A stretch of 55,245 nucleotides of DNA from a bacterium (lineage in GTDB: Bacteria > Actinomycetota > Acidimicrobiia > Acidimicrobiales > Bin134), in the NCBI GenBank assembly GCA_028819295.1, contig JAPPMA010000044.1, positions 1 through 55,245 of the forward strand, given 5' to 3'. The translations under genes and the position numbers were made by a program. Shown here piece after piece: positions 1-55,245 of this stretch. Every line of letters starts with the position of its first letter. Position 1 is the first letter of the stretch. The notes under the pieces were generated by a model that had not been told where the DNA came from, ran no database searches, and worked only from the letters and a program-made list of their open reading frames with translations.

Positions 1-761
1 TCGGCCGGTTCGTCGGCGGCTGGGTCGTCGGCGGCCGGTTCGGCTGGGTCGTCGGTTGTGTCGTCGGCGGCCGGTTCGGCCGGGTCGGCCGGTTCGGCGG
101 CGGTGGTGTCGTCGGCGGTGGTGTCGGCGGTGTCGGCGGTTGTGTCGTCGGCGACCGGTTCGGCCGGGTCGGCCGGTTCGGCTGGGTCGTCGGCGGTGGT
201 GTCGGCCGGTTCGTCGGCGGCTGGTTCGTCGGCGGTGGTGGCGGCTGGGTCGTCGGCGGCTGGGTCGTCGGCGGTGGTGTCGGCCGGTTCGTCGGCGGCT
301 GGGTCGTCGGCGGCCGGTTCGGCTGGGTCGTCGGCGGCCGGTTCGTCGGCGGTTGGGGGCGATTGTCCAACTTCAGGTTCTGGCGCGCAGCCGGTGGGCA
401 CGAGCTGGGTGTCGATGTTGAATCGACAGCGGTAAACGTTGAGCAGTGCCTCCTGGTCGGCAATGAGCTGGTCGCGCGCGGCAACGTCTTGGGCAGTGGG
501 AGTTCCTTCAAAACCGCTCGGCTGGTTGGCGGGTCGAGCCGGGTTACCGTTGAGGCAGCCGGTGGGCACAAGCTGGGTGTCGATGTTGAATCGACAGCGG
601 TAAACGCTGAGCAGGGCCTCCTGGTCGGCAATGAGCTGGTCGCGCACAGCAACGTCTTGGGCGGTTTGGGCGAATGCCGCGCCCGGCGCCGACAGCACCA
701 GCAGGGCACCCAGAACAACCGTTGCCCCACACAGGGCGGCTCCACGACCGGGACAACTCAT
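1..761 (-). CDS. Secreted repeat-rich protein, 3' end off the window (partial)
   Basis: Reading leftward from an ATG at 761-759, the frame stays open to the window edge (about 253 codons). The product starts with a typical Sec signal peptide: a short basic N-terminus, a hydrophobic run near residues 12-27 and an A-F-A-Q cleavage site near residue 31. Residues 35-69 and 91-125 are near-identical repeats containing RDQLIADQEALL and FNIDTQLVPTGC, each with two cysteines. From residue about 135 the chain becomes a low-complexity Asp/Ala/Glu/Pro/Thr tail (PAADDPA, ADTTADD units), which looks like an extended acidic wall- or surface-spanning stretch. I do not recognise the family. The opposite strand also shows open frames here, but they are the low-complexity shadow of this gene. 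Confidence 0.8.
   Translation of the reverse strand, partial: MSCPGRGAALCGATVVLGALLVLSAPGAAFAQTAQDVAVRDQLIADQEALLSVYRCRFNIDTQLVPTGCLNGNPARPANQPSGFEGTPTAQDVAARDQLIADQEALLNVYRCRFNIDTQLVPTGCAPEPEVGQSPPTADEPAADDPAEPAADDPAADEPADTTADDPAADDPAATTADEPAADEPADTTADDPAEPADPAEPVADDTTADTADTTADDTTAAEPADPAEPAADDTTDDPAEPAADDPAADEPA
387..662. repeat. Two ~108-bp direct repeats inside the secreted protein gene
   Basis: Positions 387-494 and 555-662 are near-identical copies exactly 168 bp (56 codons) apart. They encode the duplicated cysteine-containing module of the secreted protein. The few differences are scattered single bases, so the duplication is recent or is kept similar by gene conversion. Confidence 0.85.
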
Positions 762-873
762 AAAGCCGATACATCAATTCAGCAATCACCCACCAGTCAA
801 ATCACGGGGGTGGGGTTGAGTTCTGCCGATGTCGATCTGGCCATCGCCGACCAAGACGATGAGTCGGCTATGG

Positions 874-879
874 TATGAT
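874..879 (+). promoter_or_regulatory. -10 element of a likely leaderless promoter for the AbiE module
   Basis: TATGAT ends six bases before the ATG at 886, so the predicted transcription start falls on the start codon itself. There is no Shine-Dalgarno sequence. The second AbiE module has the same hexamer at the same distance (33654-33659 before ATG 33666), which supports a real, conserved leaderless promoter. Confidence 0.55.
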
Positions 880-885
880 TCCTAC

Positions 886-1596
886 ATGAACAGCAGTGCT
901 GTGGGCGCAGGGCGGCTCAGCGCGTCGGGGACCGCCCGCGCTTGGATTGAGGCGCTTCCCGCCGGCACATGGTTCCGCTCGGCGGCCGTGCCCGGCGAGC
1001 GCCACGTGGTCCGCAACGTGCTCTCGCGGCTCATGGCGGTGGAGAGGCCGATCATCGGCAGGGTGGCGCCCAGCGTCTATTGGCGACAGCCGCCGCCGCG
1101 CCATCCCCGCTACGGGAAAGCCCCAATCCTGACCCACTCGGCTGATTCGGTCCTGGCCCCGCCCGGTTCGGGATACGCAGGCCGCAACGCGCTTCACCGG
1201 ATTGGCTGGTGCAGGCAGATGCCCTACAGGACGACAATAGCGATCCCATACCGGAACTTGACCCCACCCCCTTCGCCGAGCGGCCCCCCAGTTCTTTTCG
1301 TTGAGAGGCATAACAGGCGGCGGCGCGAGCTGAACTGGAACGAGGCGACGCTGCTTGAGGCGGCCTTGTCGTCCGGGCCGGCCGACTATCGCGGCTGGGA
1401 CCACGCCATGTCGTATTTCGACTGGGCCAACGGGTGGATGAAACAGGGAGCCCCCATCCGCAAAGACGCGTTCTTGTGGGCTGCTGACGCGGAGAATCCC
1501 CAGACCAAGTGGCCTGCTGGGGAAGGCTATAACTCGTTCGACTCTGTGATCGGCAGATTGGCGGCAGACCTGCCGGACATAGTGAAGGCCCCATGA
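886..1596 (+). CDS. AbiEi-like antitoxin of a type IV toxin-antitoxin pair
   Basis: 236 aa. The N-terminal part (residues about 15-65) reads as a winged-helix unit followed by a YWR turn, as in AbiEi-type antitoxins. The C-terminal half has the W-x-E-A-T-x-L-E-A segment that is also present in the homologous gene at 33666. In the AbiE system the antitoxin represses its own operon and counteracts the nucleotidyltransferase toxin. The stop overlaps the next gene's start (ATGA, 1593-1596), so the two are translationally coupled, as expected for antitoxin then toxin. The ATG at 886 is chosen because it follows a TATGAT box at leaderless spacing; an upstream in-frame extension to 829 has no support. 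The assignment rests on the partner and on the paralogue. Confidence 0.65.
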   Translation: MNSSAVGAGRLSASGTARAWIEALPAGTWFRSAAVPGERHVVRNVLSRLMAVERPIIGRVAPSVYWRQPPPRHPRYGKAPILTHSADSVLAPPGSGYAGRNALHRIGWCRQMPYRTTIAIPYRNLTPPPSPSGPPVLFVERHNRRRRELNWNEATLLEAALSSGPADYRGWDHAMSYFDWANGWMKQGAPIRKDAFLWAADAENPQTKWPAGEGYNSFDSVIGRLAADLPDIVKAP

Positions 1597-2762
1597 GGCA
1601 CAGACCACTCTGCCTGGCGCTGACGAAGCAGGGCGGTCAGTGCCAAAACTACCGCGATACCTGCCCGATCAGGTCGCACAAGCGAGCAAGCAAGACCCTG
1701 CCTACCGCCCATCTTGGCCGAAGCATCAGCGGCGAGAAGAAATCGGGCGCTCCCCTTGTCGACAATCCATCGCTATTTGAAGATGTGGTAGAGGCGGCAG
1801 CCGACGCATACCACCTCGACAAGAACATGATCGAGCTTGACTATTGGCTGGTCAGATCGCTCCATTCATGGCTTGTCGCCGTGGGCGATCACGCGCTTTC
1901 CCGCGGCTTTCCCAACCCGAACAAGCCAATAGAACTTCAGAGTGTCGGCAGGATGGTGTTTGGGGGCGGCACATCCCTGTCGGCCGCTTGGGGCATTACG
2001 GAGCGCTGGTCGCAGGACATCGACTTGATCCTTGACCCGGCACAGGGGGCAACCCCGAAACAGATGCGGCAGGCGTGCAAAAAGGGGGCAGAGGCCGCGG
2101 CGCGGCGAATCGGCTGCGGTTTCAAGGAAACCAGCAGAAGTCTCGGTCACTATTTCTTTGTTTTCAGGGACCGCGGGCGAGATGAAGTGTCCAGTATCGA
2201 CATTGCCTTCCAGTCCGTCGAGCCTCCGCTGTGGGTCCAGAAAGTCCCTGTGATGTCGATGATCGGGCGGGTCTGCGACCCCGAGGTTCTCGAAGCCCAT
2301 CCAGAGTTGGGCGGGTTCGAGTTCAACACCCTCGGACCCGGCACGACGGCCATGAACAAGCTGCTGGCGCAGACCGAGATGAGCGCGTCCGGCGACTTCG
2401 ACAGTATCCGGGGGCGGGCCAGGGATGTGTACGACCTCGCCTGCATCGCCAGAAGCGCCGAGGATTTCGAGGGGCACATCGGCAGGGACAGCAAGGCGCT
2501 GTTGCGGGCTGCTGAGTCGTGGACGTTCAGGGATTCCAAGAGACCGGAGGATGGCTTCGCCTCCATCAGGTCATTCGACCCGTCCACCCACGAGCACGAG
2601 GCCCTTGCCGAGGGCTATGAGGAAGTCATGAATGGAATGGTGTGGGGGGAGCCCATCCCGTTGGATGAGGCCATCGCCCTCGCGGTGAGCCTCGACCCGG
2701 GCCCGGCAGAGCCGCCGCCCCCGCTAGAGCACGGCCCGCTGGTCGCCTATCCGCGACACTGA
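1593..2762 (+). CDS. AbiEii/AbiGii-family nucleotidyltransferase toxin
   Basis: 389 aa. The DNA polymerase beta-type nucleotidyltransferase core is clear: GGGTSLS at residues 124-130, then RWSQDIDL with D142 and D144 as metal-binding carboxylates, a third carboxylate in SSIDIAF, and the family-typical RARDVYDLA near residue 275. AbiEii proteins transfer nucleotides to targets such as tRNA and cause reversible growth arrest or phage abortive infection. The protein has about 115 extra residues before the core, beginning with C7-x9-C17-x6-C24-x4-H29, a possible zinc-binding module that is also present in the truncated paralogue at 34535. It is co-translated with the upstream antitoxin through ATGA overlap. 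Family confidence is high; the target is unknown. Confidence 0.85.
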   Translation: MRHRPLCLALTKQGGQCQNYRDTCPIRSHKRASKTLPTAHLGRSISGEKKSGAPLVDNPSLFEDVVEAAADAYHLDKNMIELDYWLVRSLHSWLVAVGDHALSRGFPNPNKPIELQSVGRMVFGGGTSLSAAWGITERWSQDIDLILDPAQGATPKQMRQACKKGAEAAARRIGCGFKETSRSLGHYFFVFRDRGRDEVSSIDIAFQSVEPPLWVQKVPVMSMIGRVCDPEVLEAHPELGGFEFNTLGPGTTAMNKLLAQTEMSASGDFDSIRGRARDVYDLACIARSAEDFEGHIGRDSKALLRAAESWTFRDSKRPEDGFASIRSFDPSTHEHEALAEGYEEVMNGMVWGEPIPLDEAIALAVSLDPGPAEPPPPLEHGPLVAYPRH

Positions 2763-2835
2763 ATGCTGGGGTTGAGCAACTCCGCTGTGCCCGGTGAACA
2801 CCACTAGCGGATAGAGTTCTATAGCTGCTGATCTT

Positions 2836-4116
2836 GTGACCGTGACATTTGCCCTCGCCCCCGATCTCGCCAATCTCTCCGTGGCCTACCAAGCCGTTCG
2901 GTCTCACACCGACGCGCTCTCCGCTCCGTTGAGCAACGAGGATCAGTGCATTCAGTCGATGCCCGACGTCAGCCCAACGAAGTGGCACCGAGCCCATGCC
3001 ACCTGGTTCTTCGAGACGTTCCTGCTCAAGCCTCGCTTGCCCGGATACAGCGAGCACGACCCAGCATTCGGCTACCTGTTCAACTCCTACTACGAGGCGG
3101 TCGGTGATCGGCACCCCCGGCCCGAGCGGGGCAACTTGTCTCGGCCCTCGTGCGAGGAGGTGGCCGCCTACCGGGCTCACGTCGACGAGGCCATGGCCGT
3201 GCTCCTGGCCGGTGAGCTCGATCGCGCCGCCGCCGAGATGGTGGCGCTGGGCCTTCACCATGAGCAGCAGCACCAGGAGCTTCTGCTCATGGACATCAAG
3301 CATGTTCTGTCGAGCAACCGGGCGCTGTGGCCCGCCTACTGCGACCTGCCGGCCGCTCCCGGCGGTGAGCCCGCCAACGGGCAGCCGTCGCCCGGGTGGG
3401 TCGGCTTCGACGGCGGAGAGGTGTGGATCGGCCACGACGGCATCGGCTTCGCATTCGACAACGAGGGTCCCCGCCATCGGGCCATCCTGCCCCCATATCA
3501 GTTGGCCGACCGGCTGGTGACCTGCGGGCAGTGGCTGGAGTTCATGGCCGACGGCGGCTACGACACCCCTGCCCTTTGGCTGTCGGACGGCTGGTATCAG
3601 CGGCTGGAGCACGGCTGGGAGGCGCCTTCCTATTGGGACTTCCACCCCGAAGGCGGCTGGAGGGTGTTCACCCTGCATGGCCTCCAGCCGTTGTCGCTCG
3701 ACGAGCCGGTCTGCCACCTCTCGCTCTACGAGGCCGATGCCTTCGCCCGCTGGGCCGGCACCCGGCTCCCCACCGAGGCCGAGTGGGAGCACGCCGCGGC
3801 CGATCAGAGGCCGGAGGGCAATCTGGGCGACAATGGCCGGTGGCACCCCGCCCCCGCCCCATCCGGCAGCGGCCTCCGCCAGCTGTTCGGAGACGTGTGG
3901 GAGTGGACCGCCAGCCCGTACGGCCCCTACCCCGGGTTCCGCCCTGCGCCGGGCGCAGTCGGGGAGTACAACGGCAAGTTCATGGTCAACCAGTTCGTGC
4001 TCCGGGGCGGCGCCTGCGTGACTCCACCGGGGCATATTCGAGCCACCTACCGCAACTTCTTCCACCCCCATACCCGGTGGCACTTCTCCGGGATGCGCCT
4101 GGCTCGAGACGCATGA
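2836..4116 (+). CDS. egtB: Hercynine oxygenase EgtB (ergothioneine biosynthesis)
   Basis: 426 aa, normal length. Non-haem iron sulfoxide synthase that joins hercynine to a thiol (gamma-glutamylcysteine or cysteine) using O2. The N-terminal DinB-like domain carries the iron ligands: H51 in WHRAH and the H-x3-H-x-E motif H142/H146/E148 in HHEQQHQE. The C-terminal formylglycine-generating-enzyme-like domain shows GDVWEWT and LRGGAC. The GTG start at 2836 is the first plausible start and gives the family N-terminus. egtD lies immediately downstream. I find no egtA, egtC or egtE in the window, so the thiol donor cannot be read from here. Confidence 0.95.
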   Translation: MTVTFALAPDLANLSVAYQAVRSHTDALSAPLSNEDQCIQSMPDVSPTKWHRAHATWFFETFLLKPRLPGYSEHDPAFGYLFNSYYEAVGDRHPRPERGNLSRPSCEEVAAYRAHVDEAMAVLLAGELDRAAAEMVALGLHHEQQHQELLLMDIKHVLSSNRALWPAYCDLPAAPGGEPANGQPSPGWVGFDGGEVWIGHDGIGFAFDNEGPRHRAILPPYQLADRLVTCGQWLEFMADGGYDTPALWLSDGWYQRLEHGWEAPSYWDFHPEGGWRVFTLHGLQPLSLDEPVCHLSLYEADAFARWAGTRLPTEAEWEHAAADQRPEGNLGDNGRWHPAPAPSGSGLRQLFGDVWEWTASPYGPYPGFRPAPGAVGEYNGKFMVNQFVLRGGACVTPPGHIRATYRNFFHPHTRWHFSGMRLARDA

Positions 4117-4178
4117 TGGTCGAGCCGGTTGTCGCAGGACTCCTGACTCGAGACGCATGATGGTCGAGCCGGTTGTCG
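4103..4178 (+). repeat. 32-bp direct repeat, 44-bp period, across the egtB/egtD junction
   Basis: Copies at 4103-4134 and 4147-4178 are identical and begin CTCGAGACGCATGATGGTCG. Each contains the ATGATGG in which an upstream stop (TGA) overlaps a start (ATG). The simplest history is a 44-bp tandem duplication of an original ATGA overlap between egtB and egtD. Confidence 0.9.
4113..4160 (+). other. 15-codon mini-ORF bridging egtB and egtD
   Basis: The ATG at 4113 overlaps the egtB stop (ATGA, 4113-4116). The frame runs 15 codons and its TGA (4158-4160) overlaps the egtD start at 4157 in the same way. Its N-terminus copies that of EgtD (MMVEPVV) and its end copies that of EgtB (RDA). It probably acts as a translational relay rather than as a functional peptide. 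Confidence 0.6.
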
Positions 4179-5134
4179 AGATCCACCTGGGTCGGGCCTG
4201 GATCGACCAAGCGCTTCGGGCCGATGTGGCCCAGGGTCTTGTCTCCCAGCCCAAGGAACTGCCCCCCAAGTGGTTCTACGACGACCGGGGCAGCGAGTTG
4301 TTCGACCAGATCACCCGACTGCCCGACTATTACCCCACCCGCCGGGAGCGGGAGATCCTCGAACGGGAGATGGAAGTGATCGCCGAGCGGTCGGGGGCAG
4401 ACACCGTGGTGGAACTGGGTTCGGGCACCTCGGAGAAGACCCGGATCGTGCTGGACGCCTTGAGGGCCACCGGGAGGCTCCGCCGCTACGTGCCGTTCGA
4501 CAACAGCGAGGCCACTCTGCGAAACGCGGCTGCGGAGCTAGCCGCGGCCTATGAGGGCCTGGCCGTCCACGGGGTGGTGGGAGACTTCGAGCACCACTTG
4601 GGTCACATTCCCGATGGCGGCTGCCGGTTGGTCATGCTCTTGGGCGGCACCATCGGGAACTTCCCCCCGGCATCCCGCAAGGACTTTCTGGCTGCGGTGG
4701 CCAATGCCATGGCACCGGGCGACACCTTCCTTTTGGGTTTCGACCTGGTGAAGGATCTCGACCGGCTGATTGCGGCCTACGACGACCCTGAGGGGGTGAC
4801 CGCCGCGTTCAACCGCAACGTGCTGTCGGTGATCAACAACCGCCTCGGCGCCGACTTCGACTTGGGGCAGTTCGAGCACGAAGCGCGTTTTAACGCTGAA
4901 GAGGAGTGGGTCGAGATGTGGCTGCGCTCCCGCTGCGCTCAGCGGGTGACCATCAACGGCTTGGGCATGACCGTTGACTTTGCCCAAGGCGAGCGCGTGC
5001 GGACAGAGGTCAGCGCCAAGTTCCGTTCCGAGAACATCGGCCCTGAGCTAGCTGGTGTGGGCCTGACCATGGAGCGCCTGTGGACCGACGCCCAAGACGA
5101 CTACGCCCTCACCTTGTCTCGCATGGTGGGCTAG
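4157..5134 (+). CDS. egtD: L-histidine N-alpha-methyltransferase EgtD
   Basis: 325 aa, full length. It trimethylates histidine to hercynine with SAM, the step before EgtB. Visible motifs are the N-terminal [13 protein letters not shown] segment (residues about 37-49) that frames the histidine site, the SAM-binding motif [11 protein letters not shown] (residues about 85-95), and LLGGTIGNF in the core. The start at 4157 is the second copy of the duplicated ATGATGG; the first copy (4113) runs into a stop after 15 codons. The egtB-egtD pair without the remaining egt genes is a common minimal arrangement. Confidence 0.95.
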
Positions 5135-5169
5135 GGTCTGTCTGTAAGCCACGCCGATGGAGTAGGCCT

Positions 5170-6456
5170 TTGCCAGCAACGGTGGTCGTCGGGACGCAAT
5201 GGGGGGACGAGGGCAAAGGCAAGTTCACCGACCTCCTAGCCCGCGACATGGACATGGTGGTGCGCTATCAGGGCGGCCACAACGCCGGTCACACCCTGGT
5301 GGTGGACGAGGAGGTGTTCAAGCTTCAGCTCGTTCCCAGCGGGGTGCTCTATCCCCATGTGACCCCGGTTATCGGCAACGGCGTGGTGATCGATCCCACC
5401 GTGCTCATCGACGAGATGGGCCGCCTGACTGAGGCGGGAGTGGACTGCGGCAAGCTGAGAGTCAGCGGCAACGCCCATCTCATCTTCCCCTACCACCAGG
5501 CGCTGGACGTGGTGGCCGAGCGGCATCTGGGCCGCAACAAGCTGGGCACCACCAAGCGGGGCATCGGTCCCGCCTACGCCGACAAGGCGGCTCGGGTGGG
5601 ACTGCGGGTGCAAGACCTGCTCGATCCCAAGATTTTCCGGGAGAAGCTCGGCGTGGTGCTGCACGAGAAGAACCCGATGCTGGCCAAGGTGTACAACCGG
5701 CTGCCGTTCGACCTCGACACGGTGGCCGGCCAGTACCTCGAGGAGTGCCGTCCACGCCTGGAGCCCCATATCGCCGACACCGTGGGGCTGCTCCACGATG
5801 GCTTGGAAGCAGGCCAGAACGTGCTGTTCGAGGGGGCCCAGGCCATGTATTTGGATCTCGATCACGGCACCTACCCGTTCGTCACCTCCTCCAACCCGGT
5901 GGCCGGCGGGGCCTGCGTGGGCGCGGGGATCGGGCCCCGCCACATCGATCGGGTGATCGGGGTGACCAAGGCGTACATCAGCCGGGTGGGCTCAGGACCG
6001 TTTCCCAGCGAGCTGACCGACGAAGTCGGCGACCACCTGGTGGACGTGGGCCGGGAGTACGGCACCAACACCAAGCGCCGCCGCCGCTGCGGCTGGCTCG
6101 ACACCGTGATGCTGCGCCACGCGGTGCGGGTGAACTCCCTGTCGGATTTGGCCATCACCAAGCTCGACGTGCTGGATGCCCTCGATCCGATCAGGGTGTG
6201 CGTGGCCTACGAGGTGGACGGCGAGCGCCGCACCTCGATGCCCTACCACCAGTCGGAGATCCACCGGGCCGTGCCGATCTATGAGGAGCTGCCCGGCTGG
6301 TGTGCCGATTTGAGCGGGGTCGGCGATCGCTCGGAGCTGCCCCGGCAGGCCGAGGACTACCTGTGCTTCATCGAGGAACAGGCCGGTGTGCCCGCCACCT
6401 TGGTCGGCGTGGGTCCCGGCCGAGACCAGTTCATCACCTTCGGCCCGGTTCCATGA
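5170..6456 (+). CDS. purA: Adenylosuccinate synthetase
   Basis: 428 aa. GTP-dependent condensation of IMP with aspartate, the first committed step to AMP. The N-terminal [11 protein letters not shown] motif with catalytic D13 and the GGHNAGHT motif around residues 37-44 are intact, and the C-terminal base-recognition region is complete. The TTG at 5170 is chosen because it gives the family-standard N-terminus MPATVVVG; a longer in-frame start at 5080 would add an unrelated tail overlapping egtD. A purine-rich GGAGTAGG lies about 6 bases upstream. It opens the pur block. Confidence 0.95.
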
Positions 6457-6520
6457 GGGTTCCTGGCGTGGGTCGGCGTGTCGGGCCGGCCGCAATCGTT
6501 GGGCGGGCAGGGTCGGTGCC

Positions 6521-7792
6521 ATGAGAGTCTGCGTAGTCGGCAGCGGGGGACGTGAGCATGCGCTTGCCCACGTGTTGAGTAGGTCGTGCTACGTGGTGGT
6601 CACCCCCGGCAACCCCGGCATCGCCGGTTCTGTCGGCGCACCAGCAACCGAGATCGAAGCCGATCTGTATGTGATCGGCCCGGAGGCCCCGTTGGTGGAC
6701 GGCTTGGCCGACGAATTGAGGGCGGCGGGCCGGCTGGTGTTCGGCCCCGGCGCCGACGGCGCCCTCTTGGAGGGGTCCAAAGCGTGGATGAAGGAACTTC
6801 TGCTGGCCGCCGGAGTGCCAACTGCGGATCACGGCTCGTTCACCGAGCCGGAGGCGGCTATCCGCTTTCTTGACGGTATGGGCGATCTCTTCGTGATCAA
6901 GACCGACGGCCTGGCCGCGGGCAAGGGGGTGCTGGTTACCGAGGATCGGGCCGAGGCTTGCGATGCGGTGCGGGCCTACCTGTCGGGGGAGGCCTTCGGC
7001 GACGCCGGGCGCCGGGTGGTGATCGAAGAGGGCCTCTCCGGCCCCGAGCTGTCGGTGCTGGCCGTGTGCGACGGCCATCGGGCGGCGCCGTTGGCCCCAG
7101 CCCAGGATTTCAAGCGCATCGGCGAGGGTGACGCCGGCCCCAACACCGGAGGCATGGGGGCGTACTCCCCGGTGCCGGTGGCCGGCGCCGATGCAGTGGA
7201 CGAAGTGATGGACAAGGCGGTGCTGCCCACACTGGGCGAGCTTCAGCGGCGGGGCATCGACTATCGGGGTGTGCTCTATGCCGGACTCATGCTCACCCCC
7301 CAGGGCTTGAGGGTGCTGGAGTACAACGTGCGCTTCGGCGACCCCGAAGCCCAGGTGGTGCTGCCCCGGCTGAGGTCTGATCTGGCCGACCTGTTGGCGG
7401 GCGCAGCAGCCGGATCGCTGAAGGACGATCCGGTCTACGGCGATGACGCCGCCGTGACGGTGGTGTGCGCCTCCGAGGGCTATCCCACTTCCCCCCGCAC
7501 CGGCGACCTCATCGCTGGAATCGAGGCGGCCAACACCGAAGTTGGGGTGACGGTGTTCTGCGCGGGGGTGGCATCGGCCTTTGAAGGAAGCAACGGCGCT
7601 GAATTGCCTGTTCAAAGCGGCCAGAGTTTGGTGACCGCAGGGGGCCGGGTGCTCAATATCACCGGGCAGGGACCCGACTTGGCCACGGCCCGGGATCGGG
7701 CCTATGCCGGGGTCACCCACATTGACTGGCCGGGCCGCTACGTTCGCTTTGACATCGCCGCCGAGGCGGCGGCAAGCGTTTCAAAGGGATAG
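6521..7792 (+). CDS. purD: Phosphoribosylamine-glycine ligase (GAR synthetase)
   Basis: 423 aa. ATP-grasp ligase forming GAR from phosphoribosylamine, glycine and ATP. The N-terminus MRVCVVGSGGREHAL is the family hallmark. The ATP-grasp region includes KTDGLAAGKGV, PNTGGMGAYSP and YNVRFGDPEAQ. The ATG at 6521 gives the standard start; the extension back to 6386 overlaps purA and is not credible. It ends five bases before purE. Confidence 0.96.
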   Translation: MRVCVVGSGGREHALAHVLSRSCYVVVTPGNPGIAGSVGAPATEIEADLYVIGPEAPLVDGLADELRAAGRLVFGPGADGALLEGSKAWMKELLLAAGVPTADHGSFTEPEAAIRFLDGMGDLFVIKTDGLAAGKGVLVTEDRAEACDAVRAYLSGEAFGDAGRRVVIEEGLSGPELSVLAVCDGHRAAPLAPAQDFKRIGEGDAGPNTGGMGAYSPVPVAGADAVDEVMDKAVLPTLGELQRRGIDYRGVLYAGLMLTPQGLRVLEYNVRFGDPEAQVVLPRLRSDLADLLAGAAAGSLKDDPVYGDDAAVTVVCASEGYPTSPRTGDLIAGIEAANTEVGVTVFCAGVASAFEGSNGAELPVQSGQSLVTAGGRVLNITGQGPDLATARDRAYAGVTHIDWPGRYVRFDIAAEAAASVSKG

Positions 7793-7797
7793 GTGAA

Positions 7798-8253
7798 ATG
7801 AGCTTGAGAGTTGCCGTGATCATGGGGTCTTCCAGCGACGAGGACACCATGGCCCCGGCCCGCACCACGCTGGAGCAATTCGGGGTGGAGTGCCACTGGG
7901 AGGTCATGTCGGCCCACCGCACGCCGGAGAAGGTCCGCCGGTTCGTGGCCGGGGCTCGCGATGCCGGGTTCGGGGCCATCATCTGCGGTGCGGGTATGGC
8001 CGCCCACTTGGCCGGGGCCACCGCGGCCCAAACCACCCTTCCGGTGATCGGCGTTCCCTTGGCCGGCGGAGCACTGAACGGAGTGGACTCCCTGTATTCC
8101 ACCGTGCAGATGCCCAAGGGGATTCCGGTGGCCACCGTCGCCATCAACGGCGCCATGAACGCCGCTCTGCTGGCCATTCAGATTCTGGCGGTGACCGATT
8201 CCAAGCTGGCCGATCAACTAACGGCTCATCGCTCTGAGATGGCCGGTGGCTGA
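7798..8253 (+). CDS. purE: N5-carboxyaminoimidazole ribonucleotide mutase
   Basis: 151 aa, class I PurE. Interconverts NCAIR and CAIR. The N-terminus has the MGSSSDEDTM phosphate loop, followed by SAHRTPEKV and the GAGMAAHLAG loop, all intact. Class I PurE normally works with PurK, which is not in this window. It is packed between purD and purB, consistent with an operon. Confidence 0.95.
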   Translation: MSLRVAVIMGSSSDEDTMAPARTTLEQFGVECHWEVMSAHRTPEKVRRFVAGARDAGFGAIICGAGMAAHLAGATAAQTTLPVIGVPLAGGALNGVDSLYSTVQMPKGIPVATVAINGAMNAALLAIQILAVTDSKLADQLTAHRSEMAGG

Positions 8254-8262
8254 CAAGGACTC

Positions 8263-9702
8263 TTGCCTGATGAGCGGGCGGCGATGCTCATGAGCGCGCC
8301 GATGCCCGAGAAAGGCTTGATTCCCGACGTCTTGGCCGACCGCTACGCCAGCGCGGCGATGGCGGCCATCTGGTCGCCGGAGGGCAAGGTCAAAGCCGAG
8401 CGCCGCCTGTGGGTGTCGGTGCTGAAGGCCCAGCGGGACCTCGGCATCGAGGTGCCCGACGGGGTGGTCGAGGCCTATCGGTCGGTAATCGACGAGGTAG
8501 ATCTGGACTCCATCCGAGAGCGGGAGCGGATCACCCGCCACGACGTGAAGGCCCGCATCGAGGAGTTCTGCGCGTTGGCCGGCCATGAGCACATCCACAA
8601 GGGGATGACGTCGCGCGACCTCACCGAGAACATCGAGCAGCTCCAGATCCGCGACTCTCTGCGATTGGTGTGGAACAAACTGGTGGCGGTGGTGTGCGCC
8701 CTGGGCCGACAGGCCGACGCCCATGCCGAGTTGGTGATGGTGGGCCGCTCCCACAACGTGGCGGCTCAGGCCACCACCCTGGGCAAGCGCTTCGCCAACT
8801 ACGGCGAGGAGGCGTGGGCGGCCATGGATCGGTTTGAAGACCTGCTGAGCCGTTACTGGCTGAGGGGGCTCAAAGGCCCCGTCGGCACCCAGCAAGACCA
8901 GCTTGATCTGTTTCTCGGCGATGAGGGCAAAGTGGCAGACCTGGAGCAAAGCATGGCCGCCAATCTGGGATTCGACGACACGATGGGCAGCGTGGGGCAG
9001 GTGTATCCCCGGTCGCTGGACTATGACGTGGTGTCTGCGCTTGTGCAGGCGTCATCGGCCCCGGCCAATCTGGCCCGCACCATTCGTCTCATGGCCGGCC
9101 ACGGTTTGATCTCCGAGGGATTCCAGGCCGGGCAGGTGGGCTCGTCGGCCATGCCCGGCAAGCGCAATGCCCGCACATCTGAGCGCATCTGCGGGCTCTC
9201 CGCAGTGGTGCAGGGCTACGCCGACATGGTCTCCTCCCTGGTGGGCGACCAGTGGAATGAGGGCGACGTGAGCTGCTCAGTGGTTCGCCGCGTGGCCCTG
9301 CCCGGAGCTTTCCTGGCTCTCGACGGCCAGCTTGAGGCGGTGCTGGTGGTGCTCGATGAGCTTGTGGTGTTCGAAGACGCGATCGCCGCGGAGCTGGCTG
9401 GCAACCTGCCGATGCTCACCGCCACCCGGGTGCTGATGGCCTCGGTGGCCGCCGGGGCGGGCCGGGAAGAGGCCCATCGCATCATCTCTGAGCACGTCCC
9501 CAAGGGAGACGGGTTCTTCTCGGCCATAGCCAATGACGAGAGATTGCCGATATCGGCTGTCGACGTCGATCAGATCAAGAGCCGGCCCTTGGCGCTGACC
9601 GGGGCGGCCGCAAGCCAAGCCCGTAATTTTGCGGCACAGGCTCAAAAGCTGGCCGCCCGAAATCCCAACGCTGCCGCCCACCAACCGGAGTCGATCCTAT
9701 GA
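8263..9702 (+). CDS. purB: Adenylosuccinate lyase
   Basis: Up to 479 aa, aspartase/fumarase superfamily. It cleaves SAICAR to AICAR and adenylosuccinate to AMP. The N-terminal LADRYASAAMAAIWSPEGKV is typical of actinobacterial PurB. TSRDLTENIEQ supplies the substrate-binding region, and the signature loop GSSAMPGKRNARTSERI carries the catalytic serine. The start is uncertain: TTG 8263 with AAGGA close upstream, or ATG 8284 or 8290, which still precede the conserved region. The stop overlaps purC (ATGA at 9699-9702). Confidence 0.95.
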   Translation: MPDERAAMLMSAPMPEKGLIPDVLADRYASAAMAAIWSPEGKVKAERRLWVSVLKAQRDLGIEVPDGVVEAYRSVIDEVDLDSIRERERITRHDVKARIEEFCALAGHEHIHKGMTSRDLTENIEQLQIRDSLRLVWNKLVAVVCALGRQADAHAELVMVGRSHNVAAQATTLGKRFANYGEEAWAAMDRFEDLLSRYWLRGLKGPVGTQQDQLDLFLGDEGKVADLEQSMAANLGFDDTMGSVGQVYPRSLDYDVVSALVQASSAPANLARTIRLMAGHGLISEGFQAGQVGSSAMPGKRNARTSERICGLSAVVQGYADMVSSLVGDQWNEGDVSCSVVRRVALPGAFLALDGQLEAVLVVLDELVVFEDAIAAELAGNLPMLTATRVLMASVAAGAGREEAHRIISEHVPKGDGFFSAIANDERLPISAVDVDQIKSRPLALTGAAASQARNFAAQAQKLAARNPNAAAHQPESIL

Positions 9703-10589
9703 GCACCAAGAACATCGATCTGCCCCCCGTTCACTCCGGCAAGGTGCGCGACATCTTCGACGCCGGCGACGGTCGGCTCTTGATGATCGCGTCCGACCGC
9801 ATCTCGGCGTTCGACGTGGTGATGGACGAGCCTGTCCCCGAGAAGGGGCGGGTGCTGACCGCCATGTCGGCCTATTGGTTCGAGGCCCTGGCCGACGTGC
9901 TGCCCAGCCACCTCATCTCCACCGATGTGGCCGACTTCCCCCCCGAGGCCCAGGTGGACGGGGTGGCCGGGCGGACCATGCTGTGCCAACGGGCCGAGAT
10001 GCTGCCCATCGAGTGCATCGTGAGGGGGTACCTGAGCGGCTCGGCCTGGAAGGAGTACAAGAGCCAGGGCACCATGCACGGTCAGCGGTTGCCCGCCGGG
10101 CTCCGGGAGTCCGACAGGTTGCCCGAGCCGGTGTTCACCCCCTCCACCAAGGCTGAGTCGGGCCACGACGAGAACATCTCCTACGACCAGGCGGTGGAGT
10201 TGGTGGGCGCCGATCTGGCCGAGCAGGCCCGGTCGGCGGCGCTGGAGCTGTATCGCCGGGCATCCGGGGCGGCCGCTGAGAAGGGCATCATCATCGCCGA
10301 CACCAAGTTCGAGATGGGCCTGGTGGACGGTGTCCTAGTGGTGGCCGACGAGGTGCTCACCCCCGATTCCTCCCGCTTCTGGCCGGTGGACGGGTGGGTG
10401 CCGGGAGCCACTCCGCCGTCGTACGACAAACAGCCGGTACGCGATTACCTCAACACGCTGGACTGGGACAAGCAGTACCCTCCGCCGCCGCTGCCCGACG
10501 AGGTGGTGCAGGCCAGCGCATCCCGCTACGCGAGCGCGTATGAGATCATCACCGGCCGCAGCTTCGCTGGATGGCCCGGCGGCTCATGA
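9699..10589 (+). CDS. purC: SAICAR synthetase
   Basis: 296 aa. ATP-dependent condensation of CAIR with aspartate. HSGKVRDIFD near the N-terminus, SDRISAFDVVMDEPVP and IIIADTKFEMG are classic PurC motifs. The length of about 300 aa is that of the longer, yeast-like or actinobacterial form rather than the short Bacillus type. It overlaps purB upstream and purS downstream by four bases each (ATGA), a tight translational unit. Confidence 0.95.
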   Translation: MSTKNIDLPPVHSGKVRDIFDAGDGRLLMIASDRISAFDVVMDEPVPEKGRVLTAMSAYWFEALADVLPSHLISTDVADFPPEAQVDGVAGRTMLCQRAEMLPIECIVRGYLSGSAWKEYKSQGTMHGQRLPAGLRESDRLPEPVFTPSTKAESGHDENISYDQAVELVGADLAEQARSAALELYRRASGAAAEKGIIIADTKFEMGLVDGVLVVADEVLTPDSSRFWPVDGWVPGATPPSYDKQPVRDYLNTLDWDKQYPPPPLPDEVVQASASRYASAYEIITGRSFAGWPGGS

Positions 10590-10846
10590 GCACAGCGTTC
10601 GATGTGGCAGTTGAGGTGAGCCTCCGGGATGGGATAGCCGATCCGGAGGGCCTGACCATCGAGCGAGCCCTGCCCGCGCTGGGGTTCAGCGGCGTGAGCG
10701 GCGTTCGAGTGGGCAAGAGCCTGCGCTTTGTGGTGGAAGCCTCAGATGAGGCCGAAGCCCGTCAACAAGTGGAGGCCATGTGCGAGCGCTTTTTGGCCAA
10801 TCCGGTTATTGAAGACGTGGACATTTCTCTGAGCCTGGTGTCATGA
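10586..10846 (+). CDS. purS: FGAM synthase subunit PurS
   Basis: 86 aa. Small dimeric protein that bridges PurL and PurQ and helps channel ammonia in the three-part FGAM synthase. The chain VAVEVSLRDGIADPEG at the N-terminus and the ALGFSGVSGVRVGK motif are characteristic. The start at 10586 overlaps the purC stop (ATGA); the in-frame ATG at 10571 would lie inside purC and is less likely. It is followed by purQ after 34 bases. Confidence 0.93.
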   Translation: MSTAFDVAVEVSLRDGIADPEGLTIERALPALGFSGVSGVRVGKSLRFVVEASDEAEARQQVEAMCERFLANPVIEDVDISLSLVS

Positions 10847-10880
10847 CAATTCCGGTTGTTCGCTCCGCGGGGGAGCGCCG

Positions 10881-11543
10881 ATGACCGTCAAGGTCGGCGT
10901 GGTCGTGTTTCCCGGCACCAATTGCGAACACGATGTGGTGGAGGCGGTTGACTCCGTTGGCGGCTGCGGCCGACTGCTCTGGCACAAAGACGCTGGGCTG
11001 GCAGACGTCGACGCGGTGATACTGCCCGGCGGTTTCGCCCACGGCGACTATCTCCGAACCGGGGCAATGGCCCGCTTCTCCCCGATCATGGACGCGGTTA
11101 TCCGCTTTGCCCGTGGCGGTGGACCGGTGGTGGGCATTTGCAACGGATTTCAGATACTCACCGAAGCGCGGCTCTTGCCCGGCGCTCTCTATAAGAACCG
11201 GGATCTGAAATTCTTGTGCCAGCCAACCCGGCTTCGCGTGGCATCCACCGGTTCCGTGTTGACCCGCGGCTTGAATGTCGGCGATGAGCTGGACATCCCC
11301 ATAAACCATTTTGAGGGCAACTACATCTGCTCTGATCGCACGCTGGCTGAGCTGAGAGAAACCAGCTCAATCATGTTCACCTATCGGAACAACCCCAATG
11401 GGGCAACGTCGGATATCGCAGGAATCAGCAACAAAACCGGCAACGTGGTGGGGTTAATGCCCCACCCCGAGCGAGCCGCTCATCCGTTGCTGGGCAGCAC
11501 CGACGGTGCCCTATTGTTGAAGGGTCTGATCGGTGGCGGGTAG
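10881..11543 (+). CDS. purQ: FGAM synthase glutaminase subunit PurQ
   Basis: 220 aa class I glutamine amidotransferase that delivers ammonia to PurL. The catalytic triad is visible: C87 in VVGICNGFQ, and H195 and E197 in MPHPERA. The oxyanion region LPGGFAHGDYLRTG is intact. GGGGAGCG lies just upstream of the ATG. An opposite-strand gene separates it from purL, so the second half of the pur block probably has its own promoter. Confidence 0.95.
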   Translation: MTVKVGVVVFPGTNCEHDVVEAVDSVGGCGRLLWHKDAGLADVDAVILPGGFAHGDYLRTGAMARFSPIMDAVIRFARGGGPVVGICNGFQILTEARLLPGALYKNRDLKFLCQPTRLRVASTGSVLTRGLNVGDELDIPINHFEGNYICSDRTLAELRETSSIMFTYRNNPNGATSDIAGISNKTGNVVGLMPHPERAAHPLLGSTDGALLLKGLIGGG

Positions 11544-11548
11544 TTGTC

Positions 11549-11938
11549 TCAGGCTCCTCGGCCTACCCCGGATGCTTTCAGCACGCTGGCTGGCACCCCC
11601 ACCTCGCGCCATGCGGCATAAGAGATGCCCTTGCGCTGGCTGTAGTCGGCGGCAATCGAGATGAAGTCGCCTTCGACCTCGCTGATGTCCATTGTTTCTT
11701 CCTCTTTGGCCAGTTCGGTTTCCAAGTCCATGAGTTCTTGGATCAGATGAACTCGCTTCAGCGGCTTGGCCTGGGCGATCTCGCCAGGAAGCTCAGCCAC
11801 GCGGGCCTGCATTTTCTCGGCCGAGCGCTGCCGTCCCCTCTTGGGCTTGGTCTGGTCGAGCGCGTTGAGATACCGGCTGACTGTGCGGCCTTGAGCTTGT
11901 CCAGCGGTCCGCGCTGCTTTGGCTTCTTCGGATACCAT
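11549..11938 (-). CDS. Conserved actinobacterial small protein of unknown function
   Basis: 129 aa, highly charged, with a predicted long helical middle (EIAQAKPLKRVHLIQELMDL). Two blocks look family-like: KPKRGRQRSAEKM near residue 32 and a C-terminal RKGISYAAWREVGVPASVLK. I recall similar unannotated actinobacterial proteins ending in this AAWREVGVPA block, but I cannot name a characterised member. The C-terminus could be a small DNA-binding or protein-binding tail (inference). It sits antisense between purQ (5 bases from its stop) and purL. Confidence 0.7.
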   Translation of the reverse strand: MVSEEAKAARTAGQAQGRTVSRYLNALDQTKPKRGRQRSAEKMQARVAELPGEIAQAKPLKRVHLIQELMDLETELAKEEETMDISEVEGDFISIAADYSQRKGISYAAWREVGVPASVLKASGVGRGA

Positions 11939-12068
11939 TTTGTCTCCTTGATCAGGTTGAAGCTGAGAATCAACTATGAAACTAGATTTGCCACTCTATT
12001 TCAAGTTTTGACGCCAATCGAGTTTTCCCGTTGTGCATTTTTGCTTTTGAGATACAGGGTGAAATGAA
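11939..12068. promoter_or_regulatory. AT-rich divergent intergenic region before purL
   Basis: 130 bp between the starts of the antisense small gene and purL. It is clearly richer in A and T than its surroundings (runs such as TTTTTGCTTTTGA). It must hold the promoter of the leftward gene and probably one for purLFM; TTGACG at 12008-12013 is a possible -35 but no convincing -10 follows. No riboswitch-like fold was recognised by eye. Confidence 0.4.
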
Positions 12069-14267
12069 ATGAGCGATCCGCTTCACCGGTCTTTGGGTTT
12101 GACCGACCAAGAGGCCAGCGCCATCGAGAAGATATTGAACCGACCCCCGAATCATCTTGAATTGGCCATGTATGCGGTGATGTGGTCGGAGCATTGCTCG
12201 TATAAGTCTTCTCGCCTGCACCTCAAGAGGCTGCCAACCGAGGCACCGTGGGTGTTGGTCGGTCCCGGCGAGAATGCCGGAGTGGTGGATGTGGGCGATG
12301 GGATCGCGGCTGCGATCCGAATTGAGAGCCACAACCACCCCTCGGCCATCGAGCCATATCAGGGAGCAGCCACGGGAGTGGGCGGCATATTGCGGGACAT
12401 CTTCACCATGGGCGCCCGTCCGATTGCGGTAATGGACTCGCTGCGGTTCGGAAGTGTCGACGATGCCCGCAGCCGTTGGATCGCCGAGGGAGTCGTGTCG
12501 GGGATCTCTGGTTACGGCAACGCGGTGGGGGTGCCAACAGTGGGCGGCGAGACAGTATTCGATGAGGCTTATACCGGCAATCCGCTGGTGAATGTGATGT
12601 GCCTGGGATTGATGCCGACAGACCGGCTGGTTTTGGGCCAGGCCAGCGGCGAGGGCAACCTGGCGGTGCTGCTGGGCTCGTCCACCGGGCGCGACGGCAT
12701 CGGCGGCGTGAGCGTTTTGGCCTCGGCCTCTTTCGGCGACGAGGTGGAGGAGGCCGAGAAGCGTCCCAGCGTGCAGGTGGGCGACCCCTTCGAGGAGAAG
12801 CGCCTGATCGAGGCCTGCCTGGCGCTGCTGGACGCCGGGTTGGTGGTGGGCATCCAAGACCTCGGCGGCGCCGGGCTCACCTGCGCCACCAGCGAGACCG
12901 CCTCTCGGGGCGGGGTGGGCATGGATGTGGATGTTGCCGCCGTCCCCCGCCGGGAGCCGGGCATGGAACCATTCGAGGTGCTCACCAGCGAGTCGCAGGA
13001 GCGGATGCTGGCCATCGTGGCCCCTGAGGGGCTCGACGACGTGCTGGACATCTGCGACCGCTGGGATGTGCAGGCCTCAGTGGTGGGCCGGGTGACCGGA
13101 GGCGGTCGGCTGCGGGTGCGGGACGGCATCGACGGACCGGTGCTGGGGGAGGTGCCCGCCGCTTCTCTGCACGAGGACGCGCCGTTGTACGACCGGCCTC
13201 GGCATCCGCCGGTTGACTGGGAAGCGGCCAGAGCCGACACCGCCGATCAACTGCCGCCGCCCGCCGATGTGGGCGCCGATCTCCTGGGGCTGCTGGCCAA
13301 CCCATCATGGGTTTACCGCCAGTACGACCACATGCTCTTCTGCAATACCGTGATCGGCCCCGGCGGCGACGCCGCCGTGCTGCGGCTGAAGGATCCCGCC
13401 ACCGGCGCCGACACCGGCCGGGGCTTGGCCCTCACTGCCGACGGCAACCAGCGGTGGTGCTCGGTGGACCCCAGGGCCGGCACGGCCATGACCGTGGCCG
13501 AGTCGGTGCTCAACCTGGCCTGCGCGGGCGCGCGTCCATTGGCGCTGGTCAACTGCTTGAACTTCGGCAATCCCGAGCATCCCGAGGTGATGTGGCAGTT
13601 GTCCGAGGCGGTGGATGGGATGGCCGAGGCCTGCGATGCCTTTGCCATCCCGGTGGTGGGCGGAAACGTGAGCCTTTACAACGAGACCCAGGGCCACAAC
13701 ATCGATCCCACCCCGGTGATCGGGCTGTTGGGAATGATCGACAGCCTGACCAGCGTCCCTCCCGGTTTGGCGTGGAGCGACGGCGACCGGGTTGTCGTGC
13801 TGGGCTCGGGTGGCGCGGAGCTGTCGGGCTCGCTTTGGGCCGCAGCCAGTGCCGGGCACAAGCGGGGCCGCCTGCCCGAGTTGGACTACGAGCAGCACCG
13901 GCGGGTGGCTGAGCTGGTGCGCAAGCTGGTGGCGGGCGAGGTTCTCTCGGCCGTCCACGATGTGTCGAGCGGGGGGGTGGGATTGGCCTTGGCCGAGATG
14001 GCCGCGGTGTCGGGGGTGGGCTTTGCCGGCGCCCGCATCCACGGCCACGCTGAGCTGTTCGGCGAGGCCCCGTCGCGGGTGGTGGCCGCGGTGGAGGCCG
14101 AGCTGCTGGGCGCGGTGGAGGCCGCCGCCGCCGCCGCCGGCGTCGCGGTGGCTCGCATCGGACTGGCCGCCGGCGAACGCTTTTCCATCAAGGGACTGCT
14201 CGACTTGGATATGTCGGCGATAACTGACCGATGGTGCTCGGCCATGTCAGACTTGAGCAGTGGCTGA
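12069..14267 (+). CDS. purL: FGAM synthase large subunit PurL (small-type)
   Basis: 732 aa, the length of the small PurL that needs PurS and PurQ. ATP-dependent amidation of FGAR. The N-terminal [12 protein letters not shown], the [24 protein letters not shown]/substrate motif split across residues about 85-105, and FTMGARPIA are all present. The second AIR-synthase-like half includes [11 protein letters not shown]. The ATG at 12069 follows a GGGTGAAATGAA leader. The C-terminus overlaps the proposed purF start by eight bases. Confidence 0.96.
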
Positions 14268-15762
14268 CCCCATGGACGACTCTCCCAGGGAGGCCTGCGG
14301 GGTTGTTGGCATCTATGCCCCTCACGAACCCGTCGCCCATCTGAGCTATCTCGCCCTCTACGCCTTGCAGCACCGGGGCCAGGAGTCGGCCGGCATCGCG
14401 GTTAGCGACGGCGAGAACATCACCGTGGTCAAGGACATGGGCCTGGTGGCCACGGTGTTCGACGATCGCACCCTGGCCACCCTTGATGGCCGTCTGGGCA
14501 TCGGCCACACCCGCTATTCCACCGCGGGATCCAGCTCATGGCGCAACGCCCAGCCCGTGTACCGCAGTACCGCCGATCACCAGTTTGTGCTGGGCCACAA
14601 CGGCAACCTCACCAACACCGCGAAATTGGCCGAGGAGACCTCGATCTTGCCCGGCATGGTGGGCTCCGACAGCGATTTGATTGCCGAGCTGCTGGCCATC
14701 GAGATCTCCGCAATGACTCCGTCGAGCCGATCCGAGGGCAAGGTTCTCGAGCAGGCGTTGGAGAGGGTGCTGCCCCGGTTGGAGGGGGCCTTCTCGCTGG
14801 TGCTGGCCGACGAGAAGCGGGTGATCGGCGTGCGCGACCCCAACGGATTCCGCCCTCTGTGCTTGGGCCGGTTGGATCGGGGATGGGTGCTGGCGTCGGA
14901 GACCCCGGCCCTCGACATCGTGGGCGCCCACTTCCTGCGAGAGCTCGCCCCGGGGGAGATGGTGGTGATCAACGGGGAAGGCGTGCAGTCGGTGAACCCA
15001 TTCCCCGAGGAGCGGGTGGACCCCCGCCTCTGCCTATTCGAATTCGTGTACTTCTCCCGACCCGACTCGGTGATCTATGGCCAAAGCGTGCATCACGCCC
15101 GGGTGCGCATGGGCGAGCTGCTGGCCGAGCAGTCCCCGGTGGCAGCCGACTTGGTGATGGGCGTGCCCGAATCGGGACTGCCCGCTGCCGAGGGATTCTC
15201 CCGGGCCAGCGGCATCCCCTATGGCCAGGGCCTGGTGAAGAATCGCTACATCGGGCGGACATTCATCGCTCCAAGCCAGCAGATGCGGTCGATGGGGGTT
15301 CGCATGAAGCTCAACCCCCTGCGCGACAGCATCGAGGGCAATCGCTTGGTGGTGGTGGACGACTCCATCGTGAGGGGGACCACCACTCGGGCTTTGGTCA
15401 CCATGCTGCGGGAGGCGGGGGCCGCCGAGGTCCACCTTCGCATCAGCTCGCCGCCCTACCGGTGGCCGTGCTATTTCGGCATGGACACCGGCGACCGCAC
15501 AGAGCTGCTGGCCGCCCACCTCAGCGGGGCCGAGATGTGCGACTACGTGGGGGCCGACACGCTGGCATTCATCGACATCGATGGGCTCACCGAGGCCACC
15601 GGCGCGGCGGGGGCCGGGTTCTGCAACGCTTGCCTCACCGGGGACTATCCGGTGGCGGTGCCGGTGGCGCCGCCTGGTTCGATCGCCTACGGGCGCGGCG
15701 CGGCTCAGTTTGCCGATGAAGGCGAGCCGGCTCTGTCGCTCTGGGCCACCGGCAATGGTTGA
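14260..15762 (+). CDS. purF: Amidophosphoribosyltransferase
   Basis: 500 aa from GTG 14260, or 496 aa from ATG 14272. First step of purine synthesis: PRPP plus glutamine gives phosphoribosylamine. A short propeptide precedes the N-terminal nucleophile cysteine in [12 protein letters not shown], so maturation by cleavage before that Cys is expected. The PRPP loop [13 protein letters not shown] is intact. Four cysteines (DPRLC, RWPCYFG and FCNAC) match the 4Fe-4S ligands of Bacillus-type PurF, suggesting an oxygen-sensitive cluster enzyme. It overlaps the end of purL. Confidence 0.95.
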
Positions 15763-15791
15763 GGCTGTGACCGGGTTGGGGGCTGTCGGCA

Positions 15792-16844
15792 ATGGTTGAA
15801 ACCTATGAATCCTCAGGGGTGGACATCGCTGCCGGCGAGGAAGCAGTAAAGCGCATCAAGGAGCATGTGGGCTCGACGTTCCGGCCGGAGGCAATTGGCG
15901 AAATCGGCGGGTTTGGGGGGCTGTTCGACTTCAGCCGCCACGCTCACAAGAAACCGGTGCTGGTGTCGACCACCGATGGAGTGGGGACGAAAGCCCATGT
16001 GGCCTCGGCGGCCGGTCGGTTCAACACCATCGGCATCGACTTGGTGGCCATGTGCGTGGACGACCTCGTGTGCCAGGGGGCCGAGCCGCTGTTCTTCTTG
16101 GACTACGTCTCGGTGCAGAAACTCGATCCCGAGCGGATCGAGCAACTGGTGGTGGGAGTGGTTGAAGGGTGCCGGCAAGCGAGGTGCGCCCTGATCGGCG
16201 GGGAGATGGCCGAGCACCCTGTCGGCGAGCCTGGTGACGAATTCGAACTCGTGGGGTTTGCCGTGGGGGTTGTGGAGCGGTCGCGGTTGATCACCGGAGC
16301 TGAGGTCCGCCCCGGAGACACGCTTATCGGGCTTCCGTCTCCCGGACTCCGATGCAACGGCTACTCCCTGGCCCGCCGGCTCTACTTCGAGGTGGCCAAT
16401 CGGGGCCTGGATGATCCCGCCTGGGAGGGGAGTTCTCACTCGGTGGCCGATGAGCTGTTGTTGCCATCAGTGATCTACGCCCCCGCGGTGCGAGACATGC
16501 TGGCCAAGGTGGACGCCAAGGCCATCGCCCATGTGACCGGAGGGGGAATTGCGGGAAATCTGGAGCGGGTTCTGCCCCACAAGGTGGACGCCGTGGTCGA
16601 TCGGAGCCGATGGGAACAACCCCCGGTATTCGCCGAATTGCAGCGCATTGGCGATGTGGCCGACGAGGAGATGGCCAAGGTGTTCAATCTCGGCCTGGGC
16701 ATGATCGTGGCGGTGCGAGACAAAGACGCCACCAAGGCCATTGACCTCTTGCGAACGGCCGGCCATCGGGCCACCGCGGTGGGAGAAGTGGAAAAGGGCG
16801 ACGGCCAGGTTCGGCTGGTGGGAGAGCCGGACCGGGCTGGCTGA
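15792..16844 (+). CDS. purM: AIR synthetase (phosphoribosylformylglycinamidine cyclo-ligase)
   Basis: 350 aa. ATP-dependent ring closure of FGAM to AIR. The N-terminal YESSGVDIAAGEEAV, the TTDGVGTKAHVA motif and GIDLVAMCVDDLVCQGAEPLFF split across residues about 77-100 are diagnostic, as is the C-terminal HVTGGGIAGNLERVLP. It lies 29 bases after purF and ends the purine block; the following gene is unrelated. Confidence 0.96.
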   Translation: MVETYESSGVDIAAGEEAVKRIKEHVGSTFRPEAIGEIGGFGGLFDFSRHAHKKPVLVSTTDGVGTKAHVASAAGRFNTIGIDLVAMCVDDLVCQGAEPLFFLDYVSVQKLDPERIEQLVVGVVEGCRQARCALIGGEMAEHPVGEPGDEFELVGFAVGVVERSRLITGAEVRPGDTLIGLPSPGLRCNGYSLARRLYFEVANRGLDDPAWEGSSHSVADELLLPSVIYAPAVRDMLAKVDAKAIAHVTGGGIAGNLERVLPHKVDAVVDRSRWEQPPVFAELQRIGDVADEEMAKVFNLGLGMIVAVRDKDATKAIDLLRTAGHRATAVGEVEKGDGQVRLVGEPDRAG

Positions 16845-16924
16845 ACCTGAGCGGGCGCCGGAGCGGGTATCGCGCAAATCGGCTGATTCCCCGGAATCAA
16901 CCCCAAGGCGTATTGTCAACCCCA

Positions 16925-17929
16925 ATGGCCCTGAGCCCCGCAGACGAGTATCTCCACGCTGCGCCGCCGGGCCGCGGTGCCCTGTGGAGCGACAACTTCT
17001 GGTTCTCGGTGTGCGATCGGGAAGCCGATGTGTACGGCATCAACCACATCCACGCCAGCCTCTCCCACGGGTACCTGCGGGCCAGCGCGTTCTACGTGAT
17101 CGACGGGGTGCCGGTGCAATGGGCCTCCCGTCAGCCGCTTGGCGCTGAATTGGGGTTCTCGGCGCTGGGCGACGGGCGGCTGTCGTTCTCGGTGGAGGAG
17201 CCGTTCGCCCGCTATCGCTGGCAGCTCGATGCCCCCCGCTTCGGCTTTGATCTGGTGTTCGAGGATCGCTTCGGCGTGTTCGACTACAACGACTGCCTGG
17301 GCGGGAATCCGCTGGGGGCCTATGAGGGCTATGGCGGTCACTATGAGCAGGCCCTGGTGTGCCGGGGTGAGTTGGAGACCCGGGGAGGACCTCGGGCGGG
17401 GGAGCGGCGGGCGGTGGAGTGCTGGTCGCATCGGGACCACTCTTGGACCCATCGGTTCGAGCGGCCCGGTCCCTGGGATGTGCGGCATCGTCGCACCCAG
17501 GCCGAGTCGTGGGGCCACTTCTGGCCGTCGGTGCAGCTACCCGACCGGCACTTGAACTCTTTCGGGTGGATGAGCCCGACCCAACCGCTGCCTTCGGACA
17601 CGCCGACGGCGGGGGGCTGGATCGGCGACGCCGACGGCACCCGCCCGCTGAGGTCGGCTGCCTGCGCACCCCGCTTGGAGGAAGACCAGCGCACCGCCAT
17701 GGCCTTCGACATGACCTTTGAGACCACCGACGGCGAGGTGCTCACTGTGCGCACCGGCCGCAAGCACGCTCACACCCGCAACGGGCTCATGCGCGACGAG
17801 AACGACGCCGAGGTGCGGCTCGACTGCCACGAGCCATTCTTCGACTTCGAAGTGCTGGAGACCGGCGAGCGGGGCTACGGGGTGGTCGAGTACTCGATCC
17901 ACCCGCCCTGGCCCCGGTATCGGTATTAG
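16925..17929 (+). CDS. DUF7064/DUF7065-like protein, possible lipocalin-like fold
   Basis: 334 aa. Rich in W, F, Y and short beta-strand-like stretches; motifs include CWSHRDHSWTHR near the middle and RDENDAEVRLDCHEPFFDF at the end. The pattern (beta-rich, a central W-x-H-R-D-H-S-W box) is what I associate with actinobacterial DUF7064/7065 proteins, distant relatives of CrtC/AttH-type lipocalin-like hydratases. That link is from memory and is tentative. The substrate is unknown. An upstream in-frame TTG (16913) is possible; the ATG at 16925 is preferred. It is followed 50 bases later by an LLM oxidoreductase. Confidence 0.6.
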   Translation: MALSPADEYLHAAPPGRGALWSDNFWFSVCDREADVYGINHIHASLSHGYLRASAFYVIDGVPVQWASRQPLGAELGFSALGDGRLSFSVEEPFARYRWQLDAPRFGFDLVFEDRFGVFDYNDCLGGNPLGAYEGYGGHYEQALVCRGELETRGGPRAGERRAVECWSHRDHSWTHRFERPGPWDVRHRRTQAESWGHFWPSVQLPDRHLNSFGWMSPTQPLPSDTPTAGGWIGDADGTRPLRSAACAPRLEEDQRTAMAFDMTFETTDGEVLTVRTGRKHAHTRNGLMRDENDAEVRLDCHEPFFDFEVLETGERGYGVVEYSIHPPWPRYRY

Positions 17930-17979
17930 CAGGTTCGTGGGCGGATGGCTGTGGGCTTCATCAGCAGAGAGGTGGCCCG

Positions 17980-18873
17980 ATGAGGTGGGGCGTTCACTTG
18001 CCCCAATTGGGCCGGGCTGCCTCGCTTGAACTGCTGGTGGAGATTGCCCAGCAGGCCGAGGCCGCCGGCTTCGATGACGTGTGGACCGCCGACCATGTGG
18101 CCGTGCCGGTTGACCTGGAGGGGATGCCGTCGTTCTTTCCTGAGCCGGTGCCGCTGCTGTCGGCGGTGGCTGCCCATACGCAGCGGGTGGGGTTGGGCAC
18201 GTCGGTGCTGATCCCCGCCTATCGGAACCCCATGCAGTTCGCCAAGCAATGGGCCACCCTCGACTGGCTGGCCCCGGGCCGCACCATCCTCGGCGTAGGC
18301 GCCGGATGGCTGGAGCCGGAGTTCGAGGCCTGCGGCGTGCCCATGATGCACCGGGCCCGGCGCCTCGACGATTACCTCGACGGGTGGCGGGCCGCTTGGG
18401 AGGGGGCCACTGAGTTTCAAAGCGAGCACTTCACCTTCACCGGCGTGCGGATCAACCCCCAGCCCGCCGCGCCGATACCCATCTGGATCGGCGGATCATC
18501 GCCCGGCGCCCTCCGGCGGGCGGCTCGCTGTGAGGGCTGGATGGGCACCTGGGCCCCGCCCGAGGTCTTCGCCGAGCGTTTGGAGGTGCTGCGGGCCGAG
18601 CAGGTTCGACTCGGCTGCCCCCATGAAGAAACAACCATCTCCATCCACATGGAGCTGAGGCTTGGCGACCCGCTCGACCGCGTCGGCCGCTGGTCGGTGG
18701 TCGGCGACGGATACGGCGATCGCGAAATGGTGATCGGCGACGTCGACCACGTTGCCGAGACCCTGATGCCCTATATCGACGCCGGCCTCGAGCACGTTCT
18801 GTTGGTGCCCCTCGCCCTATCAGCCGACGAATGGCACCACCATGTCGATGCCCTCGCTGAGCTGATCAGCTAG
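17980..18873 (+). CDS. LLM-class (F420-dependent type) oxidoreductase
   Basis: 297 aa luciferase-like TIM barrel. The N-terminus WGVHLPQLG with AEAAGFDDVWTADHV, the strand RVGLGTSVLIPAYRNP, and LGVGAGWLEPEFEACG are typical of the F420-dependent TIGR03619-like LLM branch common in actinobacteria. PIPIWIGGSSPGALRRAAR is the phosphate/cofactor-binding strand-loop. F420 rather than FMN is inferred from the branch; the substrate is unknown. Confidence 0.85.
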   Translation: MRWGVHLPQLGRAASLELLVEIAQQAEAAGFDDVWTADHVAVPVDLEGMPSFFPEPVPLLSAVAAHTQRVGLGTSVLIPAYRNPMQFAKQWATLDWLAPGRTILGVGAGWLEPEFEACGVPMMHRARRLDDYLDGWRAAWEGATEFQSEHFTFTGVRINPQPAAPIPIWIGGSSPGALRRAARCEGWMGTWAPPEVFAERLEVLRAEQVRLGCPHEETTISIHMELRLGDPLDRVGRWSVVGDGYGDREMVIGDVDHVAETLMPYIDAGLEHVLLVPLALSADEWHHHVDALAELIS

Positions 18874-18906
18874 CTTCTTTGCCCACGCCAAACCCAAGAC
18901 ACACCA

Positions 18907-19536
18907 CTAGTAAAGTTGGTTGCGGTTGGCCTCGTCCTCGTCGGCGTCGATTGAGTCGGCGTTGGCGCCTGCAATCTGATCAGCCAGAACCTGGCCGTAC
19001 GTGGGGTAGACGGAGCGATCGATTTGGGCCTCAGGATCCCAGAGGCGGGAGCGGATCAATGCCCGGCCGCAGTGCAGGAATGCGTCCTTGATGGTGATCT
19101 TGAGTCCCGATGCGGGCTTTTTGCCGCCCACCGACAGCGGCCTGAGAGCCTCCTCGTCGGCGACGATCTCGGCTGACCCGCATACCCGCAGCGTCTCGTT
19201 CATGCCGGGCACGAAGAACAGCAGCCCCACAACGGGGTGGTTGAGGATGTTCTGCATGGTGTCGACCTGGTTGTTGCCCGGACGGTCGGGAATCAACAAG
19301 GTGTGTTCGTCGACGACCTTCACGAACCCAGGCGGGTCGCCGCGGGGCGAGGCATCGGCCCGGCCGTCGACACCAGTGGAGCTGAGCACGCAGAACGGCG
19401 ACATCTCGATGAACCTGCGGCAGTGGACATCTAGATGGTCGAGCACCTTCTGTGAGGCCCGGGGCAACGGCTCCCGATAGACGGTCCGCAACTCCGAGTA
19501 GCTCGTCACATCCGGCTCGGCACCGCTCGCAGACAT
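18907..19536 (-). CDS. Pyridoxamine 5'-phosphate oxidase-like FMN protein (MSMEG_1061 type)
   Basis: 209 aa split-barrel flavoprotein. The segments FCVLSSTGVDGRADASPRGD, GNNQVDTMQNIL and VGLLFFVPGMNETLRV match the PPOX-type family named for MSMEG_1061. The C-terminal DAFLHCGRALIRSRLW supplies the dimer-interface end. Such proteins bind FMN or F420 and reduce small substrates; no specific role can be read here. It is convergent with the LLM gene (33-base gap). Confidence 0.85.
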   Translation of the reverse strand: MSASGAEPDVTSYSELRTVYREPLPRASQKVLDHLDVHCRRFIEMSPFCVLSSTGVDGRADASPRGDPPGFVKVVDEHTLLIPDRPGNNQVDTMQNILNHPVVGLLFFVPGMNETLRVCGSAEIVADEEALRPLSVGGKKPASGLKITIKDAFLHCGRALIRSRLWDPEAQIDRSVYPTYGQVLADQIAGANADSIDADEDEANRNQLY

Positions 19537-20156
19537 TCGATCACCCCCTTATTCGCTCTGAACCCAACACAAACGTTATCTGCATCGGCGCATCTGAATC
19601 CATCGAACAAGAGGCAACCCTCTTGTCGGGCATATGGCGGCAAGTTTTGTGGTGCGTGTCCCTCCGGAGATCCGGCGAGACCATGTGATGCGCCCAGCGG
19701 AGAACGACATCAGCCATAACCGCCTGGTGAGTTGACTGCTGGCTGGCTGGGCATTGCAGGCGCTTCCGGTAGCGTCTGGGTGATGATTCTGGGGGTTGTT
19801 GCCAGGGAGGGGGGGTCGAAGGTGAAGAAGGTCAAGAGAGCGATGGCGGCGGCTGGTCGGCGGGGATTGGTGAAGATGGCTGGGGTTGGGATGGTGACGG
19901 CTTGGAGGGTTCGGGTTGGGAGCAGGGCAGCGGTTGACGGAACGAAGGAGCGCGCCGGGCGGGTGTTGTCGGCGTGACCGCTGGCGTCCTTGCCTACAAG
20001 GTCTCCGACAGAGTGAGCCTCGTCGCCGTGGCCCGCTTCGCCAAAGACCAAGCAACTGTGATCCTGGCCAAGGCCAAGGAGGCGGCTGGCCTTACCTGAC
20101 AGTTCTGTTTCGGCTGATTGCCCAACAAGGTATCTGCGCCATCGGAGCAGGTTGCA
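19537..20156. other. 620-bp region without a convincing gene
   Basis: It lies between the start of the PPOX gene and the stop of the HAD gene. Its first 60 bases likely hold the PPOX promoter. Weak frames exist on both strands: a rightward frame 19732-19977 that overlaps (GTGA) a 41-codon frame 19974-20099 with fairly natural composition. None shows a recognisable domain or a good ribosome-binding site. It could be a decayed gene. No terminator or RNA fold stood out. Confidence 0.4.
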
Positions 20157-20966
20157 TCAACTCACGAGCTTGGGTACTGAGGCCCAGCCGGATTGTTCAG
20201 GGGGAGGGATGGTGTGGTCGGCATTGGCGGCGCGGCTGGCGTAGCTGCCGGCGATGGCGATGCTGATGGAGGCGGCTTCGAGCAGTTCTAGGTCGTTTAC
20301 GCCGTCGCCGACGGCGGCAAAGTCGATGTCGAGTCCTTTCCATTTGCAGAAGGCCTCGACTCCGGACACTTTGGACACCCCGGGGGGCGACACCGTCAGC
20401 CGGCTTCCTCCGTAGAGGGGGTCGGGCTCGTCGACGCGGGCGATGCCCAGCGACTGGGAGTGGACTGCTCTTGCTGCCTCATGGGCGAGGTCCGAGGGCA
20501 GGCCGGTCAGCACCAGCTCCAGCACATCGGTCTCGACGTCGTTGGGGCTGAGGGCGTGGTTGACGTCTTCGTCGAGGAATCTCAAGTGGCTGGGTTCGCT
20601 CGAGGGGTTTTCCGGCATCACCACGTCGCCTCCAGGATCGCCGCGGTCGTCGATGTACAGGCAGGGACGGATGCCTTGGGCGCCAAGGATGTCCAGCAGC
20701 TTCCACAGGGCAGCAGCGTCGAATGCGATGCGGTGGAAGCGCTCCTTTGTGGCGAAGTCCATGCCGATGGAACCGTCGAGGGCGACCGCGGGCAATTTGA
20801 GACCGTTCAAGTCGAACAGCCGAAGAATATTTCGCAACCGCCGCCCGGTGGCCGCCAGCACCGCATGCCCCGCCTCCTCCAGTTCAGCCAGTGCCTCCAA
20901 ATGGGCCTGCGGGGCGACGCAATCCAGCCCCCAGAACGTCCGATCCAGATCGGTCACAACCAGCAC
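20157..20966 (-). CDS. HAD-superfamily phosphatase (Cof-like / sucrose-phosphatase-like)
   Basis: About 269 aa. Motif I is VVTDLDRTFWG (D-x-D-x-T) at the very N-terminus; ATGRRL follows as motif II, and GDGVNDLELLEAA is motif IV with the acidic pair. The C2-type cap between them suggests a sugar-phosphate or nucleotide phosphatase. GTG 20966 is preferred because the alternative ATG at 21074 adds a Gly/Ala/Pro-rich leader that overlaps the MscS gene by 83 bases. It is read in the same direction as the MscS gene and just after it. Confidence 0.8.
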   Translation of the reverse strand: MLVVTDLDRTFWGLDCVAPQAHLEALAELEEAGHAVLAATGRRLRNILRLFDLNGLKLPAVALDGSIGMDFATKERFHRIAFDAAALWKLLDILGAQGIRPCLYIDDRGDPGGDVVMPENPSSEPSHLRFLDEDVNHALSPNDVETDVLELVLTGLPSDLAHEAARAVHSQSLGIARVDEPDPLYGGSRLTVSPPGVSKVSGVEAFCKWKGLDIDFAAVGDGVNDLELLEAASISIAIAGSYASRAANADHTIPPPEQSGWASVPKLVS

Positions 20967-20991
20967 TGTTTGCAGTCGTCGGCGGGCGAGG

Positions 20992-21981
20992 TCAGTCGCC
21001 GGGGTTGGGACGGCGCCGGAAGCCGCTGCGGACCCGCCACCGGGAGAGCTGCCGGACAAGGGCGGGCGGCGCATTGGGCTGTGGGCTCGGACCTCGAGCC
21101 GCAGTGATGATGCCGGCTCGGCCTCTGTAGGGCTGTGAGTCCTCCTCGTGGCCCGACCACACCACCACCTGGGGGAAGGCGATGGTTATGCCCGCGGCAG
21201 CGAAGCTCTGGTGAACCGACAGGATCACGTCGTGGCGAGTCGCCAATTCTGTCGGAACGTCGCTGCCGTGCCAGTAGTACAACGTGAAGTCGATGCTGGA
21301 CGACCCGAATCGGGTCAGCAGCGCCTGTGCCGGCGGCTCGGCGCTCACCCGCTCTACCTGTTCAAGCGCCTCCAGCAGGCACTCCGTGGCTGCTTGGAGG
21401 TTGGTGTCGTAGGCCACGCCCACTTCCAGTTCGCTGCGTCGCAACGGCTCGCTGGTGAGGTTGACGATGGGCCCCGCGGCCACCTCGCTGTTGGGAACCC
21501 GCACCGCAGAACCGTCGAGACCGCGCAGCACGGTGGTGCGGGAATCTATGTCGGCGGCCACACCCAGGTGGTCGCCCAGCAGCACCGTGTCGCCCACCCT
21601 GAAGGGCCGGCGGGCCTGAAGGATCAGCCCGGAGAAGAAGTTCTCCACCAGCTTCTGCAACGCCAGCGCCAACACCAGGCCGCCCAGACCGATGGCGCCG
21701 ATCAGCGGCCCTACCTGCACCCCCAGGCTGGTAAGGGCGTAGAACAGCCCGATCAAGAAGAGGAGATAGCCCACGAGTCGGGCGGTGACGATGGCCGCGA
21801 AGCCCGGCCCCACCACGTGGATCAGCACCCTTCGCACCAGGCGGGCAGTAACCACCGCCACAAGAACCGTGGCAGCCACGATGATCCCGGCCTGTATCCA
21901 GTCGGACACGTTCAGGGCCTCGTCGACGATCGAGTCGTCAGACGACTGCGCCAGCAGATCGGCCGTTGCCAAGATGTTCAT
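20992..21981 (-). CDS. MscS-family small mechanosensitive channel
   Basis: 329 aa. Three membrane helices are visible (residues about 30-52, 60-80 and 85-115), the last being the pore helix with GAIGLGGLVLALALQ, the Gly/Ala packing typical of TM3. The beta domain follows: FSGLILQARRPFRVGDTV and RVPNSEV. The cytoplasmic alpha/beta domain ends before a Pro-rich tail. It releases solutes under hypo-osmotic stress. Confidence 0.9.
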   Translation of the reverse strand: MNILATADLLAQSSDDSIVDEALNVSDWIQAGIIVAATVLVAVVTARLVRRVLIHVVGPGFAAIVTARLVGYLLFLIGLFYALTSLGVQVGPLIGAIGLGGLVLALALQKLVENFFSGLILQARRPFRVGDTVLLGDHLGVAADIDSRTTVLRGLDGSAVRVPNSEVAAGPIVNLTSEPLRRSELEVGVAYDTNLQAATECLLEALEQVERVSAEPPAQALLTRFGSSSIDFTLYYWHGSDVPTELATRHDVILSVHQSFAAAGITIAFPQVVVWSGHEEDSQPYRGRAGIITAARGPSPQPNAPPALVRQLSRWRVRSGFRRRPNPGD

Positions 21982-22023
21982 CGGAGTGCTGTTCGCACGA
22001 GCAGATCTGGGATCACCGAATGG

Positions 22024-22881
22024 TCATGCTAGTTGCGGGTTGCGATTCAGCAGCAGGCTGGCGGCTTGGGGGCAGGGCATGCCAATCTCCACGCCGGCGG
22101 CGGCAGCAAGGGCGTTGGCGGCGGAGATGATGCCGTCGCGGTAGTGCGACAGGCCGCTGCCCATGCGGGCTCGGCGGGCGTCCACGGTGGCGCCGGCGAG
22201 GCCGTCGGCCTCCACGATGTAGAGCCCAGCCGTGCCGGAGTCGTCCATGCCCCGCCCGCCGTCGGAGCATATGAAGCCGAACGGTCGGCAGCGGCGCAGG
22301 TAGGGCACCGCGGAGCGCCCGGTGTGGCCGGCGGTGACCAGCACGTTGCGGTCGGCGTCCTCGGCGGTGCCGAAGGCGATGGAGTCGGCCGCCACCACGC
22401 AGCGCCCGTCGGGGGCGGTCTCCATGACCGTGCGGTTGGTTATCTCCGCCGCCGCAGCCGCCACCGGGTCGTTTTCCAGCAGCACCGCGGCCGCGTCCCG
22501 CACCGCCATGCCCGCGCTCACCCCGCAGTCCAGGGCCGGTTGGTTCACGAAGCTGACCACCCCGTGGTGGTAGAGGTGTACCCCGTCGCCCAGATGGGCG
22601 GTCATCACATCGGCTGCCGCGGCGGGAATGCCCAAGGCCTCCAGGTACCACAGCCCGGCGATGGCCGAGCCCTCAGGCCCGATCCCGCAATCCATGCCGA
22701 TGGCGGCCCGAGGCCGGTGCTCGGCGATGAACCGGGCGGGCAGCACCCCGCAATACGACGAGTTGACGCACACATCCCGTTCCCGGTTGGTCTCGTCCAC
22801 GTCGTAGGCCGAGTCCATGCACATCACCCGGCCCCGGGCCGAGGCCAGCACCTCGGTCTGCGTATCGCTGTCTGCGCTCAT
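22024..22881 (-). CDS. Unknown-family protein with internal duplication (copy 1)
   Basis: 285 aa, not a family I can name. It is a clear paralogue of the product at 30821-31684, sharing SSYxGVLPAR, GLWxLEALGIPAAxAD, NVLVTAGHTGRS, FICSDGG and DGIISAxN. The N- and C-terminal halves resemble each other (EALGIPAA...GVVS...GV..GM versus EADGLAGA...GIIS...GV..GM), so it looks like a two-repeat protein. There is no signal peptide or membrane segment. The start ATG (22881) overlaps the stop of the enoyl-CoA hydratase-like gene (ATGA), so it is co-translated with a CoA-thioester enzyme. A metabolic role is likely (inference). Confidence 0.75.
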   Translation of the reverse strand: MSADSDTQTEVLASARGRVMCMDSAYDVDETNRERDVCVNSSYCGVLPARFIAEHRPRAAIGMDCGIGPEGSAIAGLWYLEALGIPAAAADVMTAHLGDGVHLYHHGVVSFVNQPALDCGVSAGMAVRDAAAVLLENDPVAAAAAEITNRTVMETAPDGRCVVAADSIAFGTAEDADRNVLVTAGHTGRSAVPYLRRCRPFGFICSDGGRGMDDSGTAGLYIVEADGLAGATVDARRARMGSGLSHYRDGIISAANALAAAAGVEIGMPCPQAASLLLNRNPQLA

Positions 22882-23648
22882 CGGGCGGTTCTGGGGGGGA
22901 ACTGGGGCCGCCGCTTCTCCATGAACGCGGTGGCCCCCTCGATCATGTCGGGCGACCCGATGGCTTGGGCCAGAATGCCCAGCCCCGACGCCATGTTGTC
23001 GCGCAGCTGGTTCCAGTACACGTTGGAGCTGATCTTGGCCGCCTCCAGATAGCGGGGGCTCATGGCCAGCAGCTCTTCGCACCACCGCCGCACCTCGGCC
23101 TCGAGCTCGTCGTCGGGCGCCACCGCGTTGATCCAGCCCATGTCGCAAGCCTGCTGAGCGGTGTATTTGCGGCACAAAAACGCCACCTCCTTGGCCCGCT
23201 TCTCCCCGATGGTCATGGCCAAGAGGTTGGTGCCCCCCAGCACTGGGGCGCTGCCCACCTTGACCCCGGTTTGGCCCAGCTCGGCCGATTCGGCGGCGAT
23301 GGCGAAGTCGCAGGCCACCACCAGCTCGTTGCCACCCCCGAAGGCCGGGCCGTTCACCGCGGCGATCACCGGCATGGGGGCATTGCGGATGGCGTCGAAC
23401 AGCTCCAGCGAGCCGTAGAACATCGTCCGCAGCTCGTAGAAGTCGGCTTCGGCCAGGTTGGCCAGGTACCCCCCGGCGCAGAACGCCCGGCCCTGACCGG
23501 TGATCACCACCACCCCGGCGTCAACGTGCTCGCGGAAGGCGGCGACGATCTCGTCGATGGTGTTGCGGTCATAGGAGTTCAATCGCTCGGGGCGGTTCAG
23601 CCTCAGCCACACGATTCGGTCGTTTCGCTCGACGATGATGTCGTTCAC
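22878..23648 (-). CDS. Enoyl-CoA hydratase/isomerase-family protein, MenB/BadI-like
   Basis: 256 aa crotonase fold. GRAFCAGGYLANL and GPAFGGGNELVVACDF form the oxyanion hole. GQTGVKVGS and FLCRKYTAQQACDMGWINAV closely follow the pattern of MenB (naphthoate synthase) and its relative BadI (ring-opening hydrolase), not plain enoyl-CoA hydratases. A lone MenB-like gene far from men genes, coupled to an unknown protein, suggests ring hydration or cleavage in alicyclic or aromatic catabolism (inference). Confidence 0.85.
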   Translation of the reverse strand: MNDIIVERNDRIVWLRLNRPERLNSYDRNTIDEIVAAFREHVDAGVVVITGQGRAFCAGGYLANLAEADFYELRTMFYGSLELFDAIRNAPMPVIAAVNGPAFGGGNELVVACDFAIAAESAELGQTGVKVGSAPVLGGTNLLAMTIGEKRAKEVAFLCRKYTAQQACDMGWINAVAPDDELEAEVRRWCEELLAMSPRYLEAAKISSNVYWNQLRDNMASGLGILAQAIGSPDMIEGATAFMEKRRPQFPPRTAR

Positions 23649-23700
23649 GGTGGTGTCCCTTCCTTGCTAGTCGGCATTTGAGGGCAGGCATCGCCCCTTG

Positions 23701-23790
23701 CCTTTACTTATCCCTGATCTAAAGAAAGGTTAGAGATTAACCTTTACTTAGCTAAACTCTAACGGTGGGTTAGCAGATAATCTTTACTTA
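23701..23790 (+). promoter_or_regulatory. 40-bp-phased operator-like repeats upstream of the Fic gene
   Basis: C/TCTTTACTTA occurs at 23701-23710, 23741-23750 and 23781-23790, exactly 40 bp apart. A perfect inverted repeat, AAAGGTTA-N5-TAACCTTT, spans 23725-23745, and a related CTAAC-N5-GTTAG spans 23759-23773. A further GGGTTAG overlaps the predicted transcript start (23836). The array lies in an AT-rich island directly before the fic promoter and looks like repressor sites. Confidence 0.65.
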
Positions 23791-23801
23791 GCCTGGGTGC
23801 A

Positions 23802-23830
23802 TTGTTGAATAAGATATATTGACATATAAT
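23802..23830 (+). promoter_or_regulatory. Predicted sigma70-type promoter of the Fic gene
   Basis: TTGTTG (23802-23807), a 17-bp spacer and a consensus TATAAT (23825-23830). The predicted start near 23837 would leave a leader of about 8 bases and no Shine-Dalgarno before the ATG at 23845. Confidence 0.6.
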
Positions 23831-23844
23831 AAAATGGGTTAGAC

Positions 23845-25125
23845 ATGGGCAAATATTTGAAGAAATATTGGAAAGCGAACTACGAGGGGGCGAGCCGCCG
23901 TGAGCGCATGGGGGGACAGTATCAGCCGTATTTGCCCGACACGCTCTGTGATTGGCGAGGAGCGATCAGCCTTGAAGCGATGGCTGAGTCGAGAAGAGCC
24001 GAGGAGGGTATCAATGCCCTGAACAACGACTCGACAGTCCAGAAGACCATCGCGGGGCTCGGGCGTTTCCTGCTGCGAGTCGAATCGGTTGGGTCGTCTC
24101 AAATTGAGGGGCTCAGCGTGTCATCTCGGCGATTGGCAAAAGCCGAGGCCGCACTGAAGTTGGGAGTGTCAGTATCGGACTCCACGGCTTCGGAGGTGCT
24201 GGGGAATATCGAGGCGATGGAGTTCGCCCTCCGTCTGGCAGAAAAGCCCTCGCGCCTCGAAGTCGATGATCTGTGCCAGATCCACCAGATCCTCATGGAT
24301 CGTTCGCCTACGCCTCAGATTGGAGGCGTAATTCGCGATGTCCAAAATTGGATCGGCGGCAACGATTACAACCCTTGTGACGCGTCGTTCGTCCCGCCGC
24401 CGCCCGAATATGTCGTCCCGCTCATGGATGACTTGATCGACTATTTGGACACCGATCACCACGCACCCCTGATCCAAGCGGCACTGGCCCACGCCCAGTT
24501 CGAGGTCATCCACCCGTTTGCCGATGGCAATGGGAGGACTGGACGCGCTCTCATCCACATAGCACTGGCTCGTCGAGGGCTGACCGCAGCGTTCACCCCT
24601 CCGGTCAGCTTGGTGTTGGCCACATGGTCCAAGTCGTACGTGGCAGGCCTCAAGGGGTTCTGCGTTGACACTGAACCGGACGGTCTTGAACGCGTGGAGG
24701 GGGCCAGCCAGTGGATTGAGATGTTCTCCTCAGCGGTGATTCGAGCTAGTGATGATGTCCGCGTCTACGCCGGCAGAGTGGCCGAACTGGAGGCAGAATG
24801 GAGGAGCAAGGTAGGAAAGCTGCGGTCAGACTCTTCGGCGAACCTGCTGTTGTCAATGTTGGCCGGAACCCCGATTGTTACCGTCGAGCAGGCCAGTGAG
24901 CTCTTGGGTCGCTCGCAGATGGCGGTAGGACAGGCGGTCAACCAATTGCTGGAGGCTGGAGTTCTGCGCCAATTCAACATAGGCAAGCAGCGATACCGGG
25001 TTTTTGAGGCTATCGGCGCGTTCGACCTGTTCACCAGCCTTGAGCGGTCTTTGGCCAGCCCGACCGGCGACACGGCAACGGCGCAGCCCAGCCGTCCAGC
25101 GCCTGACCGTCCCTCCCGAAGGTGA
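23845..25125 (+). CDS. Fic-family AMP transferase with N-terminal inhibitory motif and C-terminal winged helix
   Basis: 426 aa. The Fic catalytic motif [12 protein letters not shown] (residues 223-234) is perfect, with H223 as general base. An inhibitory helix motif S-x3-E-G (S84-E88-G89 in SSQIEG) places it in the class with N-terminal self-inhibition. After the Fic core, residues about 345-400 ([20 protein letters not shown]) form a winged-helix-like DNA-binding unit. Such Fic-HTH proteins AMPylate a target and are often autoregulated, which fits the repeat array upstream. The gene is monocistronic; the target is unknown. Confidence 0.93.
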
Positions 25126-25176
25126 AGTCTTACTAGGTGGTGGTCTTTCCCTTCAGCGCATACTGTCCAACATCGT

Positions 25177-26325
25177 ATGGCGTTCGAGCTCGACTCCGAT
25201 ACACGGGCCATTCAAGAAGAGGCCCGGGCGGTGGCTGCGCAGGTGGCCGCGTTCGCCGCTGAGGCCGACGAGGCCAGCCACGTCCACCAGCCCACCCTCG
25301 ATGTGCTGCGGTCCAGCGACCTGTGCTCGCTGATGGTGCCCTCGGCTTACGGCGGTCGCCACGAGCGAGTGGATCCGCTGGCGGTGTGCGTGGTTCGGGA
25401 GGCCCTCATGCGGGCCTCGTCGCACTTGGACTCGTTGTTCGCCCTCCAGGGCATCGGCAGCTACGCCATTGCCGTGGCCGGAACCGACGAGCAGCGGGAG
25501 CAGTGGCTGCCCCGAGTGGCCCGGGGCGAGGTGCTGGCCGCTTTGGCCCTCACCGAGCCGGTGGCGGGATCCGACCTGCGGGGGATCGAGACCACGCTGA
25601 CTGCCCACGGCGATGAGGTGGAGCTGAACGGGGCCAAGTCGTTCATCTCCAACGGAGGGGCGGCCGGCTTCTACACCACCATGGCCCGGGAGGAGGATCG
25701 GTTCTCGCTGGTGCTGGTGCCCGCCGATACTCCTGGAGTGTCGGTCGAGCCCTCGCCGGAGATCATCGCCCCCCATGTGCTGGGCGAGGTGACCTTCGAC
25801 GGGGTGCGATTGCCGGCCTCGGCTCGGTTGGGCGAGCCCGGCGCCGGTTTCCGCCATGTGCTGGCCACCCTGTCGGTGTTCCGCATCTCGGTGGCCGGAG
25901 CCGCGGTCGGGCTCATGGACGGGGCTTTGACCTGCGCCGCCAACCACGCGGCCACCCGGGAGCAGTTCGGTCGGCCGCTGGTGCGGCTGGGGCCGGTGGC
26001 CGGACTCCTGGCCGACTCCTGGGCTGAGCTAGAGGCCACCCGGCTGCTGGCCTACGCCACCGCCGAGGCCGCCCGGGAAGACCCGTCGGCCCACCTCGAC
26101 CGGTCGTCGCTGGCCAAGCTGGCCGCCACCGAGGCCGCCAGCCGAGTGGTGGACCGCTGTGTGCAGGTTATGGGTCGATGGGGTCTCATTCGGGGCTCCG
26201 ACATCGAGCGCTACTACCGACAGGCCCGGCCCATGCGCATATACGAGGGCGCCTCCGAGGTGCTCCGGCTGGGCATCGCCACCCGGCTGTGCGACGAAGT
26301 AGCCGACCCACAGAGCGAGGAGTAG
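25177..26325 (+). CDS. Acyl-CoA dehydrogenase
   Basis: 382 aa, full length. FAD-dependent alpha,beta-desaturation of an acyl-CoA. ALTEPVAGSDL and KSFISNGGAA are the FAD- and substrate-binding signatures. The catalytic base is E357 in RIYEGASEVLRLGIA, at the position used by short- and medium-chain enzymes. It heads a rightward catabolic set: the next gene (SDR) starts three bases after its stop. Confidence 0.92.
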   Translation: MAFELDSDTRAIQEEARAVAAQVAAFAAEADEASHVHQPTLDVLRSSDLCSLMVPSAYGGRHERVDPLAVCVVREALMRASSHLDSLFALQGIGSYAIAVAGTDEQREQWLPRVARGEVLAALALTEPVAGSDLRGIETTLTAHGDEVELNGAKSFISNGGAAGFYTTMAREEDRFSLVLVPADTPGVSVEPSPEIIAPHVLGEVTFDGVRLPASARLGEPGAGFRHVLATLSVFRISVAGAAVGLMDGALTCAANHAATREQFGRPLVRLGPVAGLLADSWAELEATRLLAYATAEAAREDPSAHLDRSSLAKLAATEAASRVVDRCVQVMGRWGLIRGSDIERYYRQARPMRIYEGASEVLRLGIATRLCDEVADPQSEE

Positions 26326-26328
26326 GCG

Positions 26329-27099
26329 ATGGCGGTGGATTGGGGCCTTGACGGCCATGTGACGGTGGTAACCGGAGCCAGCCGAGGATTGGGAGAGGCC
26401 GCGGTGCGGGCCATGGTGTCCGAGGGCGCTCAAGTGGTGGCCGCGGCCCGCTCGGCCGATGCCCTGGCCGCGCTGGCCGACGAGTTGGGCGACGCGGTGG
26501 GCGACGCGGTGGCCGCGGTGCCGTGCGACATGCGGGACCGAGGCGCAGTGGCTGGGCTGGTGGATCAGGCCGTGAGCCGGTTCGGCCGCCTCGACTCGGT
26601 GGTCAACAACGCTGGCATTGCTCCCGCATCCAAGTTCGTCGACCAGCCCGACGACGTGTTCGACGAGGTGCTGGCCGTGAACCTGGCCGCCCCCGCGGCC
26701 CTGGCCCGACGAGCCGCCCGCCATTGGATTGATGCGGGCCAGCCCGGCTCGGTGATCAACGTGGCCTCCACATCTGGGCTCAAGGGCAAGCCGACGCTGG
26801 CCGCCTATTCGGCATCCAAGGGCGGGCTGGTACGGCTCACCGAGGCCCTGGCCGGGGAGTGGGCCCGCCACAACATCCGGGTGAACGTGATCGCCCCCGG
26901 AGCGTTCGAAACCGACGCCCAAGCCGCGGTCTTGGGTGATCCCGACACCCTGGCCGCCCGGCTCCGCAAGATTCCCGCCCGCCGCATGGGCCGGCCCGAT
27001 GAGCTCGGACCGCTGGTCTGTTACCTAGCATCGGAGGCGTCCGGGTTCGTCACCGGTTCGTGTTTCGTGATCGACGGCGGAGAAGTGTCCAAACTTTGA
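26329..27099 (+). CDS. SDR-family oxidoreductase
   Basis: 256 aa classical short-chain dehydrogenase. The cofactor motif TGASRGLG, NNAG, a catalytic S in NVASTSG and YSASK are all present, and IAPGAFETD follows. A basic AARS after the second strand suggests NADP(H) preference (inference). Probably a 3-hydroxyacyl-CoA or alcohol dehydrogenase acting after the upstream acyl-CoA dehydrogenase. Confidence 0.92.
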   Translation: MAVDWGLDGHVTVVTGASRGLGEAAVRAMVSEGAQVVAAARSADALAALADELGDAVGDAVAAVPCDMRDRGAVAGLVDQAVSRFGRLDSVVNNAGIAPASKFVDQPDDVFDEVLAVNLAAPAALARRAARHWIDAGQPGSVINVASTSGLKGKPTLAAYSASKGGLVRLTEALAGEWARHNIRVNVIAPGAFETDAQAAVLGDPDTLAARLRKIPARRMGRPDELGPLVCYLASEASGFVTGSCFVIDGGEVSKL

Positions 27100-27141
27100 T
27101 GTTGAAGCTCTGACAATGAAGGCAGCCAAGGGAGGCAATCC

Positions 27142-27900
27142 ATGACCATGCAAGCTGCTGCAAAAGATGCGCAAGCTGGGTCCAACAACGCAGTCCACAG
27201 CGAGCTGGGCAGTCCCGCATTGGCCAGCGGCGAGCTGGCCGCCATCTCGCCCAAGTTCGCCGAGGGCTACGCCCGGATCCGCGACGTGACCGACCGCGAT
27301 GGCGCCTGCCCGGCCTGGGCCAAGGCGCTGTACATGGCCTGCGCCGCCGCGGTGCGGGGCCAGCCGGAGCTGACCCTTCGGGAGCTGACCCGATCCCGCG
27401 AGCTGGGCTTGAGCCTGAGCGACGCCCGCGGCGCATCGCTGGCCGTGCTTATTTCCCGAGGCGAGGCCACCCACGACGCCTTTGCCCGGGCCATCGACCA
27501 GGCGTTCGACACTGCCCCCGATCAATCTGCCGAGCCGATTCCCGACTTCTCCCTGGATCGCCAGGCGGCGCTGGACTACTTCCAGAGCTACTTCGGATTC
27601 GTGCCCGACTACATCGAGGTGATGGCCGACAACGCCCCCCGGGCACTGGAGGGATACGTGCTCATGCGGCAGTGGTCGCTGGCCGAGAACATGCTCGACG
27701 CCAAGCACGTGGAGCTGCTGCTATGTACCATCAACGCCGCAGAGTTCTCGAGTCGGTTCGTGAACATCCACGCCAACGGCGCCCGCAGCGCCGGAGCCTC
27801 CGAGTCCGAGATCACCGAGGCGGTGGTGTGCGCCATACCCATCTCCGGCGTGGCCTCCTGGCTGCCCGGCGCCGACGGGATCATGGAAGGCCGCCAATAG
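27142..27900 (+). CDS. Carboxymuconolactone decarboxylase/AhpD-like protein, two-domain
   Basis: 252 aa, about twice the single-domain length. Two all-helical CMD-like halves are visible: residues about 35-100 (CPAWAKALYMACAAAVRG) and 125-245 (LLCTINAAEFSSRFVNIHANGA). The C-x9-11-H arrangement of the second half matches the AhpD-type active site; the first half lacks the pair. Role uncertain: decarboxylase-like, peroxidase-like or isomerase-like. It is preceded by GGGAGGCAATCC as ribosome-binding site. Confidence 0.8.
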   Translation: MTMQAAAKDAQAGSNNAVHSELGSPALASGELAAISPKFAEGYARIRDVTDRDGACPAWAKALYMACAAAVRGQPELTLRELTRSRELGLSLSDARGASLAVLISRGEATHDAFARAIDQAFDTAPDQSAEPIPDFSLDRQAALDYFQSYFGFVPDYIEVMADNAPRALEGYVLMRQWSLAENMLDAKHVELLLCTINAAEFSSRFVNIHANGARSAGASESEITEAVVCAIPISGVASWLPGADGIMEGRQ

Positions 27901-27943
27901 AGTTGCCCGCCACCCTCAAGGCAGGCAGCGGAGGCTCACCCCC

Positions 27944-28924
27944 ATGACCGGGCTCATCGATGTCCACGCCCACATCGTGCTGGAGGGCACGATGGGTGCC
28001 GCTGGGCCGTGCGGTCCCGAGATCGGCGCCCACGACGACGGCACCCCCTGGTTCCGGGTGGGCGGCTACCAGCTCGACGGGGTGGCCTACCGGGGATCGC
28101 TGTTCATCGATCTGGACATGCGCCTGGAGGCCATGGACGCCCAGGGCATCTCGATGCAGGCCCTGTCGCCCAACCCCCTCACCTACCTCCACTTCATCGA
28201 GCCCCAGTTGGCCGTCGACTTCTGCCGCCGCCACAACGACGCCCTGGCCGCCGCGGTGGCTGCCCACCCCGACCGCTTCGTCGGCTTGGCTGCGCTGCCC
28301 ATGCAAGACGTCGACGCGGCCTGCGCCGAGCTTCAGCGGGCGGTGCAGGAGCTGGGCCTGCTGGCCGGCTACACCGGCACCGATTTCGGCACCCCGCTGG
28401 ACGACCCGGCCCTCGACCAACTCTGGTCGCTGTGTGCTGAGTTGGATGTGCCCCACTTCTTGCACCCCACCCAGTCGGGCATCGACGGCCCGCTGCTCGA
28501 CCCCCGGCTGCGCCGCTGGGACCTCGACCTGGTGCTGGAGTACTCCTACGAGGAGACGGTTGCGGTGGCCGCCCTGGTGTTCGGCGGGGTCACCGAGCGC
28601 CACCCCGACCTCGACTTGTGCCTGTCCCACGGCGGCGGCACCACGCCGGTGGTCTTGTCCAAGCTCCGCAAGCTGGCCGAGCGCCGCCCCGCCGCCCCCG
28701 AATGGATCAAAGAACCAGGGGCGTTCGACCGGGCTCTCAGCCGCCTGTGGTTCGACTGCCACATCACCGGCGCCGCCGAACTGAGCCTCGCCCTCGAGCA
28801 ATACGGCACCGACCGTCTCGTCTACGGCACCAACTTCGGCGGCTGGGACCGAGGCACCGGCCCCGACATGGCCGACATAGCCGAAACCCTCAACGCCAAC
28901 GCCACCCGCCTGCTCCGGCTCTAG
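27944..28924 (+). CDS. Amidohydrolase_2 (ACMSD-like) metal hydrolase/decarboxylase
   Basis: 326 aa TIM barrel. The metal-binding H-x-H is in LIDVHAHIVLEG. Further ligands appear in HPTQSG (H), LSHGGGT (H) and YGTNFGGWD, where the last Asp normally completes the site but here the family-typical G-T/S-D is G-T-N. ACMSD-family members decarboxylate or hydrolyse cyclic acids. It is downstream of the CMD-like gene in one catabolic set. The stop codon overlaps the convergent NTF2-like stop through the palindrome CTAG. Confidence 0.85.
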   Translation: MTGLIDVHAHIVLEGTMGAAGPCGPEIGAHDDGTPWFRVGGYQLDGVAYRGSLFIDLDMRLEAMDAQGISMQALSPNPLTYLHFIEPQLAVDFCRRHNDALAAAVAAHPDRFVGLAALPMQDVDAACAELQRAVQELGLLAGYTGTDFGTPLDDPALDQLWSLCAELDVPHFLHPTQSGIDGPLLDPRLRRWDLDLVLEYSYEETVAVAALVFGGVTERHPDLDLCLSHGGGTTPVVLSKLRKLAERRPAAPEWIKEPGAFDRALSRLWFDCHITGAAELSLALEQYGTDRLVYGTNFGGWDRGTGPDMADIAETLNANATRLLRL

Positions 28925-29436
28925 CCGCTGCCCCCGTCTTGCTGGCGGGCGGCCCAGCGGGCTTTCGAGACGGCTTCTACCTCGGGGTTGCCGTCGAGGA
29001 AGGTCTGCTCCAGCAGGCGGTGGGCGATCCGCCAGCCGTCGGGGGTGCGGACCATCTGGTCGATGTACTTGCCGCCGACGATGAAGGTGTCGCCGCCGGG
29101 GACATCCGCGATGTACTTGGTGGCGATGAAGTAGCAGCCGGCGATGGCCTTGTCGCCGTCCACCTGCGCCCAGTGGCAGCCGTTTAGGTGCTGGCTGGCG
29201 TCGGCCGGCTCCAGCGAGGAGGCGCACTTGGCCACGATGGCCTCGAGCCCCTCGAACCGCTCCCCCCGGTAGTCGGCCACCGCGTCGGGCAAGAAGATCT
29301 CGCTGAGCGCCTCCCACCGGTGGTTGTCCAGGCTCCAGGCATAGCGAATCTGGATGTGGCGGATGGCGTCGCGATCCAAGAGGTCTTGGATGCGCTCCAC
29401 GTCTAGGGCCGGGGCGTCTTCTGATCTGGTCTCCAT
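28921..29436 (-). CDS. NTF2/SnoaL-like protein
   Basis: 171 aa cone-shaped alpha+beta fold. The pattern ALDVERIQDLLDRDAIRHI then YAWSLDNHRWEALSEIFLPDAV is typical of SnoaL-like 'nuclear transport factor 2 family' proteins, many of which are small isomerases, hydratases or dehydratases of cyclic substrates. It is convergent with the amidohydrolase and probably divergently expressed from the SDR at 29487 (50-bp gap). Confidence 0.85.
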   Translation of the reverse strand: METRSEDAPALDVERIQDLLDRDAIRHIQIRYAWSLDNHRWEALSEIFLPDAVADYRGERFEGLEAIVAKCASSLEPADASQHLNGCHWAQVDGDKAIAGCYFIATKYIADVPGGDTFIVGGKYIDQMVRTPDGWRIAHRLLEQTFLDGNPEVEAVSKARWAARQQDGGSG

Positions 29437-29486
29437 AGGCCGCTCAGGTTACGGTGCCGGTCGCAGTCGATTCACAGGAGGCACAA

Positions 29487-30323
29487 ATGAGCGGACGACT
29501 GGAAGGACGGGTGGCGGCCATAACCGGGGCGTCCAGCGGCATAGGGCGGGCCGCGGCCGAGCGTTTCGTCGAAGAGGGCGCAAGGGTGGCCATTGGCGAC
29601 ATCCAGGACGATGCTGGCCATGCGCTGGCCGAGTCTCTGGGCGATGCCGCTGTCTACGTGCATTGCGACGTGACCTCCGAAGACGACGTGGCCGCCCTGG
29701 TGGACGCCGCGGTAGGCGAGTTCGGCCAGCTCGACGTGATGTACAACAACGCCGGCATAGTCGGCGCGGTCGGCCCTGTCGATACCACCCCGGCCGACGA
29801 GTGGCACGCCAGCATCGACGTGCTTCTCCACGGGGTGTTCTACGGGGTCAAGCACGCCGCCCGGGTGATGAAGCCCCGGATGACCGGGTCGATCATCTCA
29901 ATGTCGAGCACTGCCGGGGTGATGGGCGGCCTCGGCCCCCACGCCTACGCCGCGGCCAAGCACGCCGTGGTCGGACTCACCAAGAACGCCGCCGCCGAGC
30001 TGTGCCGCTTCGGCATCCGGGTCAACTGCATCGCCCCTGCGTCGATGCTCACCCCGATGGTGGCCTTCGCCCACACCGGCGACCACACCAACATGGAGGG
30101 CACCCGGGCCGAGCTCGCCGAGTCGTCCCCGCTGATCGGTCGTCCCGGTCTGGCCGCCGACGTGGCCAACGCCGCACTGTGGCTGGCCTCCGACGAGTCG
30201 GGCTACACCAGCGGTCACACTCTGGGAGTCGATGCGGGTTTCACCACCGGCGCCCGCGCCGACGCCCCCGGCTTTGCCGACTACGCCCCCATGATCCGCG
30301 AGGCCGGCCGCACCGGGCTTTAG
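29487..30323 (+). CDS. SDR-family oxidoreductase
   Basis: 278 aa. TGASSGIG, then GD at the end of the second strand (IGDIQDDA, suggesting NAD(H)), NNAG, SMSST and YAAAK are all present, with IAPASMLTPMV after the catalytic helix. CAGGAGGCACAA before ATG 29487 is a strong ribosome-binding site and decides the start over the upstream in-frame 29454. Substrate unknown; part of the catabolic island. Confidence 0.92.
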   Translation: MSGRLEGRVAAITGASSGIGRAAAERFVEEGARVAIGDIQDDAGHALAESLGDAAVYVHCDVTSEDDVAALVDAAVGEFGQLDVMYNNAGIVGAVGPVDTTPADEWHASIDVLLHGVFYGVKHAARVMKPRMTGSIISMSSTAGVMGGLGPHAYAAAKHAVVGLTKNAAAELCRFGIRVNCIAPASMLTPMVAFAHTGDHTNMEGTRAELAESSPLIGRPGLAADVANAALWLASDESGYTSGHTLGVDAGFTTGARADAPGFADYAPMIREAGRTGL

Positions 30324-30487
30324 GCGTTGCTCAGCTCAGCGGCTTCGTCGGCCTCTGCCTCGGCGATCCACTGCTTGAGCTCTTCCAGGTCGTCAGAGCC
30401 TCCGTAGAAGGATGAGCCGCCGATAGTGCCCGAGGCGACCCATGCCGGACCCTCTTCTGTGTTCTTCTCGATTCGGATATCGCTCAT
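30320..30487 (-). CDS. Small HicB-like antitoxin candidate
   Basis: 55 aa. It starts MSDIRIEKNTEEGPAW and has GTIGGSSFYGGSDDLEELK, a beta-hairpin followed by an acidic helix, as in the N-terminal half of HicB or DUF1902-type antitoxins; no DNA-binding tail is present. It lies directly downstream of the HicA-like gene, in the usual hicA-hicB order, and its TAA overlaps the convergent SDR stop. The assignment rests mainly on the partner. Confidence 0.55.
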   Translation of the reverse strand: MSDIRIEKNTEEGPAWVASGTIGGSSFYGGSDDLEELKQWIAEAEADEAAELSNA

Positions 30488-30508
30488 CTGCGCTCCCCAG
30501 ATAGGGGC

Positions 30509-30754
30509 CTACCTCTTCAGCAGCGAAGAAATCTCTTCGTCTGACAGCCTTGCGGCTTCAACGAGCATATCTCTCAAATATCGAGGGGGCACTTCTCGTC
30601 CATCGTGCCATGCGAACCGAATGCGTCCCCGCCCCTCAGCCTCCAGCGTCCGGTGCGACCCGCGTCGTCGCACCTCGTGGTATCCGATCTTCCGCAGAAG
30701 TCGCAGCACCTCTTGGGCCTTGAGCGCCGGAAACTCCGAAGCCGGTCTCGTCAT
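30509..30754 (-). CDS. HicA-family mRNA interferase toxin
   Basis: 81 aa. The dsRBD-like HicA/YcfA core is clear: FPALKAQEVLRLLRKIGY, then the catalytic-histidine motif RRRGSHRTL and EVPPRYLRDML. ATG 30754 gives a protein of the normal size; a very long leftward frame through this position is not a gene. The upstream 66 bp divergent region to 30821 should hold its promoter. Confidence 0.82.
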   Translation of the reverse strand: MTRPASEFPALKAQEVLRLLRKIGYHEVRRRGSHRTLEAEGRGRIRFAWHDGREVPPRYLRDMLVEAARLSDEEISSLLKR

Positions 30755-30820
30755 GGGAGACAGTCTGCCTTGCGATCGGGACCGCGTGGCTCGAAGTGGA
30801 TGAACGAGTAACGTCGAATC

Positions 30821-31684
30821 GTGCCTGAAGAAGCCCCACTGCTGGCCAACGAGGAGGACCACCCTCAAGAGGTGGTCTGCACCGACGGCGACCGCCGGAT
30901 CGTGACCATGGACTCGGCCCGTTATGTGGACGCCCGCAACCGGGACAACGACGTGGTGGTGCCTTCGTCGTATCTCGGTGTGCTGCCCGCCCGGTTGATG
31001 GCCCCCCACCGGCCCAGGGGGGTCATTGGCCATGACGGCTGCATCGGCAAGGACGGCGCGGGCATCTCCGGGCTGTGGTTCTTGGAGGCGCTGGGCATCC
31101 CCGCCGCCACCGCCGACGGGATGAGCGCCGAGCTGGGCAACGGCCTCGATCTCTATGAGACCGGGATCATCTCCCGGCTCAACATCTACGCCGAGCGCTG
31201 CGGCGTTGTGGAGGGAATGGCGGTGGCCGAGGCGGCCAAGCTGCTGTTGAACAACGACCCCGGCGAGGTGGACGAGGGCACCAAGATCCGCCGCGAGGTC
31301 AAGGCCACCTCCGACAGCGGACGCCAGATCGTGGTCACCGACTCCATCGTGTTCGCCCTGCCCGAGGACTCCCGCAACGTGCTGGTCACCGCCGGCCACA
31401 CCGGGCGCAGCGGGGCCGATTTCCTGTTGGAGGTGAGCCCCCACGGTTTCATCTGCTCCGACGGGGGCCGCAGCAAGAACGACGCCGGCATCGCCGGTTT
31501 GGCCATCACCGAGGCCCACGGACTGGCCGGTGCGTGCTGCGATGCGTGGAGTGCCCCGGTGGGCGATGCCTTCAAGGCGTACGATGAGGGGATCATCAGC
31601 GCGTGCAACCAGCCGGCCCGCGACCGGGGTGTCGAGGTGGGCATGTCCGTCAAGGATGCCGCCGCGGCCCTGCTGGGGGATTGA
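30821..31684 (+). CDS. Unknown-family protein with internal duplication (copy 2)
   Basis: 287 aa, paralogue of the product at 22024-22881. Residues 67-143 and 209-285 align without gaps; by hand I count 34 identities in 77 positions, including DG, AGI-GL, EA-G, GIIS--N, GV--GM-V--AA--LL. Looser similarity extends the repeat to residues about 18-143 and 160-285, the whole chain. Candidate active residues are conserved in both paralogues: SSY-GVLPAR near 49-58, GHTGRS near 192-197 and CSDGG near 212-216. GTG start at 30821. An amidohydrolase follows after 15 bases, so a role in the same pathway is likely. I cannot name the fold. Confidence 0.8.
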   Translation: MPEEAPLLANEEDHPQEVVCTDGDRRIVTMDSARYVDARNRDNDVVVPSSYLGVLPARLMAPHRPRGVIGHDGCIGKDGAGISGLWFLEALGIPAATADGMSAELGNGLDLYETGIISRLNIYAERCGVVEGMAVAEAAKLLLNNDPGEVDEGTKIRREVKATSDSGRQIVVTDSIVFALPEDSRNVLVTAGHTGRSGADFLLEVSPHGFICSDGGRSKNDAGIAGLAITEAHGLAGACCDAWSAPVGDAFKAYDEGIISACNQPARDRGVEVGMSVKDAAAALLGD

Positions 31685-31699
31685 GAAGGACTGAGTCTG

Positions 31700-33022
31700 A
31701 TGTCTGAGCCGATGCCCATCGTGATCACCGGGGGAACGGTTATCGACGGCACCGGCGCCCCGCCCCAGCCCAACACGGCAGTGCTGTTGGAAGGCGACCG
31801 GATTGTGGCCGTTGGCCCCGATGCTGGGGCTGTTCAGTCGAACGCCACCGTCATCGATGCCGCCGGATGCACAGTGATGCCTGGCCTGATCGACGCCCAC
31901 GTCCACTGCACGTTCGACGATGTGCAGTCCAACGACGAGCTGTTCTTCCACCGCGACCACACCCTGGCCGCGCTCATCGCCGCCCAGAACCTCCAAAAGC
32001 TGCTCCTGGCCGGGGTGACCGGGTTCTGCGATCCCGACACCTTGTTCTCCATGGGCCCGTCGCTGCGCGACGCGGTGGACGCCGGCGTGGTGGAGGGCCC
32101 CCGCATGGCCACCGGAGTGCAGGCGCTGGTCACCTCGGTGGGCGGAACCGCCGGGCGGCTCATCCCCGACACCGGGGTGGTGGGGTACGCCCAGGTGGTG
32201 ACCACCGTCGACGAGATGATCCAAATGACCCGGCGCCACATCAAGTACGGGGCCGACTGGATCAAGATCCACGCCACCGGTTCGATCCCCCGCCACCAGG
32301 GCGAGCTCTTGGCCTGGAAGCCCGAGGAGCTGAAGGCGGTTTGCGACACCGCCCACGAGTTAGAGACACCGGTGATGGCCCATGCCCGCTCGGCCGACAG
32401 CACCCGGGCCTGCGCCGAGGCCGGTGTAGATATCATCCTCCACGCCTCGTTCATGGACGATGCCGGCCTGGAGGCGGTGATCGACGCTGGGGCCGCCCTC
32501 ATGCCCACCTTCACCTTCCTGGCCAACCTGGCCGACTACGGCCACCTGGTGGGCGCCGGGGCGGGCATGCAGGACGTGTTCCGGGGCGAGATCGAGGCCA
32601 CCGCCAAGATGATGGCCAAGGCCCACGACGCCGGAGTGCCGCTGCTGTGCGGATCGGAGTCGGGATTCGCCCTCACCCCCTACGGCCACTGGCATGCCCG
32701 GGAGATGGAGGTGCTGGTGGAATCGGTGGGGCTGTCGCCGCTTCAGGCCATTTCCTGCGCCACCGCCAACGGGGCCATCGCCCTGCGAATGGAGGGCAAG
32801 GTGGGCACCCTGGCCCCCGGCATGGCCGCCGATGTGCTGGTGGTCAGCGGCGACCCAGCCGCCGATGTCACCGTTTTGGCCGATCGGTCCAACCTCCGCC
32901 AGGTGATCAGCCGGGGCCAATCGGTCGACCTAGACCGCCCCTGGCCCTCCCGGGCGCCCATCCCCGGCGAGAAGGTGGCCAACTGGGCCGCCAGCTCCTT
33001 GACCAGCGATCTCATCGGGTAG
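31700..33022 (+). CDS. Amidohydrolase-family (imidazolonepropionase/prolidase-like) protein
   Basis: 440 aa. The N-terminal beta sandwich (GGTVIDGTG) and metal-site DAHVH are clear. WIKIHATG provides the bridging-Lys region, and MAHARS and ILHASF supply histidines. At the usual G-T-D (catalytic Asp) the protein has G-S-E with E320 in CGSESGFALTPYG. The closing strand is ALRMEGKVGTLAPGMAADVLVV. It likely hydrolyses a cyclic amide or peptide-like bond. It is translated after copy 2 of the unknown family. Confidence 0.85.
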   Translation: MSEPMPIVITGGTVIDGTGAPPQPNTAVLLEGDRIVAVGPDAGAVQSNATVIDAAGCTVMPGLIDAHVHCTFDDVQSNDELFFHRDHTLAALIAAQNLQKLLLAGVTGFCDPDTLFSMGPSLRDAVDAGVVEGPRMATGVQALVTSVGGTAGRLIPDTGVVGYAQVVTTVDEMIQMTRRHIKYGADWIKIHATGSIPRHQGELLAWKPEELKAVCDTAHELETPVMAHARSADSTRACAEAGVDIILHASFMDDAGLEAVIDAGAALMPTFTFLANLADYGHLVGAGAGMQDVFRGEIEATAKMMAKAHDAGVPLLCGSESGFALTPYGHWHAREMEVLVESVGLSPLQAISCATANGAIALRMEGKVGTLAPGMAADVLVVSGDPAADVTVLADRSNLRQVISRGQSVDLDRPWPSRAPIPGEKVANWAASSLTSDLIG

Positions 33023-33653
33023 ATGTCAGCAGACTGGTCTTGCCTGATGGTTCTCTTCGATGTTGGGCGCTGTCGGACTGCCAGCGAGTTAAGTCGGAGC
33101 AGCTTCTCAGGTAGCAGTCGCAGGAAATTGAGCGTGATTGAACCTAAAATAAACTATAAATATTGATAATAGTTCTATATGATAAATAACTGCCTTTATT
33201 GTGTAGTTGATACGTGAAGTTCATGTCAAGTACTTGTGTCGGTCGGCGGCTCCGACGAGCAGGCAGCGGCCCAGTGCCCGTTCATGCCAGTGGACTTCCT
33301 GTGTGAGGGCGAGCCTGCGAGGGACACATTGGACTTCACCGCCGAAGTCGTGACGTGGGTGACGGTGAGAGTGTGGGTGGTGACCTGCCATCCAGTGACA
33401 GGCGGGGGGCTTGCCGCAGCAGGTCTAGCCAAGAGCGCTGCCGGAGCTGCCAGAGTAGCCGCCAATGTCGGGTACACTGGTGACCGAGCCGTACTCTATG
33501 CACGGCAGCGGTCTCACGAACAGGCCGTATTCCCAGTCAGGCACCTGTATATGTCCCGGTCCCGTGATCGGCTCACCAGGCATTAGTTTTGTAGGCCCTC
33601 GTTCGGGTTCCGATCTGCCCAGAACTCAACTGTAAGAATGTCCTACCTGTCGC
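33023..33653. other. ~630-bp region without a confident gene, with an AT-rich island
   Basis: Positions about 33140-33225 are strikingly AT-rich for this genome. A rightward frame at 33236-33586 (116 codons, GTG start) and a leftward one at 33226-33477 exist, but neither has recognisable domains, a good ribosome-binding site or natural composition throughout. Probably non-coding or decayed DNA at the left edge of the degraded stretch that continues to 35.6 kb. Confidence 0.4.
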
Positions 33654-33659
33654 TATGAT
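33654..33659 (+). promoter_or_regulatory. -10 element of a likely leaderless promoter, second AbiE module
   Basis: TATGAT ends six bases before ATG 33666, exactly as at 874-879 before ATG 886, although the flanking bases differ. Confidence 0.55.
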
Positions 33660-33665
33660 TGTGTT

Positions 33666-34538
33666 ATGGACTTAGACCTGCTGTATGACGACAGGGCGCA
33701 GCCTGCGAAACCGGCTCTTGTGGGTGCTGAGGGGTTCGGGGCGGATCGGCGTTCCCCTGCGCGTCGCGATGGGTGTCTGCCCTCTTGCAACTACCGGGCG
33801 GGCACGGAGTCGGCGAGGGCCCGGGACTGGGTTGTCGGCCGGGCTGAGCGGTCGTGGTTCCGCATCGACGATGTGCCCGCGTCGCCGGGAGTGGCGGCGA
33901 AGGTGCTGTGCGAGATGGCTGCCCGCGGCGAGGTCGTCGAGCGGATTGTCAAAGGCGTCTATTGGCGGCGGGGCTCTGATGGGCGGTCTGCGCTCGCTGC
34001 GGCCCGCAAGGACTTTTTGGCGATGGCGTTTGTCGGCGCCGGCTCGGGGTTCGCGGGGCTCACCGCGGTCTGCCGCGTCGGATGGGCCTGGCAGGCGGCG
34101 GCGCAGGACATGATCGGCGTGGTCGGGTACTGCCCGGCTCCCGCCTATCCCGGTGTCCGCTTCGTCTCCCGGCGCAACGAGTCCCGTAAACAACTCTCTT
34201 GGGCGGAGGTCACAGTCATGGAGGCGGTCCGGTCGGCGCGGCTCGCCCAGCCAAGGTCGAAGCAGCCCGAACGCAGTTCGGGTCCCGATGCCGTGTCTGA
34301 GGGGTGGGCCGACGCGCTCAACAGCGCGCAGAGCGGCCGCCTCGCTGAGAGCCTCGGCTGGGGGGCAGTGCTGCGTCCCGAGGCGATACTCGACGCGGCC
34401 GCCCAAGAGGTGCGTCAGCCGCGTGCGTTCCAGCGGCGCATCGTAGAGCTTGTTGAGCGGCTGCCCGCCGCGCCCTCATCTGGGGTGATCCCGCCGGCGC
34501 TGCCCGACCCGATTCCGGTGCTCGGCGCGGCCGCGTGA
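33666..34538 (+). CDS. AbiEi-like antitoxin, second copy
   Basis: 290 aa. Homologous along its length to the product at 886: WFRIDDVPASPG and GVYWRRG match WFRSAAVPGERH and SVYWRQP; GSGFAGLTAVCRVGWAWQ matches GSGYAGRNALHRIGWCRQ; QLSWAEVTVMEA matches ELNWNEATLLEA. It has about 45 extra N-terminal residues. The frame is intact and overlaps the next gene (GTGA at 34535-34538). Because the partner toxin is truncated, it may now be an orphan, possibly able to neutralise or regulate the first module. Confidence 0.65.
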   Translation: MDLDLLYDDRAQPAKPALVGAEGFGADRRSPARRDGCLPSCNYRAGTESARARDWVVGRAERSWFRIDDVPASPGVAAKVLCEMAARGEVVERIVKGVYWRRGSDGRSALAAARKDFLAMAFVGAGSGFAGLTAVCRVGWAWQAAAQDMIGVVGYCPAPAYPGVRFVSRRNESRKQLSWAEVTVMEAVRSARLAQPRSKQPERSSGPDAVSEGWADALNSAQSGRLAESLGWGAVLRPEAILDAAAQEVRQPRAFQRRIVELVERLPAAPSSGVIPPALPDPIPVLGAAA

Positions 34539-34895
34539 GCAGCGGGGGGAGGCTTTGCGGCTCTGAGAACACGGCCACCGGCAGGCCCTGCAAGAACCAT
34601 CGAGAATCATGCCCGGTTCCCGCTCACCGGCATCCGTCGGCCATCGCCGCTGTTGCGAAGCGGCCCGGCCTCGCTGAGGTGATCGCCGACGGAGGATCCC
34701 CCGCGACCGCAGGGGAGGATTCCGCCGAACAACGGGGGGTGCCGCCCAGAGCGACAAGCGCTTCTGCGCAGATTCCCGACGACCTCTTCGGTTTGATCGA
34801 CCGGACCGCTCACCGCTTCGATCTCTCAGCCCAGCAGATCGCCCACGACTACTTGTTGCACAAAGGCCTCTTCGGGCTGGCAAGGCAGTACCCGC
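34535..34895 (+). pseudogene. Truncated AbiEii-like toxin remnant
   Basis: About 120 codons related to the first 95 residues of the toxin at 1593: a cysteine motif C8-x10-C19-x6-C26-x4-H31, and DDLFGLIDRTAHRFDLSAQQ matching the segment PSLFEDVVEAAADAYHLDKN. Homology stops near 34876-34895, and the whole nucleotidyltransferase core (GGTS, DxD) is missing. The frame continues to 35026 in unrelated sequence antisense to another ORF, so the truncation comes from a rearrangement. Confidence 0.7.
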
Positions 34896-35314
34896 CGCGC
34901 AGCACAGTGCCGGACCGGTTCCGTCGGTGCCGCTTCCCGCGGTGGCGGCCGCAGGTATCTCGGGTCGTCGCCGAGCATGGGGCGCACCGTCTGCTCGGCT
35001 TCGGACAGCTGCCGCATCTCGTCTAGGTGGCCGGCGATGCGGGCCAGCCGTTCCCTGCACTCCTCGTCCTCCGCCAGGTCGCAGATCTGGGTGTAGTGCA
35101 ATCTGGCGGATCGGGCGGCGGCTTCGTAGCGGACCGCAAGCTCCCAGGAGACGAACCTGTGGCCGGGATCGCCGGTTTGGACCGCCCAGCCGTCGTCGTG
35201 TTGGACCACGCATTCCCGTGCAGTCCGGTAGAACCGCTGCGGGGTGTGCCACAGCCCTGGAAGGTCGGGCTCTTGCGCGTAGCGGTGTCTCCGCGCGCGC
35301 CGCAACCGGCCCAT
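34826..35314 (-). CDS. Unrecognised ORF, possibly a gene fragment
   Basis: 162 codons from 35314. The middle (WELAVRYEAAARSARLHYTQ and the following acidic helix AEDEECRERLARIAGHL) has natural, helical composition. The last 30 residues lie antisense to the AbiEii remnant and are probably not original. No domain recognised. It sits between two broken genes, so it is likely the surviving part of a rearranged gene. Confidence 0.4.
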   Translation of the reverse strand: MGRLRRARRHRYAQEPDLPGLWHTPQRFYRTARECVVQHDDGWAVQTGDPGHRFVSWELAVRYEAAARSARLHYTQICDLAEDEECRERLARIAGHLDEMRQLSEAEQTVRPMLGDDPRYLRPPPREAAPTEPVRHCAARRVLPCQPEEAFVQQVVVGDLLG

Positions 35315-35316
35315 CC

Positions 35317-35556
35317 GGGCAGAGCCCGGTCGGGGTTGAAACCGGCGGCGTCGTCACCGAACACTGTCTGGTCCCGGTTCACCGACAGCAGATCCAGCGT
35401 GATCCGGTCGCCCTTGGCGATATGCACCCCGCTGGACAGGTCGATGTCGGCCAGCGCCCAGCGCATCCCGGTGGGGCTGGAGGGCTGGAGCCGGATGGTC
35501 TCGTGGGTGCACTTCTGCACAAAGAGCCGGTCTTCGCGCACCCGGTCACGGTGATT
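35317..35556 (-). pseudogene. Cytochrome P450 fragment
   Basis: About 80 codons (start of homology near HRDRV, 35553). It aligns with residues about 239-315 of the intact P450 at 46399: CTHETIRLQPSSP against CVHESMRLHPASP (E-x-x-R helix), and SVNRDQTVFGDDAAGFNP against SANRDTEVFGADADSFNP. The N-terminal two thirds and the haem-binding cysteine loop are absent, so it cannot be functional. Confidence 0.75.
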
Positions 35557-35655
35557 TCTGCCATCTCCGGTATTTTGCCATAGCGAAATGTCTGTTAGTC
35601 TCCCGAACTTGTGTACGTCCGATCAGTGCACATCCAACGATCTGGAGGGGTATCC

Positions 35656-37029
35656 ATGTCCAAGCTCTTGAAAGTTCTGGCGCTGCTGTTCGCAGTGGCC
35701 CTGGTTGCTGCCGCATGCGGCAACGACGATGACGAGGGGGGGGATGCAGCCCCGGCGCCGGTGGCCACTGAAGCACCCGCTCCAGCGGCCGATGACATGC
35801 CGGAAGAGGACATGGCCGATGACATGCCGGAAGAGGACATGGCCGATGACATGCCAGAGGAGGACATGGCCACGGGCTGCGGTTACGCCACCGAGGGCGA
35901 CATGCGAGGCATCGACAAGGAGAACGGGGTTGTCACCATTGGCTCCTCCCAGCCGTTTACTGGTCGGGCCGCCGTTGCCGGTGAGGGCCTGATTGCTGGC
36001 ATCATCATCGCGGTCGAAGAGGTCAACGCCAATGGCGGCATCGACGGTTGCACCTTTGAGCTGGTTTGGGAAGACGACCGTTTTGAGATCGAGCAGATGG
36101 TCACCAACGTCCGCAAGATGATCGAGCAGGACAACGTTTGGGCGTTCGTGGGCACCGCGGGCTCGCAGGCCATCCCTTCCACCTATCCCGACATCGAGGC
36201 CGCTGGCACCCCGCTGTGGGGTCCGGTGTCACCGGCTGATCAGGACATCCAAGAGGTGTACCTGACCAACCCGACCCGTACCGAGCAGGGTCGCATCTGC
36301 ATTGACCACTTTGCTGAGCAAGGAGCCACAAAGGTGGCGGCCATCGGCCAGGACAACGAACTGGGCGAGGAGGCGTTCAACGCCATCGATATGCAGGCTC
36401 CGGTTCACGGCATGGAGATCGTGGCCAAGGAAGAGGTCGAGGTGCTCTCCGATGCAGTGGCGCCTGCTGTCTTGTCAGTTATCGACTCAGGTGCCGATGC
36501 AGTGCTCACCGCGCTCGACGGAACCCAGAACGGTCTGGTGCTCGACCAGTTCCACGAGGCAGGCTTCGATCCATTGGTTTGCTCCGACCAGGGTTCGGCT
36601 GGGGCCGGTGGCCAGACCACGGTTGGTCTCGCCGTTCCAGAGGCGGCTGACGGCTATCTGGGTGCCCTTCAGGGTGCTCTACCCGATTCCGACATGGATT
36701 TCGTGCAGCACTGGCTGGGAATGTGGGAAGCCTACGACGGTCCCGGCGCGGAGAGCCTGGCTCCCAACTTCAGCCTTCAGACCTACTCGATCTCCAGGGC
36801 GTTCTTCGAGCTGTTCGACCGGCTGGAAGGCGACTACTCCTACGAGAACTTCCACGCGACTGCCGAGGCAATGGCGGACGATCCCATCTTGATTCCGGCC
36901 ATGCCGGTGTTGGCCTGTGGGCCGCTTCCCGGCGGCCACGGCTGCGCCTCTGGCGCCGGTATTGCCGAGTACGACGCCGAGACCATGACTTGGGCTCAGG
37001 TTCGGGAGTTCCTCCCCCCGGTGGGCTAA
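35656..37029 (+). CDS. ABC transporter substrate-binding lipoprotein (branched-chain amino acid/amide type)
   Basis: 457 aa. Signal peptide with lipobox LVAAAC and lipidated C21, then a 60-residue acidic linker with three DDMPEEDMA repeats, then a type I periplasmic-binding fold (IGSSQPFTGRAAVAGEG; GGIDGCTFELVWEDD). The segment IPSTYPDIEAAGTPLWGPVS is typical of LivJ-like receptors. ATG 35656 is set by GGAGGGG five bases upstream; an in-frame start at 35611 would precede it. It begins a five-gene import operon. The ligand could be an amino acid, amide or aromatic acid, and the catabolic surroundings favour the latter (inference). Confidence 0.92.
   Translation: MSKLLKVLALLFAVALVAAACGNDDDEGGDAAPAPVATEAPAPAADDMPEEDMADDMPEEDMADDMPEEDMATGCGYATEGDMRGIDKENGVVTIGSSQPFTGRAAVAGEGLIAGIIIAVEEVNANGGIDGCTFELVWEDDRFEIEQMVTNVRKMIEQDNVWAFVGTAGSQAIPSTYPDIEAAGTPLWGPVSPADQDIQEVYLTNPTRTEQGRICIDHFAEQGATKVAAIGQDNELGEEAFNAIDMQAPVHGMEIVAKEEVEVLSDAVAPAVLSVIDSGADAVLTALDGTQNGLVLDQFHEAGFDPLVCSDQGSAGAGGQTTVGLAVPEAADGYLGALQGALPDSDMDFVQHWLGMWEAYDGPGAESLAPNFSLQTYSISRAFFELFDRLEGDYSYENFHATAEAMADDPILIPAMPVLACGPLPGGHGCASGAGIAEYDAETMTWAQVREFLPPVG
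35791..35871 (+). repeat. Three 27-bp tandem repeats in the lipoprotein linker
   Basis: Units at 35791-35817, 35818-35844 and 35845-35871 each encode DDMPEEDMA. Units 1 and 2 are identical; unit 3 differs by a synonymous change. Slippage there would change tether length without a frameshift. Confidence 0.9.
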
Positions 37030-37036
37030 TTCGCTA

Positions 37037-37074
37037 GTTGGTCCGGGATCAGCAATGGCTGGTCCCGGACCGAC
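37037..37074 (+). terminator. Strong intercistronic stem-loop between the binding protein and permease genes
   Basis: 37037-37053 pairs with 37058-37074 (17 bp, two G-U wobbles, loop of four; core GGTCCGGGA / TCCCGGACC). No run of T follows, so it is more likely a 3'-end stabiliser or partial attenuator that raises binding-protein over permease expression than a full terminator. The permease ribosome-binding site begins 9 bases later. Confidence 0.75.
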
Positions 37075-37094
37075 CACTTCTAGGAGCACAGCAG

Positions 37095-38192
37095 GTGGAT
37101 CAACTCCTCCAGCAGATTGTGGCCGGACTGGAGTCTGGGTCGAGCTATAGCCTGATCGGCCTGGCCATCGTGGTCATCATGAAGTCCACCGATGTGCCCA
37201 ACTTCGCCATGGCCGAGATGGGGCTGGTAGCCGCCTTCATGGCCTGGTTCTTGTCCGGAGATCCTGCACTGGGTGGAGTCGGGTGGCCGTTCTGGCTGGC
37301 CATAGTCTTGGCGTTGGCCTTTGCCGCGGTGTTCGGAGCCATCACCCAGTTCTTGCTGGTCCGCCCCCTGACGGGATTGTCCAACCAGCCACTGGCGGTT
37401 TGTGCCTCCGTTGGATTGGGGTACGCCAGTGTGTTCTTCCTCAACAAAGAGGGCTTGCCCACCTTCTTCGACTGGTTTCCGGTCACCGATGATGGGTTCC
37501 CGTTGTGGGTTGCAACCATCATGGCCGTTGTCACCGTGGCGCTCACTTATTTGATGATTCGCTACTGGGTGAAACCGCTGTCGAAGGTGGATCACTTCCC
37601 GCTGTTGTTGCTGACCATTGGATTGAATTTCGCGCTGGGTTCCGTAATCGAAAACCTCTGGGGATCCACCCCCAAGCGATTCGACGCTCCCTGGTCGGGT
37701 GAGACCTTCGATCTGGGGAATACCCGCATTGGATGGGATCAAGTCGTCACCATCGCGGTGGGAATCGCCATTGCCATCGCGATGGCATTGTTCTTCTGGT
37801 CCAAGTGGGGGGTCCGGATGAGGGCCATCGCCGAGGACGGCCACACCGCTCGGCTGCTGGGCATCAACGCCGGACGGGTCTCGCTCATTGCCTGGGCCAT
37901 CGGAACGTTTGTCGCTGGTGCGGCCATGATCCTAAACACCAGTTCTACGGTGTTGGAGTTGGGCAGCGCCGAGGGGCTCATCCTCAAGGGGTTTATCGCC
38001 GCCGTCCTCGGCGGGTTCACGTCGCTCGGCGGTACATTTGCCGGTGGCCTGCTCATTGGTGTGGGCGAGGCTCTGGCCGGAGGACAGATCAGCACCAGCT
38101 TGCAGCCCACCATCGCCCTGCTGGTGGTGGTAGTGGTGCTCTTGGTGGCTCCGGGCGGATTCAGCCGCACCGCTCGGACCCGCGAGGTGTAG
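37095..38192 (+). CDS. Branched-chain-amino-acid-type ABC permease, LivH family
   Basis: 365 aa, eight or more hydrophobic helices. The N-terminal LLQQIVAGLESGSSYSLIGL and MRAIAEDGHTARLLGINAGR (the EAA-like cytoplasmic loop that contacts the ATPase) are hallmarks. It has an unusually long periplasmic/cytoplasmic insertion around residues 115-200. GTG 37095 with TAGGAGCA upstream is preferred over 37038, which falls inside the hairpin. It pairs with the LivM-like gene three bases downstream. Confidence 0.92.
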   Translation: MDQLLQQIVAGLESGSSYSLIGLAIVVIMKSTDVPNFAMAEMGLVAAFMAWFLSGDPALGGVGWPFWLAIVLALAFAAVFGAITQFLLVRPLTGLSNQPLAVCASVGLGYASVFFLNKEGLPTFFDWFPVTDDGFPLWVATIMAVVTVALTYLMIRYWVKPLSKVDHFPLLLLTIGLNFALGSVIENLWGSTPKRFDAPWSGETFDLGNTRIGWDQVVTIAVGIAIAIAMALFFWSKWGVRMRAIAEDGHTARLLGINAGRVSLIAWAIGTFVAGAAMILNTSSTVLELGSAEGLILKGFIAAVLGGFTSLGGTFAGGLLIGVGEALAGGQISTSLQPTIALLVVVVVLLVAPGGFSRTARTREV

Positions 38193-38195
38193 CCG

Positions 38196-39293
38196 ATGTC
38201 TGACCAAGCCTTGCCGTCGCTGTATCCGCAGAAGAGTTCCCTGAGAAAGGCGGTGCCCGAATGGGCCTCCACCTTCGCCGTGTTCCTCTTCTTGGCCTTC
38301 TTGCCCTGGATGCACATCTTCGGCTGGACCGATATTTTCGACAGCAGCAACAACTTCGGTCGTGGCAACCTCGCGTTCGTCTTTGCGTTCGCAATCGCCG
38401 GGGTGGGGTTCAATCTGCTGGTGGGGTATTCGGGCACGTTGGGCCTTGCCATAGCCGGCCTCTTCGCTCTGGGGGCCTATGGCACTGCGGTGCTGTCGGC
38501 TCCCAGCGATGCCCGGGAAGCACTGGCCGGATACGACTGGCCGTTTTTCATAGCCCTGCCAGTCATATGCATTGCCGCGGCCATTATCGGCTTCCTGGTG
38601 GGCTTTCCTGCCGCCCGACTGAAGGGCTTCTTCTTGGCCATCGCCACATTGGCCTTAGGCGAACTGATCGTCACCATCATTCGGCTTGACGAAAAGGTGT
38701 GGGACGGCCTCAAGACCAATGGAGGCACCGGCAAGCAGGTTCCGCAGTTCCGTGTACCGGGGCTCGACCGCATCCTCAGCGTCTACATGCTGGCTTTGGG
38801 CGCATTGTTCATAACGATGGTCGCGTATGTCGTACTCACCAACCGCAGGCTGGGACGCACACTGAAAGCAGTCCGAGACATCGACATCGCCACCGGCCCG
38901 CTGGGGATCTCTTCCACCTACTACAAGCTGCTGGCCTTTGGGATCTCTGCCTTTGCTGCTGCGCTGGCCGGCGCCATGTGGGCCCAGAACAGCTCATTTG
39001 CCAATCCCTCCGCGTTTAGGACCCGCCTGCTGGTCTTCTTGCTGGTGGTGCTGATCGTCGGCGGTGTGAGCCGCAAGTGGGGCCCGCTCATCGGAGCGGT
39101 GTTCTTCGTGTTCTTGCGTCAGAAGCTCCAGGACACCCAGAAGCTGTTGTTCTTGATCTTGGGTATCACCCTCATCCTTGCCGTGCTGATTCTGCCTTTC
39201 GGGATAGCTGCCCTTCCAAAGCAACTCCGCGATAGCCGATGGGTGAAAGACCTCCAGCGAAGGCTGGAGACGTTGACGGACTTCTCGCTATGA
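38196..39293 (+). CDS. Branched-chain-amino-acid-type ABC permease, LivM family
   Basis: 365 aa. About ten hydrophobic segments. LLVGYSGTLGLAIAGLFALGAY and GFPAARLKGFFLAIATLALGE are characteristic LivM strings, and the coupling loop is LGRTLKAVRDIDIATGPLGI. Full length. It overlaps the ATPase gene downstream by four bases (ATGA at 39290-39293). Confidence 0.92.
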   Translation: MSDQALPSLYPQKSSLRKAVPEWASTFAVFLFLAFLPWMHIFGWTDIFDSSNNFGRGNLAFVFAFAIAGVGFNLLVGYSGTLGLAIAGLFALGAYGTAVLSAPSDAREALAGYDWPFFIALPVICIAAAIIGFLVGFPAARLKGFFLAIATLALGELIVTIIRLDEKVWDGLKTNGGTGKQVPQFRVPGLDRILSVYMLALGALFITMVAYVVLTNRRLGRTLKAVRDIDIATGPLGISSTYYKLLAFGISAFAAALAGAMWAQNSSFANPSAFRTRLLVFLLVVLIVGGVSRKWGPLIGAVFFVFLRQKLQDTQKLLFLILGITLILAVLILPFGIAALPKQLRDSRWVKDLQRRLETLTDFSL

Positions 39294-40237
39294 GCGTCGT
39301 CGAAACTGCTCCGTCGGGTGCCAGCCCCGCCGATGCCGTTGCTTCGCTCGCCGTCGAAGACCTTCATGTGGCCTTTGGCGGAAACCGAGTGCTGATAGGG
39401 GTTGACCTCAACTTCACCCCCGGTTTCAACGGGCTCATCGGACCCAATGGGGCGGGTAAGACCACCGTCTTCAACGTGATCTCCGGCTATGTTCGCAGCA
39501 CTCAGGGTGGCGTTCGGCTGCACGGCGAGGATCTGCTGCATATGTCCCGCACCCAGCGGGTGAAGTCGGGCATTGGGCGCACTTTCCAGGCTCCGAGGCT
39601 GATTCTCGACGCCACCGTGATGGAGAACACCCTGTTGGGGCGACACCATTTGTTCCGATGGGGGCACTTCGCCGAGCTGTTGCTATTGCCTCAGCAACGA
39701 CGGGAGGAGACCGAGGCCCGGCAGATCTGCATGGAAATGCTTGATCGCTTCGGTTTGGCCGAAGCGGCCCATGAGGAGGCCGGCGCCCTGTCACTGGGTT
39801 CGCAGAAGTTGGTGGAGGTGGCTCGCGCCTTGGTGGCCAATCCAACTGTTGTGCTGCTCGATGAGCCCGCCGCCGGGTTGGGCGCCGACGATGTGACCGT
39901 GCTGCTGCGGGGATTGCGGGAGATCCAAGCCGAGCGCAACCTGTGTGTGATCATCATCGAGCACGACCTGCAACTGGTGACCAGCCTGTGCCCCAAGATC
40001 AGCGTGCTGCACTTTGGCGAGATCATCTCCGAGGGCAGCCCCGAGCACGTCACCTCCGACCCTGCGGTTATCGAGGCCTATTTGGGCCACGGTTTCGAGG
40101 CCGAAGGAGGCGGCGAGATACACGAGGTGGAGGGGCCGCTGTCGGAGCACCACCACATCGACCACGTGGAAGAAGAGGGCACCCTGGAAGAAGTGTGGAT
40201 CGACGACGACGGCACTGAGCAGGAAGAGCCGTCCTGA
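39290..40237 (+). CDS. Branched-chain-amino-acid-type ABC ATPase, LivG family
   Basis: 315 aa. Walker A GPNGAGKTT, Walker B VVLLDEPAAGL and the switch His in IIIEHDLQLV are intact. The ABC signature is LSLGSQKLVE rather than LSxGQQ. A C-terminal tail of about 45 residues is very acidic and His-rich (EHHHIDHVEEEG), beyond the normal LivG end. The start at 39290 overlaps the livM stop; a longer frame from 39239 is not credible. Confidence 0.93.
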   Translation: MSVVETAPSGASPADAVASLAVEDLHVAFGGNRVLIGVDLNFTPGFNGLIGPNGAGKTTVFNVISGYVRSTQGGVRLHGEDLLHMSRTQRVKSGIGRTFQAPRLILDATVMENTLLGRHHLFRWGHFAELLLLPQQRREETEARQICMEMLDRFGLAEAAHEEAGALSLGSQKLVEVARALVANPTVVLLDEPAAGLGADDVTVLLRGLREIQAERNLCVIIIEHDLQLVTSLCPKISVLHFGEIISEGSPEHVTSDPAVIEAYLGHGFEAEGGGEIHEVEGPLSEHHHIDHVEEEGTLEEVWIDDDGTEQEEPS

Positions 40238-40947
40238 TGCTGCTCGAGATCAACGACCTGGTTTCGGGCTACGGCCGCTTGGAGGTGCTGCACGGAGTCT
40301 CGCTTTCGGTGGAAGAAGGCGAGATCGTGTCGGTGCTGGGGGCCAACGGTGCGGGCAAGACCACCCTGCTGCGGGCCATCTCCGGAGTGCTGGACACTTG
40401 GTCGGGATCGGTGGTGCTCGACGGGGAGAACCTGGGCAGCCTGGCCATCGAGCGCCGGGCCATGCGTGGGCTCGGCCACCTGCCCGAGGGGCGGGGGATC
40501 TTTCAGAACCTGTCGGTGAAGGAGAACCTGGAACTGGGCTTGGGCCTGCGATCCGACGGTGCAGCCGCCATCCGCCGGGATCGTGATCGCCTGTTTGACC
40601 TGCTGCCCGCGCTGGCCGAGAAGATTGGCGAGCAGGCGTCCTCGTTGTCGGGAGGCCAGCAGCAGATGCTGGCGCTGGCCCGGGCCATGATCACCCGGCC
40701 CAAGCTGCTGATGATCGACGAGTTGTCCTTCGGCCTAGCCCCCAACCTGGTGGACCAGTTGTTCGAGCTGGTGGTGGATCTGCGGGATGAAGGCGGCACC
40801 ACCTTCCTGCTGGTGGAGCAGAACGCAGGGGTGTTGGAGGTATCCGACCGCACCTACGTGCTGCGCACCGGCAACAACGACATCAGCGGGCCCTCGGCCG
40901 AGCTGCGGGCCTCCCACGACCTGGTCCGCTCGTATTTGGGCCACTGA
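40237..40947 (+). CDS. Branched-chain-amino-acid-type ABC ATPase, LivF family
   Basis: 236 aa. Walker A GANGAGKTT, LivF-typical GLGHLPEGRGIFQNLSVKEN, signature LSGGQQQMLALARAM, Walker B LLMIDELSFGLAP (Glu then Leu in place of the usual Pro) and LLVEQNAGVLEV. Its first base is the last base of the LivG stop (TGATG). It completes the importer. Confidence 0.94.
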   Translation: MLLEINDLVSGYGRLEVLHGVSLSVEEGEIVSVLGANGAGKTTLLRAISGVLDTWSGSVVLDGENLGSLAIERRAMRGLGHLPEGRGIFQNLSVKENLELGLGLRSDGAAAIRRDRDRLFDLLPALAEKIGEQASSLSGGQQQMLALARAMITRPKLLMIDELSFGLAPNLVDQLFELVVDLRDEGGTTFLLVEQNAGVLEVSDRTYVLRTGNNDISGPSAELRASHDLVRSYLGH

Positions 40948-40952
40948 CGCTG

Positions 40953-41456
40953 ATGCCGGGCCGCGCGCTGGTTCCGCTCGACGACTTCTACCACTTCGGC
41001 ATCGTGGTCACCGACCTCGACGCGGCCATGGCCGAGTGGAGCACCATCCACGGCTTCGAGTGGGCTCCGGTCCAGAACCGGGAGTTCATGGTTCGCCAGC
41101 CCAACGGGGTGGTGCTGGCCGACTTCCAGTTCACCTATTCCATTGCCGGGCCACCCCACATCGAGTTCATCAAGGCCGCCCCCGGAACCGTGTGGGATCC
41201 GTCCACCGCGGGCGGCGTCCACCACCTGGGCTACTGGAGCCACGACCTGATCGCCGACGCCCAGCGGTTGGCCGATGCCGGCTATGAGCCCCAGGCCACC
41301 TACGACGCAGCCGATGGCCACCCGCTGGGCTTCACCTACCATTGGCTTCCCACCACCGGCCTTCGGGTTGAGCTGGTGGACGCGGCCCGCCGCCAGGACT
41401 TCCTCGATTGGCTGGCTGGGGCCGACTTCCCGGCCGCCACCGACCGCGGAAGTTGA
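40953..41456 (+). CDS. VOC/glyoxalase-fold protein
   Basis: 167 aa. DDFYHFGIVVTDLDAAMAEW and GGVHHLGYWSHDLIAD form the two beta-alpha-beta-beta-beta modules, each with a His at the metal position; PPHIEFIKAAPG and LRVELVD supply the glutamates. Together this suggests a divalent-metal enzyme (lyase, isomerase or dioxygenase). It starts five bases after the ABC operon, so it may share its transcript and act on the imported compound (inference). Confidence 0.88.
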   Translation: MPGRALVPLDDFYHFGIVVTDLDAAMAEWSTIHGFEWAPVQNREFMVRQPNGVVLADFQFTYSIAGPPHIEFIKAAPGTVWDPSTAGGVHHLGYWSHDLIADAQRLADAGYEPQATYDAADGHPLGFTYHWLPTTGLRVELVDAARRQDFLDWLAGADFPAATDRGS

Positions 41457-41480
41457 AAGTCTGTCTACTGCCACTAGACT
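41453..41480 (+). promoter_or_regulatory. Candidate promoter of the HicAB-like pair
   Basis: TTGAAA (41453-41458), a 16-bp spacer and TAGACT (41475-41480), overlapping the VOC stop codon. An imperfect inverted repeat AGTCT...AGACT (41459-41480) brackets the spacer and could be an antitoxin operator. Visual match only. Confidence 0.4.
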
Positions 41481-41533
41481 AAGTTTGGTGCCAAGCTTCC
41501 CCGCTCAAATTCGAAGTGCCGCGAGGAAGCGGG

Positions 41534-41761
41534 ATGCCCAAACGAAAAGAACTGGTGGCACAGATCAAGCAACTTGCCAGCCTTCATGGAGCCATCGCCC
41601 GACCGGTGTGCCAAGGCCGACATGAGATCTGGGAGTGCGAAGGACTCAGGTTTCCGGTTCCGAGGCACCGTGAGATTGCTGAAGGCACTGCCCGGGCAAT
41701 CATGAAGAGACTGACTGAGCACTTGGTGACACGATTGGGAGAGGAGAAGAGCAATGACTAG
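41534..41761 (+). CDS. HicA-like toxin
   Basis: 75 aa. KRKELVAQIKQLASLHGA and QGRHEIWECEGLRFPVPRH fit the HicA/YcfA fold, with the catalytic His in G-R-H. The ATG at 41534 follows CGAGGAAGCGG, a usable ribosome-binding site, and is preferred over GTG 41516. The downstream gene overlaps by eight bases, the usual toxin-antitoxin order for hicAB. Confidence 0.75.
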   Translation: MPKRKELVAQIKQLASLHGAIARPVCQGRHEIWECEGLRFPVPRHREIAEGTARAIMKRLTEHLVTRLGEEKSND

Positions 41762-42155
41762 CAAGGTCTATGAGGTTGTCGCGACTCGCTCACGTGATTG
41801 GTGGACCATTGAGGTCGTCTCTGGCCTTCCCAAAAGCGTTCTCGGGGTGAGCCAGGCCCGTCGCCTGAACAAGGTTCCCAAGATCGCACGTCGTCTGATT
41901 TCAGAGCTTCTTGACACAGATGTGGCTGACATTGAAGTGGAGGTCCGAGTTTCCATGCCCGACGAACTCGAATCGGCGGTCGACAAAGCTCGACGGGCCG
42001 CGTCGGCTGAGGCCGAAGCTCATACTGCCGCTGCAAAGGCCCGTCGGGATGCCGCAGCTGCGCTGTTGAACGCCAATATGACAATGCGGGAGGCAGGCCA
42101 AGTTCTCGGTGTCTCCCACCAACGGATCAAGCAGCTCGCTGACCAGGCGAAATGA
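41754..42155 (+). CDS. HicB-like antitoxin with C-terminal helix-turn-helix
   Basis: 133 aa. The N-terminal strand-rich part (YEVVATRSRDWWTIEVVSGLP) resembles a HicB partial RNase H fold. A long helix rich in Ala and Arg (residues about 75-105) leads to a C-terminal HTH, MTMREAGQVLGVSHQRIKQL, suited to operator binding. It overlaps the HicA-like gene by eight bases. Confidence 0.75.
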   Translation: MTSKVYEVVATRSRDWWTIEVVSGLPKSVLGVSQARRLNKVPKIARRLISELLDTDVADIEVEVRVSMPDELESAVDKARRAASAEAEAHTAAAKARRDAAAALLNANMTMREAGQVLGVSHQRIKQLADQAK

Positions 42156-42272
42156 GTGACACTGCCATAGCGGTACCAACAGAACAGAGGTCACCCTCGG
42201 TGCATCCAGCGACTTCATATACCTAATCGGAATTCGGCAAAACACGTCTCACTTGCCAGAAACGCGAGGCTG

Positions 42273-42353
42273 CTACCAGCGAATAATGGCCTCGGGATTG
42301 CCGGTGTGAACTGCGTCGAGGTGGTCTTTGACTGTGGTGAGCGGGTCACGCAT
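42273..42353 (-). pseudogene. 26-codon stub resembling the start of an NTF2-like gene
   Basis: ATG 42353 overlaps the SDR stop by eight bases, as a following operon gene would. The peptide begins MRDPLTTVKDHLDAVHTGN and looks like the first helix of a SnoaL/NTF2-like protein, then meets TAG at 42273. No continuation in any frame was seen beyond, so this is probably a truncated gene; a genuine small peptide cannot be excluded. Confidence 0.45.
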
Positions 42354-43107
42354 TGGTGATGCCGAGGCTGAGGCCCCCGTCCACTGTGAGCACCGAGCCC
42401 GTGGCCCATTCGGCGCCGATCAGGTACTCGAACGCCTCGGCAATCTCGGTAACGGTGCCGATGCGGCCCAGGGCGTGAGCCGGCCCCAGTCCCTCCAAGC
42501 GGGCTTTGGCCTCGCCGTCGCCCATCAGGCCGGCCCGCTGGTTCAATTCGGTGAACACCGCGCCCGGCCGCACGCAGCCCACCCGAACCCCCTGAGGGCC
42601 CAGCTCGGCGGCCAGCACCCCGGTGAGCGCCTCCAGCGCGCCCTTGGTGGCGGCGTAGGGGGCCACACCGGGGAAGGCCCGCTGGGTGTGAACCGACCCC
42701 ACGAACAGCACGCATCCCTGTCGCTCCCGCAGGTGGGGCAGCGCCGCGCCCACCAGCATCATTCCCGCCACCACGTTGGTGTGGAACACATCGAGAAGGG
42801 CCTGCTCGTTCAGTTCATCCACCGGGCCGCGGTACATGTTCCCCGCGTTGCTTATCAGGGCATCGAGACCGCCTCCGTGCTCCACCGCGGCCTCGATCAT
42901 CGCCGTGCGGTCGGCGTCCACCGTCACGTCCCCGGCCACGGCCCGACACCGATTCCCGAGACGAGCGGCTAGGCCCTCCACCCGGTCTGGGCGACGACCG
43001 GTGATTGTCACCTGCGCCCCCCGCTCGGCCAAGTGCTCGGCCGCCCCCGCGCCAATGCCCGAACCGCCCCCGGTGATCAAGATGGACATCTCGTCGATGG
43101 GCTTCAT
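42346..43107 (-). CDS. SDR-family oxidoreductase
   Basis: 253 aa. TGGGSGIG, an Arg-rich TGRRPDR at the NADP-binding position, SNAG in place of NNAG, S in VGSVHTQ and YAATK. VRPGAVFTELN follows. A complete, functional-looking enzyme. Its stop overlaps a truncated NTF2-like stub, so it was once the first gene of a pair. Region 42156-42272 beyond holds no feature I can support. Confidence 0.9.
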   Translation of the reverse strand: MKPIDEMSILITGGGSGIGAGAAEHLAERGAQVTITGRRPDRVEGLAARLGNRCRAVAGDVTVDADRTAMIEAAVEHGGGLDALISNAGNMYRGPVDELNEQALLDVFHTNVVAGMMLVGAALPHLRERQGCVLFVGSVHTQRAFPGVAPYAATKGALEALTGVLAAELGPQGVRVGCVRPGAVFTELNQRAGLMGDGEAKARLEGLGPAHALGRIGTVTEIAEAFEYLIGAEWATGSVLTVDGGLSLGITNA

Positions 43108-43160
43108 CGCACTGCAAACTTATCGTGCGCGGTTCTCCCGCATAGGGTTCGGAGAGTCTT

Positions 43161-44630
43161 CTAAAAATCCATACCAAATTCTGCGTATCGACAAAGTCGG
43201 CTCTGATCTTCGTCGTTGCCAATTTGAATGAGGTCGAAGACAGGTCTACCTGGTCCGACCAAAACTTTCAATGCCCTGTCTCCTGCGCTTCCCTTGGTGG
43301 GTGCATCAGTGGTAAGGAGAATCAATGGGAAATCGAGTTCGCTTTCTTTCAGAACAGCAGCTTTCCCCAGTGCTTTCCAGAGGGTATCGGTACGTCGCAA
43401 TCCTGATCTTGATGATGTGAACGCTCCAGAAACGTCAAATGCCCAAGTCTGACCAGTTTGATCTCCAGCAAGAAAGTTGAGTTCTAGCCCGATGTGAGTG
43501 AATTTCTGATCTGCCTTGATCCCGTCAAAACCGCAATTCTCAAGCAGCATTTTTGCTAGGACTTTTGCCCGCTGTCCTTCGCGCACTGCTCTTGCCTGGA
43601 AGTCTTCCCCGGGATCCGCTGTCGCAACTGCCGGTAGGCGCACGCGTAGTGGTTTGTCTTCAAAGTTATCGATTGTGTCTAAGCGTAGTTTCTCTTCCAG
43701 TATCCTTTGCTCTGCTTGAAGCAAATAGTCTTCGTCTGTCTCGAAACCAAGATAATGTCGTCCCGTTCGCAGTGCGGCAATTGCAGTTGTGCCGGATCCC
43801 ATGAATGGGTCAAGAATGATATCGCCTTCAAATGTATAAAGATCAACCAAGCGCTTCGGTAGCTCCACAGGAAATGGTGCAGGGTGCCCAACCCGCGTTG
43901 CGCTCTCTGGAGGGATATCCCAAAGATCAGTTGTTGCCTCCAGGAACTCATCCCTAGATATCGTTGAGACTGATGGTCGGCTTTGGGCATGGCGCTCCTC
44001 TGGTTTCAGCGCTCGATCGAAACGACCCTTGCTGGCGAGGACGATTCTCTCAGTAACGTCCCGGAGCACTGGGTTGGCGGGGCTCTGGAAAGTACCCCAA
44101 GCACACGAACCGCCGGCTGCTTTCCCTTTCCACCAGATTGCTTCTCCACGCAGGAGCAGGCCCAGATCTTCGAATATGCGTATCACATCGCTGGCCAATG
44201 ACCTATAGGGTCGCCTTCCAAGATTGGCGACGTTGACTGCGATCCTCCCTCCAGGCTCCAACACCTCTTTGCATTCGCTGAAGACCTGTCGAAGCAGTTC
44301 CAAGTACTCGAAGTAGGTTGCGGGGATCCCGTCGGCGCCGAGTTCCTCCTCGTACTCCTTGCCCGCGAAGTACGGGGGTGAAGTCACGACAAGAGCCACA
44401 GAATTGTCCTCTAGAGGAGGTCGTATCTGGCGTGCGTCTTGACAGTAGATCTTGTCGAGGTTCTCCCCGGGGGGACGATTGATGGTCGTGTCCTGTGACA
44501 CTTCGGGGGCGACGAACCGCTCATAGAAGGCTGATGCATCGTGACTCTCACGTCTGGACGACCCAAATCGAGCTGTTTCAGTGGAAGGTCGTCGGGGGTG
44601 CCCACGTCCACTGGAATGCGACTCGGCCAT
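43161..44630 (-). CDS. Site-specific DNA methyltransferase with an additional C-terminal domain
   Basis: 489 aa from ATG 44630. Beta-class amino-methyltransferase (N4-cytosine or N6-adenine): catalytic TSPPY at residues 83-87 precedes the SAM motif DPFMGSGTT at 274-282, and YLGFETDEDY follows. Residues about 355-489 are not part of the methyltransferase: GLELNFLAGD, WAFDVSGAF and LRRTDTLWKALGKAAVL suggest an alpha/beta domain possibly related to PD-(D/E)xK nucleases, though the catalytic Lys is not evident. No separate restriction gene is adjacent. Base composition is visibly more AT-rich than the neighbours, pointing to transfer. Confidence 0.85.
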   Translation of the reverse strand: MAESHSSGRGHPRRPSTETARFGSSRRESHDASAFYERFVAPEVSQDTTINRPPGENLDKIYCQDARQIRPPLEDNSVALVVTSPPYFAGKEYEEELGADGIPATYFEYLELLRQVFSECKEVLEPGGRIAVNVANLGRRPYRSLASDVIRIFEDLGLLLRGEAIWWKGKAAGGSCAWGTFQSPANPVLRDVTERIVLASKGRFDRALKPEERHAQSRPSVSTISRDEFLEATTDLWDIPPESATRVGHPAPFPVELPKRLVDLYTFEGDIILDPFMGSGTTAIAALRTGRHYLGFETDEDYLLQAEQRILEEKLRLDTIDNFEDKPLRVRLPAVATADPGEDFQARAVREGQRAKVLAKMLLENCGFDGIKADQKFTHIGLELNFLAGDQTGQTWAFDVSGAFTSSRSGLRRTDTLWKALGKAAVLKESELDFPLILLTTDAPTKGSAGDRALKVLVGPGRPVFDLIQIGNDEDQSRLCRYAEFGMDF

Positions 44631-44778
44631 CAACCCAGCATATCCAGCAGAGCGACATCGTCGGTGGACTGGGCGTCTGGCCCCATAGCCGGCGCCGCAC
44701 AATCCGTCAGGCCGGTTTGCACCCTTGCGGATGGGGACGGCTCCGGCCATTTCTGCCCCAGACCGCTATGGTCATGCC

Positions 44779-44994
44779 ATGGCCTACCGGGTGGAGATCG
44801 ACCAGGATGAGTGCATGAGCTCGGGGAGGTGCGTGGCCGACTATCCCGCGGCGTTCGCGTTCGACGACGATGAGCTGGCCACTGTGCTGCCCACCGCGGG
44901 GAACCTCACCGACCAACAGCTCCTCCGGGCCGCCCGCAACTGCCCCTCCCGGGCCATTCAGGCATTCGACGACAACGGCAACCTGCTGGAGTAG
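44779..44994 (+). CDS. 3Fe-4S ferredoxin of the P450-partner type
   Basis: 71 aa. Three cysteines only (C12, C18, C55) in DECMSSGRC and NCPSRAI, the C-x5-C...C-P pattern of single-cluster [3Fe-4S] ferredoxins that feed actinobacterial P450s. The acidic DDDELATV loop follows the family. ATG 44779 gives the standard start. The P450 at 46399 is the obvious partner, though a MazEF-like pair and an SDR lie between; no ferredoxin reductase is in the window. Confidence 0.92.
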   Translation: MAYRVEIDQDECMSSGRCVADYPAAFAFDDDELATVLPTAGNLTDQQLLRAARNCPSRAIQAFDDNGNLLE

Positions 44995-45004
44995 ATTTGA
45001 GTCC

Positions 45005-45018
45005 TGTTACATGTAACA
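45005..45018. promoter_or_regulatory. Perfect 14-bp palindrome upstream of the MazEF-like pair
   Basis: TGTTACATGTAACA reads the same on both strands. It lies 10 bases after the ferredoxin stop and just before the antitoxin gene, where an autoregulatory MazE or MazEF operator is expected. It overlaps TAACAT, a possible -10. Confidence 0.6.
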
Positions 45019-45049
45019 TAGTCTCGTGGACGCGTCGAAAGGAGGCAGA

Positions 45050-45259
45050 GTGGGTGGCACGCCAACTTCAGAGAGGGTGAGTGCTTACCGGGAACGGATG
45101 AGAGAGCAGGGTCTACGTCTCATTCAGGTCTGGGTTCCCGACGTGCGGGATCCTGACTTTTCGTCTGAAGCCCACCAACAGTCCCTCTCCGTCGCATCCA
45201 GCTCACAATCTGCCGACGACCAAGAGTTCATCGATACCATCAGCGTTTCTGTTGAATGA
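45050..45259 (+). CDS. MazE-like antitoxin (DUF3018 type)
   Basis: 69 aa. RVSAYRERMREQGLRLIQVWVPD and the C-terminal EAHQQSLSVA and DDQEFIDTIS are characteristic of DUF3018 'antitoxin MazE family' proteins. GTG 45050 is chosen because a perfect AAAGGAGG lies four bases upstream; GTG 45026 is an alternative that would fit a leaderless transcript. The stop overlaps the toxin start (ATGA). Confidence 0.85.
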   Translation: MGGTPTSERVSAYRERMREQGLRLIQVWVPDVRDPDFSSEAHQQSLSVASSSQSADDQEFIDTISVSVE

Positions 45260-45588
45260 AGCGCGCGGAGATATGGACCGCAGCAGGGGGCGGCGGTTAT
45301 GCAGGTAAGCCGAGGCCAGTGGTAGTCATCCAAGATGATCGCTTTGACGCCACGAACTCGGTCACGGTGTGTGCATTCACAACAGATCCCACCGAAGCCC
45401 CCCTAATCCGACTTGCGGTGGTACCAGACCCTGCCAACGGCCTGCGTGAGCGAAGCAGCCTGATGGTCGACAAGATCACAACAGTTCGCCGAGAGACCCT
45501 GGGCGAGAAGATCGGGGAACTGGCTCACCAAGACGTAACCCGCCTAGAACGAGCCGTGATGATCTTCTTCGGACTTGCGGGCGGCTGA
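45256..45588 (+). CDS. MazF/PemK-family endoribonuclease toxin
   Basis: 110 aa. The MazF barrel is clear: KRAEIWTAAGGGGYAGKPRPVVV at the start (split at residue about 14 by the variable loop), DRFDATNSVTVCAFTTD, and VDKITTVRRETLGEKIGEL near the C-terminus. These proteins cut mRNA or tRNA at short sequences. It is co-translated with the DUF3018 antitoxin. Confidence 0.9.
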   Translation: MKRAEIWTAAGGGGYAGKPRPVVVIQDDRFDATNSVTVCAFTTDPTEAPLIRLAVVPDPANGLRERSSLMVDKITTVRRETLGEKIGELAHQDVTRLERAVMIFFGLAGG

Positions 45589-45603
45589 CTAGGGTTGGCG
45601 CTC

Positions 45604-46377
45604 GTGACCAAATCAATGATTGTGACGGGGGCCGGACACGGCATCGGCGCCGAGATAGCCCGGCAGGCAGCCGCCGCCGGCTACCGGGTGGGGGTGCTGG
45701 ACATCAACGGCGAGGCCGCCGAGCAGATTGCGGAGTCTCTCCCCGATGCAGCGCCCCTGGTGGCATCTAGCACCGACTCCAGTGCCGTTGAATCCGCGCT
45801 GTATGCCTTCGGCACCCCGGATGCGCTGGTCAACAACGCGGGCATTGTGCGGTTCACCCCGCTGGTCGACCACTCGGAGGACGACTGGCGGGCAGTGGTG
45901 GATGTGAACCTCACCGGCCCCTTCGTGTGCGGTCGAGCGGTGGCCCGCCGGCTCATTGCTGAGGATCGCCAAGGGTCGATCGTCAACATCGCATCCATAA
46001 ACGGCATCGCTCCCGGCCCCAATTCCGGGGCGTATAGCCCGACCAAGGCCGCCGTAATCCAGCTCACCCGGCAGATGGCCATCGAATGGGGCTCAGCCGG
46101 CATCCGGGTCAACTCGGTGGCCCCCGGCATCATCGACGACGGCATGTCGGCCCCCGTTCTGGCCGACCCCGAAGTGCGGGCCACCCGCTCGGAACGCACC
46201 CCCAGCCGGCGGCTGGGCACCGCGGCCGACATTGCCAAGGCCGTGATGTGGCTGTGCTCGGAAGACGCCGAATACGTCAACGGTCACAATCTGGTGGTGG
46301 ACGGCGGCGTGGTTTCGACCGTGCTGGCCGGAATGCCCCGCCCCGCGTCCATCGACGGTATCGACGAAGACAACTGA
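45604..46377 (+). CDS. SDR-family oxidoreductase
   Basis: 257 aa. TGAGHGIG, Asp-type NAD(H) site in VLDINGEA, NNAG, S in NIASING, YSPTK. GTG 45604 is the probable start (TTG 45595 and ATG 45613 possible). It begins the P450/thiolase cluster, 21 bases before the P450 gene; an alcohol produced by the P450 would be a natural substrate (inference). Confidence 0.9.
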   Translation: MTKSMIVTGAGHGIGAEIARQAAAAGYRVGVLDINGEAAEQIAESLPDAAPLVASSTDSSAVESALYAFGTPDALVNNAGIVRFTPLVDHSEDDWRAVVDVNLTGPFVCGRAVARRLIAEDRQGSIVNIASINGIAPGPNSGAYSPTKAAVIQLTRQMAIEWGSAGIRVNSVAPGIIDDGMSAPVLADPEVRATRSERTPSRRLGTAADIAKAVMWLCSEDAEYVNGHNLVVDGGVVSTVLAGMPRPASIDGIDEDN

Positions 46378-46398
46378 TCCACAAGGAGGCCAAACCCG

Positions 46399-47592
46399 AT
46401 GGCAGAGTTCACCCTTACCCGGTTCGACGACGTTCGAGATGGCTACCGGCAGAAGGGACTAAAGCAAGCGCTGTACGACGCCGCCGGGGTGATCATGGCC
46501 GACACCCTGCTCACCCTGTGGGGAGACGATCACCGCCGACGCCGTCGGCTGGAGAATCGGCTTTTCCGCCGGGAGACGTTCGAGCACTACGAGCGTGATC
46601 TGCTGCCCATCGCGGTGGACGCAGTGCTGGACCCCGCGGCAGCCGCTGGGCAGGGCGACGTGGTGCCGTTGGCCCGGCGCATCGTGGTCAACCTCACCGC
46701 CGCCGCAGCCGGGGTGGACTACTCGGAGGGCACGGCGGAAGAGACCGATCGGCTGTACTCCTATGCGGTCAAGTTCAGCGAAGGGGCCACTGCGGTCCAC
46801 AGCACCAGAGACCCCGAGGAGTTGAAGGCGGAGGTGGCCGACGCATTGGAGCGCTGGGACGAGGAGTTCTTCGCCCCGTCGCTGGCTCGCCGCTCCGACC
46901 TCTTCGAGCGGTTCGTCGCCGGGGAAATCTCCGAGGACGACCTGCCCAAAGATGTGCTCACGGTGCTGGTCCGCAATCAGGACTCCCTGGACCTGCCCCG
47001 AGATGTGGTTCGCCGAGAGGTGGCCTTCTACATGCTGGCCGGGATGCACTCCACCGGGGCTGCTACCACGCACGCCGTCCACGGCGCGTTCGGCTGGTTC
47101 GACGACCATTCCGAAGACCGCGCCCGCATGATCGAAGATCCGGTGTTTCTCCAGCACTGCGTACACGAGTCCATGCGGCTGCATCCGGCCAGTCCGGTGG
47201 CCCGCCGGGAGGCGGTGGAGCCGGTCACCCTGCGCGACGGAACCGAGATGGCGGTGGGCGACACTGCGGTGTTCGACCTGTGGTCGGCCAACCGCGACAC
47301 CGAGGTGTTCGGGGCCGATGCCGACAGTTTCAACCCGCTCCGCTCGATTCGCGACGACGTGCCCCGCTGGGGCCACACCTTCGGCGGGGGGCGACACGCC
47401 TGTATTGGTATGGAGCTCGACGGCGGTGTGCCCGCCGATGAGAACACCGGGGCGCCCATCCTGCTGGGAACGGTGGCGCTGATCTTGCGGGGCCTGCTGG
47501 CCCGCGGTGCTCGGCGCGACCCAGAGAATCCTCCCCAGCAAGACCCCAACATCGCCCGGGTCTGGTGGGGGCAGTACCCCGTATTGTTCTGA
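46399..47592 (+). CDS. Cytochrome P450 with unusual I-helix
   Basis: 397 aa. Haem loop FGGGRHACIG (residues 328-337, ligand C335) and the E-x-x-R pair (E257, R260 in HESMR) are intact. The I-helix reads AGMHST (214-219) where nearly all P450 monooxygenases have AGxET or AGxDT, so the acid-alcohol pair that delivers protons to bound O2 is missing. It may still oxygenate by a different proton route, or act on peroxide or as an isomerase. AAGGAGGC precedes the ATG. Partner candidates: ferredoxin 44779; SDR 45604. Confidence 0.93.
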   Translation: MAEFTLTRFDDVRDGYRQKGLKQALYDAAGVIMADTLLTLWGDDHRRRRRLENRLFRRETFEHYERDLLPIAVDAVLDPAAAAGQGDVVPLARRIVVNLTAAAAGVDYSEGTAEETDRLYSYAVKFSEGATAVHSTRDPEELKAEVADALERWDEEFFAPSLARRSDLFERFVAGEISEDDLPKDVLTVLVRNQDSLDLPRDVVRREVAFYMLAGMHSTGAATTHAVHGAFGWFDDHSEDRARMIEDPVFLQHCVHESMRLHPASPVARREAVEPVTLRDGTEMAVGDTAVFDLWSANRDTEVFGADADSFNPLRSIRDDVPRWGHTFGGGRHACIGMELDGGVPADENTGAPILLGTVALILRGLLARGARRDPENPPQQDPNIARVWWGQYPVLF

Positions 47593-47606
47593 TAGGCAGA
47601 TCACTG

Positions 47607-48026
47607 ATGGACGGGCCGACTGGCGAGCTAGAGGACCGGAGTCTGCGCCCGCTGACCGGGGAGTTCTGGGCCGCGGTCGACCGGGAAGAGCTGGTCCGCC
47701 CGGTGTGCGGCGACTGCGGCCGCAGCTTCTTCGTCCCCCAGTTCGCCTGTCCGCGATGCCAGAGCACCAACTGGGCCTATGAGCCCAGCAGCGGCCGGGG
47801 CCGGGTACACAGCCACACCACCGTGCATCGGCCCCCCACCCCGGCGTTCACCGCCCCCTATGTGCTGGCCGACGTGGACGTGGAGGAGGGCTGGCACCTG
47901 CTGACATGGATCGTGGATTGCGAACCCGATCAGGTGGCAATTGACATGCCGGTGACCGTGAAATTCGTTACCGGCCCCGACGGGCATCGGCTTCCGGCGT
48001 TTGCCCCTGACGGGGCGGCCCGGTGA
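47607..48026 (+). CDS. DUF35 zinc-ribbon/OB-fold acyl-CoA-associated protein
   Basis: 139 aa. The rubredoxin-like ribbon has C-x2-C in VCGDCGRSFFVPQFACPRC (four Cys), and an OB fold follows (GRGRVHSHTTVHRPPTPAF; FVTGPDGHRLPAF). DUF35 proteins pair with thiolase-like enzymes; in steroid side-chain degradation the DUF35 domain of ChsH2 activates the aldolase Ltp2. A thiolase-like gene lies two genes downstream, so the same pairing is likely. ATG 47607. The stop overlaps the CoA ligase (GTGA). Confidence 0.9.
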   Translation: MDGPTGELEDRSLRPLTGEFWAAVDREELVRPVCGDCGRSFFVPQFACPRCQSTNWAYEPSSGRGRVHSHTTVHRPPTPAFTAPYVLADVDVEEGWHLLTWIVDCEPDQVAIDMPVTVKFVTGPDGHRLPAFAPDGAAR

Positions 48027-49549
48027 ACGTCGGCTTAGCGTTCGCCCGCAACGCGGCCCGTCATCCCCGCGATCCCGCCATCTTTGGCGAAAGGGAGCTA
48101 GACAACCGCCAGCTCGACGAGCGCACCAACCGCATCGCCAATGCCCTGCTCGGCACCCATCGCCTGGCCAAAGGCGACCGGGTGGCCCTGCTGGTGGCCA
48201 ACCGCCCGGAGGTGGTGGAGGTGCTGGGCGGCATCACCAAAGCCGGCGGCTGCTATGTGGGGTTGAACTTCCGCCTCGGCTCGGTGGAGTTGGAGCAGGT
48301 GTTCGACAACGCCGACCCGGTGCTGGCCATCACCGACACCGAGCACCGGGATCAGCTCGACGGTGTGGACTTGCCGGTAATCGACATCGACCGCGACCTC
48401 GACGCCCTGGCCGACGCTGCGTCGAAAACACCTCCCGACACCCTCCATCAGGTCGGCCCAGAAGACGACTTCTGCATCGTGTACACCAGCGGCACCACCG
48501 GGCGGCCCAAAGGGGTGTACTTCGACCACGCCCGGGTGCTCCAGCACGCCACCGTGGCCTGCCTGGAGTACGAGATCGACCGCCACAGCCGCTACCTCGT
48601 CCAGATTCCCCACAACTCCAGCGTGAACATCACCATCCTCCCGTGCCTGCTCATCGGCGCGGCCCAGGGATTTGTCGACAGCCGCAACTTCGACCCGGTG
48701 CGCTACGCCCGCCTGGTGGAAGACCACGGGGTAAGCCACTCGTTTCTGGTGCCCACCCAGCTCATGCGCCTACTCGACCGACTCGACCGTTCCGACGACC
48801 ACAGGCTGGGGTCGCTGCGCACGCTGGGCTACGGCTCTTCGCCCATCTCCCCCGACCGCCTGGCTGAGTTGGTGGAGCGCTTCGGCCCGGTGTTCAACCA
48901 GCTCTACGGCATGGCCGAGATCGCCTCCATCGGCACCATCCTGCGCAAGGAAGACCATGTGCGGGGCTTGCAGGAGCGGCCCGAGCTGCTGTCGTCGTGC
49001 GGGCAGCCGTCGTATGCGGTGGACGTGCGGGTGGTGGACCCCGACGGCCGCGACATCTCGGTAGGGGAGCGGGGCGAGGTGATCTTCGGCGGCCCCCATG
49101 TGATGAAGGGCTACTTCCGGGATCCCGAGCGCACCGCCGAGGCCCTGCGGGACGGGTGGATGCACAGCGGCGACGTGGCCGAGGTGGACGAGGATGGCTT
49201 CATCTACATCGTCGACCGGATGAAGAACCTCATCATCCGAGGCGGGCTCAACATCGCCCCCACCGAGATCGAGAACGTGCTCTACCGCCACCCCGCGGTG
49301 CTGGAGGCGTCGGTGATCGGCGTGCCCGACCCCGAGTGGGGTGAGGCCATCGTGGCTGTGGTGGCCCTCAAGCAGGGGGCGGCGGCCGGCGACCAGGAGT
49401 TGCGGCTGTGGTGCCGGCAGTCGGAGCTGACCTCCATCAAGATCCCCGAGCGGGTGGAGTTCGCCGATTCGCTGCCCAAGAACGCGGTGGGCAAGATCGC
49501 CAAGGAGGAGTTGCGGAGCCGCTATTGGGGGGAGGGTCGGCGGGTGTGA
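48023..49549 (+). CDS. Acyl-CoA synthetase (AMP-forming, ANL superfamily)
   Basis: 508 aa. ATP-binding loop YTSGTTGRPKGV (residues about 154-165), GYGSSPIS, LYGMAEIASIGT, GDVAEVDEDGFIYIVDR hinge and C-terminal catalytic Lys in PKNAVGKIAKEEL. It activates a carboxylic acid to its CoA thioester, probably the substrate handled by the neighbouring P450, SDR and thiolase-like enzymes. GTG start overlaps the DUF35 stop; its own stop overlaps the thiolase-like start. Confidence 0.93.
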   Translation: MNVGLAFARNAARHPRDPAIFGERELDNRQLDERTNRIANALLGTHRLAKGDRVALLVANRPEVVEVLGGITKAGGCYVGLNFRLGSVELEQVFDNADPVLAITDTEHRDQLDGVDLPVIDIDRDLDALADAASKTPPDTLHQVGPEDDFCIVYTSGTTGRPKGVYFDHARVLQHATVACLEYEIDRHSRYLVQIPHNSSVNITILPCLLIGAAQGFVDSRNFDPVRYARLVEDHGVSHSFLVPTQLMRLLDRLDRSDDHRLGSLRTLGYGSSPISPDRLAELVERFGPVFNQLYGMAEIASIGTILRKEDHVRGLQERPELLSSCGQPSYAVDVRVVDPDGRDISVGERGEVIFGGPHVMKGYFRDPERTAEALRDGWMHSGDVAEVDEDGFIYIVDRMKNLIIRGGLNIAPTEIENVLYRHPAVLEASVIGVPDPEWGEAIVAVVALKQGAAAGDQELRLWCRQSELTSIKIPERVEFADSLPKNAVGKIAKEELRSRYWGEGRRV

Positions 49550-50712
49550 GCAGCGTTCATCCGCTTCACCGGGTGGCCATTGCCGGCGTGGCGGCCACCG
49601 AGATGGCCCGCCAGCTCGACACCACCTCGGCGGAGGTGTCCCTTCGGGCCGCGTTGGCTGCCCTCGACGACGCCGGGCTGACGGTGGCCGACATCGACGG
49701 GGTGGCCGCCCGATGGCCCGGACCGGGGGGCACCGTGTTCCAACCCGGACCGGCCGACTGGGCCGAGGTTTTCGGCCGTCCGCTGCGCTGGGTGGGCGAC
49801 ACCTATCCCCAGGGAGTGCCCGGCGTGCTGGATGCCGCGGCCGCGGTGGCCGCCGGGCTGTGCGAGACAGCGCTGGTGTTCGGCGGCCAGGCCGGGGTCA
49901 TGGGCGGGGCCGGCGTGGCCGACTACACCCGGCCCGACAACGAGTTCATCGCCTGCTGGGGATCGCTCACCGCCGCCCAGTTCGCCCTGGTGGCCCAGGT
50001 GTACCGGCACCGGTTCGCCCCCGACCTCGAGCGGGTGGCCGCCATTGCCGCCGCCATCCGCACCGCCGGTTCCAACAACCCGGCTGCGGTGATGGCTGGC
50101 CGCGGCCCTTACACCGCGGCCGACGTGTTGGCCTCGCCGATGGTGGCCGAACCGTTCCGCCTGCTGGATCTGTGCCTGGCCACCGAGGGGGCCGCAGCCA
50201 TGGTGATCACCACCGCCGAGAGGGCCCGTGATCTTGTCCAGCCGCCGGTGGCCATCCTGGGCGGAGGGGCAGAATGGCACCGCCAGCAGTACGTGAATCC
50301 GCCCCGCTACGACGAGGTGTGGGGCTTGGGGGCCGACGCCGCCCATCGGGCGTTCGAGCTGGCCGAGCTAGGGCCCCAGGATGTGGACGTGTTCGAGTTC
50401 TACGACATCAACACCTACGAGGTGGTGCGCCAATTCGAGATGCTGGGTCTGTGCGCCGAGGGGGAGGGGGCCGACTACCTGTGGGAGGCGGGCATCGGCG
50501 TCGATGGCCGCCACCCTCTCAACACCGACGGCGGCCTGCTCAGTTACAGCCACATCGGCTGGGGCGGCCCCACCCTCAAAGTGGTCGAGGCGGTGCGCCA
50601 AATCCGGGGCACCGCCGGCCCCGGCCAAGTCGCCGATGCCGAGGTCGCCCTGGTCACCGGCGCCGGCGCCGGCGCCCAATACCACAACGCCATGATCTTG
50701 GGCCGGGGATAG
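49546..50712 (+). CDS. Thiolase-superfamily protein lacking the nucleophile Cys (SCP-x/Ltp2-like)
   Basis: 388 aa. Thiolase fold of the SCP-x/lipid-transfer branch: DVFEFYDINTYEVVRQFEMLG and LNTDGGLLSYSHIGWGGP are diagnostic. The loop that normally carries the acyl-accepting Cys (C-x-S-G) is replaced by TYPQGVPGVLDAAAAV, so it cannot make an acyl-enzyme. This matches Ltp2-type retro-aldolases, which cleave 3-hydroxyacyl-CoA side chains with DUF35 partners. GTG 49546 overlaps the ligase stop (GTGA). Chemistry is inferred from family and neighbours. Confidence 0.85.
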   Translation: MSSVHPLHRVAIAGVAATEMARQLDTTSAEVSLRAALAALDDAGLTVADIDGVAARWPGPGGTVFQPGPADWAEVFGRPLRWVGDTYPQGVPGVLDAAAAVAAGLCETALVFGGQAGVMGGAGVADYTRPDNEFIACWGSLTAAQFALVAQVYRHRFAPDLERVAAIAAAIRTAGSNNPAAVMAGRGPYTAADVLASPMVAEPFRLLDLCLATEGAAAMVITTAERARDLVQPPVAILGGGAEWHRQQYVNPPRYDEVWGLGADAAHRAFELAELGPQDVDVFEFYDINTYEVVRQFEMLGLCAEGEGADYLWEAGIGVDGRHPLNTDGGLLSYSHIGWGGPTLKVVEAVRQIRGTAGPGQVADAEVALVTGAGAGAQYHNAMILGRG

Positions 50713-50722
50713 CGGCCCTGGG

Positions 50723-51613
50723 CTAGTCCGACGCCCAATCCAGCTCCGTCTTCATGGCCTCCTCGCCGCGGCGGCCGATGGTGAGCAGGCGGGGGTCGTC
50801 GGAGCGGCCGTCGAGCCAGGCCCGGATGGCCCGCATGGATGCGGTGAAGGAGCGGACTCGCTCGAAGCGGGCGGCATAAACCAAGCGCTCCTGGTCGAGC
50901 GGGGGGCCGTAGTCGGCGGAGTCGTCAATCACGCACCAGCCGGAGAAGCGGCGGGTGAAGGCCACGTCGCACATGGGGTCGCCGGGCCAGGCCCGCTCCC
51001 AGTCCAAGATGCCGCCCAACTCTCCCGGTGCGTTCCAGCTCAGGTTGGCGAACCGGAAGTCGCCGTGGCACCACACCGCGGGCTCGTCGCAGTCGGGCCG
51101 GTTGGCTCGCAGCCATCGCAGGGCCGCTTCGAACTCGGGGTGTCGGTCGGGTGCGGCCCGCCGGTAAGCGGCCTCGGTACGCCCCAATTCCGCGTCGTAG
51201 GCTTCGGCTACCGTCAACGGCGCGGTCAGACTGTGGAGCTCGCCCAGTGCCTGGGCCGCAGCGGCGGTGTATTTGGAGCGGTGCTCGGTCACGTCGTCGA
51301 GCCGCAAGACCTGTCCCGGTACCCGGGTGTGAACGCCGAAGGGCCTGCCGATGGGGTTGGAGGCGTCAGATTGGACGGCCAACACCCGGGGCGCTGGCAC
51401 AATTCCCTCCACCCGGCGCAGGTTGGCGGCTTCGACTTCTGGATCGTAGGGGTCGAGCGGTCCCCCTCGGGGTGCCACCCGCACGATCACATCGTCCACC
51501 CCAAGCGTCACCCACGAGAACCCCCGGTTCAGGCGCTCGATGCGGGGAAGGGCGCCCACACCGTCGAACACCTCTGCCACCGCACGGCCCACCGCGGTGG
51601 GCGACAAATCCAT
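50723..51613 (-). CDS. Aminoglycoside-phosphotransferase-like kinase (acyl-CoA dehydrogenase-linked type)
   Basis: 296 aa. Catalytic loop WCHGDFRFANLSWN and metal motif GILDWERAWPGDPMCDVA are intact; the N-lobe includes FSWVTLGVDDVIVRV. It belongs to the APH-fold group often found with acyl-CoA genes in actinobacteria (ACAD10-like), thought to phosphorylate hydroxy-acids or hydroxyacyl-CoAs rather than antibiotics. It is read toward the thiolase-like gene and shares a 95-bp divergent region with the MFS gene. Confidence 0.88.
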   Translation of the reverse strand: MDLSPTAVGRAVAEVFDGVGALPRIERLNRGFSWVTLGVDDVIVRVAPRGGPLDPYDPEVEAANLRRVEGIVPAPRVLAVQSDASNPIGRPFGVHTRVPGQVLRLDDVTEHRSKYTAAAAQALGELHSLTAPLTVAEAYDAELGRTEAAYRRAAPDRHPEFEAALRWLRANRPDCDEPAVWCHGDFRFANLSWNAPGELGGILDWERAWPGDPMCDVAFTRRFSGWCVIDDSADYGPPLDQERLVYAARFERVRSFTASMRAIRAWLDGRSDDPRLLTIGRRGEEAMKTELDWASD

Positions 51614-51707
51614 AAATGGAGCGTACCGGGCCGCCCATGAGCCTCAGACCACACTACCGGTTCCGCCGCCCGGTAACGTCGCCTGGAGTGGTGAGCGGAC
51701 ACGGCGA

Positions 51708-52892
51708 ATGACAGCAAGACAGGGGGTTGGCCGCGGCCCGGCAGTGGTGGCGGCCAGCATGCTGGCGCTGGGCATCGGCTCCAGCCTGGGCTTTTTCCCC
51801 GGTTATTTTGTCGCCGCAGTACGCGACGACCTCGACATTTCCCGGGCCCAAGTGGGGCTCCTGGTGAGCCTGCACTTCGGTTGCACCGGGTTGGGATCGA
51901 TCATCGGCGCTCGCATCACCGAAAAGGTCGGCACCCGTGCTGCGGTGGTGGTCGACCAGATGATGGTGGCCGTGGCTGCTTGGGGAGCGGCCCTTCTCGA
52001 CAGCTACGCCGCCCTGCTGGCGGCTGCGGTATTCGCTGGTTTCGGCTACGCCCTGGCCAACGCCGCCACCAACGAGGCAGTGGCCGCCGCGGTGCCCGAG
52101 ACCCGTCGCACCCTGGCGTTGTCGGCCAAGACGTCGGGTGTGCCGATGATTGCGCTGATCAGCGCGGTATTGGTGCCCTGGGCGTCTGACCGCTGGAGCT
52201 GGAACCTCATTTTGATGATTGCCGGAACTGCCGCCGCAGCAAACGCGCTCATTTCGTCGGCCATCATTCCCGACATCCGCGCCGCCGGGAAGAGGTCGAA
52301 GCGACAAGGATCAGTCCTCCCCAAAGGGATCTGGTGGTTCGCGGTCTCGGCCTTCTTTCTGGTCGGCTCCTCGCAGCCGCTGTTCTCCTGGGCGGTGCCC
52401 TACCTGGACGAGGGGTTGGGCACTTCCAAGCCAGTAGCTGGCGCAATTGCTGGGACAGCCGCTGGGCTAGGGGCGGTTTGCATGTCGTTGACTGCGCTGC
52501 GGGCCGACTATCTGGGCCGAACCCGAAGGGTGCCGCTCATCGTCGGGCTGTGTTCGGTGCTGACCGCGTCCATTCTGTTGACCATGAGCGGCCTGACGTT
52601 GGGCCTGGTGGTGGCCACCATCGGCTTGTTTGCCGGGTTCATTGCCCAGTTGGCGGCCATCGGCATCATGCACGCCGCGGTGGTCGACCGGGCCCCGCAA
52701 GCCGTGGCCCGAGCCACCGGGGTCACCATGACCGGCTACTACATGGGCGCGCTGGCTACCCCGGTGAGCTTCGGCGCACTGGTCGACTGGCTGGGCACCT
52801 ACACCTGGGCCTGGCTGGTCATGGCCCTGGCTAGCGGGGTTGGGGCCGCCTGCTTTGCCCGGGCCAACCGGGTAGGCGACGTTGTTCCTTGA
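51708..52892 (+). CDS. MFS transporter
   Basis: 394 aa, 12 hydrophobic helices by eye. The loop 2-3 motif is GSIIGARITEKVGTRAAVVV, a weak version of the MFS G-x3-D-R-x-G-R-R motif. No soluble domain. Probably imports (or exports) the compound processed by the cluster. The ATG at 51708 is chosen because the upstream in-frame sequence is antisense to the kinase gene. The stop overlaps a possible TTG of the next gene, so they are likely co-transcribed. Confidence 0.88.
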   Translation: MTARQGVGRGPAVVAASMLALGIGSSLGFFPGYFVAAVRDDLDISRAQVGLLVSLHFGCTGLGSIIGARITEKVGTRAAVVVDQMMVAVAAWGAALLDSYAALLAAAVFAGFGYALANAATNEAVAAAVPETRRTLALSAKTSGVPMIALISAVLVPWASDRWSWNLILMIAGTAAAANALISSAIIPDIRAAGKRSKRQGSVLPKGIWWFAVSAFFLVGSSQPLFSWAVPYLDEGLGTSKPVAGAIAGTAAGLGAVCMSLTALRADYLGRTRRVPLIVGLCSVLTASILLTMSGLTLGLVVATIGLFAGFIAQLAAIGIMHAAVVDRAPQAVARATGVTMTGYYMGALATPVSFGALVDWLGTYTWAWLVMALASGVGAACFARANRVGDVVP

Positions 52893-52906
52893 TCGGTGAT
52901 ACGACG

Positions 52907-54751
52907 ATGACCAAGCTCCCCAAGGTTGATGTAATGAGCTACGAGCATGTTTTGGCGCCGATTGAGATCAATCGGCTGGTAGTCAAGAACCGGGTGGTGC
53001 GCACCGCGCACGGCACCAACATCGGGCAGGGGCGCATCAACGACGAGCTGATCGCCTACCACGAGGCCCGGGCTGCGGGCGGGTGCGGACTGACCATCTT
53101 GGAAGCGGCGTCGGTCCACCCCACCGACATGGGCACGCTGTGGCTGCACGATGCCTCGGTGGTGGACGACTACCGGCGACTCATGGCCCGCCTGGCGCCT
53201 TACAACATGGCGATCTTTCAGCAGCTCGGCCACCTGGGCTATGAGGGGGTGACCGCCGACGGCGGACCGCCGTGGTCGGCATCAGAGCTAGCCGGGCCTA
53301 GCATCCGCCGCCCGGCCAAGGTCATGGCACAAGACGACATTGATGAGCTGGTCGATGCCTTCGCTCAAGCGGCCCGGTGGAGCATCGAGGGCGGCCTTCA
53401 CGGGGTTGAGGTCCACATTGCCCACGGCTACTTGCTCCAGCAGTTCATGTCGCCGATCACCAACCAGCGCACCGACCACTACGGCGGCTCGTGGGAGAAC
53501 CGCATTCGGCTGGCCCGCGAGGTGGTCGCCGCGGTTCGGGAAGCGATCGGCCCGGAGATCCCGATGGGGGTGCGGATCGGTTCAGAAGCGGTGGGCGACG
53601 GGGGCGTGACCGAGCACGACTGCGCCGAACTGGTGAAAGTCCTCGAAGGCGACGGCCTGATCGACTACGTCAACCTCACTTACGGAAGCTGTCTTCGGCC
53701 CCACAAGATCATGGGCGGGATGCACGAGCTGCCCGGCTACGAGTTGGAGGCCGCTGCTCCGGTGGTGGCTGCTGTGGATCTGCCCGCCATCGTCACTGGC
53801 CGGTTCCGCACCCTGGCCGAAGCCGACCAATTGATCGCCGAAGGGGTGGCCGACATGGTGGGCCTCACCCGAGCCCACATCGCCGACCCCGATCTAGTGG
53901 CCAAGAGCGTTGAAGGCCGGGAGGCCGAGGTTCGCCCCTGCATCGCCGGCAACGACGGCTGCGTCGGCGGCCTCAACCGGGGCCGTCTCTCCTGTGCCGT
54001 CAACCCCGCAGTGGGCCGCGAGCTGGACTACCCGCCCCCGGGTCCGAGCCCACAACCCCGACAGGTTGTGGTTGTCGGCGGCGGACCCGGCGGCATGGAG
54101 GCGGCCCGACTGGCCGCCGAGCAGGGTCATTCCGTGGTGCTGTTCGAGGCTCGCAACCGCTTGGGCGGCGCCGTTCGGCAGGCCCAAGAGCTGCCCACCC
54201 GGGCCTTGCTGGGCGACATCTGCGACTGGCAAGAGCGAGAACTAGCCCGTCTCGGCGTGGATGTACGGCTGAACCAACCCGTCGATGTCGAATTAGTCAC
54301 CGCAGCCCGCCCCGAGATTGTGGTGGTGGCCACCGGCGCCACCGGCGCTGAAATTCCCGACATCAGCACCATGCCCAAGGGTGCCACCGCCGTGGTCGAC
54401 GACCGCTTCGGCGGCTATGAGGCCCTCGGCCTGGCCGAGTGGCTTGCCACCCAGGGCCTAGCCGTCACGCTGACCACTCCCGGCCGCCGGGTCGCCTCCA
54501 ACGCCCTGCTCGACTTGGTGGTCCAACCCGCCCTTGAGCGCCTGCAAGCCCTCGAGATCGATATCCAGACCAAAGTCGACACTCCACCCGACGCCGACCT
54601 AACTCTCACCGTGGCCAAACACTCCCACGACCCTCTATCCGCCGATCTAGTCGCCGCCGATCTCAACGTCCAAGTCATCGGCGATGCCCACACCCCCGGC
54701 ACCGTCCTCACCGCCATAGCCGACGCCCACCGCATCGACTTCAACGCCTGA
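52907..54751 (+). CDS. OYE-type FMN / 4Fe-4S / FAD oxidoreductase (2,4-dienoyl-CoA reductase family)
   Basis: 614 aa, three domains: an FMN-binding TIM barrel (residues 10-335, with HIAHGYLLQQFMSP and RTDHYGGSWENR), an iron-sulfur segment, then an FAD/NAD(P)-binding part beginning VVVVGGGPGGMEAARLA. The cluster motif reads C345-x6-C352-x10-C363 in RPCIAGNDGC...CAVNP: the expected second ligand (residue 348) is Gly. It reduces an unsaturated or nitrogenous substrate with electrons from NAD(P)H. ATG 52907 assumed; TTG 52889 is possible. Last gene of the cluster. Confidence 0.9.
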   Translation: MTKLPKVDVMSYEHVLAPIEINRLVVKNRVVRTAHGTNIGQGRINDELIAYHEARAAGGCGLTILEAASVHPTDMGTLWLHDASVVDDYRRLMARLAPYNMAIFQQLGHLGYEGVTADGGPPWSASELAGPSIRRPAKVMAQDDIDELVDAFAQAARWSIEGGLHGVEVHIAHGYLLQQFMSPITNQRTDHYGGSWENRIRLAREVVAAVREAIGPEIPMGVRIGSEAVGDGGVTEHDCAELVKVLEGDGLIDYVNLTYGSCLRPHKIMGGMHELPGYELEAAAPVVAAVDLPAIVTGRFRTLAEADQLIAEGVADMVGLTRAHIADPDLVAKSVEGREAEVRPCIAGNDGCVGGLNRGRLSCAVNPAVGRELDYPPPGPSPQPRQVVVVGGGPGGMEAARLAAEQGHSVVLFEARNRLGGAVRQAQELPTRALLGDICDWQERELARLGVDVRLNQPVDVELVTAARPEIVVVATGATGAEIPDISTMPKGATAVVDDRFGGYEALGLAEWLATQGLAVTLTTPGRRVASNALLDLVVQPALERLQALEIDIQTKVDTPPDADLTLTVAKHSHDPLSADLVAADLNVQVIGDAHTPGTVLTAIADAHRIDFNA

Positions 54752-54803
54752 CTACCGCGGAGCGGGCCGGGGCCGCGGCTGGGCGGTCAGCCTTGCTCGG
54801 CGC

Positions 54804-55245
54804 TCAGTTGAACACTCCGGGGCAGTGAGTCCTGACCGCTTGGTCTCGGTTGAACTGTCTGGCCAGCGCATTTTGGCAGGCGGCGGATCGGCAGGTTTCT
54901 AGGCGCTCCAGTTCTTGGCGGATCGGGGTCCACCCCGACCACAGCATCTCTTGGGTTTGGGCCTCGGCGACGGTGTAGGGCTCGGCGGTGTTCCACGGCG
55001 CGTCGGGCAGTGTCCAGCCGAGCGCGGCTAGCACCCGCGCCCAGCGGGCGTGCTCGGCGTAGGCGGCCCGGCTCTTGTTGTTGTCGTGGTATCGCTTCAC
55101 GGTGCTGGCGATGTTGCCGCGGGCGGTGCAGACGTGCGGTGTCGGCTGGTTTTGGGAGTAGTTGGTGACGTGGTCGTCGGTGGTGTCGTGCACGACGGGT
55201 TCGGGGTCGGGCGCGGGCACTGTCTGGTATTGCGATGCGCCTGTC
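54804..55245 (-). CDS. Unrecognised protein, C-terminal part only (5' end beyond the window)
   Basis: Leftward frame open from the right window edge to TGA at 54804-54806; about 147 codons visible. The N-terminal part seen is Pro/Asp/Thr-rich (PAPDPEPVVHDTTDD), followed by a compact region with WARVLAALGWTLPDAPWNTA and EMLWSGWTPIRQELERLETC; four cysteines. The acidic leader resembles secreted or surface proteins, as at the left window edge, but the sequences are otherwise unrelated. GTG 55220 is probably internal. Confidence 0.6.
   Translation of the reverse strand, partial: TGASQYQTVPAPDPEPVVHDTTDDHVTNYSQNQPTPHVCTARGNIASTVKRYHDNNKSRAAYAEHARWARVLAALGWTLPDAPWNTAEPYTVAEAQTQEMLWSGWTPIRQELERLETCRSAACQNALARQFNRDQAVRTHCPGVFN

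Follow-up and report, generated by a model that had tools for sequence, protein, structure and literature searches.

P450-B, a cytochrome P450 encoded in the window (the whole stretch of 55,245 nucleotides that we analysed), carries histidine at the place of the I-helix acid and keeps an alcohol beside it. We put the probability at about 60% that P450-B is an active, ferredoxin-fed, O2-dependent monooxygenase of an uncharacterised family, working with a CYP51-like His217-Ser218 relay. Canonical P450s deliver protons through a relay that includes the acid of the acid-alcohol pair. That acid is regarded as well conserved and as a requirement for O2 cleavage in most P450s; one known exception, with His, is CYP51. 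Ser is able to replace Thr as the I-helix alcohol. As an example from a canonical P450, the D251N mutant of P450cam is given as 95% uncoupled (PMC9366932). For P450-B, the motif and its position in the helix, its conservation, the purifying selection and the gene neighbourhood are observed directly, and from these we infer the redox partner, the use of O2 and the relay role of His and Ser.

P450-B is an intact P450 with an altered I-helix motif

The gene and the motifs on which the analysis is based are located as follows.

46399..47592, + strand: cytochrome P450 (P450-B), a single open frame of 397 aa
47038..47055, + strand: I-helix motif AGMHST, residues 214-219 (His217 = 47047-47049, Ser218 = 47050-47052)
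47167..47178, + strand: K-helix ExxR, E257-R260, kept in 97/97 family members
47380..47409, + strand: haem loop FGGGRHACIG, residues 328-337 (Cys335 = thiolate ligand; Cys in 97/97 family members)
47419..47466, + strand: family-specific insert between haem loop and L helix, about residues 341-356 by alignment

The protein has the haem Cys loop, the ExxR motif and the fold of the P450 superfamily, and it scores 54.5 bits against Pfam p450 (PF00067), for which the cut-off is 22.8. A PHROGs search made in the same analysis gave no match. The structure model, built from 16 sequences, has a mean pLDDT of 72.4 and is weak at residues 24-42, 263-265, 311-332 and 340-345, that is, around the haem loop. 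Its best fold match (VIA-align) is a staphylococcal CYP134A1 orthologue (Z 26.8, rmsd 4.6, 340 aligned residues). Because many further P450s lie within Z 1-2 of this match, it does not mark CYP134A1 as the closest relative. The CYP134A1 (CypX) structure 3nc3, from an enzyme that acts on a cyclodipeptide, is also the best profile match of P450-B among solved structures (E 6.5e-20). However, identity in the fold alignments is only 13-15%, and the 3nc3 I helix reads AATEPA in the alignment, so Glu is kept there.

Two features of the chain are shared with its relatives. In the fold alignments P450-B starts at residue 32-50 of most of the bacterial P450 chains listed, and this short N-terminus is common to the relatives, since the open frames of several of them start only a few codons earlier. 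The relatives also carry about 10 extra residues between the haem loop and the L helix (357-368 in the P450-B model, with 340-345 at low confidence) when compared with ten other P450s aligned alongside them; the insert is only a trace in L057, the most distant row.

The initial annotation had described P450-B as lacking the I-helix acid-alcohol pair while keeping its haem loop and ExxR motif. The letters are as it gave them: residues 214-219 read AGMHST, the acid being replaced by His217 and the Thr by Ser218, and both FGGGRHACIG and E257/R260 are intact. The canonical order of Asp/Glu followed by Thr/Ser is not found in the I helix of P450-B, which has His217-Ser218. The phrase "lacking the pair" is nevertheless overstated, since Ser218 remains an alcohol and only the acid has been replaced.

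AGMHST is the true I-helix motif of P450-B, because the alignments and the model agree: it aligns opposite the AGxET/AGxDT of other P450s, and one model helix, 201-236, spans it. A check for the true motif elsewhere, by alignment and structure model, turned up none, which rules out a misalignment. Of 21 further genomes of the genus, 16 yielded an orthologue of P450-B (89-96% identity), and AGMHST was read directly in all 16. The dN/dS ratio is 0.055-0.099 in six pairwise comparisons, with the His codon unchanged in every one, and P450-B is therefore under strong purifying selection. These observations rule out a sequencing slip, drift or an accident of one genome. P450-B is thus neither a broken gene nor a single-gene oddity.

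The acid is absent from all 97 compared members of the P450-B family

P450-B belongs to an uncharacterised P450 family. In the openly accessible literature we found no title or abstract about the family, no characterised close homologue and no biochemistry for any member. In the order of the window, 55 of 347 sampled genomes match the family at E up to 1e-40, the window's own genome and genus included; named members of the genus are placed in Acidimicrobiales (NCBI). These order-wide relatives mostly show 42-53% identity, and some of the 55 genomes hold only distant relatives at 28-39%. A sample of the phylum gave matches in 6 of 396 genomes: that of the window, three more from its order and two from outside the order. 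Copies also occur in Steroidobacter, Streptantibioticus and Novosphingobium, and a 398-genome sample of the phylum of Steroidobacter gave a single match, the centre genome of the sample itself.

Variation at the relay positions was read from 97 members, that of the window included. These were obtained by thinning 172 full-length hits at 95% identity, where inclusion meant that the sequence had been fetched, that the profile was covered from position 60 or earlier to position 380 or later, and that the domain score was at least 60; the rows thus come from fetched matches rather than from every order-wide match. The search profile, A1, was built from 12 rows that all have His, and the search is consequently biased toward His-bearing relatives, although members without His were found nonetheless. 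Position 217 is His in 77 of the 97 (the others being 10 Gln, 3 Asn, 3 Phe, 2 Ser, 1 Lys and 1 Gly) and Asp or Glu in none. An alcohol is kept at position 218 in 96 of the 97, either Thr (61) or Ser (35), and the remaining member has Ala. None of the 97 lacks the haem Cys, Glu257 or Arg260.

Within the core family of 81 members, Thr218 is found in 46, and the pair at 218-219 is predominantly either Thr-Ser or Ser-Thr depending on the clade, with one Thr-Thr and one Ser-Ser. The clades come from a maximum-likelihood tree whose deep joins lie on long branches and are unsure; P450-B falls on its His-Ser-Thr side. Position 128, in the F helix, is Glu or Asp in 62 of the 77 His rows (Arg, Ala, Gln, Asn or another residue in the other 15) and in 5 of the 20 non-His rows. 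Glu128 as an obligate acid partner of His217 was not upheld, as all three rows with VGSHST have Arg there. In three stretches (L059, L141 and L143) a copy with Phe at the acid place (VGSFST) adjoins a copy of the AGAHTS type.

We also compared P450-B with the other P450s of its own genome. Twenty distinct genes passed the haem-motif filter (21 rows, with L083 and L096 taken as one gene cut twice), of which 17 have Glu or Asp at the acid place and three have His: P450-B, L077 (GGVHTT) and L081 (AGVHTT). His at this place is therefore uncommon and not unprecedented, and L077 and L081 rule out that it is unique to P450-B. L077 belongs to a different lineage from P450-B, because it is nearest to CYP125- and CYP142-type structures. 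Among the matches dropped by the filter, L071 (AGGETT) and L090 (AGHDTT) keep the acid, the I helix of L086 is unreadable, and L093 is the broken P450-A described below. Ser at the alcohol place is seen in L078 as well (AGGEST). A further P450 of this genome, L079 (C84 near 39459-39962), reads AGHEAV, with the acid kept and the alcohol changed to Ala.

P450-B lies in a recurrent gene cluster

P450-B is part of a recurrent cluster of its order, made up of P450s, short-chain dehydrogenases (SDRs), amidohydrolases and a ferredoxin; Steroidobacter and Novosphingobium share part of it. Its other members in the window are the following.

27944..28924, + strand: amidohydrolase 2 (AH2, PF04909)
31700..33022, + strand: amidohydrolase 1 (AH1, PF01979)
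35327..35546, - strand: remnant of P450-A (AGAHTS type), which is intact in sister genomes
42346..43107, - strand: short-chain dehydrogenase SDR4
44779..44994, + strand: small single-cluster Fe-S ferredoxin, the probable redox partner, about 1.4 kb upstream of P450-B
45595..46377, + strand: short-chain dehydrogenase SDR1, directly upstream of P450-B

Every cluster member is present in the window, between 27.9 and 47.6 kb, with P450-A reduced to a remnant, and OB-fold, FadD and thiolase-like genes come after the cluster. The remnant spans about 220 bp with 91% identity to a sister genome; it has an internal deletion, and its 3' part has been replaced. A separate internal loss in P450-A is seen in G005:C232. 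Since P450-A is only a remnant here, P450-B is the only intact core-family P450 found in the assembly, whose completeness is 95%. In the Novosphingobium sp. THN1 plasmid (L055), the second family P450 matches the profile in two segments that lie in different frames (positions 1-346 and 343-398), and is thus broken or mis-sequenced near its end.

Other genes lie within the cluster in this genus or elsewhere in the window. Genes resembling, by eye, a branched-chain amino-acid type ABC transporter occupy 35611-40947 (+ strand). A DNA N6/N4 methylase gene (43161-44750, - strand) and a PemK/MazF-like toxin gene (45256-45588, + strand) also sit inside the cluster, and two sister genomes (L058 and L065) have at most tens of bases at these two points. 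An AbiEii-like nucleotidyltransferase is found at 1593-2762, and a Fic-domain protein at 23845-25125.

We compared the neighbourhoods of core-family P450s from outside the genus, 26 stretches in all: eight (L024, L054, L055 and L059-L063) plus 18 (L184-L200 and L203), with two stretches each from the genomes G463 and G578. Stretches with only distant relatives (L056, L057, L064, L066, L201 and L202) were left out. Some stretches are cut off at contig edges, which lowers the counts. A homologue of AH1 at 50% identity or more is found in 18 of the 26, as is one of SDR1, with one more of the latter at 49%. AH2 is represented in 10 at the same threshold, and SDR4 in 8 at 60% or more, with one more at 54%. 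A ferredoxin homologue of at least 40% identity is present in 10 stretches and missing from 16, some of which end at contig edges. A second family P450 accompanies the first in 14, although in L200 this is a match of 157 residues only. The closest orthologue outside the genus (69%, in G463) lies on a 19.5-kb stretch, L184, that has no homologues of the ferredoxin, SDRs or amidohydrolases of the window; another P450 of G463 (stretch L203) has both SDR1 and SDR4 nearby. L197 holds just the P450, at a contig edge.

The Streptantibioticus copy adjoins a ferredoxin homologue and also non-ribosomal peptide synthetase (NRPS) and radical-SAM genes, a setting which speaks against a single pathway for the whole family. 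A molybdenum hydroxylase gene lies close to the cluster in Novosphingobium, as it does in one genome from the order of the window. As a pathway clue it was rejected as non-discriminating, since all 22 genomes of the genus that were searched have such genes. Looking up the host family name gave no lead to the substrate of P450-B.

A CYP51-like relay is the most likely reading of P450-B

In CYP51, as described in two sources, the family signature His immediately precedes the conserved I-helix Thr (PMC9519919), and the enzyme is reductase-fed and uses O2, with the opening of a His-acid salt bridge activating the proton relay (PMC7908997). P450-B likewise has a His directly before its I-helix alcohol, the position from which the CYP51 His gates proton delivery according to these sources, but the residue that follows is Ser and not Thr. 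P450-B differs from CYP51 also in its short N-terminus and in the insert after the haem loop. None of the best 60 of 511 PDB profile matches is named CYP51, and the CYP51 B-C loop signature was not seen on reading the P450-B sequence. We do not claim CYP51 membership for P450-B; the likeness would lie in the relay feature. A further point of likeness comes from the ferredoxin of the window, which had two hits among solved structures, the better being the ferredoxin part of a CYP51 fusion (PDB 6mcw, E 3.9e-6).

By analogy with CYP51, a working His-Ser relay is the most likely and the most economical reading of P450-B. Under this reading, the distal relay would consist of His217-Ser218 in place of Asp/Glu-Thr. 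His217 would take over the gating and proton-donating job of the acid, like the family His in CYP51, while Ser218 would hold the hydroperoxo intermediate. Electrons would probably come from the ferredoxin encoded at 44779-44994. P450-B would then oxidise its substrate, most likely before or after the step catalysed by the adjacent SDR1, and this reaction would be set within a cluster of P450s, SDRs and amidohydrolases.

The initial annotation had pointed out that P450s without the pair often act with peroxide, by substrate-assisted proton delivery or on special substrates. For P450-B these proposals found no support here, the His being a CYP51 signature, the motif not Arg-Pro, the haem loop canonical and a ferredoxin gene lying upstream. 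One might expect a natural peroxygenase to have lost the acid because it uses H2O2 and requires no relay for O2 cleavage. The canonical acid is indeed absent from P450-B, altered acid-alcohol pairs have been associated with higher peroxygenase activity (PMC10750395), the insert after the haem loop alters the proximal side, and 16 of the 26 stretches have no ferredoxin homologue at the 40% threshold. P450-B shares the absence of the Asp/Glu-Thr pair with CYP152 (OleT, BS-beta). However, the CYP152 peroxygenases have Arg-Pro at the acid-alcohol site and a different Cys loop, although they too can accept redox partners (PMC5818669). Arg-Pro is not found in AGMHST of P450-B, whose His-Ser is combined with the canonical FGGGRHACIG, the alcohol is almost invariant in the family, and a ferredoxin gene is found upstream of P450-B, with homologues close to the P450 in the 10 stretches noted above. 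The absence of Arg-Pro, the canonical loop and the ferredoxin gene together favour a reductase-fed enzyme, and a peroxygenase appears unlikely.

Somewhat less improbable, although still doubtful, is that a group on the substrate gives the proton, His217 serving chiefly for substrate binding or for the shape of the pocket. Exceptions to the acid-alcohol pair include P450cin and P450eryF (PMC9366932), and in OleT the acidic end of the substrate reportedly compensates for the missing pair (PMC10988616). The 20 members with Gln, Asn, Phe, Ser, Lys or Gly at position 217 are consistent with this idea. Nevertheless, a residue tuned to varied substrates would be expected to differ more than position 217 does, with His in 77 of 97, and all rows but one retain the hydroxyl next to it. 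We consider it very improbable, the least of these alternatives, that P450-B is a non-catalytic or specialised P450 (an isomerase, a dehydratase or a structural partner of a second P450) for which O2 activation is unneeded. Since a second family P450 occurs in 14 stretches (in L063, one of the three is partial), one member of such a pair could act as a helper. Against this, the haem Cys, the ExxR motif and the distal alcohol are all kept, and the copy that has decayed in the window is P450-A, not P450-B.

Against the preferred reading of a His-Ser relay stand the 20 members with another residue at position 217, which indicate that His is inessential to the fold and possibly also to catalysis. 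The F-helix acid missing from 15 His rows, the 16 stretches that show no ferredoxin homologue and the bare neighbourhood in L184 count against it as well. A broader scenario can be put forward only speculatively, and we think it more probably wrong than right by a wide measure. A separate P450 family, found in one Actinomycetota order and a few other bacteria, would have dropped the catalytic acid altogether and reached a CYP51-like His-alcohol relay independently, in combination with a short N-terminus and with an insert on the proximal side, ahead of the L helix. This might enable multi-step or carbon-carbon-cleaving oxidations like those of CYP51, in a catabolic cluster where two such P450s would act in turn.

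The family offers a second case, apparently distant in sequence from CYP51, in which most members have His and keep the alcohol. It is a natural test of whether His can generally replace the acid, and also of what His needs around itself. The analysis also flags an unassigned oxidative gene cluster that recurs in one Actinomycetota order, including sponge-associated members.
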